A DNA stretch of 37,229 bases from NCBI GenBank assembly GCA_946482595.1, contig CAMLSD010000050.1, positions 1-37,229 on the forward strand, in the 5' to 3' direction. The translations under genes and the position numbers were made by a program. Under the pieces are notes generated by a model. It was not told where the DNA came from, made no database searches, and saw nothing but the letters and a program-made list of their open reading frames with translations. This DNA is from an uncultured Comamonadaceae bacterium (GTDB lineage Bacteria > Pseudomonadota > Gammaproteobacteria > Burkholderiales > Burkholderiaceae). Positions 1 to 37,229 of this stretch are shown piece after piece; within the stretch, counting starts at the first letter, position 1; the number at the start of each line of letters is the position of its first letter.

Positions 1-3
1 CAC

Positions 4-35
4 AACACCCCAGCGGCAAAATGCCCTGGGGTGTT
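4..35. terminator. Rho-independent-type terminator hairpin at left edge
   Basis: Bases 4-13 are perfectly complementary to 26-35 (10 bp). Inside them GGCA at 15-18 pairs with TGCC at 22-25, leaving an AAA loop and one bulged C. A short T-rich stretch follows on the + strand. It probably ends a transcript entering from the left and insulates the defence locus. The upstream gene is outside the window. Confidence 0.75.
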
Positions 36-163
36 TGGCTTTGGGGGAAGGGGTTTTCTGGGTGTTGCGCCGTCCTCGCCGCCAGAACCATCGAACGCGC
101 TTGTGGCAGACTCACCGCCCCTGATCCTTTTTCGGTTCGCTGCTCAATCTGGAGAACCTTGGC

Positions 164-1315
164 ATGTCACGTTCCAAGCCCTCTGTCCCGCAGATCGCTG
201 AGTCGTCCACCAAGGCCCCGCTGAACCCCCAGCAGAAGCGCTTCAACACACTCACCCGGCAGATCAAGCAAGCGCGTGAGACCCTCGCCGCATGGCGTGA
301 AGGGGCCGACGCCTATCGTTTGGCCCACGCCGAAGTCGTGCCGCCTCTGGACGCCGAATGGCGCGAGGTGCGGCTGCAATGGCTCCGTGCGGTGGATGCT
401 CTGCAACGTGAGAAGGGTTGGACACGCGCCCAGCGAGAAGCCCTCAGTCAACTGGCCTGCGAGGCCGCTGGCGAACTGCTGGAGCAGGAAGACGCGGGTA
501 CCGCGGTCGACAGCGAACTCCGCGCCATGTTCGCCCACCACGCAGGCATGACCTACGAAGAAGACCAGCGGCTGCATCTGGAGGCGATGAAGGAGATGGC
601 CGAAGGCATCAGCGGCCTGGACCTGGGCGCGGTCGAGACGCTGGAGGACGAGGCCGACCTGATGGAGCGCATGCATCAAGCCATGGCCGCGCAGGCCCGG
701 CCGGAAGTCGAGGCCGACGGCCTTACGGAAGACCACGCCAAGCCTGGCGGCCGCAAGGTGCGCCGACCGACGCGCGCGCAGCAGCGCCGTGAAGACGAGG
801 CCCGCCAGGCCAGTCAGTCGGTACGCGATGTGTTTCGCAAACTCGCCAGCGCCATCCACCCCGACCGCGAAACCGACGAGCAGCAGCGAGCCGCCAAGAC
901 AGCGATGATGCAGAAGGTCAATCAGGCGTACGCCGCCAACGACCTGCTGGCGTTGCTGGAGCTTCAGCTCGAGATCGAGCAGATCGACGCCGATCACCTG
1001 AAGGAAGCCTCGGCCGACAGGCTCCGGCATTTCAACAAGGTCCTCGCCGAACAGCTGGCCGAGCTCAAGGCCGAGATTGACGATGCACGTGTGATCTGGT
1101 GCATGGAGTTCGGTGTCTCGCCCTTTGAGCGCCTGGTGCCAACCCGCCTGGGGGCTGCATTGCAGGCGGATGTCCAGCAGCGCCGCGCCGAGATCGCCGA
1201 ACTGCAGACCGACCTGCGCCAGATGGCGGACAGGACCTCGGCAAAACGCTGGTTGCGCAAGCAACAGGAGCGTCTGCGTGACGAAGACCCCTTCGACGAC
1301 TTCGGCCTGTTCTGA
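164..1315 (+). CDS. J-domain-like (DnaJ-type) protein upstream of Wadjet
   Basis: A 383-residue, highly charged, probably cytoplasmic protein. Residues about 220-270 resemble the core of a J domain: a basic helix, the HPD tripeptide at residues 232-234, then a helix ending in QKVNQAYAANDLLALLELQ. J domains recruit and stimulate Hsp70 (DnaK). The N-terminal ~210 and C-terminal ~110 residues look helical or coiled-coil and match no domain I can name. The ATG at 164 has a GGAGA ribosome site at 151-155. The gene lies 66 bp before jetA on the same strand and after a terminator, so it is probably first in the defence transcript. J-domain assignment is fairly sure from HPD and its helices. A role in Wadjet function is inference only. 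Confidence 0.7.
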   Translation: MSRSKPSVPQIAESSTKAPLNPQQKRFNTLTRQIKQARETLAAWREGADAYRLAHAEVVPPLDAEWREVRLQWLRAVDALQREKGWTRAQREALSQLACEAAGELLEQEDAGTAVDSELRAMFAHHAGMTYEEDQRLHLEAMKEMAEGISGLDLGAVETLEDEADLMERMHQAMAAQARPEVEADGLTEDHAKPGGRKVRRPTRAQQRREDEARQASQSVRDVFRKLASAIHPDRETDEQQRAAKTAMMQKVNQAYAANDLLALLELQLEIEQIDADHLKEASADRLRHFNKVLAEQLAELKAEIDDARVIWCMEFGVSPFERLVPTRLGAALQADVQQRRAEIAELQTDLRQMADRTSAKRWLRKQQERLRDEDPFDDFGLF

Positions 1316-1381
1316 CGCAGCAGATGCAGCTGATGAAGCTGATGCGGCGCCTGCGCCTCACCTCTGCTGGATAATCATGGC

Positions 1382-2824
1382 ATGCAGTTCGACCACGAAA
1401 CCCTGGACGCACTGCGGCGGCAGCACCCGGCTTGGCGCCTGCTCCAGGCTGATTCGGTCGCATTGGTGGCCAGCTTTCTGCATGCGGTTTTCGTGCTACC
1501 CAATCGCCGCAGCATCTCGCAGGCCGATCTGGCCGAAGCGCTGGAAGACACCCTGTTTGCCGTGCGCGAGCAGCGCGGCGAGCACCTCTATCCCAAGGCT
1601 GCCGTCGAGTACCTCAACGACTGGGCTGCGAACGACAAGGGCTGGCTGCGCAAGTTCTACCCCGCCGGTTCGGACGAACCGCATTTCGATCTCACGCCGG
1701 CGACAGAGCGGGCACTGGCCTGGCTCGACAGTCTGGGGCAACGACAGTTTGTCGGGACCGAATCGCGGCTGTTGACCCTGATCGACCTGCTGCGCCAGAT
1801 GAACGAGGGCAGCGAGGCCAACCCAGACGTGCGTGTTCAGGAGCTGTTGCGCCGACGCGAGGCGATCGATGCCGAGATCGAGCGCGCACGTGCCGGTGAG
1901 CTCAACCTGCTCGACGACACGGCTTTGAAGGAGCGCTTCACGCAGTCCACCGGCCTGGCGCGCGAACTGCTGGCCGACTTTCGCGAGGTGGAGCACAACT
2001 TCCGCAGCCTGGACCGCACCGTGCGCGAGCGCATCGCGTTGTGGGATGGCAGCAAGGGTGCGCTGCTGCAGGACATCCTGGGCGAACGTGATCTGATTGC
2101 CGAGTCCGATCAGGGGCGCAGCTTCCGCGCGTTCTGGGACTTCCTGATGTCGCATGCGCGCCAGGACGAGCTCACGGGTCTGCTTCAGCACGTGCTGGCA
2201 CTCGAGCCAGTGGCAGAACTCGACCCGGACCCCCGCCTGCGCCGTGTGCACTACGACTGGCTCGAGGCCGGCGAACATGCGCAGCGCACAGTGGCCATGC
2301 TGTCTCAGCAACTGCGGCGTTTCCTCGATGATCAGGTTTACCTCGAGAACCGGCGCATCATGGACATCCTGCACCGCATCGAGGCGGGCGCACTGGCGGT
2401 GCGCAAGGCACCGCCTTTGGGCGAGTTCTGCCGCATCGACGACATCGCCCCCGACATCGACCTGCCCATGGAGCGGCCGCTGTACGCGCCGGCCTGGAAG
2501 CCCGTCCTCAAGGGCGGTGCCGTGCAGGCTGGCGACGAGGTCGATGACACGGGCGCGCTCTACAGCCAGCTTGTGGTCGACAAGGCCGCGCTGGCCGATC
2601 ATGTGCAGCGCATGCTGCGCCGCCGCAGCCAGGTGACCTTGCCCGAACTGATCGAGGGTCGACCGCTGCAGCAGGGCCTGGCCGAACTGGTGGCCTACCT
2701 GAGCCTGGCCACCGAATCGGGCCGGGCCGTGTTCGACGAGACTGTCGAGGACGAAATCGCCTGGGTGGGTGCCGAGGGGCAGCAGCGCCGTGCAAAGCTG
2801 CCCCGTGTGATCTTCTCGCGTTGA
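1382..2824 (+). CDS. jetA: Wadjet JetA (DUF3375 family, kleisin-like)
   Basis: This 480-residue protein matches the DUF3375 family in length, N-terminal style (a helical segment with LRRQHPAWRLLQAD) and gene order. In Wadjet systems JetA is the MukF-like kleisin that bridges the SMC heads of JetC and binds JetB. The complex extrudes DNA loops and exposes small circular plasmids to cleavage by JetD. The protein is mostly helical, with no signal peptide or membrane segment. The ATG at 1382 is chosen because it gives the usual family length. It ends two bases before the jetB ATG, which implies translational coupling. Identification rests on family resemblance together with the intact ABCD order, so confidence is high. 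Confidence 0.9.
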   Translation: MQFDHETLDALRRQHPAWRLLQADSVALVASFLHAVFVLPNRRSISQADLAEALEDTLFAVREQRGEHLYPKAAVEYLNDWAANDKGWLRKFYPAGSDEPHFDLTPATERALAWLDSLGQRQFVGTESRLLTLIDLLRQMNEGSEANPDVRVQELLRRREAIDAEIERARAGELNLLDDTALKERFTQSTGLARELLADFREVEHNFRSLDRTVRERIALWDGSKGALLQDILGERDLIAESDQGRSFRAFWDFLMSHARQDELTGLLQHVLALEPVAELDPDPRLRRVHYDWLEAGEHAQRTVAMLSQQLRRFLDDQVYLENRRIMDILHRIEAGALAVRKAPPLGEFCRIDDIAPDIDLPMERPLYAPAWKPVLKGGAVQAGDEVDDTGALYSQLVVDKAALADHVQRMLRRRSQVTLPELIEGRPLQQGLAELVAYLSLATESGRAVFDETVEDEIAWVGAEGQQRRAKLPRVIFSR

Positions 2825-2826
2825 CC

Positions 2827-3468
2827 ATGACTCTCGAACCACTCACCTCACCCCATGTGCCGCGCGATGACACCGACGCGGCCGATCTGTCGTCCGTGCT
2901 CATTCCGCTGCTCAAGGGCGTGACCTACCGTCACAACGATCCGGCGCACTGGCAGGTGCTCGTGCAACTGCAGCCCCGCGTGCGCGACCATGTGGGTGTG
3001 CTGGGTCTGGATCTGCTGCTCGACGAAGCTGAGGGTTATGCCTTCCTGCGCTCAAAGCCGGAGGCCGACGGCGATGCGCCGCGCAAGCTGCCGCGGCTGG
3101 TGGCTCGCCGGCCGTTGTCCTTTCCGGTCAGCCTGCTGCTCGCACTGTTGCGCAAGAAGCTGGCCGAGTTCGACGCCGTGGGCGGGGACACCCGCCTGAT
3201 CCTGTCACGTGCCGAGGTGGCTGAACTGCTGCGTGTGTTCCAGCCCGAAGGGACCAACGAGGCGCGGCTGGTCGACCAGGTCGACACCCATCTCAATCGC
3301 ATTGCCGACATGGGTTTCGTGCGCCGACTGCGCGGCAGCGACGACATGTTCGAGGTGCAGCGCATCCTCAAGGCCTTTGTCGACGCGCAGTGGCTGGCCG
3401 AGTTCGACGCGCGCCTGGCGGCCTACCGGGCGCAACTCGAAGGCAGGGAGCCGGTCGATGAGTCCTGA
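2827..3468 (+). CDS. jetB: Wadjet JetB (DUF4194 family, KITE/MukE-like)
   Basis: This 213-residue protein has the DUF4194 pattern: an early DPAHWQ segment, a LLLDEAEGYAFL motif near residue 65-75, and winged-helix-like segments ending around FVRRL and FEVQRIL. JetB is the MukE-like KITE subunit that dimerises and binds the JetA kleisin. The ATG at 2827 lies just after the jetA stop. A TTG at 2821 in the same frame would overlap jetA but adds only two residues. The 3' end overlaps the jetC start by 11 bases, so the two are probably translationally coupled. Confidence 0.88.
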   Translation: MTLEPLTSPHVPRDDTDAADLSSVLIPLLKGVTYRHNDPAHWQVLVQLQPRVRDHVGVLGLDLLLDEAEGYAFLRSKPEADGDAPRKLPRLVARRPLSFPVSLLLALLRKKLAEFDAVGGDTRLILSRAEVAELLRVFQPEGTNEARLVDQVDTHLNRIADMGFVRRLRGSDDMFEVQRILKAFVDAQWLAEFDARLAAYRAQLEGREPVDES

Positions 3469-6400
3469 CATGGCTGCACCACGCAGCACGCTGGACTCCC
3501 CGCCCCCCGACACACAGGCTGGCTTCAGGCTGAAGCGCCTGGAGGTCTACAACTGGGGCACCTTCGATGGTCGCGTCTGGAGCCTGCATGCCGACGGCGG
3601 CAACGTGCTGCTCACTGGAGACATCGGTTCGGGCAAGTCCACGTTGGTCGACGCGGTGACCACCCTGCTCGTGCCGGCCCACAGGGTGGCCTACAACAAG
3701 GCCGCAGGGGCTGAAACCCGCGAGCGCTCATTGCGCAGCTACGTGTTGGGCCACTACAAGGCCGCGCGCAATGATCTGGGTGGTGCCGGGCGGCCGGTGG
3801 CCCTGCGGGGTCCCCAGGACCATGCCGTGATCCTGGCGGTGTTCCACAACGCGGCCTATGGCCAGACGGTGACACTGGCCCAGGTGTTCTGGCTCAAGGA
3901 CCCGCAAGGCCAGCCTCAGCGGCTCTATGCCATCGCCGAGCGTGAGCTGTCGATCGCCCGCGACTTCGCCGACTTCGGTGCCGACATCGCACGCCTGCGC
4001 AAACGGCTGCGGGCAGCCAAGGTCACGCTGGAAGACAGCTTTGCGCCCTATGGAGCGCTGCTGCGCCGGCTCTTCGGCATCCACAACGATCAGGCGCTGG
4101 AGCTGTTCCATCAGACCGTGTCGATGAAGTCGGTGGGCAACCTGACCGACTTCGTGCGCAGCCACATGCTCGAGCCGTTCGAGGTGGCACCGCGACTGGC
4201 CGCGCTGATTGCCCACTTCGACGACCTCAACCGTGCGCACGCGGCCGTGCTGAAGGCCCAGGCCCAGGTGGCGATGCTCGAACCGCTGGTGGCTGATGGC
4301 GACCGCTACGCCGAGCTGGCACAGTCCGTCGAGCAGCAGCGAGCCGCGCGCGAAGCGTTGGGCAGCTACTTTGCTGCGCTCAAGCTCACGCTGCTGGCCC
4401 AGCGCCTGGAGCACCTGTCGCACGACCAGGCGCGGCATGCCTCCACCATCGATCGGCTGGGGGAACAGCTCCAGGCCTTGCACCTGCGCGAGCGCGCGTT
4501 GCGGCAGGACATGGCCAGCAGCGGCGGGGAGCGGCTGGAGCGGCTGGCGCTCGAGATGCTGGCCATCGAAGCCGAAAAGACCCGCCGCCAGGCCAAAGCC
4601 GAACGCCACGAGGCCCTGCTGCAGACGCTGGGTCTGCTGAGCATGCATGGGCCGCAGGACTTCCAGGCGCAGCGCCACCTCTGCGCGCCGCTGCGCGAAG
4701 CTGCCGCTGAACGCGAGGCCGTGCTGCAGAACGATCTGAATGAGCTGGGTGTGAGCTTTGCACAGGGGCGCGAGGAGCTGGCCGCGGTGCAGGGCGAACT
4801 CGACAGCCTGCGCCGCCGGCGCAGCAACATCGATGCCCAGCAGGTGAGCCTGCGCGCCGCCCTGTGCGATGCCCTCGGACTGCGCGAGGCCGACATGCCC
4901 TACGCCGGTGAACTCATACAGGTGCGCGCCGACGAACGTGACTGGGAGGGCGCTGCAGAGCGCCTGCTGCGAGGGTTCAGTCTGTCGCTGCTGGTGCCCG
5001 ATGCGCAGTACGGCGCGGTCAGCGACTGGGTCGACCGCACCCAGTTGCGCGGGCGGCTGGTGTACTTCCGTGTGCGCCCCACACGACGCGATGTCCGTGG
5101 CGAACTGCCGCCGCTTCACACGGAGTCGCTGGTTCACAAGCTCGAGGTCAAGCCGGACAGCCCCTTCAGCAGCTGGGTCGAGCGTGAGCTGGCCCACCGG
5201 TTCGATCTGGCCTGCTGCAGCCACGGTGACCAGTTCCGCCGTGAGGCACGCGCCATCACCCGGGTGGGGCAGATCAAGGCGCCGGGCGAGCGCCACGAGA
5301 AGGACGACCGCCACCGTATCGACGACCGCAGTCGCTACGTCCTGGGTTGGAGCAATCACGCCAAGATGGCCGCGCTGGAAAACAAGGTGCGTGTCCTGCA
5401 GGCTCGCCTGGCCGACATGGGCCAGCGACTTGCTTCACTGCAGGACGAGCAGCGTGCCGAGCGCGCCCGTCTGCAGGCCCTGGACAAGCTCGAGGAATAC
5501 CGCGACTACACCGAACTCGACTGGCGCGCCTGTGTGGCTGAGCTGGCGCAACTGGCGGCCGAGCGCGAACGCCTGGCGCAGGCGTCCGACCGGTTGCAGC
5601 TGCTGGCGTCGCAGCTCCAGGCGGTGGAGGTCGAACGCGACGAGACCGCTGCAAGGCTGAAGCAGCGCGAGGCCGAGCAGGCTCAGACGCTGCTGAAGAT
5701 CAGCCAGGCCGAGGCCCTGCAGGCACAGACCCGACAGCGCCTGGACACACCCGAGGCGCAGGCCCATGCGAGCCACCACGAGTCGATCGCCCGCTGGCGC
5801 GAGCAAGCGCTGGGTGAGCACAGCCTCAGCGTCGAGTCCTGCGATGGCCGCGAACAGGAGCTGCGGCGCTGGTTGCAGGAGCGCATCGACGCGGATGACC
5901 GGCGCCTCGCTCGTCTGGGCGAGCGCATCGTGCGGGCGATGACCGAATACAAGGAAGCGTACAAGCTCGAAACCCAGGAGGTCGATGCCAGCGTCGATGC
6001 CTGCCACGAGTACCGCGCCATGCTCGCCCAGCTGCAGGCCGACGACCTGCCGCGATTCGTGAGTACCTTCAAGCAGATGCTCAACGAGAACACCATCCGT
6101 GAGGTGGCGCATTTTCAGTCGCAGCTCTACCGCGAGCGCGAAACCATCAAGGAACGCATCGACCGCATCAACGAGTCACTGACCCAGATCGACTACAACC
6201 CCGGCCGCTACATCCGCCTGGAAGAACAGCTCACCACCGACGCCGAGGTGCGCGACTTCCAGACCGAGCTGCGCGCCTGCACCGACGGTGCCCTCACCGG
6301 CTCGGGGGATGCGCAGTACGCCGAGGCGAAGTTCCTGCAGGTGCGGCGTCTCATCGAGCGCCTGCGCGGCCGTGAGGGCTCCACCGACGCCGACCGTCGC

Positions 6401-6850
6401 TGGGCGGCCAAGGTCAGCGATGTGCGGCAGTGGTTCAACTTCGCGGCCAGTGAACGCTGGCGCGAGGACGGTCGGGAGCATGAGCACTACTCCGATTCCG
6501 GCGGCAAGAGCGGCGGCCAGAAGGAGAAGCTCGCCTACACCATCCTGGCCGCGAGCCTGGCCTATCAGTTCGGGCTGGAGTGGGGCGCTACCCGATCGCG
6601 CTCGTTCCGGTTCGTGGTCATCGACGAGGCCTTCGGCCGGGGCTCGGACGATTCCACCGAGTACGGTCTGCGTCTGTTCCGCCAGTTGGGGCTGCAGTTG
6701 CTGATCGTCACGCCGCTGCAGAAGATCCACATCATCGAGCCCTTCGTGGCGCGCGTGGCCTTTGTGCACAACGAGGATGGCAGTGCATCTCGGCTGCGAA
6801 ACCTCGGGGTCGAGGACTACCGGGCGCAGCGCGACGCGCTGCGTGCGTGA
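3458..6850 (+). CDS. jetC: Wadjet JetC (SMC/MukB-like ATPase)
   Basis: An 1130-residue SMC-like ATPase. The Walker A motif GDIGSGKS is at residues 54-61, and the ABC signature region SGGKSGGQ is at 1014-1021. The Walker B aspartate and catalytic glutamate are D1056 and E1057 (VVIDEAFGRG). Between the head halves lie long coiled-coil arms, rich in Leu, Glu, Arg and Gln, at about 270-480 and 640-900. A compact Cys/His-containing region around 580-630 is probably the hinge side. JetC is the motor that extrudes DNA loops. The ATG at 3458 lies inside the end of jetB; ATG 3470 is an alternative four residues shorter. Reading open further upstream is only overlap with jetB. All ATPase motifs are intact, so the system should be active. 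Confidence 0.92.
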   Translation: MSPDMAAPRSTLDSPPPDTQAGFRLKRLEVYNWGTFDGRVWSLHADGGNVLLTGDIGSGKSTLVDAVTTLLVPAHRVAYNKAAGAETRERSLRSYVLGHYKAARNDLGGAGRPVALRGPQDHAVILAVFHNAAYGQTVTLAQVFWLKDPQGQPQRLYAIAERELSIARDFADFGADIARLRKRLRAAKVTLEDSFAPYGALLRRLFGIHNDQALELFHQTVSMKSVGNLTDFVRSHMLEPFEVAPRLAALIAHFDDLNRAHAAVLKAQAQVAMLEPLVADGDRYAELAQSVEQQRAAREALGSYFAALKLTLLAQRLEHLSHDQARHASTIDRLGEQLQALHLRERALRQDMASSGGERLERLALEMLAIEAEKTRRQAKAERHEALLQTLGLLSMHGPQDFQAQRHLCAPLREAAAEREAVLQNDLNELGVSFAQGREELAAVQGELDSLRRRRSNIDAQQVSLRAALCDALGLREADMPYAGELIQVRADERDWEGAAERLLRGFSLSLLVPDAQYGAVSDWVDRTQLRGRLVYFRVRPTRRDVRGELPPLHTESLVHKLEVKPDSPFSSWVERELAHRFDLACCSHGDQFRREARAITRVGQIKAPGERHEKDDRHRIDDRSRYVLGWSNHAKMAALENKVRVLQARLADMGQRLASLQDEQRAERARLQALDKLEEYRDYTELDWRACVAELAQLAAERERLAQASDRLQLLASQLQAVEVERDETAARLKQREAEQAQTLLKISQAEALQAQTRQRLDTPEAQAHASHHESIARWREQALGEHSLSVESCDGREQELRRWLQERIDADDRRLARLGERIVRAMTEYKEAYKLETQEVDASVDACHEYRAMLAQLQADDLPRFVSTFKQMLNENTIREVAHFQSQLYRERETIKERIDRINESLTQIDYNPGRYIRLEEQLTTDAEVRDFQTELRACTDGALTGSGDAQYAEAKFLQVRRLIERLRGREGSTDADRRWAAKVSDVRQWFNFAASERWREDGREHEHYSDSGGKSGGQKEKLAYTILAASLAYQFGLEWGATRSRSFRFVVIDEAFGRGSDDSTEYGLRLFRQLGLQLLIVTPLQKIHIIEPFVARVAFVHNEDGSASRLRNLGVEDYRAQRDALRA

Positions 6851-8040
6851 TGGCTCGCGACACGCCGACCGACTGGACCACCCCGGCCGACGTCCAGGCC
6901 CGATTGCAGCGGCTGTGGGACCGCGACGCGCTGTGGCAGGCCGAGTTTCCGATGCGCCTGCCGCTGCGCATGCCGACAGCCGCAGCACAGTCCAACCAGC
7001 TTGATGCCGTGGGCGAGTGGATTGCGCTGTGGCAGCGAGCAGCGCGCCGTGGCGGCCGCGTGGTGCTGCGGGAGGTGCGCCATCGCCTGCTTGGCACCAA
7101 TGCGCTGCCCGCGGAGGTCTGGTTCGACACCCGCGACGACGCCTTGCGCCTGATCGGCCTGGCCGAAGAAGGGCGTCAGTTGGCCGCGCTGCTGGACGCG
7201 ACACAGTCGCGTTTCCCGGCACTGTTGCCCTGGATGCAGCAGCAGCCGCGCCGCTGTCTGGCACTGGCGGATGACTGGTCCCGTCTGCTCGACCTGATCG
7301 CCTGGCTTGAGGCCCACCCGCGCCCGGGGGTGTACCTGCGCCAGGTGAACGTGCCCGGCATCCACAGCAAATTTGTCGAGCAGCACCGTGGCGTGTTGAG
7401 TGCACTGCTCGACCAAGTCCTCGGGGCCGATGCGGTGCTTGCATCGGCCACCGGAGCGAGCCAGTTTGCCGCACGCTACGGGCTGCGTGACAAGCCGCTG
7501 CGGGTGCGGCTGCGGTTCCTCGATCCGTTGTGCAATCCCTGGCTCCCGGACGGCGATGGCGACTTCACCCTGACCGCCCGCGACTTCGCGCGTGTGTCGC
7601 TGCCCGTGCGCCGCGTGTTCATCACCGAGAACGAGGTCAACTTCCTGGCCTTCCCGCCGGTTGCCGGCGGCTTGGCCCTGTTTGGCGCCGGGTACGGATT
7701 CGATGGCCTGGCCCCGGCTGCCTGGCTGCAGTCGTGCGAGATGCACTACTGGGGCGACATCGACACGCACGGCTTTGCCATCCTGGATCAGCTGCGCGAG
7801 CGCTTTCCAGACGTACGCGCCCTGCTGATGGACCATGCCACCTTGCTGGCGCATGAGTCGCTGTGGGTGACCGAACCCCAGCCCACCCAACGCGACCTGT
7901 CCCGGCTGCACGGCCCCGAGCGCCGGCTCTACGATGATCTGCGCTGGTGCCGGCTGCGTGACACGCCGATCCGGCTGGAGCAGGAGCGCATCGGCTATGC
8001 CTGGGTCAGCGACGCCGTGGCCAGGGCAGTGGCCGGCTGA
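6850..8040 (+). CDS. jetD: Wadjet JetD (TOPRIM-type nuclease, DUF3322/DUF2220)
   Basis: The 396-residue nuclease of the Wadjet system. The N-terminal DUF3322-like half includes the segment VPGIHSKFVE at residues 168-177. The C-terminal TOPRIM-like half shows a conserved acidic residue in ITEN (E260) and the metal-binding GDIDTHG (D303, D305, H307). JetD resembles topoisomerase VI subunit A and cuts plasmid DNA held by JetABC. The start overlaps the jetC stop by one base (TGATG), so the genes are tightly coupled. Starts further upstream would lie inside jetC in another frame. No key residue appears lost. Confidence 0.9.
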   Translation: MARDTPTDWTTPADVQARLQRLWDRDALWQAEFPMRLPLRMPTAAAQSNQLDAVGEWIALWQRAARRGGRVVLREVRHRLLGTNALPAEVWFDTRDDALRLIGLAEEGRQLAALLDATQSRFPALLPWMQQQPRRCLALADDWSRLLDLIAWLEAHPRPGVYLRQVNVPGIHSKFVEQHRGVLSALLDQVLGADAVLASATGASQFAARYGLRDKPLRVRLRFLDPLCNPWLPDGDGDFTLTARDFARVSLPVRRVFITENEVNFLAFPPVAGGLALFGAGYGFDGLAPAAWLQSCEMHYWGDIDTHGFAILDQLRERFPDVRALLMDHATLLAHESLWVTEPQPTQRDLSRLHGPERRLYDDLRWCRLRDTPIRLEQERIGYAWVSDAVARAVAG

Positions 8041-8060
8041 ACCCGCAAAGCGTTGGCCAT

Positions 8061-8090
8061 ATTCATCGAAAAACGCAATGGACATATAGC
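8061..8090 (+). promoter_or_regulatory. Putative promoter/operator of the purine permease
   Basis: In the 175 bp between jetD and the permease, ATTCATCGAA (8061-8070) is followed after 12 bases by CATATA (8083-8088). Read as a sigma-70 promoter it is TTCATC, 17 bp, TATAGC. TTCATCGAA is a TTC-N3-GAA palindrome. The same arrangement recurs at 11660-11689 before the xanthine-dehydrogenase-like operon. I infer a shared LysR-controlled promoter. The rest of the gap (8091-8215) shows no aptamer or ORF that I recognise, only a ribosome site (AGGAG) near 8206. Confidence 0.5.
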
Positions 8091-8215
8091 CGCCGTGCGG
8101 TTTACCGCTGTCTGCCCCGGTGTCACGATCAAGCTGCACGACGAGTCCGAACGACCCTTCAGAGGTCGTCGCCTCAGGCCTGGAGCCGGTGCAGGACCAC
8201 GACACAGGAGACAAC

Positions 8216-9598
8216 ATGACACGAGCTGGCGTTCACCCTGTCGACGAGATGCTGCCCCCCGGGCAACTCGCGACGCTGGGGCTTCAACATGTGCTGGTGA
8301 TGTATGCGGGGGCGGTGGCCGTCCCGCTGATCATCGGCGGGGCGCTCAAGATGAGTACCGAGCAGATCGCCTGGTTGATCAGTGCGGACCTGTTCTGCTG
8401 CGGCATCGTCACTCTGGTCCAGTGCATGGGGCTGGGCAACGTGGGCATCCGCATGCCAGTGATGATGGGGGTGGCATTCACCGCCATCGCACCGATCATC
8501 GCCACCGGCTCCAACCCGCAGCTCGGCATGCCGGCGGTTTTCGGGGCGGTGATCGCCTCGGGGGTGTTCACCTACTTTGCCGCGCCCTACGTGAGCCGCT
8601 TGATCAGGTGGTTTCCGCCCGTGGTCACCGGCACCGTGGTGCTGGTCATCGGCGTGTCGCTGATGAAGGTCGGGGTGCATTGGTCCGCCGGCGGCCCGCC
8701 GATGATCGGCAGCCCGACCGGGCCGATCCCGAACCCCGAGTATGGCCAACCGATGAACCTGGCCATCGCGGCCACCGTGCTGCTGAGCATCCTGGCCATG
8801 GTGGCCTTCTTCAAGGGCTTCATCGCCAACATCGCCGTGCTGCTGGGCATCCTGCTGGGTTTTGCGATTGCCCTGGTGCTCGGCCGGGTTCACTTTCACG
8901 GGGTGGCCGACGCGGCCTGGGTCAACATCGTCATGCCCTTCGAGTTTGGCTGGCCGACCTTCGACCCGATCTCGATCATCACGCTGTGCCTGGTGATGGT
9001 CGTGATGATGATCGAGTCGACCGGCCTGTTCCTGGCCCTGGCCGACATCACTGGCAAACGCCTCAGCCGCGAGGACATCGCTCGCGGCCTGCGGGCCGAC
9101 GGGGTGGGCAACATCTTCGGCGGTATCTTCGGCACCTTCACCTACACCTCGTATTCGCAGAACGTGGGGCTGGTGCAGCTCACCGGCGTGCGCAGCCGGT
9201 GGGTGGTGGCGGCCTCGGGGGTGATCCTGGTGATCCTGGGCTGCCTGCCCAAGTTGTCCTACCTCGTGGCTGCCGTGCCGCACTACGTGCTCGGCGGCGC
9301 CGCCATCGTGATGTTCGGCATGGTGGCCGCCACCGGCGTGAAGATCCTGTGCACCGTCGACTTCAACACCGACCGCAAGAATCTCTACATCGTGGCGGTC
9401 AGCCTCGGGCTGGGGATGATCCCGCTGGTGGCCGATCGGTTCTTCCTGCAACTGCCCGAGCTGATGGCTCGCTTCTTCCAGAACGGCATCCTGTTGGGGA
9501 CTCTGTGCGCCGTGCTGCTGAATGCGCTGTTCCACCGCGGGCAGTGCGCGCCCGGGGGGCACTCGCTCGACGGTGCCTTGGACGAAAAGGCCGCATGA
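8216..9598 (+). CDS. NCS2-family urate/xanthine permease
   Basis: A 460-residue inner-membrane protein with about 12-14 hydrophobic segments. The NCS2 signature QNVG is at residues 315-318 within YSQNVGLVQLTGVRSRWV. A conserved Glu lies in the MIESTGLF segment near residue 267, and a Gln-His pair in the first membrane segment (LQHVLVMYAG). These features are shared with bacterial xanthine and urate permeases (XanQ, UacT, PucK). It should import a purine, probably urate or xanthine, by ion symport. The ATG at 8216 follows an AGGAG site, and 32 in-frame codons further upstream lack one. xdhC follows after 51 bp. Substrate is inferred from family and context, and I cannot separate urate from xanthine. 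Confidence 0.85.
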   Translation: MTRAGVHPVDEMLPPGQLATLGLQHVLVMYAGAVAVPLIIGGALKMSTEQIAWLISADLFCCGIVTLVQCMGLGNVGIRMPVMMGVAFTAIAPIIATGSNPQLGMPAVFGAVIASGVFTYFAAPYVSRLIRWFPPVVTGTVVLVIGVSLMKVGVHWSAGGPPMIGSPTGPIPNPEYGQPMNLAIAATVLLSILAMVAFFKGFIANIAVLLGILLGFAIALVLGRVHFHGVADAAWVNIVMPFEFGWPTFDPISIITLCLVMVVMMIESTGLFLALADITGKRLSREDIARGLRADGVGNIFGGIFGTFTYTSYSQNVGLVQLTGVRSRWVVAASGVILVILGCLPKLSYLVAAVPHYVLGGAAIVMFGMVAATGVKILCTVDFNTDRKNLYIVAVSLGLGMIPLVADRFFLQLPELMARFFQNGILLGTLCAVLLNALFHRGQCAPGGHSLDGALDEKAA

Positions 9599-9649
9599 CC
9601 GTCGGCGCCCTGAAGTGCAGACCTCCATCGATGAACCCGGAGCCCCGAG

Positions 9650-10636
9650 ATGGACAACATGGATCTTGACGTACTGCGTCGTGTTGACGAATGGTGCCGC
9701 CAGGGCCACGCCGTGACCTTGGGCACCATCACCCGGACCTGGGGCTCCGCCCCGCGACCGGTCGGCTCGGTGGTGGCGATCCGGGCCGATGGTCGGGTGG
9801 CCGGTTCGGTCTCGGGCGGGTGCATCGAAGACGATCTGATCGAGCGCGTGCGGCGTGGTGCGCTGGCCAGCCGACGACCCGAGTGCGTGCGCTACGGTGT
9901 CGGCGCCGAGGAAGCCATGCGGTTCGGGCTGCCCTGCGGCGGCACCCTTGAGCTGTTGCTGGAGCCGGTGGGCGAGCAGTCCCGCATTCCAGAGTTGCTG
10001 GCCCGACTTGACCGGGGGGCTCGTGTGCAGCGGCGCCTCGACCTGGCGACAGGGGCGGTGACGCTCGAAGCGCCCCAGGCGGCCGACGAACTGCATCTCA
10101 CCGAGCACTGGCTCGTCACCACGCACGGGCCCCGCTGGCGACTGCTGATCATCGGTGCCGGGCAGCTCACGCAGTACCTCGCCGACATGGCCCGTGCGCT
10201 GGACTACCAGGTCACCGTCTGCGACCCGCGCGAGGAGTACGCCGACACGTGGACCCAGGACGGCGTGCACCTGACACGCGAGATGCCCGACGATGCCGTG
10301 CTGGCCTTCCGCCCGGACGGGCACACCGCGATCATTGCGCTCACACACGACCCCAAGCTGGACGACCTGGCGCTGCTGGAGGCGCTCGCCTCACCGGCGT
10401 TTTACGTCGGTGCGATCGGCTCGCGGGTCAATCAGTCGCGACGGCGTGAACGCCTGGCGCGGCATTTCGGCCTGAGCGATGCCGCGCTCGACCGCCTGCA
10501 CGGTCCGGTGGGCCTGAAAAACGGCGCACGCACCCCGCCCGAGATTGCCGTGTCCATCCTCGCGCACATGATCGAGGTGCGTTATGCCAGCCGCCTTCAC
10601 TTGCCGGCCCCTGAAGCCGGCTGTGTGCTGGCCTGA
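9650..10636 (+). CDS. xdhC: XdhC/CoxI-family molybdoenzyme maturation factor
   Basis: This 328-residue protein has the two parts of the XdhC family. The N-terminal domain carries the SVSGGCIEDDL motif (C58) and the later GLPCGGTLELLLEP motif, which contain the conserved cysteines. The C-terminal Rossmann-like domain starts at LLIIGAGQLTQYLADMA. XdhC binds molybdenum cofactor, promotes its sulfuration and delivers it to xanthine-dehydrogenase-type enzymes, here presumably the one at 11727-15414. The ATG at 9650 is used; a second in-frame ATG is at 9659. The last 40 bases overlap the end of the convergent LysR gene. Family assignment is firm. Note that 'XdhC' is also the name of the iron-sulfur subunit in E. 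coli, which this is not. Confidence 0.9.
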   Translation: MDNMDLDVLRRVDEWCRQGHAVTLGTITRTWGSAPRPVGSVVAIRADGRVAGSVSGGCIEDDLIERVRRGALASRRPECVRYGVGAEEAMRFGLPCGGTLELLLEPVGEQSRIPELLARLDRGARVQRRLDLATGAVTLEAPQAADELHLTEHWLVTTHGPRWRLLIIGAGQLTQYLADMARALDYQVTVCDPREEYADTWTQDGVHLTREMPDDAVLAFRPDGHTAIIALTHDPKLDDLALLEALASPAFYVGAIGSRVNQSRRRERLARHFGLSDAALDRLHGPVGLKNGARTPPEIAVSILAHMIEVRYASRLHLPAPEAGCVLA

Positions 10637-11541
10637 ACCCCCTGCGGCAGCAGGCGCTGCCGGTTGGCGATCAGCAGGTCACGGAAGTTCTGCGCCGCAG
10701 GCGACAGCGACCGGTCGGCGTGATGCAGCAGCGAGATCTCGCGCTTGACGACCGGCCCGGTGATCTTCTTGACGAGCAGCCCGAACGACAAGGCCAGACG
10801 GGTCACGGTGGTGGTCAGCACCGCGATGCCCAGTCCCCCTTCGACCATGCCGACGATCGTCAGCGGCAGCGACACCTCATGGCTGCGCACGAGCGAGATG
10901 CCTTCGCGGGCCAGCGCAAAGTCGAGCTGTTCACGCAAGGGATTGCCGGGCGGTGAGCCGATGATGGGCAGGCCGTCGAAGTCGCGCCAGGTCAGTTCCT
11001 TCTTGCGCGCCAGCGCATGGTCGGGGCGCATCACCGCGATGAAGGTGTCGGTCGTCAGCACACGCGCGGCCAGGTCGTGACGTGTGCCTGACTCGGTGCC
11101 GATACCGAAGTCGACCTCTCCCGAACGCACCATCTCGAGCACGTCGGGTTGCGGCACGTCGTGCAGCGTCACCTTGACGCCGGGGTGCTCCTGACCGAAC
11201 TGCCGGATCATCGCCGGCAGGATCAGTGCCGCCTGCAACGACGACGCGGCAATCGACACCCGCCCGCGCCCCAGCGTCTTCAGCTGCTGCGAACTGCCGA
11301 TCACGCTGTCGAGATCGGCCAGTGCCTTGCGCGCGAGCGGCAGGATCTCGGCGCCCGCCTGCGTGAGGTTGAGCATGCGGGTGTGCCGGTCGAACAGCTT
11401 GAGGCCCAGGTTGGCCTCCAGCTCGCGCACCAGCGTGCTCACGGTCGACTGCGACAGATCGAGCAGGTCCGCCGCCCGCGTGAAATGCCGTGCCTCGGCC
11501 ACGGCAAGGAAGGCTCGCAATTGACGCAGGGTGACATTCAT
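10597..11541 (-). CDS. LysR-family transcriptional regulator
   Basis: This 314-residue protein has a typical LysR N-terminal winged helix-turn-helix at residues 1-60 (LRQLRAFLAVAEARHFTRAA, then LSQSTVSTLVRELE). A periplasmic-binding-protein-like effector domain follows from about residue 90, including the VDFGIGTE and LPIIGSPPG segments. It reads away from the molybdenum-hydroxylase operon and converges on xdhC, overlapping that gene by 40 bases. The position between two halves of the purine island suggests it senses a pathway intermediate and controls both. The candidate operator TTGATCGAA lies eight bases before its own start, consistent with autoregulation. The effector is unknown. Confidence 0.88.
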   Translation of the reverse strand: MNVTLRQLRAFLAVAEARHFTRAADLLDLSQSTVSTLVRELEANLGLKLFDRHTRMLNLTQAGAEILPLARKALADLDSVIGSSQQLKTLGRGRVSIAASSLQAALILPAMIRQFGQEHPGVKVTLHDVPQPDVLEMVRSGEVDFGIGTESGTRHDLAARVLTTDTFIAVMRPDHALARKKELTWRDFDGLPIIGSPPGNPLREQLDFALAREGISLVRSHEVSLPLTIVGMVEGGLGIAVLTTTVTRLALSFGLLVKKITGPVVKREISLLHHADRSLSPAAQNFRDLLIANRQRLLPQGVQASTQPASGAGK

Positions 11542-11548
11542 GGGGCTA

Positions 11549-11557
11549 TTCGATCAA
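11549..11557 (-). promoter_or_regulatory. Candidate LysR operator half-site beside its own gene
   Basis: On the minus strand this reads TTGATCGAA, one base different from TTCATCGAA found at 8062 and 11661. It sits eight bases before the LysR start codon, a place where binding would repress the regulator. The assignment is based only on similarity and position. Confidence 0.35.
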
Positions 11558-11659
11558 TCACACCAAGTCTAGTCAAGCCGTCGCTGAATGGCATGCGGGT
11601 GAACCTTGAGGGAACGCGGCCCGGATCGCACGGGTGTGCATGCGCCCCACCAGCCGCTG

Positions 11660-11689
11660 ATTCATCGAACAAGCCGATCAACTTATACG
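11660..11689 (+). promoter_or_regulatory. Putative promoter/operator of the molybdenum-hydroxylase operon
   Basis: ATTCATCGAA (11660-11669), a 12-base spacer and CTTATA (11682-11687) mirror the element at 8061-8088 with identical spacing. Read as sigma-70 it is TTCATC, 17 bp, TATACG. Transcription would begin near 11696, downstream of the ATG at 11691, which argues for a later start of the first gene. A further palindrome, GCAC-GGGT-GTGC, lies at 11628-11639. This is inference from pattern only. Confidence 0.5.
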
Positions 11690-11726
11690 AATGAACCCGT
11701 TTACCGATGGGATGGAAGTCACGACC

Positions 11727-12625
11727 ATGAGCTCACCGAAGACATCCACCCCACGGGTAACCGCCATGAGACGATTCGACTACTGCGAACCCCAGACCCT
11801 GGACGAGGCTGTGCGCCTGGCCGGCACGCTGCCTGGAAAGGCCAGCCTGTTTGCCGGCGGCACGGACCTGCTGGTCGAGCTGCGCGAGAACCTGCGGCGC
11901 CCCGACCACCTCATCAACCTGAAGAAGATCCCGGGCCTCAGTGGCCTGGACTTCGACCCCGTGGCCGGCCTGCGCTGCGGTGCGCTGACCACCATCCGCA
12001 CCATCGAGACCTCGCCGGTGGTGTGCCGCCACTACCAGGGCCTGATGGTGGCAGCACGCGAGCTGGGTTCGATCCAGGTGCGCAACCGTGCCACGCTTGG
12101 AGGCAATGTCTGCCGTGCCTCGCCGTCGGCAGACACGCTGCCGCCCTTGCTGGCCGATGGGGCTGTCGTGACGGCGCATGGGCGCGCCGGCGCGCGTCGC
12201 ATCGAGCTGAAGGACTTCTTCACCGGGCCAGGGCGCACGGTGCTCGAACCCGACGAGATCCTGACGGAGTTCCACCTGCCGGCACCGGCGCCGAACACCG
12301 GCAAGGCCTACATCAAGCACGGCCGGCGACGCGCCATGGAGCTGGCCACGGTGGGCGTGGCCGTCACGCTGACGATGCAGGCGCAGCGCTGCACCGACAT
12401 CCGCATCGTGCTGGGTGCGGTGGCGCCCACACCCATCCGTGCCCCGCAGGCCGAGTCCTTGCTGATCGGCGAGGTGCCCGACGAGGCGCGCATTGCCGCC
12501 GCGGCCCGCGCCGCGATGGACGAAAGCCGACCGATCTCCGACGTGCGCGCAAGCGCCGACTACCGCCGACAGATGGTCGGTGTTCTCACCCGACGGGCCA
12601 TCGTGCAGGCCCTGGAGGCCGCCCG

Positions 12626-12629
<4 letters not shown>
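11727..12629 (+). CDS. Molybdenum hydroxylase FAD-binding subunit (CoxM/XdhB type)
   Basis: About 300 residues. The FAD-binding fold shows the SLFAGGTDLLVELRE segment, which binds the FAD pyrophosphate, and the later RNRATLGGNVCRASPSAD motif. The C-terminal CO-dehydrogenase flavoprotein domain follows. The subunit passes electrons from the 2Fe-2S clusters to NAD or another acceptor. Start choice: ATG 11727 has a GGAAG site nine bases upstream. ATG 11691 would precede the predicted transcription start, and ATG 11766 (MRRFDYCEP) best fits the family N-terminus but lacks a ribosome site. The gene overlaps the next by four bases (ATGA). Subunit sizes here (about 300, 167 and 761) resemble E. coli XdhB, XdhC and XdhA. 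Confidence 0.88.
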
Positions 12630-13128
<499 letters not shown>

Positions 13129-13129
<1 letters not shown>

Positions 13130-15414
13130 TGGAACACAACGTCATCGGCAAGAGCGTCAAGCGTCGCGACCTGATCGACAAGGTCACCGGGCAGGCGGTG
13201 TATGCAGGCGACCTGAGCCTGCCAGGCATGCTGCACGGCAAGATCAAGCGCAGCAACGTGGCCCATGCCCGCATCGTGTCGATCGACACGAGCCGTGCCG
13301 AAGCCCTGCCGGGTGTGAAGGCCGTGCTCACGCATGCCAACGTGCCGCGTGTGCTGCACTACGGATCGCCCCATCCGCGCTCGGCGTCGGTCACCAAGGA
13401 CCAGTACATCTTCGACACCAAGGTGCGCTACTGGGGTGAAGGCGTGGCCGCCGTGGCCGCCATCAGCGAGGAGATCGCCGAAGAGGCGCTCGAGCTGATC
13501 GAGGTGGTGTACGAGCCGCTGCCGGCGGTGTTCACCGTGGCCGATGCGATGCACCCGGACGCACCGCAACTGCACGACGTCGGCCCGGGCAACAACCTGG
13601 TGCTGCCCCCTGTGCACATCAAGCGCGGCAACGTCGAGCAGGGCTTTGCGCAGGCGGACTTCATCCTCGAAGGCGAGTTCGAACTCGGCCGCCCGACACC
13701 GGCCTACATGGAACCGAACGTGTGCGTGGCCCAGTGGGACGGCAACGACAAGCTCACGATGTGGGCGTCCACGCAGACCGCCTTCATGGTGCGCGGCATC
13801 CTGGCCGAGGTGCTGGGCGTGCCCCTGAACCGGGTGCGCGTGCTGGTCGATCACATGGGCGGCGGGTTCGGCGCCAAGCAGGACCTGTTTCAGCATGAGT
13901 TCCTGTGTGCGCTGCTGGCGCGCGAGACGCGTCGCCCGGTGCGCATGGAGTTCACGCGCAAGGAGACCTTCCTGGGCGGGCGCTCGCGCCACCCGGCCAC
14001 CATCCGCCTGAAGCAGGGCTTCCGCAATGACGGCACGATCACCGCGCGCCAGGCCCAGGTGATCTACAACTCGGGCGCCTACGGGTCGCACGGGCCGGGC
14101 GTCACCAACGTCGGCACGGCGGCACTGACCTCGTTGTACCGCTGCGAGAACATCGAGCTGGAAGGACTGTGCGTCTACACGAACAACCCGATCGCCGGTG
14201 CATTCCGGGGCTACGGGGTGGTGCAGACCTACTACGCGCTGGACATCCAGATGGACGAGGCCGCCGCACGGCTGGGCCTGGACCCCGCCGAGCTGAAGCT
14301 GAAGAACGCGGTGCGGGCGGGCGACATTGCCCCCAGCGGCCACCCGCTGATCGGCCACGGCCTGGAAGACTGCATCCGGCGTGGCATGCAGGAGGTTGCC
14401 TGGGCCGACGCGCGTCGTACAGCGGCCAGCCACAACCGGCAGGCCGACGGCCCGATCCGGCGCGGTTGGGGCATCGGCTGCGAGATGCACGGCTCCAGTG
14501 CCTACCCCGGCATCAAGGAGCAGGGCAATGCCATCGTCAAGCTCAATGAGGACGGCACGGCCACCCTGCTGACGGGAGCAGCCGGCCTGGGCACCGGGGC
14601 GCACACCGCCCTGGCGCAGATCGTCGCCGAGGAGCTGGGCATACCGTTCGAGGACGTGTCGGTCGTGCACGGCGACACCGACGTCGTGCCCTGGGACATC
14701 GGTGCATTCGCCAGCCACACCACCTTCATGGTGGGGCGTGCTGCGCAGATGGCCGCCCTGGAGGTCAAGCGCCAGGTGCTCGAGCAGGCGGCGCTGCGGC
14801 TGCAGGCCACCGCAGGGGACCTGGAAATCCGCAACGGGCGCATCGCGGTGCTGGGGGAGACGCACCCGACGATGACGGTGCGCGAGGCGGTGTCGCCGCA
14901 GCGTGGCCTGCCGGCCGCACACATCGTGGGCCACGGCAGCTACACGCCGACCAAGTCGTACTCGTTTGCTGCGCACTTCGTCGAGGTGGCCGTGGACACC
15001 GAAACCGGCCAGATCCAGGTGCTGCAGGTCGTGCCGGTGCACGAATTCGGCAAGGTGATCCACCCGATCGCCGCGGCCGGCCAGATCGAAGGCGGCATCC
15101 AGCAGGGCATCGGCCACACGCTGACCGAGGACTACGTGGTGTGCACCCGCACCGGGCGGTCGCTCAATGCGAGCCTGGTCGACTACAAGATGCCGCTGTC
15201 GATGGACATGCCGCCCATCCGCACGGTGATGCTCGAAACCGCGCCCGACCCGGGTGGCCCCTACGGTGCCAAAGGGGTGGGCGAAGACCCGATCGTGGCC
15301 ATCGGGCCGGCGATCGCCAATGCAGTTCATGACGCGATCGGTGTGCGCTTCCATTGCTACCCGATCACCCCCGAGAAAGTCCTGCAGGCGCTTGCCGCGC
15401 AGGCCCAACGCTGA
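13129..15414 (+). CDS. Molybdenum hydroxylase Mo-cofactor subunit (XDH/4-HBCR-like)
   Basis: The 761-residue catalytic subunit of a xanthine-oxidase-family enzyme. The N-terminal 'hammerhead' domain starts at VTGQAVYAGDLSLPGML. The cofactor-binding segments include HMGGGFGAKQDL, AFRGYGVVQ and, near the end, YGAKGVGE, whose Glu is the catalytic base of the family. The place where many xanthine dehydrogenases carry GQG reads GTG here, and the adjoining DTDVVPWDIGAFASHT is reminiscent of hydroxybenzoyl-CoA-reductase-like members. Context (urate permease, XdhC, purine-type deaminase) favours a purine or other N-heterocycle. Sequence alone does not fix the substrate. It acts in the cytoplasm, as no Tat signal is present. 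Confidence 0.88.
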
Positions 15415-15426
15415 AGGAGCCTCACC

Positions 15427-16593
15427 ATGCATACCCTCCAGGCCGTCGACCGCCCGGTGCCCGTCACGATCCTGACCGGCTTTCTCGGGTCGGGCAAGAC
15501 CACCTTGCTCAACTACATCCTGACCGAACGGCACGGGCACCGCATCGCGGTGATCGAGAATGAATTTGGCGAGGTCGACGTCGACTCCGACCTGGTCGTC
15601 AGCTCCGACGAGGAGATCTACCAGATGACCAACGGCTGCATCTGCTGTGTGGTCGACGTGCGCAACGACCTGGTCGAGATCCTGCAGAAGTTGCTGTCGC
15701 GATCGGAGAAGTTCGATCACATCATCGTGGAGACCAGCGGCCTGGCCGATCCCACGCCCGTGGCGGCCACCTTCTTCATGGATCACGAGGTGGCACGTCA
15801 GGTCAAGCTCGACGGTGTCGTGACGCTGGTCGATGCGCTGCACGTCGAGGCCCATCTTGACGACCCCGAGCTCGAGGGCTTCGGCAACCAGGCCGTGGAC
15901 CAGATCGTTGCGGCCGACCGCGTGATCATCAACAAGACCGATCTGGTCGACGCCGATGCCGTCCAGCGCGTGCGCCAGCGCGTGGTGCGCCTCAACGAAG
16001 GTGCGGCCATCCTCACCTCGCATCACGCCAAGGTGGACCTGCAGCAGGTGCTGGGCATCGGCGGCTTCCAGACCTCGGTGCTGAGCTCCGACCCGTCGCT
16101 GCTGGACCTGACCGTGCACCCGCACGAGCGGGCCGGCGACCATGCCCACCATGATCAGCACGCGGACGATCACGTGTGCGACGCGCACTGTGACCACGAC
16201 CACGATCACGACCATGACCACGCCGGCGATCATGACCACACGCACGCGCACGGGCACACGCACGCCCACGGGCACACCCACGACCCGTCGGTGGGCTCGG
16301 AGTCGTTCGTGTTCGAGGCGGCTTTCGATGCCGACGCGCTGATCGACTACCTGACCCAGCTCGCCGGGCGTCAGGGGGACGACCTGTTCCGGCTCAAGGG
16401 CATCGTGGCCATCGAAGGTGATGACCGCAGGCATGTGCTCCAGGGTGTGCACCGCCTGATCGACCTGCGGCCCGCCGAGGCCTGGGGCGCTCAGGCGCCG
16501 TCAAGCAAGCTGGTGTTCATCGGTCGCCGCCTGGAGCGCGAACGCCTGCGCCAGGGGCTGCAGGCGTGCCTGCGCGAGCTCTGCACAGCTTGA
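15427..16593 (+). CDS. CobW/G3E-family GTPase with long His-rich loop
   Basis: A 388-residue G3E GTPase and probable metal chaperone. The P-loop GFLGSGKT is at residues 18-25 and the family metal-binding motif CICC at 71-74. The NKTD guanine-specificity motif follows near residue 159. A CobW C-terminal domain lies after residue 290. Between the two domains, residues 231-286 contain dozens of His and Asp, partly as HTHAHG repeats, suited to holding zinc, nickel or cobalt. An AAGGAG ribosome site overlaps the stop of the Mo subunit. It sits inside the operon, so it may load metal into a pathway enzyme such as the zinc-type amidohydrolase at 22073-23494. That partnership is inferred. Confidence 0.88.
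16237..16272 (+). repeat. Two 18-bp tandem repeats encoding HTHAHG
   Basis: Positions 16237-16254 and 16255-16272 differ at one base and encode residues 271-276 and 277-282 of the CobW-family protein. A partial third unit (HTHD) follows. It is an in-frame expansion of the metal-binding loop and may vary in copy number between strains. Confidence 0.85.
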
Positions 16594-16633
16594 TCCACAC
16601 ACCTGCGGGTCCGTCACACGGGCCCGCCCCGAT

Positions 16634-16665
16634 GGGCAGGAGGCCGGCAGCAGACCGGCCTGCCC
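16634..16665 (+). promoter_or_regulatory. Intercistronic hairpin between cobW-like gene and ABC operon
   Basis: GGGCA (16634-16638) pairs with TGCCC (16661-16665), and GGCCGG (16642-16647) with CCGGCC (16655-16660), around a 7-base loop with a 3-base bulge. No T-run follows, so it is more likely an mRNA processing or stabilising element than a terminator. It is the only sizeable structure in the 96-bp gap. Confidence 0.5.
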
Positions 16666-16689
16666 GGCAACTCAGGCAGGAGACAAGCC

Positions 16690-18273
16690 TTGAACGACAT
16701 ATCGACACCGGCCCACATGCCGCAGCTGGAGCTGCGCGGCATCCGCAAGGTCTACGCCTCGGTGGTGGCCAACGACGGCATCGACCTCAGCGTCAGGCGC
16801 GGCGAGATCCACGCGATCCTGGGCGAAAACGGCGCGGGCAAGTCCACGCTGATGAAGATGATCTACGGGGTGACGCAACCCACCGCCGGACAGATCCTGT
16901 GGCGCGGGGAACCCGTTGCCATCGCCAGCCCGGCACAGGCGCGCGCGCTGGGCATCGGCATGGTGTTCCAGCACTTTGCGCTGTTCGAGACCCTCACCGT
17001 GGTCGAGAACGTGGCACTGGCGCTGCCGGGACGCCCCGACCTCGAAGACCTTTCCTCGCGCATCGACGCCGTGGGCCGCCGCTACGGCCTGCCAGTGGAC
17101 CCGCGCCGGCTGGTTCATGCCCTGTCGGTGGGCGAACGCCAGCGCGTGGAGATCATCCGCTGCCTGCTGCAGAACCCGCGGCTGCTGATCATGGACGAGC
17201 CCACCTCGGTGCTCACGCCACAGGCCGTGCGCAAGTTGTTCGAGACCTTGCGCCAGCTCTCGGACGAGGGCTGCAGCATCCTCTACATCAGCCACAAGCT
17301 CGACGAGATCCAGGAACTGTGCCACGTGGCCACGGTGCTGCGTGCGGGGCGCGTGACGGGGCGCTGCCGGCCGGCCGAGGAAACGCCCGCCTCCATGGCC
17401 CGCATGATGATCGGCAAGGAGCTGCACGCCTGCGAACGCGGCGCCACCTCCGCTCCCGGCGAGGTGCGCCTGGCCGTGCAGTCGCTGTCGCGCCGTTCGC
17501 CTGAACCGTTCGGAGTGGACCTGAACGAGATCGACCTGGAGGTGCGCGCTGGCGAGATCGTCGGCATTGCCGGCGTCTCCGGCAACGGGCAGCAGGAGCT
17601 GCTGGCTGCGCTGTCCGGCGAAAGCCCGGTGCTGCAGGCCGAGTCGGTCCAGGTCTGTGGTCGCCCGGTCGGTCGCCTGCGCAGTGGCGAGCGCCGGCGC
17701 CTGGGCCTGGGGTTTGTCCCCGAGGACCGGCTCGGCCGCGGCGCAGTGCCCGCGATGAGCCTGGTCGACAACGCGCTGCTCACCGCACATCGCCAGGGCA
17801 TGGTCCGGCGCGGGCTGGTGCGACGTGACAAGGTGCGCAGTTTTGCGCAGGCCTGCATCGAACGCTTCAAGGTGCGATGCAGTGGCGCCGACGCCCCGGC
17901 GCGGTCGCTGTCGGGGGGCAACCTGCAGAAGTTCCTGATAGGGCGCGAGATCCTGCAGGCGCCCCAGGTGCTCGTTGCAGCGCAGCCCACCTGGGGGGTG
18001 GACGTGGGCGCCGCAGCGTTCATCCGCCAGGCGCTGGTCGACCTGCGCAACCAGGGCACCGCCGTGCTGGTGGTGTCTGAAGAACTCGATGAACTGTTCG
18101 AGGTGTGCGACCGCATCGCCGTGATCGCGCAGGGGCGGCTGTCGCCGGCAGTGCCCACCGCACAGACCAACGTCGAGACCGTGGGCCTGTGGATGAGCGG
18201 CATGTGGCCGCAGACTCTGCCGCCTGCGGAAGCGCTGCTTGCACCGACTGCGGAGGCACGCCATGTGGCTTAG
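16690..18273 (+). CDS. BMP-type ABC importer, duplicated ATP-binding protein
   Basis: A 527-residue protein with two ABC domains in one chain, as in sugar and nucleoside importers (RbsA, YufO and NupO types). The first domain has GENGAGKST at residues 45-53, LSVGERQR near 145 and an MDEPTS Walker B. The second has the degenerate GVSGNGQQE near 295, LSGGNLQKF near 407 and AQPTWGVDVGA in place of a normal Walker B. That is usual for this family and means one catalytic site. The start is TTG 16690, seven bases after AGGAG; ATG 16717 is an alternative. It overlaps the first permease gene by 11 bases. It should energise uptake of a nucleoside or nucleobase. Confidence 0.9.
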   Translation: MNDISTPAHMPQLELRGIRKVYASVVANDGIDLSVRRGEIHAILGENGAGKSTLMKMIYGVTQPTAGQILWRGEPVAIASPAQARALGIGMVFQHFALFETLTVVENVALALPGRPDLEDLSSRIDAVGRRYGLPVDPRRLVHALSVGERQRVEIIRCLLQNPRLLIMDEPTSVLTPQAVRKLFETLRQLSDEGCSILYISHKLDEIQELCHVATVLRAGRVTGRCRPAEETPASMARMMIGKELHACERGATSAPGEVRLAVQSLSRRSPEPFGVDLNEIDLEVRAGEIVGIAGVSGNGQQELLAALSGESPVLQAESVQVCGRPVGRLRSGERRRLGLGFVPEDRLGRGAVPAMSLVDNALLTAHRQGMVRRGLVRRDKVRSFAQACIERFKVRCSGADAPARSLSGGNLQKFLIGREILQAPQVLVAAQPTWGVDVGAAAFIRQALVDLRNQGTAVLVVSEELDELFEVCDRIAVIAQGRLSPAVPTAQTNVETVGLWMSGMWPQTLPPAEALLAPTAEARHVA

Positions 18274-19357
18274 GCTCGAACCCCGCGCGCAGGCCTCACG
18301 GCACATGCGCTACTTGTCGCCGTTGCTGGCCGTGGCACTCACGCTGCTCGGTGGTCTGGTGGTGTTTGCGGCACTGGGCAAGGACCCGGTCGTCGGCTTC
18401 AAGGTCTACTTCATCCAGCCCCTGGGCGATCTGTATGGCGTGAGCGAACTGCTGCTCAAGGCCACGCCGCTGATGCTGATCGGTGTGGGCCTGGCGGTGG
18501 GCTTTCGTGCCAGCGTGTGGAACATCGGGGCCGAGGGGCAGTTCATCCTCGGTGCGATCTTTGCGACCGGCGTGGCCTTGTACGCACCACCCGGCCTGCC
18601 CACCTGGGTCATGCTGCCGCTGATGGCGCTGGCTGGCGCGGCAGGCGGCGGGCTGTGGGCGGCGGTGCCGGCCTGGCTGCGCACGCGGTTTCGCACCAAC
18701 GAGATCCTGGTGTCGCTGATGCTGGTCTACGTCGCTCAGTTGCTGGCCTCCTGGCTGGTCCACGAGCCCTGGAAGGACCCCGACGGCTTCAACTTCCCGC
18801 AGACGAAGCTGTTTGCCGAATCGGCGCTGCTGCCCATCCTTGTGCCGGGGACGCGCCTGCATGCTGGTTTCCTGCTGGCGCTGGCCGCGCTCGTGGCGGG
18901 TTATGTCTTCCTGCAGCGCAGCTTCATGGGCTTTCAGCTGCAGGTGGCCGGGCAGGCCGAGGATGCGGCGCGCTATGCCGGCTTCTCGGCGCAGCGCGCG
19001 GTCTGGGTCGGGCTGCTGGCGGGCGGTGCGATGGCGGGCCTGGCCGGCATGGCCGAGGTGGCCGGGCCCGTGGGTCAGCTCACCAGCCACGTGTCGGCGC
19101 ACTATGGCTTCGCCGCCATCATCGTGGCCTTTGTCGGGCGCCTGCATCCGGTGGGCATCGGGCTGGCCAGCCTGCTGATGGCGCTGCTGTTCCTGGGGGG
19201 CGAGCAGGCCCAGCAGTACCTGCACCTGCCGTCGTCGATCTCCAAGGTCTTCCAGGGCCTGCTGCTGTTCTTCCTGCTCGCGGCCGATCTCTTCGTCGGC
19301 TATCGCATCCGTCTTCAACTGCCCCTGACAGGGAGGTTCGCATGGACCCGCAACTGA
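18263..19357 (+). CDS. ABC importer permease 1 (BPD_transp_2 family)
   Basis: This 364-residue inner-membrane protein has about 9-10 hydrophobic segments. It carries the family motif NIGAEGQFILGAI in the first third and NEILVSLMLVYVAQL later. Such permeases pair with BMP-type binding proteins for nucleosides. The ATG at 18263 has a GGAGG site and overlaps the end of the ATPase gene; an upstream in-frame ATG at 18239 lacks a site. The 3' end overlaps the second permease by 16 bases, so the pair is translationally coupled. Confidence 0.9.
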   Translation: MWLRLEPRAQASRHMRYLSPLLAVALTLLGGLVVFAALGKDPVVGFKVYFIQPLGDLYGVSELLLKATPLMLIGVGLAVGFRASVWNIGAEGQFILGAIFATGVALYAPPGLPTWVMLPLMALAGAAGGGLWAAVPAWLRTRFRTNEILVSLMLVYVAQLLASWLVHEPWKDPDGFNFPQTKLFAESALLPILVPGTRLHAGFLLALAALVAGYVFLQRSFMGFQLQVAGQAEDAARYAGFSAQRAVWVGLLAGGAMAGLAGMAEVAGPVGQLTSHVSAHYGFAAIIVAFVGRLHPVGIGLASLLMALLFLGGEQAQQYLHLPSSISKVFQGLLLFFLLAADLFVGYRIRLQLPLTGRFAWTRN

Positions 19358-20274
19358 TTGCCTCGATCGTGGCCGCCACGCTGGTGGCTGGCACGCCGCT
19401 CATCATCGTGGCCATCGGTGAGCTGGTCACCGAACGCGCCGGTGTGCTCAACCTGGGCGCCGAAGGCATGATGGCCATGGGCGCCGTGACGGCCTTTGCC
19501 GTGGCGCACGGTGGTGCCAGTCCGATGGTGGCCGTGCTCGCTGGCCTGGCGGCAGGCACAGCGATGTCGCTGCTGTTCGCGTGGCTCACGCTGTCGCTGA
19601 TGGCCAACCAGGTGGCCTCGGGCCTGGCCCTGGCGATCTTCGGCGTGGGGCTGTCGGCCTTCGTGGGCAAGCCCTATGAATCGGCGCCGCTGGACACCGT
19701 GCCGGCGATCGCCATTCCGGTGCTGTCGGACATCCCGTTCATCGGTCAGGCGTTCTTCAACCATCAGTCGCTCGTGTATGGGTCGTGGCTGCTGGTGGCG
19801 GCGGTGGTGTGGTTCCTCCATCACAGCCGTGCCGGGCTGGTGCTGCGTGCGATCGGCGAGTCGCCCTCGTCGGCCCATGCCGTCGGCTACCGTGTCATCG
19901 CCATCCGCTATGCGGCCACGGCCTTTGGTGGCGCGATGGCCGGGGTGGGGGGCGCCTTCCTGTCGGTGTACTACACCCCGCTGTGGGCCGAAGGCATGGT
20001 GGCCGGACGAGGCTGGATCGCGCTGGCGCTGGTCGTTTTTGCCACCTGGCGTCCGCTGCGGGTGGTGCTGGGTGCCTACCTGTTTGGCGGGGTGATGGTG
20101 TCCCAGCTGTTCGTCCAGGGGTCCGGGCTGCAGATCGAGGTGCCGGCGCAACTGCTGTCCTCGCTGCCCTACCTGGCCACCATCGTCGTGCTCGTGATGA
20201 TCTCTCGCAACCTCACCACGATCCGGCTGAACTCGCCCGTGTCGCTCGGCCAGTCCTTCCGGCCGGACGCCTGA
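19342..20274 (+). CDS. ABC importer permease 2 (BPD_transp_2 family)
   Basis: A 310-residue membrane protein with about 8-9 hydrophobic segments. It carries the paired motif ERAGVLNLGAEGMMAMGAV, equivalent to that of permease 1, and LALAIFGVGLSAFVGKPYE. The two permeases form the heterodimeric channel of the importer. The ATG at 19342 has a GGGAGG site and lies within the end of the previous gene. The binding protein gene follows after 45 bp. Confidence 0.9.
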   Translation: MDPQLIASIVAATLVAGTPLIIVAIGELVTERAGVLNLGAEGMMAMGAVTAFAVAHGGASPMVAVLAGLAAGTAMSLLFAWLTLSLMANQVASGLALAIFGVGLSAFVGKPYESAPLDTVPAIAIPVLSDIPFIGQAFFNHQSLVYGSWLLVAAVVWFLHHSRAGLVLRAIGESPSSAHAVGYRVIAIRYAATAFGGAMAGVGGAFLSVYYTPLWAEGMVAGRGWIALALVVFATWRPLRVVLGAYLFGGVMVSQLFVQGSGLQIEVPAQLLSSLPYLATIVVLVMISRNLTTIRLNSPVSLGQSFRPDA

Positions 20275-20319
20275 GCATGCCTTTCCATCCCAACCACCAC
20301 AAGACGGAGACTCACCCCA

Positions 20320-21411
20320 ATGCGCACCCTCTCATCCTCCTTGCGACGCCTGTGCACGCCGCTGCTGCTCACCGGCCTGGGCCTGGTCGGCGCGGCGCGT
20401 GCCGACGAACCGCTGAAGACCTGTTTCCTCTACTCCAACCCGATCGGTGAAAGCGGCTGGACCTACCAGCACGAGCTGGCCCGGCGTGAACTGGCCGCGG
20501 CCCTGGGCCCGCGCGTGGCCACCAAGTACGTCGAGAACGTGGCCGAGGGGCCGGACGCCGAGCGTGTGATCCGCAACTTCGTGCAGGAAGGCTGCAAGCT
20601 GGTCTTCACGCCGTCCTTCGGCTTCATGGAGCCCACGCTGAAGGTGGCCCGCACCGCGCCTCAGGTGATCTTCATGAACGGCACCGGCTACAAGACGGCG
20701 GCCAACGTGGGCGTCTACAACGCCCGCTACTACGAGGGCCGCTACCTGCAGGGCGTGATCGCCGGCCACATGAGCAAGGGAGGGTCGGTCGGCTATGTCG
20801 GCGCCTTCCCGATCCCGGAGGTACTGCAGGGCATCAACGCGTTCACCCAGGGGCTGCGCAGCGTCAACCCCAAGGCGCAGGTCAAGCTGATCTGGGTGAA
20901 CGCCTGGTACGACCCGGGCAAGGAGCGCGACGCCGCCAATGCGCTGCTCAAGCTGGGCGTGGACGTGCTGGCCTATGCCACCTCGGGCGTGGCCATCGTG
21001 ACCACCGGCGAGGAGAAGGGGATCTTCACGCTGGGCTACTACTCGGACATGTCGCGCTTCGGCCCCAAGACCAACCTCACCTCGGTGGTGCAGAACTGGG
21101 GCAGCTTCTACGTGAAGGTCGTGGAGGACGTGCTGGCCGGGCGCTGGAAGCCCGAGACGGTGGTCGGCGGCCTGCGCGAGGGCATGATCCGGATGCAACC
21201 GCTGAACACGGCCATTCCGGCCTCCGTGCGTGAGCGTGTCGCCGCGCTCGAGCGGGACATCGCCGAAGGCCGGCTCGACCCGCTGGCAGGCCCGATCGTC
21301 GACCAGGACGGCCGCGAGCGGGTGCCTGCCGGCAAGTCCATGACACCGACTGAACTGGCCACGATGAACTTCCTGGTCCAGGGTATCGAGGGCATGCTGC
21401 CCCGCAAGTGA
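20320..21411 (+). CDS. BMP-family periplasmic substrate-binding protein
   Basis: This 363-residue exported protein has a signal peptide with basic residues at 2-10, a hydrophobic core and a likely cleavage after ARA at residue 28. There is no lipobox cysteine, so it should be soluble in the periplasm. The mature part has the BmpA/Med-type fold: NPIGESGWTYQHE near the start, then the FTPSFGFMEP and GYVGAFPIPEVLQGINAF segments. The family binds nucleosides and related purines, and the operon context points to a purine or purine-like ligand. A GGAG site lies at 20306-20309 before the ATG. Confidence 0.88.
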   Translation: MRTLSSSLRRLCTPLLLTGLGLVGAARADEPLKTCFLYSNPIGESGWTYQHELARRELAAALGPRVATKYVENVAEGPDAERVIRNFVQEGCKLVFTPSFGFMEPTLKVARTAPQVIFMNGTGYKTAANVGVYNARYYEGRYLQGVIAGHMSKGGSVGYVGAFPIPEVLQGINAFTQGLRSVNPKAQVKLIWVNAWYDPGKERDAANALLKLGVDVLAYATSGVAIVTTGEEKGIFTLGYYSDMSRFGPKTNLTSVVQNWGSFYVKVVEDVLAGRWKPETVVGGLREGMIRMQPLNTAIPASVRERVAALERDIAEGRLDPLAGPIVDQDGRERVPAGKSMTPTELATMNFLVQGIEGMLPRK

Positions 21412-21429
21412 CGCCAGGAGGCCCATCTC

Positions 21430-22050
21430 ATGCAACGCACCCCCGCCACCTTGCCCGCACGGCCCCGACTTGTCGTTGGCATCAGCGGCGCCTCGGGCTT
21501 CGTCTACGGGGTGCGCCTGCTGCAGATGCTGCGCCGCCTGGAGGTCGAAAGCCATCTGGTGATGTCGCGCACCGCGCTCGTCACCATGGCCTACGAAACC
21601 GACTACAAGCTGCGCGACGTGCTGGACCTGGCCGACGTGCATCACCGGGCCGACGACATGGCCGCCTGCATTTCCAGCGGCTCGTTTCGCACCCTGGGCA
21701 TGGTGGTGGCCCCCTGCTCGATGCGCACGCTCGGCGAGATCGCCACGGGAAATGCCACCAGCCTGCTCACCCGTGCAGCCGACGTGGTGCTCAAGGAGCG
21801 CAAACGCCTCGTGCTGATGGCGCGGGAGACACCCCTGGCCCTGTCCCACCTGCGCAACATGGTGGCCGCCACCGAAATGGGCGCCATCATTGCGCCGCCG
21901 GTGCCGGCGTTCTATTCCCGGCCGGCCGACCTGGACGAGATGATCGACCACACCGTCGGCCGGGTGCTCGACCTGTTCGACCTCGATGCGGGCTGCGTGC
22001 GGCGCTGGCAGGGCAGCACGCCTGAACGCGGCACACCACCCGACGCCTGA
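21430..22050 (+). CDS. ubiX: UbiX/Pad1-type flavin prenyltransferase
   Basis: A 206-residue flavoprotein with the full UbiX pattern. It has VVGISGASGFVYGVRLLQML at the N-terminus, APCSMRTLGEIATG in the middle and RETPLALSHLRNM for phosphate binding. GAIIAPPVPAFYSRP and the terminal VGRVLDLFDL follow. UbiX attaches a dimethylallyl group to FMN, making the prenylated FMN cofactor used by UbiD-type decarboxylases. The ATG at 21430 follows AGGAGG (21416-21421). It sits between a transporter operon and a deaminase, with no UbiD gene in the window. It may be a pathway-dedicated copy rather than the ubiquinone-pathway enzyme, so the symbol denotes the family only. Confidence 0.88.
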   Translation: MQRTPATLPARPRLVVGISGASGFVYGVRLLQMLRRLEVESHLVMSRTALVTMAYETDYKLRDVLDLADVHHRADDMAACISSGSFRTLGMVVAPCSMRTLGEIATGNATSLLTRAADVVLKERKRLVLMARETPLALSHLRNMVAATEMGAIIAPPVPAFYSRPADLDEMIDHTVGRVLDLFDLDAGCVRRWQGSTPERGTPPDA

Positions 22051-22072
22051 CCTTCAAGACACCTTCGACGCC

Positions 22073-23494
22073 ATGAATTCAAGCTTTCTGATCCGCCACG
22101 CGCATGCCGTCATGACCGGCCTGCGCGGGCAGGACGCGCGCACCGGCGCAACCGACCTGCGCATCGAGCACGGCATGATCACCGCCATGGGACGCGGCCT
22201 GGCAGCACTGCCGGGCGAACGTGTGCTCGATGCCACCGACTGCGTGGTCTACCCCGGTTGGGTCAACACCCATCACCACCTGTTCCAGTCGCTGCTCAAG
22301 GGTGTGCCGGCCGGCATCGACCAGACGCTGTCGCCCTGGCTGCAGAGCGTGCCCTTCACCTACCGGCGCTTCTTCGACGAGGGCCGCCTGCGGCTGGCCG
22401 CACGCATCGGGCTGGTCGAGCTGCTGCGCTCGGGCTGCACGACGGTGGCCGACCACCACTACCTCTATCGGCCAGACCTGGGCTACGACATGTCCAGCGC
22501 CCTGTTCGAGGAAGCCGAGGCGCTGGGGCTGCGTTTTGCGCTGTTGCGCGGTGGCGCCACACGCACGCGCCAGCTCGAGGCCAATGACCGCAACTACGTG
22601 CCACCCGAGACGCTGGACGGCCTGCTGGCCGATGTCGAGAACACCGTCACGCGCTTTCACCAGCGCGGGCGCCATGCGCGAACGAAGGTGGTGCTGGCGC
22701 CGACCTCGGTGCATGTTTCGGTCGAGGCGGCCCAGCTCAGGCTGCTGGCCCGTGCGGCACGACAGATGGGCATCGGGCTGCACTCGCACATGTCCGAATC
22801 GGTGGCCTACATGGAGTACTGCCGCGAGGTGCACGGCTGCCTGCCGATCGAGTTCCTGGCCGAGCACGAATGGCTGGGACCAGACGTCTCGCTGGCCCAC
22901 CTGGTGCACCTCACCGAGGGCGAGATGAAGCTGCTGGGCGACAGCGCCACCGGCATGGCCCATTGCCCGCAGAGCAACGCCCGCCTGGCCGATGGCGTGG
23001 CGCCGGCACCGCGGCTGGACCGACTGGGCGCTGCGGTGTCGATCGGAGTGGACGGGGCAGCGTCCAATGAGGCGGCCGACATGATCAGCGAGGTGCATTT
23101 CTGCTGGCTCATGCACCGTGCCCATGCGGGGGCCGCCACCCGACCGCGCCCCGAGGGGCAGGGCGAGGCCGGGGCCGATGCGGTCACCGCCGAACAGGTG
23201 ATCCACTGGGGCACGGCCGGTGGCGCACGCGTCCTGGGCTACGACGGGGTGGGGTCGTTGCAGGTCGGCCAGGCTGCCGACATCGCGGTGTACCGGCTGG
23301 ACGATCCCCGCTACTTCGGCCTGCACGATCCGGCTATCGGCCCCGTGGTGGCCGGCGGGCGACCGCGCGTGAAATGGCTGCTGTGCGGCGGTGAGGTCGT
23401 GGTCGAGGACGATGCGATCCCGGGGCTGGACCTGGAGCGGCTGCGGGCCCAGGCCTGGGACGCCGTGCGGGTGCTCATGAGCGAAGCTGCCTGA
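22073..23494 (+). CDS. Amidohydrolase, 8-oxoguanine/guanine deaminase-like
   Basis: A 473-residue amidohydrolase-superfamily enzyme (COG0402, the SsnA/AtzA/8-oxoguanine deaminase group). Metal and catalytic residues are visible: the HxH of NTHHHLF (H67, H69), GLHSHMSES (H237/H239, E242), AHLVHL (H276 or H279) and GVDGAASNEA (D327). It should hydrolyse an amino group from a ring, for example 8-oxoguanine to urate, or guanine to xanthine. Both products fit the permease and dehydrogenase of this island. The ATG at 22073 starts the conserved N-terminus, although the ribosome site is weak; reading open upstream overlaps ubiX. Substrate remains inferred, since close relatives use s-triazines and other amines. 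Confidence 0.82.
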   Translation: MNSSFLIRHAHAVMTGLRGQDARTGATDLRIEHGMITAMGRGLAALPGERVLDATDCVVYPGWVNTHHHLFQSLLKGVPAGIDQTLSPWLQSVPFTYRRFFDEGRLRLAARIGLVELLRSGCTTVADHHYLYRPDLGYDMSSALFEEAEALGLRFALLRGGATRTRQLEANDRNYVPPETLDGLLADVENTVTRFHQRGRHARTKVVLAPTSVHVSVEAAQLRLLARAARQMGIGLHSHMSESVAYMEYCREVHGCLPIEFLAEHEWLGPDVSLAHLVHLTEGEMKLLGDSATGMAHCPQSNARLADGVAPAPRLDRLGAAVSIGVDGAASNEAADMISEVHFCWLMHRAHAGAATRPRPEGQGEAGADAVTAEQVIHWGTAGGARVLGYDGVGSLQVGQAADIAVYRLDDPRYFGLHDPAIGPVVAGGRPRVKWLLCGGEVVVEDDAIPGLDLERLRAQAWDAVRVLMSEAA

Positions 23495-23501
23495 CGTCGC
23501 C

Positions 23502-24632
23502 TCAGCTCGCGGTGAGGTAGACGAACAGCCCGTCGATGGCTTCGTGCTGGTCGCGTCGCACGGGCTGGCGCGCCTGGTGCACCACCGTCAGGCCGTGCTC
23601 TCGGGCCAGGCGCAGCAGATAGGGCAGACCATGCGCATAGCGCAGGCTGGGCTGCAGCACGACGTCGCGTGGGCCGTCGGCAGGCCCGTGCGGCGCCAGC
23701 TCCACCGAGAAGCAGAACAGGCCGGCGGGTGCCAGGACCGGGCGCACCGCGGCAAACACCGACTCGAGCGCTCCCACGTAGATGAACACGTCGGTGGCCA
23801 CCACCAGGTCGAGCGGTGCGGCACCGGCGCGTTCATGCTGCAGCAGGTGGTCCACCAGGTCGGCCTGCACGAGCTGGTCGTACACGCCCAGCGCCGCGGC
23901 CTTGTCGAGCATCGCAGCCGAGAGGTCGACGCCAGTGAGGTTGCGCGTCAGGGGCCGCAGCAGCGCTCCGCACAGCCCGGTGCCGCAACCCAGGTCGATC
24001 GCACGGGGGACAACACCCTTCAGCAACCGAGGCAGGGGTTCGGCCAGCACACGGTGGGCCTGGTAGCCCAGCGTGTCGACCAGGTGCTGGTCGAAGTCGT
24101 CGGCGTAGCTGTCGAACAGGGTTTCGACATAGGCGCGTGGTGCCGTCGGTGGTGCCGGCGTGGGGCTGACCGAGGCCAGGTAGTAGCGGGTGAGTTCGTT
24201 GTCGGCACCGAGCTCGATCGCACGCCTGAAGCAGCCGGCGGCCTCGTCGAGCTGGTGCATCTCGCGCAGCAGGCTGCCGCGGTCGACCCAGGCCTGCGCC
24301 AGCGAGGGGTCGATCTGCAGCAGGCGGTCGTAAGCCGCCAGGGCATCCTGTGTGCGCCCGAGCTGCGCCAGCGCGGTGCTGCGGTGCAGCCAGCCGTCGC
24401 GCTCGTCGGGCGCCTGGGCCAGGACCTCGTCGGCCGCCTGCAGGGCCTCGGCCGGGCGCGACAGCCGCAGGCGCACCGCGGCCAGGTTCACCAGGGTCGA
24501 CACCCGTCCGGGCAGGTGCTCCAGCGAGGCCATGAAGCTGCGTTCGGCTTGCGCCAGGCGACCGGCGTCCAGGTGACCGAGGCCGGCAATGAAATGCCCA
24601 CGGGCCTGTTCGAAGTCGGAAGAATCGCTCAT
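23502..24632 (-). CDS. TPR-repeat methyltransferase (COG4976 type)
   Basis: A 376-residue protein. Residues about 8-145 form four or so tetratricopeptide repeats, such as PAEALQAADEVLAQAPDERD and QDALAAYDRLLQIDPSLAQA. After a Pro-rich linker comes a class I SAM-dependent methyltransferase domain with motif I DLGCGTG at 213-219 and the acidic LTGVDLS segment after it. The ATG at 24632 is the first plausible start; the frame stays open upstream but with unlikely composition. It converges on the amidohydrolase with a 7-bp gap and is unlikely to belong to that pathway. Its substrate is unknown. Confidence 0.82.
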   Translation of the reverse strand: MSDSSDFEQARGHFIAGLGHLDAGRLAQAERSFMASLEHLPGRVSTLVNLAAVRLRLSRPAEALQAADEVLAQAPDERDGWLHRSTALAQLGRTQDALAAYDRLLQIDPSLAQAWVDRGSLLREMHQLDEAAGCFRRAIELGADNELTRYYLASVSPTPAPPTAPRAYVETLFDSYADDFDQHLVDTLGYQAHRVLAEPLPRLLKGVVPRAIDLGCGTGLCGALLRPLTRNLTGVDLSAAMLDKAAALGVYDQLVQADLVDHLLQHERAGAAPLDLVVATDVFIYVGALESVFAAVRPVLAPAGLFCFSVELAPHGPADGPRDVVLQPSLRYAHGLPYLLRLAREHGLTVVHQARQPVRRDQHEAIDGLFVYLTAS

Positions 24633-24722
24633 GGTTTGACAGTGTGCATGAAGCGTGCGCGGAGTTGGCGACCCGGGCGGCTTAACATCGGCCGCATACC
24701 ACTCACCACGGCGGCTCGAGCC

Positions 24723-25127
24723 ATGAACCTCACCACCTTCGACGACCTGCTGCAGGCTGCACGCGGGCAATCCACTGCGCAGCGTCTGCTGCTGGTCTTC
24801 ACCCAGGCTGAACTCCCGGCCGATGCCACCCCCGAGCAGGCAAAGGCGTTTGCGCAAGGCCAGGGCGGTGCGCTGGTGCCGCGTGCCTGTGTCGACAAGG
24901 CGGCCGCCGAGCTGGACAGCTTTCAGGCGCTGGCTGACGAGGCCGCGGCCATGGGCCTGGACTGGGACATGGTCTTTGCCTCGACCATGCACGACCCCGG
25001 CACCGGTGCCCAGGCCGACGCGGCCGTCACGACGGCCCTGGATCGGTTGGTCGAGTCGATCAAGCTCGGGCAGATCGGCCAGTGTGTCGTCTTCAGCCGC
25101 AACGGCGCGGCCGTGCGGCTGGGCTGA
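24723..25127 (+). CDS. Conserved small protein of unknown function
   Basis: 134 residues, cytoplasmic, with an alpha/beta look: LLLVFTQAELP near the start, LDWDMVFASTMHD in the middle and QCVVFSRNGAAVRLG at the end. I recall similar Burkholderiales proteins that carry the automatic name 'ribonucleotide reductase subunit alpha', but nothing in this short sequence resembles that enzyme. The start follows a 90-bp divergent gap shared with the methyltransferase. Translation is credible from composition and a clear end. Function is unknown. Confidence 0.7.
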   Translation: MNLTTFDDLLQAARGQSTAQRLLLVFTQAELPADATPEQAKAFAQGQGGALVPRACVDKAAAELDSFQALADEAAAMGLDWDMVFASTMHDPGTGAQADAAVTTALDRLVESIKLGQIGQCVVFSRNGAAVRLG

Positions 25128-25151
25128 CGCGAAGCGCCAGTGCGGGGGGCC

Positions 25152-27092
25152 TCAGATCTGCACACGCGCGCCCAGTTCGACCACCGCATTGCCAGGCAGG
25201 CGGAAGAAGTCCGCCACACTGCCGGCGTTGCGGCTCATCGCGGCAAACAGCCGGTCGCGCCAGCCGGCGAACCCGCCACTGGCTGTGGGCACGACGGTCT
25301 CGCGGCTGAGGAAGTAGCTGGTCTCGAACGCCGGGATGCGCAGGCCTTGTGATTCGGCGAGTGCCAGTGCCTGGGGCACGTCGGGGGTCTGCATGAAGCC
25401 GAAGTTCAGGCCGACACGCCAGAAGCCGTGGCCCAGCGCATCCACCTGCACACGCTCGTGCATCGGCACCCACGGGATCTCGCGGAACGACACCGTCAGG
25501 ATGACGTTGTGTTCGTGCAGCACCTGGTTGTGCTTCAGGTTGTGCAGCAAGGCATGCGGCACGGTGGCCGGATCGGCGACCGGGTAGACGGCGGTGCGCT
25601 GAGCACGGTTCACAGTGCGTGGATCCAGCGTGTCGACGAAGGTCTGCAGATCGATGCCGTCGCGGCGTATGCCCGCCAGCAGTCGTTCGCGTCCGCGTGA
25701 CCAGGTGCTCATCAACCCGAAGAGCAGTCCGCCCAGCGCAAGCGGGAACCAGCCACCGTCGAAGAATTTCATCGCACACCCGGCCACCAGCAGGGCATCG
25801 ATCACCAGGAAGAACACGGTGGCGCCGATCGCCAGCGGCGCCGGCAGGCGCCAACCCTCGCGAACCACAAAGTAGGTCAGCACCGTGGTGATCATCATGG
25901 TCAGCGTGACGGCAATGCCGTAGGCGCCGGCCAGCGCGGACGAACTGCCGAAGAACAGCACGGCCACCACCACCCCGGCCAGCAGCGCCCAGTTCACGGC
26001 GGGCAGGTAGATCTGGCCCTGCTCGCGGGCCGAGGTGTAGCGCACGCTCAGGCGTGGCAGGAAGCCCAGCTGCATGGCCTGCTTGGTCATCGAGTAGGCC
26101 CCGGAGATGACGGCCTGCGAGGCGATGATGGCCGCCAGCGTGGCCAGCACCAGCGCGGGCAGCACCCAGGCCTCGGGGAAGAGCCGGTAGAACGGATTCT
26201 CGATGGCGGCCGGATCGCGCATCAGCAGCGCGCCCTGTCCCATGTAGTTCAGCGCCAGCCCGGGCAGCACCAGGCCGGTCCAGGCCAGCCGGATCGGCCG
26301 GCGCCCGAAGTGGCCCATGTCCGCGTACAAGGCCTCGGCGCCGGTGAGGGCCAGCACGATCGCACCCACGGCAGCGAACACCTGCCATCCGCGATCCGAC
26401 AGGAACTGCCACGCATGCAGCGGGTTCAGCGCGCTCAGGATGGCCGGCTCACGCAGGATGTGCACGACACCGATCCCGCCCAGCGTGACGAACCACAACA
26501 CGATGATCGGCCCGAAGCATCGTCCCACCACCCCCGTGCCCAGCCGCTGCACCATGAACAGGCCCACGACGATGGCCACCGTGATCGGCACGACCCAGGG
26601 CTTGAGGGCGGGGGCCATGACCTCCAGGCCTTCCATTGCGCCGAGCACCGAGATGGCCGGGGTGATCACGCTGTCGCCGTAGAACAGCGTGGCACCGAAT
26701 ACACCCAGCAACAGCAGGCCGCGCCGCAGGGCCGGCCGGGCACCGACCGCCTGCGCGGCCAGCGCCGTCAGCGCCAGGCCACCCCCTTCGCCGCGGTTGT
26801 CGGCGCGCAGCATCAGGATCACATACTTCAGTGTGACGACCAGCATCAAGGCCCAGAAGATCACCGACACTGCGCCGATCAGGTGTGTGGCGTCCAGCGG
26901 CACGCCGGTGGTCGGGGCAAACACCTCCTTCACCGTATAGAGCGGGCTGGTGCCAATGTCGCCGTAGACCACCCCGACGGCACCCAGCGTGAGGGCGGCC
27001 GTGCCCTGGCGTCGGGGGGTGTGGGCGGCGCCCGGGGCGGTGTTGGGCTGCGGCATCGGATGGGCAGAGGGAGCGGGCACTGCGCGGGTCAT
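25152..27092 (-). CDS. kup: Kup-type potassium uptake transporter
   Basis: A 646-residue inner-membrane protein with about 12 hydrophobic segments in the first 440 residues. It starts with the Kup hallmark [19 protein letters not shown] near residues 38-58. [16 protein letters not shown] and [20 protein letters not shown] follow. The last ~200 residues form a cytoplasmic domain. Kup imports K+ with protons. It lies 79 bp downstream of kdpE on the same strand, suggesting control by that two-component system. The GenBank-style start at 27092 leaves an unusually Pro/Ala-rich ~28-residue N-terminus. ATG 27056 (MPQPN) is an alternative. Confidence 0.93.
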
Positions 27093-27171
27093 GTGAATCT
27101 CGTTCGTGAAGACACCGCCAGCGTGCCGCTTCGGGCATCAGGAACGCATATGGAGCCGCGTCAGCGGTGCG

Positions 27172-27885
27172 TCAGGGCGTCGGTTCGACAAGGCGGTAGC
27201 CCACGCCGGGCTCGGTCAGCAGCCGTTGCGGGCAGGCCGGCTCGGCCTCCAGCTTGGCGCGCAGCTGGCCCATGTAGAGCCGCAGATAGTGCGTGTGCCC
27301 TGTGAACTCGGCACCCCACACGTCCGTCAGAAGCTGGCGGTGGGTCACCACCTGCCCGGCCTGGCGCACCAGCCGTGCCAGCAGCTTGAACTCGGTAGGC
27401 GTGAGATGGATGTCCCGCCCGTCCAGCGTCACGCGATGAGCGGGCAGGTCCACGCACAGCGACCCGTGCTCGTACCGCGTGAGCGCCGGCTGCACGGCCG
27501 TGCCGCGATGCCGCAGCGCCACCCGCATGCGCGCCAGCAGTTCACCGAGGCTGAAGGGCTTGACCAGGTAGTCGTCGGCGCCGGCGTCAAGCAGTGCAAT
27601 CTTGGGCTGCTCGGCATGCCGCGCGGAGATCACGATGACCGGCGTGGTCACCGTGCTGCTGCGCAGGCGGCGCAACGATGCCAGCAAGCTGGCGCCTTCG
27701 CCGTCGGGCAGGCCCAGGTCGAGCAGGACCAGATCGAAACTCCGCCCGGCAGCCATGGCCTGCGCCAGCACGGCCGAGGCATCGGCCAGGCTGGCGCAGG
27801 CCTGCACCTCATACCCCTCGACACGCAGTGCCTCGCGCAAGGTGCCGCGCAGTTCGCGATCGTCTTCGACGAGCAGGACGTTCAT
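27172..27885 (-). CDS. kdpE: KdpE-type response regulator
   Basis: A 237-residue OmpR-family regulator. The receiver domain has the acidic pair EDD at 7-9, phospho-acceptor D56 in LVLLDLGLP and the lysine of LVKPFS. The C-terminal winged helix carries the KdpE-like stretch LTPTEFKLLARLV, then HTHYLRLYMGQLRAKLE and TEPGVGYRL. KdpE normally turns on the kdpFABC potassium pump under K+ limitation, but no kdpFABC is in the window and kup lies next. The ATG at 27885 overlaps the kinase stop by four bases (ATGA). A longer upstream frame is only overlap with the kinase gene. Confidence 0.87.
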   Translation of the reverse strand: MNVLLVEDDRELRGTLREALRVEGYEVQACASLADASAVLAQAMAAGRSFDLVLLDLGLPDGEGASLLASLRRLRSSTVTTPVIVISARHAEQPKIALLDAGADDYLVKPFSLGELLARMRVALRHRGTAVQPALTRYEHGSLCVDLPAHRVTLDGRDIHLTPTEFKLLARLVRQAGQVVTHRQLLTDVWGAEFTGHTHYLRLYMGQLRAKLEAEPACPQRLLTEPGVGYRLVEPTP

Positions 27886-29438
27886 GGACCTCGATGCGGA
27901 TCTGCGCCCGGCGCCGTACCTAGTCGGGCCTCTCCACCTGGGGGGTGGGCGTCCGGCACCGACTCGACGGGTAGCAGGCATTCGAAGCTGGCGCCACCGT
28001 GGCCGCGCATGCGCAGCCTGAGCTCACCGCCGTGGGCGCGCGCGATGGCCCGGCACACGGCCAGACCGACGCCAGCGCCGCGACTCGGGGGCGCATCGGG
28101 CGCGGCATCACCGCGCTGGAACACGTCGAAGATCTTCTCGCGCCAGGGCAGCGGCACGCCTGGGCCTCGATCACGCACGGCAAGCAACAGCTGTCCGGGC
28201 CGGGCGCGCACGACCAGTTCGACGGGGGTGTCGCCGCCGTACTTCAGGGCGTTGTCGACCAGGTTCTCGAGCAGTTGCACGAGCAGCACGGCATCGCACC
28301 TCAGCAGCGGCAGGTCCGCAGCGACCCGGGCCCTGATGCGCCGGCCGGGATCGCGCTGGCGTACGCGCCGCATGACGGTGCCGACCAGTTCCTCGGCCGA
28401 CTCCCAGTCCAGCTGCAGGTCCAGGCCGGGCGTGTCCAGGCGTGCCAGCTGCAGGGCGTTGGCCGTCAGGCGCGCCAGTTGTTCAGCCTCGTCGAGGATG
28501 GTGGCGCAAAGCCGCTGGCGTTGCTGCGGCGACAGGCGGGCGTCCTGGTCATGCAGCGAGGAGGCCGCGCCCATGATGGTCGCCAGCGGCGTGCGGTAGT
28601 CGTGCGCCACCGCGGCCAGCAGCGTGTGGCGCAGCTTGTGGGCGTCGGCATCGGCCCGTGCATCGGCCGCGGCGCGTGCAGCGAGGTTGCGCTCGATGGC
28701 CAGGCCCATCTGGTCACACAAGGCCTGGGCGTGCTGGCGCACCGTATGCGCGTCAGGCGGCAGGTCGCCGAGCCGCAGCAGCGCAGCACCGTGGCGAGCG
28801 TTTCGTCCGCGCATGGGCAGGTACCACGCCGGCTGCTCCTCATGGCGGCCGGTGCCCGGTCCCATCGCCTGTCCCAGCGACCATGCCAGACCCAGCCCGG
28901 CCCGTTCGTCGGCGCTGAGGGCGCCCAGTGTCCGGGCGTCGGCCGTGTCGGGGCCGATCCACAGGCTGGCGGCCTGCCCCGTGAGCGCTTCGAGCTGGGC
29001 CTGGAGATGCGGCGCGCAGGTCCAGGGGTCGTCGGCGTCGCGCAGCGCGTCACCCAGCTGCTGGAGCTGGCGTGCCCGCAGCGCGTGCAGCCGCTCCGAG
29101 GCCGCCTGCTGCCGCAGGCGGGCCATCAGCACGGCCACGATGCTGCTGACCGCCAGCAGGGTGACCAGCAGCCAGGCATGCTGATGCAGGTCCACGTTGA
29201 GCCGGCCCCGTGGTGGCACGAAGGCGACGTTGAAGCCGAGGACCGCGGCGGCCGCAGCCAGCACCGACGCGCTCAGCGGCCACCACATCGCAGCCAGTGC
29301 AGCGGCCAGGATCAGGATCAGCGCCAGATTGGCCAGTTCGGTGTGGCCGTCCAGTGCGGCCATCAGGACCCAGGCCAAGGCCCAGACGGCGGCGCCAGGC
29401 CACCAGCGTGTGGCAGAAATGGCAAATGCAGGCTTCAC
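27882..29438 (-). CDS. KdpD-like histidine kinase lacking N-terminal KdpD/Usp domains
   Basis: This 518-residue membrane kinase corresponds to the C-terminal half of KdpD. Four membrane segments lie at about 13-30, 36-55, 57-74 and 88-108 (DUF4118-like). A GAF-like region follows at about 125-250. The H-box is AHDYRTPL with phospho-His 279, the N-box LLENLVDNALKYG lies near 386, and the glycine boxes DRGPGVP and RGAGVGLAV follow. Full-length KdpD is about 900 residues and begins with a KdpD domain and a Usp domain, both missing here. The start is GTG 29438; a later ATG would cut into the first membrane segment. It overlaps kdpE by four bases. Confidence 0.85.
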   Translation of the reverse strand: MKPAFAISATRWWPGAAVWALAWVLMAALDGHTELANLALILILAAALAAMWWPLSASVLAAAAAVLGFNVAFVPPRGRLNVDLHQHAWLLVTLLAVSSIVAVLMARLRQQAASERLHALRARQLQQLGDALRDADDPWTCAPHLQAQLEALTGQAASLWIGPDTADARTLGALSADERAGLGLAWSLGQAMGPGTGRHEEQPAWYLPMRGRNARHGAALLRLGDLPPDAHTVRQHAQALCDQMGLAIERNLAARAAADARADADAHKLRHTLLAAVAHDYRTPLATIMGAASSLHDQDARLSPQQRQRLCATILDEAEQLARLTANALQLARLDTPGLDLQLDWESAEELVGTVMRRVRQRDPGRRIRARVAADLPLLRCDAVLLVQLLENLVDNALKYGGDTPVELVVRARPGQLLLAVRDRGPGVPLPWREKIFDVFQRGDAAPDAPPSRGAGVGLAVCRAIARAHGGELRLRMRGHGGASFECLLPVESVPDAHPPGGEARLGTAPGADPHRGP

Positions 29439-29473
29439 CAGCGCACGCTACCACGCCGCACATCAGGAAAGCA

Positions 29474-30316
29474 TCAGGGGCGGCGCGCGAGCCGATCGGC
29501 AAGGAAGGCCAGGATCTCGTCGCGTGCAGCGCGCGTGGGCTGGCCGGCCTCGTCGATCAGGTGGGCCGTGACCACACTGTGCGGTCCGCCGACCACCTGC
29601 GCGAAAAAGGGTGACAAGCCATCGCGGCGCGCTGAACTGTCGGGCAGCACACGCGCGACAAACCGATCGCCCAGGGCCCGCTCGTAGGCGGCAAACCGCT
29701 CGGCCCGGCAGAAGCGGTCGCCCTCGAAACGGTAGGCCAGCGCCTGCAGACCGTCGTGCTGCATGCGCGTGCGCACGGCATCCAGTTCGGCCCCTGACAT
29801 CTCGATGCCTGCGGGGTCGTCCAGCGGCAGGCTGGGCTGGCACAGCACCGGTGCCAGCACGGCGGGCTCCAGCATCATCGCCAACGCAAAGTTTCCGGTG
29901 AAACACATGCCCACCGCACCCACACCCGGCCCGCCGCATTCGGCATGGGCCTGGCGGGCCAGGGCGCGCAGCCAGTGCGTGACCGGGCTTGCGCCCGGCC
30001 CCTGGGCGGACAGCGCGCGGAACTCGGCGCTCACGCAGGCCCGCCTGAAGATGGCCACGGCCTCTTCGGCATCGGGAACGGCACCATCGCGGCCGAACAG
30101 CGAGGGCATCCACACACTGAACCCGGCCTCGCGTACCCAGCGTGCAAACCGCGCCACCTCGGGGCTGATGCCGGGCATTTCGGACAGGACGATCACCGCC
30201 GGGCCGGTGCCGCTGATCAGCACGCGGCGGGTTTTGTCCTCCAGCGTGATGTCGCGGCGGGTGAAGTCGGTGAGTGCGTCGGCCGGTGCGGCAAGGCAGT
30301 GGGTCAGGTCAGGCAT
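29474..30316 (-). CDS. Dienelactone-hydrolase-family alpha/beta hydrolase
   Basis: 280 residues with an alpha/beta-hydrolase look: strand VIVLSEMPGI, with a conserved Glu as in dienelactone hydrolase, and the nucleophile elbow GAVGMCFTGN with C138 as likely nucleophile. A GGPHSVVTAHL segment near residue 235 supplies the likely His. The family cleaves dienelactones or related esters, but the substrate here is unknown. The ATG at 30316 is chosen because a longer version adds only 11 unlikely residues. It is divergent from the AraC-type regulator across 95 bp, so the regulator may control it. The kinase gene follows after 35 bp. Confidence 0.8.
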   Translation of the reverse strand: MPDLTHCLAAPADALTDFTRRDITLEDKTRRVLISGTGPAVIVLSEMPGISPEVARFARWVREAGFSVWMPSLFGRDGAVPDAEEAVAIFRRACVSAEFRALSAQGPGASPVTHWLRALARQAHAECGGPGVGAVGMCFTGNFALAMMLEPAVLAPVLCQPSLPLDDPAGIEMSGAELDAVRTRMQHDGLQALAYRFEGDRFCRAERFAAYERALGDRFVARVLPDSSARRDGLSPFFAQVVGGPHSVVTAHLIDEAGQPTRAARDEILAFLADRLARRP

Positions 30317-30411
30317 GGTTGGGTGTCGATGCAGCAGAGGTGAACACATTGCAGCATGCTGCCCGCTACACTGAAAGCGTCGCTTCTGACGTGTTTCATG
30401 CGTTTTCTGCC

Positions 30412-31383
30412 ATGCCAGATTTCACGGTGATCGTTCTGCCCGGTGCGCATGCCTCCAGCGTGGCCGTGACGCTGGACATGCTGAAGGCTGCCGCCGCATT
30501 GGCGCCGCGGCTGCAGCTGCCCATGCCCCGCTGGCAGGTGCGAGCGCCGGGTGGCGGGGCGGTGCCGCTGAGCAGCGGGCTGTGCCTGCCCACGCGCGCG
30601 CTGGCTGCGCGGCCGTCCGATGGGCGCAGCACCTGGATCATTCCGGGCCTGGGCGTGGATCACCCTGCGCGCCTGGCCGCGAGGCTGGCCGATGCGGACG
30701 CCGTGCGCGTGGCCGAGGCGTTGCGGCGGCATGTTGCGCGGGGCGGGTCGGTGGCGGCATCGTGCTCGGCGGTGTTTCTGCTGCAACAGGCGGGCGTGCT
30801 GGCCGGGCGCCGCGCCACGACCTCATGGTGGCTGGCACCCGAGCTGCGGCGCCTCGCGCCGACCTGCCGTGTCGAGGCTGACCGCATGGTCTGCAGTGAC
30901 GGCCCGGTGGCCACGGGCGGTGCCGCGCTGGCGCAGGCCGACCTGATGCTGCACCTGCTGCGCAGCCGAGGCGGCGTGGCCTTGTCTGATGCCGTCGGCC
31001 GAGTGCTGCTGATCGACGCGCGCCAGGCGCAGGCCCCGTTTGTGGTGCCGGCCATGCTGTCTAGCGGCAATGAGCTGGTGCGCCGCCTGACCCAGCGCAT
31101 CGAAGCGGCGCTGCCGGCACCGCCGGGTGTGGCGCAGCTGGCCGCGGAGTTCGCGATGTCGCCGCGCACCCTGGCGCGGCACGTGCGTGCGGCCACCGGG
31201 CAAAGTCCGCTGGCGCTGGTGCAAAGCGTGCGGCTGAGTCGAGCGCGCCAGTTGATCGAATCGAGCCGCATGAGCATCGAGCAGGTGGCTGCGGCAGTCG
31301 GCTACGGTGATGCGACGGCGCTGCGGCGCCTGATGCGCAAGGCGGCCGGTGCCACCCCCAGCCAGTTCAGGGCCGGGCGCTGA
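30412..31383 (+). CDS. GlxA-type regulator (DJ-1/PfpI domain plus AraC HTH)
   Basis: A 323-residue transcription factor. Residues 1-190 form a DJ-1/PfpI-like domain with the elbow VAASCSAVFLLQQAG (C118). Residues about 225-320 form the AraC-type double helix-turn-helix, with FAMSPRTLARHVRAATGQSP and ending MRKAAGATPSQFRAGR. Such regulators bind a small metabolite and activate divergent or nearby genes, which here means the hydrolase at 29474-30316. ATG 30412 is preferred; GTG 30391 in the same frame would add seven residues. Confidence 0.87.
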   Translation: MPDFTVIVLPGAHASSVAVTLDMLKAAAALAPRLQLPMPRWQVRAPGGGAVPLSSGLCLPTRALAARPSDGRSTWIIPGLGVDHPARLAARLADADAVRVAEALRRHVARGGSVAASCSAVFLLQQAGVLAGRRATTSWWLAPELRRLAPTCRVEADRMVCSDGPVATGGAALAQADLMLHLLRSRGGVALSDAVGRVLLIDARQAQAPFVVPAMLSSGNELVRRLTQRIEAALPAPPGVAQLAAEFAMSPRTLARHVRAATGQSPLALVQSVRLSRARQLIESSRMSIEQVAAAVGYGDATALRRLMRKAAGATPSQFRAGR

Positions 31384-31384
31384 C

Positions 31385-31414
31385 GGGCATCACAGGGCAT
31401 CACAGGGCATCACA
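31385..31414. repeat. Three perfect 10-bp tandem repeats (GGGCATCACA)
   Basis: Copies lie at 31385-31394, 31395-31404 and 31405-31414, immediately after the stop of the AraC-type gene and running into the last codon of the convergent HipA-like gene. They could vary in copy number. I see no hairpin in them, so a terminator role is not supported. Confidence 0.9.
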
Positions 31415-32789
31415 CCTGATCGGCCAGGGCGGCGAGCCGGTCATGGTTGGACTGGCAGATGGCCCGGAACGCCGTGCTGATGCGCTTGTCGCGGGCAGCT
31501 TCATGCCAGAACGCGAGGGCGGCGGCGCAGGCTGTCTGCCACACGGCCCGCTGGGGCGGCAGCGGCGCAGGCGGCGAGAACTCGCGCTCGGGCACCTCGC
31601 CGCCGGGCAGCGGCGCGTAGCGCATCGGCAGCATGTCGTACACGGGGGCCGGCACCAGCGGTGTGCCGGGGCGAAAGCTCAGGTTGCCGGGATGCATGTC
31701 GGTGTTGGCGATCAGCCGGCCGTACCACCACAGCCGTTCGACGCCGAGTGCGTGTGCCGGTTCGAGCAGCCCCAGCCCGATCAGGCGTTGCGCCAGCCGT
31801 GTCCAGTCGGTCGAGCCGTCGCCGACCAGCGCGGCATTCACCGTGCCCAGGCTGCACAGCGCGCTGCGGCCGTGCAGGCCGTGCCGGTCAAACCGCTCGA
31901 TCTCGAGGAAGGTGCGGCCCGCATGCATGACGATGCGGGTGGCAGCCACCGCCGTGTCCGGCAGGCGTGACGCGCCCTGCACGGCCAGGTGCTCGGCCAC
32001 CAGCAGATCCGACCAGCGCTGCACGGTGGCCGATCTGTCGGCCCCCGAGAACTTCACCAGCACGTGCGGTGTGGCCTGGCCCTCACGCTCGCGCAAGGCC
32101 GTGAACTTCGGAAACTCGCCAGCCGCGCTGGAGCCGGCGACCCCGCTGGCCACGGCCTGCTCGGCCAGCCGGGCATAGGCCGGCCCGAGCGCGGTGTCAT
32201 CCAGCGGCGCGGCGTGCTGCAGCTTGTGGGCCAGCCAGCGTTCAACCGATTCATTGCCGAGCACCAGATTGCCGCTGGTGTCGTGGCCGTGGCGGCTCAG
32301 GGCCACCAGGACGTCGTCGTCCGACCATTCGTCGAGCTGGTCGGGCACGCTCAGGTCCCGGTGCAGGGAACGCGCGAACTGCCGACCCATGTAGCCCTGC
32401 GGCCGCATGTCGTGCAGCGGATAGGGCAGGCCGTCCCACCAGCCGTCGCGTGATGCTTCGGGCACCGGCCAGGCAGTGGGGCTCAGGTCGAGATGGGTGC
32501 CTTCGGGATGGATGGGCACCAGGGTGCCGAGCGGGTGGGCCTGGCCGGCCTGGTCGACCTCGTAGAGCGGCAGGTCAGCCGGCGCACCACGCAAGGGTCG
32601 ACGCAGGGCATGGCGCGCTCGGCGCGCCCGGCCCGCGCTCAGCACCTGTTCGCGGGCCTCGGCCAACATGCGGTGCAGCGTGGGCACGCTCACGCCCAAC
32701 TCGGCTGCCAGCGCCGTGGCCGCCATCGGGCCGCGCCGGGCCAGCACCACGGCGAGCTGGTCGCGGGCAATCTGTTTGCGGGGTCGCAT
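31410..32789 (-). CDS. yjjJ: YjjJ-type HipA-like kinase with fused HTH
   Basis: A 459-residue protein combining a DNA-binding domain and a HipA-like Ser/Thr kinase, as in E. coli YjjJ. Residues 1-50 form a helix-turn-helix (LAAELGVSVPTLHRMLAEA). The kinase part has the loop GSSAAGEFPKF (219-229), the nucleotide-binding lysine in LVKFS (K246), the catalytic NTDMHPGN (362-369, D364) and metal-binding PVYDMLPM (D385). All look intact. HipA kinases inactivate targets such as glutamyl-tRNA synthetase and cause growth arrest. The fused HTH stands in for a separate HipB antitoxin. A good sigma-70 promoter and a pair of repeats lie directly upstream. Its relation to the peptide cluster upstream is unproven. 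Confidence 0.85.
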   Translation of the reverse strand: MRPRKQIARDQLAVVLARRGPMAATALAAELGVSVPTLHRMLAEAREQVLSAGRARRARHALRRPLRGAPADLPLYEVDQAGQAHPLGTLVPIHPEGTHLDLSPTAWPVPEASRDGWWDGLPYPLHDMRPQGYMGRQFARSLHRDLSVPDQLDEWSDDDVLVALSRHGHDTSGNLVLGNESVERWLAHKLQHAAPLDDTALGPAYARLAEQAVASGVAGSSAAGEFPKFTALREREGQATPHVLVKFSGADRSATVQRWSDLLVAEHLAVQGASRLPDTAVAATRIVMHAGRTFLEIERFDRHGLHGRSALCSLGTVNAALVGDGSTDWTRLAQRLIGLGLLEPAHALGVERLWWYGRLIANTDMHPGNLSFRPGTPLVPAPVYDMLPMRYAPLPGGEVPEREFSPPAPLPPQRAVWQTACAAALAFWHEAARDKRISTAFRAICQSNHDRLAALADQV

Positions 32790-32794
32790 CTCAT

Positions 32795-32875
32795 TATGAA
32801 ATGATCAACGAGAAGATTTTATGGCCGTGCTCCATAGCAAGGCAAGCCTGATTTTGGCTATGAAATGAGAAGATT
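32795..32875 (-). promoter_or_regulatory. Promoter of the HipA-like gene flanked by a repeated operator
   Basis: On the minus strand TTGCCT (32845-32840) and TAAAAT (32821-32816), 18 bp apart, form a good sigma-70 promoter about 20 bases before the start codon. Two related repeats bracket it. TATGAAAT joins directly to GAGAAGATT at 32859-32875. The same two blocks lie at 32795-32818, there separated by 7 bases. The nearer copy covers the -10 box and leader. This fits autorepression by the HTH of the encoded protein. The stretch is noticeably AT-richer than its surroundings. Confidence 0.6.
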
Positions 32876-32887
32876 GATGTGGTGTTT

Positions 32888-33403
32888 TCAGCTGTCCAGC
32901 GCGTCGAACACCCATTCGCCCAGCTGGGCTGCGACCCGCAAAGTGGCCAGTGGCCGCACCGGCTGCAATGCCACGAACTCGTCGCCTTGCGCCTCGGCAA
33001 ACGCCGTCATCGGCAAGGCATAGACATGGCCGTCGGTCAACACGCAGGGTTCGCGCCGGCGCAGCAGCGCGGCCAGTTCGGCACTGGCTTGCAGGTGGCG
33101 GGTGGTGCCCTCGATCCGGTAGGCCACACGGTAGGAGCCGAGCGTGGCCTGCAGGTAGGGGCGGTTGAGCACGGCATGCAGCAAGGCCACCTCGACATTG
33201 CGGCTGGCATACAGGCCCAGCATGTTGCCGCTGGCCTTGGCCGCGTCGTTGGCTTGGCGCGGCTCCAGCCGCTCCAGGGCGGGCCAGGCGCTGCTGCCGT
33301 GCAGCACACAACCGCCGCTGCCGACCAGCGCCGCGCAGATCGCACGCACCCGGGCCGGGTCGTCAGCGCGCAGGTCGGCATGCAGCGCACGCATGACGGT
33401 CAC
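32888..33403 (-). CDS. Small protein, possibly ADP-ribosyltransferase-like
   Basis: 171 residues, no signal peptide. The pattern CVLHGSSAWPALERLEPRQ, then GLYAS followed by a helix, then DEFVALQPV near residue 150 places a His, a Tyr and a Glu in the order of the H-Y-E triad of diphtheria-toxin/Tpt1-like ADP-ribosyltransferases. That fold assignment is inference from a faint pattern and could be wrong. The GTG start at 33403 overlaps the HD-protein stop by four bases (GTGA), the usual sign of coupling. ATG 33394 in frame is an alternative. It is the last gene of the predicted peptide operon, so it could modify the peptide, a target, or confer immunity. Confidence 0.6.
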   Translation of the reverse strand: MTVMRALHADLRADDPARVRAICAALVGSGGCVLHGSSAWPALERLEPRQANDAAKASGNMLGLYASRNVEVALLHAVLNRPYLQATLGSYRVAYRIEGTTRHLQASAELAALLRRREPCVLTDGHVYALPMTAFAEAQGDEFVALQPVRPLATLRVAAQLGEWVFDALDS

Positions 33404-34029
33404 AGGCGGTAGTGGCGCAGCCGTTCGGGCAGTGGCTGCGGCTCGCACGAGGCCGACCACAGCCCCATGTGGCGCGCCACCCGGGCCACCGCAGTCCATG
33501 GGTCGTGACGGTAGTCGGGATGCGCCTGGCTGGCGTGGCACAGAAAGGCCGCAGCGTCGACCAGCGTGGCGGCCGACTCGGTGCGCAGCAGCTGCACGTT
33601 CAGGTGGCCAGGCCCGAGGCGGACCCGGTCGAGTGCATCGGCGTCCTTCAGGCAGGCCAGCTCGGGTGGCATCGAGGGTGCGGCGGCATCGGCCGGCACA
33701 TGCCATTCGCAGCACCAGCCGACAAGCGCACGCCGCACCGGATCCCAGTCGTGCAACCTGGGGCAGGCGCCGCTGTCGATCCAGCTGCGGCAGCGTCGAC
33801 CGTGGGCAGGGTCGCGCCCGTCGTCGAGGCGGCGCACGTCGTGCAGCACCGCGCCCTGGCGGGCCACATCGATGTCCACCCGCTGGCCCTTGGCCCGTTG
33901 GTATCGGCCGATCACGCCGGCCCAGACCAGGACCCGGGCCGCATGGCCCATGCCGTGCAGGCCGCAGGCATCGTGCAGGTAGCAGCGCGGGTCGGGCCGC
34001 CAGGCGTCGAGTCCGTCGTCGAGGGCCAT
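33400..34029 (-). CDS. HD-domain protein in the peptide-maturation operon
   Basis: 209 residues with the ligand order of an HD metal-dependent phosphohydrolase. HGMGHAARVLVWAGVI gives H25 and H29, GAVLHDVRRLDDG gives H63 and D64, and H76 and H110 lie in between. ACLKDADALDRVRLG gives D129/D131. Such proteins cleave phosphate from nucleotides or related molecules. I know no established role for an HD protein in RiPP maturation. It starts seven bases after the HExxH gene and overlaps the next gene by four, so it clearly belongs to this operon. The region 76-110 is Cys-rich (C80, C89, C106, C107). Confidence 0.72.
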   Translation of the reverse strand: MALDDGLDAWRPDPRCYLHDACGLHGMGHAARVLVWAGVIGRYQRAKGQRVDIDVARQGAVLHDVRRLDDGRDPAHGRRCRSWIDSGACPRLHDWDPVRRALVGWCCEWHVPADAAAPSMPPELACLKDADALDRVRLGPGHLNVQLLRTESAATLVDAAAFLCHASQAHPDYRHDPWTAVARVARHMGLWSASCEPQPLPERLRHYRL

Positions 34030-34036
34030 GGCGGGC

Positions 34037-35341
34037 TCAGTGGTCCAGGGTGTCCAGCGTGTCCAGCCGATCGGCCAGCGGCTGGTAGAGGCCTCGTCCC
34101 AGGGCGGTCAGGGCCGGGTTGTCGCGCAGCGGTTCGTCCAGCGCCTGCACCGCGGCGCGCAGGTCCGGCAGGTTGGCACGCACGTAGAAGCTGTCCTCCA
34201 CATCGGGGTGGGGCTGGCGGCGCACGCCGTCGTACAGCAGCATCACGTTGGCCAGCGCGTGATAGGCCATCAGGATGCGGCTGAGCGGGCGGTGCCGGCG
34301 GATCGGGGGTGACCAGTACAGGGTGGTGTCGCTGGCATCGTCCACCGGCCCCACCTGCTGCAGCATGTAGAAATACTGGTGGGCCGACTCGTGCACCATG
34401 ATCTCGGCCACATCGATGCCGGGGTGCGGGCTGGAGACATGCACATAGCCGGGTACGTCCTCCCAGCTGCCGCTGACCTGCCGGAACTGCGCCTGCAGCG
34501 GGCACACCACCAGGCCCTTGAGCACCCGCTCGACCCACGGCAGGTACTGCGGCGCATTGCGTTGCAGCGCATCGAAGCCGGCGTGCAGCGAGCGCAGCAT
34601 GTCCGGCGTCAGTGACACCACGGGATCGCAGGCCTGGAACACCTCACCCCCAGGCTGCTGCAGCGGCAAGGCGCTGCGTGTCAGCAGCAGCACGTGGCGG
34701 CCATGGCCCACATGCTGCAGCGCATACGCGTGATCCGGTGCGGTCGGTGACGTGAAGCGCCACGCGGATTGCGGCGCTTCACGCCGGCACTCGATCGGCA
34801 GCTGCCCGCTGCGGTGCAGCCGCACGGTGGCGCAGCCGTTGTGCGCGCCCTGGGCGTCGACGGCCACCACCCCTTCAACGGCCAGCTCGCCGATCAGCAG
34901 CGTCGTGGCCGGCAGTCGGGCGGTCCAGCTGGCCGCGCGCCCGGCGTGCAGCAGGCACAGGCCGATGCGCACCGCGGCGTCCAGCGGGTCGACCTGCCCT
35001 TCCTTGAGCGCGAGGTGGGCCCGTCCGAAGGCGTGGTCCCATCCGGCGCGCGCGGGCAGCGGGGTGTCCAGGCCCTGGCGGATGTCCCGGGTCAGTCCGT
35101 CGCTGGCCGCATCGATGCGCGGGCCATGCTGGTTCAGCAGCCAGGTCGCCACGCCGCTGTCGTAGGCCGAGACGATGGTGTCGAACAGGGCGTCGGGGGC
35201 GGGGTCGGTCGGCAGGCTGAAGCTGTCGGTCCAGGCCGGTGTGCTGGTGCGCGGCTTGCGATGCAGCTCCGGGCAGCCGCCGGAGGGCGTCACGGGCCGG
35301 CCGGTGACAGGCGGTGTCAGCTGGGGTGTGCTCAGGCTCAT
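34037..35341 (-). CDS. HExxH protein, alpha-KG-type peptide beta-hydroxylase candidate
   Basis: A 434-residue protein with a central HESAH metal motif at residues 317-321 (IMVHESAHQYFYML). A further likely ligand is H361 in AYHALANVMLLYDG. This layout is that of the 'HEXXH motif' family found beside FxsB-type radical SAM enzymes, for which alpha-ketoglutarate-dependent peptide beta-hydroxylation has been described. It might hydroxylate residues of the precursor encoded at 36619-36846, although a protease role cannot be excluded from sequence. The start at 35341 overlaps the radical SAM stop by four bases (ATGA). A long frame further upstream is antisense-style overlap with that gene. Residues 1-45 are Pro/Thr-rich and probably disordered. 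Confidence 0.75.
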   Translation of the reverse strand: MSLSTPQLTPPVTGRPVTPSGGCPELHRKPRTSTPAWTDSFSLPTDPAPDALFDTIVSAYDSGVATWLLNQHGPRIDAASDGLTRDIRQGLDTPLPARAGWDHAFGRAHLALKEGQVDPLDAAVRIGLCLLHAGRAASWTARLPATTLLIGELAVEGVVAVDAQGAHNGCATVRLHRSGQLPIECRREAPQSAWRFTSPTAPDHAYALQHVGHGRHVLLLTRSALPLQQPGGEVFQACDPVVSLTPDMLRSLHAGFDALQRNAPQYLPWVERVLKGLVVCPLQAQFRQVSGSWEDVPGYVHVSSPHPGIDVAEIMVHESAHQYFYMLQQVGPVDDASDTTLYWSPPIRRHRPLSRILMAYHALANVMLLYDGVRRQPHPDVEDSFYVRANLPDLRAAVQALDEPLRDNPALTALGRGLYQPLADRLDTLDTLDH

Positions 35342-36549
35342 GGGGTGGCCTCCATCAGGTCGGTGGCGTGTGCGGGGGCGTCCAGTTCGGCCCGCAGTTG
35401 CGGCGGCAGGTCGGTGCGCAGCGCGCGCAGCATGCGCTCGGACAGCGCATACAAGGCATCGCAGTACAGCGAGGTGTTGTCGAAGTGGATGCCGTTGAAG
35501 CGGTGGGGCAGGTAGCCGCCGCCGCAACTGGCCAGGTGAGGGCAGGCCCGGCATTGGGCGCAGACCTGCTGCAGGGTCTCGATGCGGTAGCGGTGCACAT
35601 GTTCGTCCAGCGGATGGTCGAACAGGTTGATCACGTCGTGCGCGTACTCGCCGCCGCACAGGCGGGCGACGTCGTTCACACCGACCGAGCCGTCGGACTC
35701 CACCACACACAGCAGCCGCAGGTCGCCCCCCAGCGCGTCGAGGTAGACCTTGCCGCCGAGCAGGCCGGAGATCATCAGCTCGAACTTGCGGATCTGCGGC
35801 GCGCGTGGGCCCATCGCATACCAGCGTTCGAAGGCGCTGAGCAGGAAGCGTCGGTAGGGCGCCACGCCGGTCCATCCCTGGGGCGGGTTGATGTGATTGC
35901 CCTGCGGCAGCAGCAGGTCGAAGGCATCGAAACCCTGGTCGGCAAACCACTGCACCAGCTCGCCGCCGTCCATCTCGGGGTTGACCACGCACAGGCAGCC
36001 GCTGAAGAAGCGGTCGAACAGCGGGGTGCTGCGCCGCAGCCGCGCGATGATGTCGAGCAGGGCCTGGGTGGATCCACCGCCCTTGCGCATCACGCGGAAG
36101 CGGTCGGCGAACTGCGGCGGACCATCCAGGCTGATGCCGAAGCCGATGTCGTTGCGTGCCAGCAGTTCGACCCATTCCTCGTCGAGCAGCAGGCCGTTGG
36201 TCTGCATGCTGAAGCGCAACCGGGTGGCATGCACCTCGGCCTGCATCAGGTCGACCAGTGCCTGCATGCGCCGTTTGCCCAGCAGCAGTGGCTCGCCGCC
36301 GTGCAGCTCGATCGTGAAGCTGTTCAGGTCATGCCGCTGCGCGTGTTCGTTGATGCGGTACGCAAACTGGCGCAGCACGCGCTCCGAGATCACCGGCGGG
36401 CGCGTCTGCCAGGAGTCGTCGCCGCGGTTGTAGACATAGCAGTAGGTGCAGTTCAGGTTGCACTGCTGAACGACCTTCAGGATGGCCTGCCGGACCACGG
36501 CGCCGGTGGGCGCCCGGTGGTTGTCGGCGGGTGCGATGCGCTGATCCAT
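35338..36549 (-). CDS. Radical SAM/SPASM peptide maturase (FxsB-like)
   Basis: A 403-residue radical SAM enzyme. The 4Fe-4S ligands are C30, C34 and C37 (CNLNCTYCYVY), followed by the SAM-binding GGEP at 84-87 and SMQTNGLLL. The SPASM part has C281, C298, C330, C333, C336, C342 and C363, enough for two extra clusters. The CYVYNRGDDSW context resembles FxsB-type enzymes that make side-chain-to-backbone or ring-crosslinked peptides. The partner peptide is probably the 75-residue product of the next gene upstream, separated by a hairpin. Start is ATG 36549. The exact chemistry is unknown. Confidence 0.88.
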   Translation of the reverse strand: MDQRIAPADNHRAPTGAVVRQAILKVVQQCNLNCTYCYVYNRGDDSWQTRPPVISERVLRQFAYRINEHAQRHDLNSFTIELHGGEPLLLGKRRMQALVDLMQAEVHATRLRFSMQTNGLLLDEEWVELLARNDIGFGISLDGPPQFADRFRVMRKGGGSTQALLDIIARLRRSTPLFDRFFSGCLCVVNPEMDGGELVQWFADQGFDAFDLLLPQGNHINPPQGWTGVAPYRRFLLSAFERWYAMGPRAPQIRKFELMISGLLGGKVYLDALGGDLRLLCVVESDGSVGVNDVARLCGGEYAHDVINLFDHPLDEHVHRYRIETLQQVCAQCRACPHLASCGGGYLPHRFNGIHFDNTSLYCDALYALSERMLRALRTDLPPQLRAELDAPAHATDLMEATP

Positions 36550-36581
36550 GTGCGTGCTCCGGCAATGCCGCTGTCAGGGAT

Positions 36582-36611
36582 CGGTCCACCCGAGCGGCCG
36601 CGGGCGGACCG
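36582..36611 (-). promoter_or_regulatory. Hairpin between precursor and maturase genes
   Basis: Positions 36582-36592 pair with 36601-36611 over 11 bp, all Watson-Crick except one G-U pair in the RNA, around the 8-base loop 36593-36600. It begins seven bases after the precursor stop. No U-run follows, so it probably attenuates read-through or protects the 3' end of the precursor mRNA, giving more peptide than enzyme. That arrangement is common in RiPP operons. Confidence 0.65.
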
Positions 36612-36618
36612 TCGGGGG

Positions 36619-36846
36619 TCAGGGTTGAGAGCGCACGCGCTGGGCCAGCTGGGTCTGCAGTTCCAGGATCTGGGCCTGCAGGTCGGCAGCCTTGCTGTGG
36701 TTGGAGTGGTTGCTGCTGTGCGAGTCGTGCACCGAGGCCACGCCCTGGTCGAGCTTGGCCTTGGTCTGCACCGCGATGTTGCGCAGCACTTCGTTGTGGA
36801 TGGCGACCAGGTCGTCCAGGCTGGTCTTGGATAGGTCGATGGGCAT
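36619..36846 (-). CDS. Putative RiPP precursor with His/Ser/Asn-rich core
   Basis: 75 residues starting MPIDLSKTSLDDLVAIHNEV. ATG 36846 has a good AGAGGTGA ribosome site just upstream. The first ~38 residues look like a helical leader. Residues 38-52 (SVHDSHSSNHSNHSK) hold four histidines at 40, 43, 47 and 50, each followed by short Ser/Asn/Asp stretches. Residues 53-70 (AADLQAQILELQTQLAQR) are again a heptad-like helix. There is no secretion signal and no FxSxx end as in FxsA peptides. Its place as first gene before a radical SAM enzyme and a HExxH protein supports a precursor role. Direct proof is lacking, and a DNA- or protein-binding helper is an alternative. Confidence 0.7.
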   Translation of the reverse strand: MPIDLSKTSLDDLVAIHNEVLRNIAVQTKAKLDQGVASVHDSHSSNHSNHSKAADLQAQILELQTQLAQRVRSQP

Positions 36847-37086
36847 GTGTCACCTCTCTGATGCGAACCAGGGCGCAGGCGACAGCCACCCGCGTCCGTT
36901 GGGCGTCCCCGCCGGCTGAACCGCCGGGTGCTGCCGCCGTGGGAATCCCTGTGTGGCAGTCTGGTGGGCCTGTTGCGCTGCGTCATCCTGAACCCTGGGG
37001 AGAGCCAAAGTGTTCGCGGTCAAGCCGTGTTCGTCGGGCGGCGGGCTGCGCACAATCAGCTTGCCGCGCCGCGCCGGGGGTTCACT
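36847..37086. other. Non-coding leader region upstream of the peptide operon
   Basis: About 240 bp with no convincing gene. On the minus strand a TTGACC box (near 37023) is present, but no good -10 follows at the right distance, so I do not call a promoter. A 67-codon minus-strand frame ends at the ribosome site of the precursor, but its composition (Pro, Gln, Ala, Arg-rich) and GTG start make it doubtful. Confidence 0.5.
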
Positions 37087-37110
37087 CCCTCTCCCGCTGG
37101 CGGGAGAGGG
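37087..37110. repeat. Dispersed-type hairpin repeat (CCCTCTCCC element)
   Basis: 37087-37097 and 37100-37110 are perfect 11-bp inverted repeats with a 2-base centre. They are followed by a second GGGGAGAGGGTGA that offers an alternative pairing. Nearly the same palindrome recurs between genes in many proteobacterial genomes. It may end transcripts arriving from either side. Confidence 0.7.
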
Positions 37111-37164
37111 TTGGGGAGAGGGTGAGCGGTGGAGTGACGCCGCTGCGTTGGGTGGCGCTGTGTT

Positions 37165-37200
37165 TCGCCCCTGACGGGGCGAGCCGGGTCTCGGCCCGGC
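37165..37200. repeat. Paired hairpins of a REP-like element at the right edge
   Basis: TCGCCCC (37165-37171) pairs with GGGGCGA (37176-37182) around TGAC, and GCCGGG (37183-37188) pairs with CCCGGC (37195-37200). The following CGAG and CCCTTTCTTG run resembles the edge of an interspersed repeat common in Burkholderiales. The element probably continues beyond the window. Confidence 0.6.
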
Positions 37201-37229
37201 GGCCGAGTTCCCTTTCTTGCGTCCCCAAG

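What the first reader, a model, noticed from the sequence alone, without database searches (positions are those of the whole stretch)
32888..36846. A compact peptide-modification operon with an unusual gene set
Precursor-like gene, radical SAM/SPASM maturase, HExxH protein, HD-domain protein and a possible ADP-ribosyltransferase-like protein run on one strand, with four-base overlaps or a 7-base gap among the last four. Radical SAM plus HExxH is a known RiPP pairing (FxsB type). I know of no characterised system that adds an HD hydrolase and an ART-like protein. The Cys and His ligands of each enzyme are intact, so the set looks functional.
Basis: partly seen in the sequence, partly recalled or inferred. 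Interest (0 to 1): 0.85.

Follow-up and report, generated by a model that had tools for sequence, protein, structure and literature searches.

The report
Cyclophane peptide operon with ADP-ribosyltransferase
A small bacterial gene cluster that probably knots and hydroxylates a short peptide also carries a conserved pair of enzymes that may decorate that peptide with a piece of NAD, a combination we did not find described for such peptides.

Summary
The five-gene minus-strand operon is real at 32888-36846. Core: a radical SAM/SPASM enzyme (closest solved relative ChlB), an aKG-HExxH peptide beta-hydroxylase (TIGR04267, above cut-off) and a precursor whose core motif (Y/H)DxHxSxH recurs in 14 of 14 precursors compared. 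The add-on pair is real too: the same five genes in the same order occur in three genomes of one other genus (Actimicrobium by inference), and in a Paracoccaceae MAG the HExxH gene is followed directly by the ART gene, without HD. The ART-like protein keeps a His-Tyr-Glu triad across 67 aligned sequences and its confident model ranks ARTs first, with weak statistics. The HD model's top matches are phosphodiesterase domains that act on ADP-ribosylated/phosphoribosylated ubiquitin (SidE, DupA/B), again at fold level only. A distant HD homolog sits among NAD-salvage genes. Best reading: ART transfers ADP-ribose from NAD+ to the matured peptide and HD cuts it back to phosphoribose. No chemistry was tested. 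New variant of a known kind (triceptide-type RiPP with aKG-HExxH hydroxylation).

The parts
36619..36846 (-). RiPP precursor, 75 aa; leader ...DLSK.S...L..I...VLR..A; core HDSHSSNHSNHS
   Evidence: core motif (Y/H)DxHxSxH in 14 of 14 related precursors compared; identical 12-residue core in the Paracoccaceae MAG locus L016. No NCBIfam match.
35338..36549 (-). radical SAM/SPASM cyclophane-synthase-like enzyme, 403 aa
   Evidence: YhhB 289.6 bits (cut-off 445), FxsB 284 (cut-off 370); ChlB rSAM domain 9gm3 E 3.1e-57; cluster ligands invariant in 12.
34037..35341 (-). aKG-HExxH-type peptide beta-hydroxylase, 434 aa, overlaps rSAM by 4 bases
   Evidence: TIGR04267 98.1 bits, cut-off 40; 22nu E 0.0042, ChlH 8s5f E 0.027.
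33400..34029 (-). HD-superfamily phosphodiesterase/phosphohydrolase-like protein, 209 aa
   Evidence: HD family and ligands; model pLDDT 93.5; SidE/Dup PDE domains and HD hydrolases at the top.
32888..33403 (-). ART-like (His-Tyr-Glu) putative ADP-ribosyltransferase, 171 aa from GTG 33403 or 168 aa from ATG 33394
   Evidence: H32, Y62, E139 invariant in the 67-row alignment; model pLDDT 92.5; Arr and PARPs at the top, weak statistics; GTG start.

Best explanation
It is a biosynthetic operon for a small ribosomal peptide. (1) The radical SAM/SPASM enzyme closes one to three three-residue C-C cyclophanes within the core HDSHSSNHSNHS (candidate units H-D-S, H-S-S, H-S-N). (2) The HExxH enzyme, aKG- and iron-dependent, beta-hydroxylates Asp and/or His of that core, as reported for ChlH. 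(3) The ART-like protein uses NAD+ to attach ADP-ribose to the matured core, perhaps on a His or on a newly made hydroxyl. (4) The HD protein cleaves the pyrophosphate of the attached ADP-ribose, releasing AMP and leaving a phosphoribosyl peptide (or passing the phosphoribosyl group to a Ser). Steps 3 and 4 would work like the mART + PDE pair of SidE/Dup proteins. Shown here: gene identities at family or fold level, operon structure, conserved linkage, conserved catalytic residues. Inferred: all substrates, all reactions and their order.
For: TIGR04267 above cut-off and rSAM-ChlB similarity; [quoted passage not shown] YhhB cross-links Tyr and His to Arg in three-residue cyclophanes (PMC11002830, passages). 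Conserved core. Full five-gene operon in L003, L004, L026 and HExxH-ART in L020. ART triad invariant in the 67-row alignment, with H32, Y62 and E139 each on a strand of the model; the first four Foldseek rows and most VIA rows are ARTs. HD model: 7 of the first 10 Foldseek rows are SdeD(DupB)/DupA; of the first 22 VIA rows 16 are named Sde/SidE/Dup/PDE-ubiquitin entries, 2 are titled only 'Legionella effector', 3 are lpg1496 and 1 is 2pq7. SidE couples an mART and a PDE to make phosphoribosyl-ubiquitin (PMC10143409, PMC6941232, passages). A distant HD homolog lies among Sir2-type, nicotinate phosphoribosyltransferase and isochorismatase genes. HD and ART relatives share exact contig lengths in four pairs, one with consecutive gene numbers ACI9ZF_001056/001057. 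All 5 systems with ART have core HDSH(G/S)SNHSN, none of the 9 without (tested on the first residue).
Confidence: 0.38

Rival explanations
1. ART and HD form a self-contained NAD-linked toxin/antidote or self-protection pair (ART modifies a cell target, HD reverses or limits it), coupled to the peptide cluster for immunity, signalling or defence rather than for tailoring the peptide.
For: Several ART folds in the VIA list are toxins. The wider ART family includes proteins of Candidatus Taylorbacteria and Veblenbacteria MAGs (their neighbourhoods were not seen). The Rhodococcus sister cluster is followed by a convergent caspase-like gene, which could fit conflict-system use of the peptide core.
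Against: ART without HD in the Paracoccaceae MAG. No PADLOC hit for ART or HD at E <= 0.1. Tight coupling to the maturases. Precursor core co-varies with ART presence (weak).
Confidence: 0.22
2. ART modifies the peptide, but the HD protein is a house-cleaning or regulatory phosphohydrolase acting on free nucleotides (YpgQ/2pq7-like, e.g. ADP-ribose or NAD breakdown products), not on the peptide.
Against: SidE/Dup PDE domains align over more of the model (185-195 of 209 residues against 147 for 2pq7).
Confidence: 0.2
3. The HD protein is a dinuclear-iron oxygenase of the PhnZ/MIOX type and the ART-like protein is a non-catalytic peptide-binding protein or a transferase of another kind.
For: The HD family keeps a ligand set H29, H63, D64, H76, H110, D129 that could hold two metals; oxidative tailoring would suit the operon (PhnZ/MIOX recalled, no call).
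Against: Top matches are phosphodiesterases and phosphohydrolases; several invariant Arg/Lys would suit phosphate; ART triad conserved.
Confidence: 0.08

Closest known systems
ChlB/ChlH (ChlBH) of Chlorogloeopsis: multiple-cyclophane rSAM and aKG-HExxH hydroxylase
   Same: rSAM similar to ChlB (9gm3, E 3.1e-57); HExxH enzyme of the aKG-HExxH domain family; a His- and Asp-containing core fits the reported Asp/His hydroxylation.
   Different: rSAM and HExxH are separate genes here; HD and ART genes added; own precursor family.
YhhB/HaaB triceptide maturases (3-CyFE)
   Same: Best NCBIfam score is YhhB; Tyr/His-x-x units in the core.
   Different: 289.6 bits against a cut-off of 445, so not YhhB; no product known.
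FxsB FxSxx-COOH systems
   Different: Below the FxsB cut-off (284 against 370); the precursor does not end FxSxx.
SidE family mART-PDE ligases and DupA/DupB of Legionella (named only; nothing fetched)
   Same: An ART and an HD-like PDE working in series with NAD+; top fold matches of the HD model.
   Different: Two separate small proteins; no sequence link to SidE; HD ligand motif intact; a bacterial operon with peptide maturases rather than an injected effector.
Arr rifampin ADP-ribosyltransferase
   Same: Compact ART that modifies a hydroxyl of a natural product (function recalled); first three Foldseek rows for the ART model.
   Different: E 0.076 at best, 14-18% identity; substrate unknown here.

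Membership tests
Triceptide / three-residue-cyclophane RiPP (3-CyFE) | Radical SAM with CxxxCxxC and SPASM cysteines of the cyclophane-maturase group | tested here: met
   similarity to YhhB, FxsB and XyeB models (each below its cut-off) and to ChlB; ligands invariant in 12.
Triceptide / three-residue-cyclophane RiPP (3-CyFE) | Adjacent precursor with aromatic-x-x core units | tested here: met
   (Y/H)DxHxSxH in 14 of 14 related precursors.
Triceptide / three-residue-cyclophane RiPP (3-CyFE) | Aryl-Cbeta cross-link in the product | not testable with these tools
   Needs mass spectrometry and NMR.
aKG-HExxH peptide beta-hydroxylase (TIGR04267) | Score above curated cut-off | tested here: met
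   98.1 bits against 40.
FxsB family (TIGR04269) | Score above curated cut-off | tested here: not met
   284 bits against 370.
YhhB family (NF041707) | Score above curated cut-off | tested here: not met
   289.6 bits against 445.
H-Y-E type ADP-ribosyltransferase | Conserved His, Tyr, Glu in that order on strands of the domain | tested here: met
   H32, Y62, E139 invariant in the 67-row alignment (P0010 is too short to reach E139); strands 29-34, 59-64, 139-142. Active-site geometry was not measured.
H-Y-E type ADP-ribosyltransferase | ART fold | tested here: inconclusive
H-Y-E type ADP-ribosyltransferase | Match to a curated ART family model | tested here: not met
   P0002: none; no ART family among 67 members; 17 of 67 match DUF6886 weakly, best E 0.0053.
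HD superfamily hydrolase | HD ligand set H..HD..D | tested here: met
   H29, H63, D64, D129 invariant in 30; 29 of 30 match Pfam HD at E <= 1 (P0003 itself 14.4 bits, below its cut-off of 22).
SidE-type PDE | PF12252 match | tested here: not met
   1 of 30 members at E 0.11; not P0003.
SidE-type PDE | SidE/Dup PDE fold | tested here: inconclusive
SidE-type PDE | His-Glu-His catalytic triad | not tested
   Residue-level superposition left out; it needs the effector's sequence or coordinates.

The most novel reading that the evidence does not exclude
The operon runs a SidE-like relay inside RiPP biosynthesis: the ART activates the cyclophane/beta-hydroxy peptide with ADP-ribose from NAD+, and the HD phosphodiesterase uses the pyrophosphate to form a phosphoribosyl-Ser bond, either within the peptide (a new macrocycle) or to a protein, making the peptide a ubiquitin-like tag. 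It would be the first NAD-derived phosphoribosyl modification of a RiPP known to me, and a native bacterial counterpart of an effector chemistry.
Probability: 0.15. Interest if true: 0.95.

Novelty: new variant of a known kind. Interest (0 to 1): 0.74.

Why it matters
If true, NAD+ becomes a building block for ribosomal peptide natural products: ADP-ribosyl or phosphoribosyl tailoring on top of cyclophanes and beta-hydroxylation. It would give a compact two-enzyme ART + PDE pair outside pathogens in which to study that relay, and a function for an uncharacterised ART-like family (462 proteins at E <= 0.001 in a capped search). It is directly testable by co-expression and mass spectrometry.

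Tried and rejected
Protease role for HExxH: set aside because of TIGR04267 and the ChlH account. FxsB/YhhB membership: below both cut-offs. Phage-borne origin: scans of viral contigs found no relative of ART (A6, P0082) or HD (P0003) and three weak rSAM matches (A8), which I did not look into. Composition island: operon kilobases 67-72% GC against 70-73% next to it, no contrast. Known defence system: PADLOC gave viperin models for the rSAM (best E 4e-14) and nothing for the other four at E <= 0.1. HipA-like gene 32789-31410 as a part: no such gene is recognisable by eye among the ORFs listed downstream of the L026 operon (no family search run there), and the one promoter-like site of the region lies between ART and it, so left out. 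ART by sequence against the PDB: nothing. More ART-bearing genomes: order of G002 1 of 399, class of G002 1 of 369 (both hits are G002), family of G011 1 of 248 (G011); in many genomes only part of the first-look candidates was scored. rSAM A8 in the family of G011: 0 of 248 at E <= 1e-90, uninformative, since G011's own rSAM is cut off at a contig end. Plasmids: no ART match, one HD match. PhnZ/MIOX did not appear in the VIA rows shown; that shows nothing.

Full report
Observation. The junctions are tight: a 4-base ATGA overlap rSAM/HExxH, a 7-base gap HExxH/HD, and a GTGA overlap HD/ART if the in-frame GTG at 33403 is used, otherwise a 5-base gap. GC content does not set the operon apart from its neighbours.

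Core enzymes. The HExxH protein matches the NCBIfam aKG-HExxH-type peptide beta-hydroxylase domain at 98.1 bits (cut-off 40). The rSAM scores best with the YhhB and FxsB models, under both cut-offs, and its nearest solved relative by sequence is the ChlB radical SAM domain (E 3.1e-57). The HExxH protein finds ChlH only weakly (E 0.027) and a chain named 'Radical SAM core domain-containing protein', 22nu (E 0.0042). [quoted passage not shown] The two primary ChlB/ChlH papers were not held.

Precursor family. A Rhodococcus plasmid carries a 58% identical rSAM, a HExxH protein and a 65-aa precursor with the same leader pattern and core. A scan of the genome collection (one genome for each of 84,980 species, two peptide patterns from this pair) gave 15 loci. 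A precursor was found in 11 of them (by tblastn, and by eye in L006 and L010). In L011, L013, L015 and L017, and in the plasmid locus L002, tblastn found none and I did not look further, so they are not in the count. With the window, L001 and L026 this makes 14 precursors, all with (Y/H)DxHxSxH (14 of 14). The set was chosen by precursor homology.

Who has HD and ART. Full set, same order: window, L003 (uncultured Burkholderiales MAG), L004 (Oxalobacteraceae IMCC9480) and L026 (G435; its contig length equals that given for Actimicrobium sp. CCC2.4, hence the genus name by inference). G001, G002 and G435 fall in one genus group of four genomes, three of them with ART, so this is one lineage plus the window. 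ART in whole genomes of 11 rSAM loci: 3 of 11 (G001, G002, G011). In G011 (Paracoccaceae MAG) the HExxH gene is followed about 35 bases on by ART with no HD between, while the precursor and the start of the rSAM end another contig (L016); that these are one operon is inferred. HD at E <= 1e-6: 0 of 9 genomes G003-G011 (no positive genome in that call, the same model rang). Other partners: a second TIGR04267 protein in both Paludibacterium loci and in Collimonas. No HD or ART in the Tateyamaria genomes (3 loci) nor in the 13.1 kb around the Rhodococcus cluster, whose genome was not searched.

Rarity and linkage. ART model in wider samples: 1 of 399 (order), 1 of 369 (class), 1 of 248 (family of G011), each time a genome already known. 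So the four ART hits in whole genomes (G001, G002, G435, G011) all lie in the HExxH gene's operon: behind HD in one genus, directly behind HExxH in G011. HD model: 5 of 392 in the family of G002; the three strong ones are in full operons of the one genus, two weak ones are unlinked. Three Chloroflexota HD hits (3 of 251; 38-45% identical), the two weak ones and the Paenibacillus one have no ART, rSAM or HExxH relative in the fetched flanks. So HD of this family exists outside the operon. Protein-level searches add HD/ART pairs with equal contig lengths (95552, 7238, 6369 and 2188 bases), the first with consecutive gene numbers, and both families in Ralstonia solanacearum; I did not see those neighbourhoods.

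Core and ART. The five ART-bearing systems have HDSH(G/S)SNHSN; of nine without ART, eight begin the motif with Tyr and one (L010) with His. Eight of the nine were searched as whole genomes, L001 only as a 13.1 kb locus. On the first residue (His with ART) Fisher p is 0.003 by locus, 0.14 by distinct core, 0.07 by lineage. Seen after the fact, so only a hint that ART reads the core.

Trees. rSAMs of the window and the three Actimicrobium-type loci group together (89/99, not starred), Paludibacterium/Collimonas form another group (96/96). In the ART tree L020 is a long branch of unsure place.

Literature. Searches for RiPP with ADP-ribosyltransferase, ADP-ribosylation, phosphoribosyl or conflict-system terms (listings and starts of abstracts only; one search listed 20 of 50) showed no RiPP system with an ART-HD pair. 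Only open-licence PMC papers were searched; most subscription papers are missing.

Verdict. A real, conserved and rare operon: known core chemistry, new partner pair.

Noticed in passing
L005 12284-13360, L006 3231-4346, L007 12236-13411: Paludibacterium and Collimonas sister clusters carry a second aKG-HExxH-type protein (TIGR04267 41.9-47.9 bits, cut-off 40) where HD and ART sit in the window.
   Followed up: partly
L001 8243-9295: Caspase-like protein convergent to the HExxH gene in the Rhodococcus sp. DMU1 plasmid cluster (NF047832 39.5 bits, cut-off 140).
   Followed up: partly
L032 1680-6226: HD homolog on a Paenibacillus plasmid inside a Sir2-type / nicotinate phosphoribosyltransferase / isochorismatase gene run.
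   Followed up: partly
protein P0168: A relative of the ART-like protein fused to an HD_4 domain in one 344-aa protein.
   Followed up: partly
protein P0066: A 350-aa HD homolog with an N-terminal stretch of about 180 aa that has no Pfam family of note and by eye recalls ART-like starts.
   Followed up: no
L010 1926-4247: Mesorhizobium MAG: precursor HDRHYSNHS, rSAM and a diverged HExxH protein (TIGR04267 28.9 bits, below cut-off), no ART in the genome.
   Followed up: partly
window 31410-32789: HipA_C-domain gene on the same strand about 100 bases after the ART stop; probably separate.
   Followed up: partly
one search list: The ART-like family is large, includes Candidatus Taylorbacteria and Veblenbacteria MAGs, and some members weakly resemble DUF6886; function unknown.
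   Followed up: no
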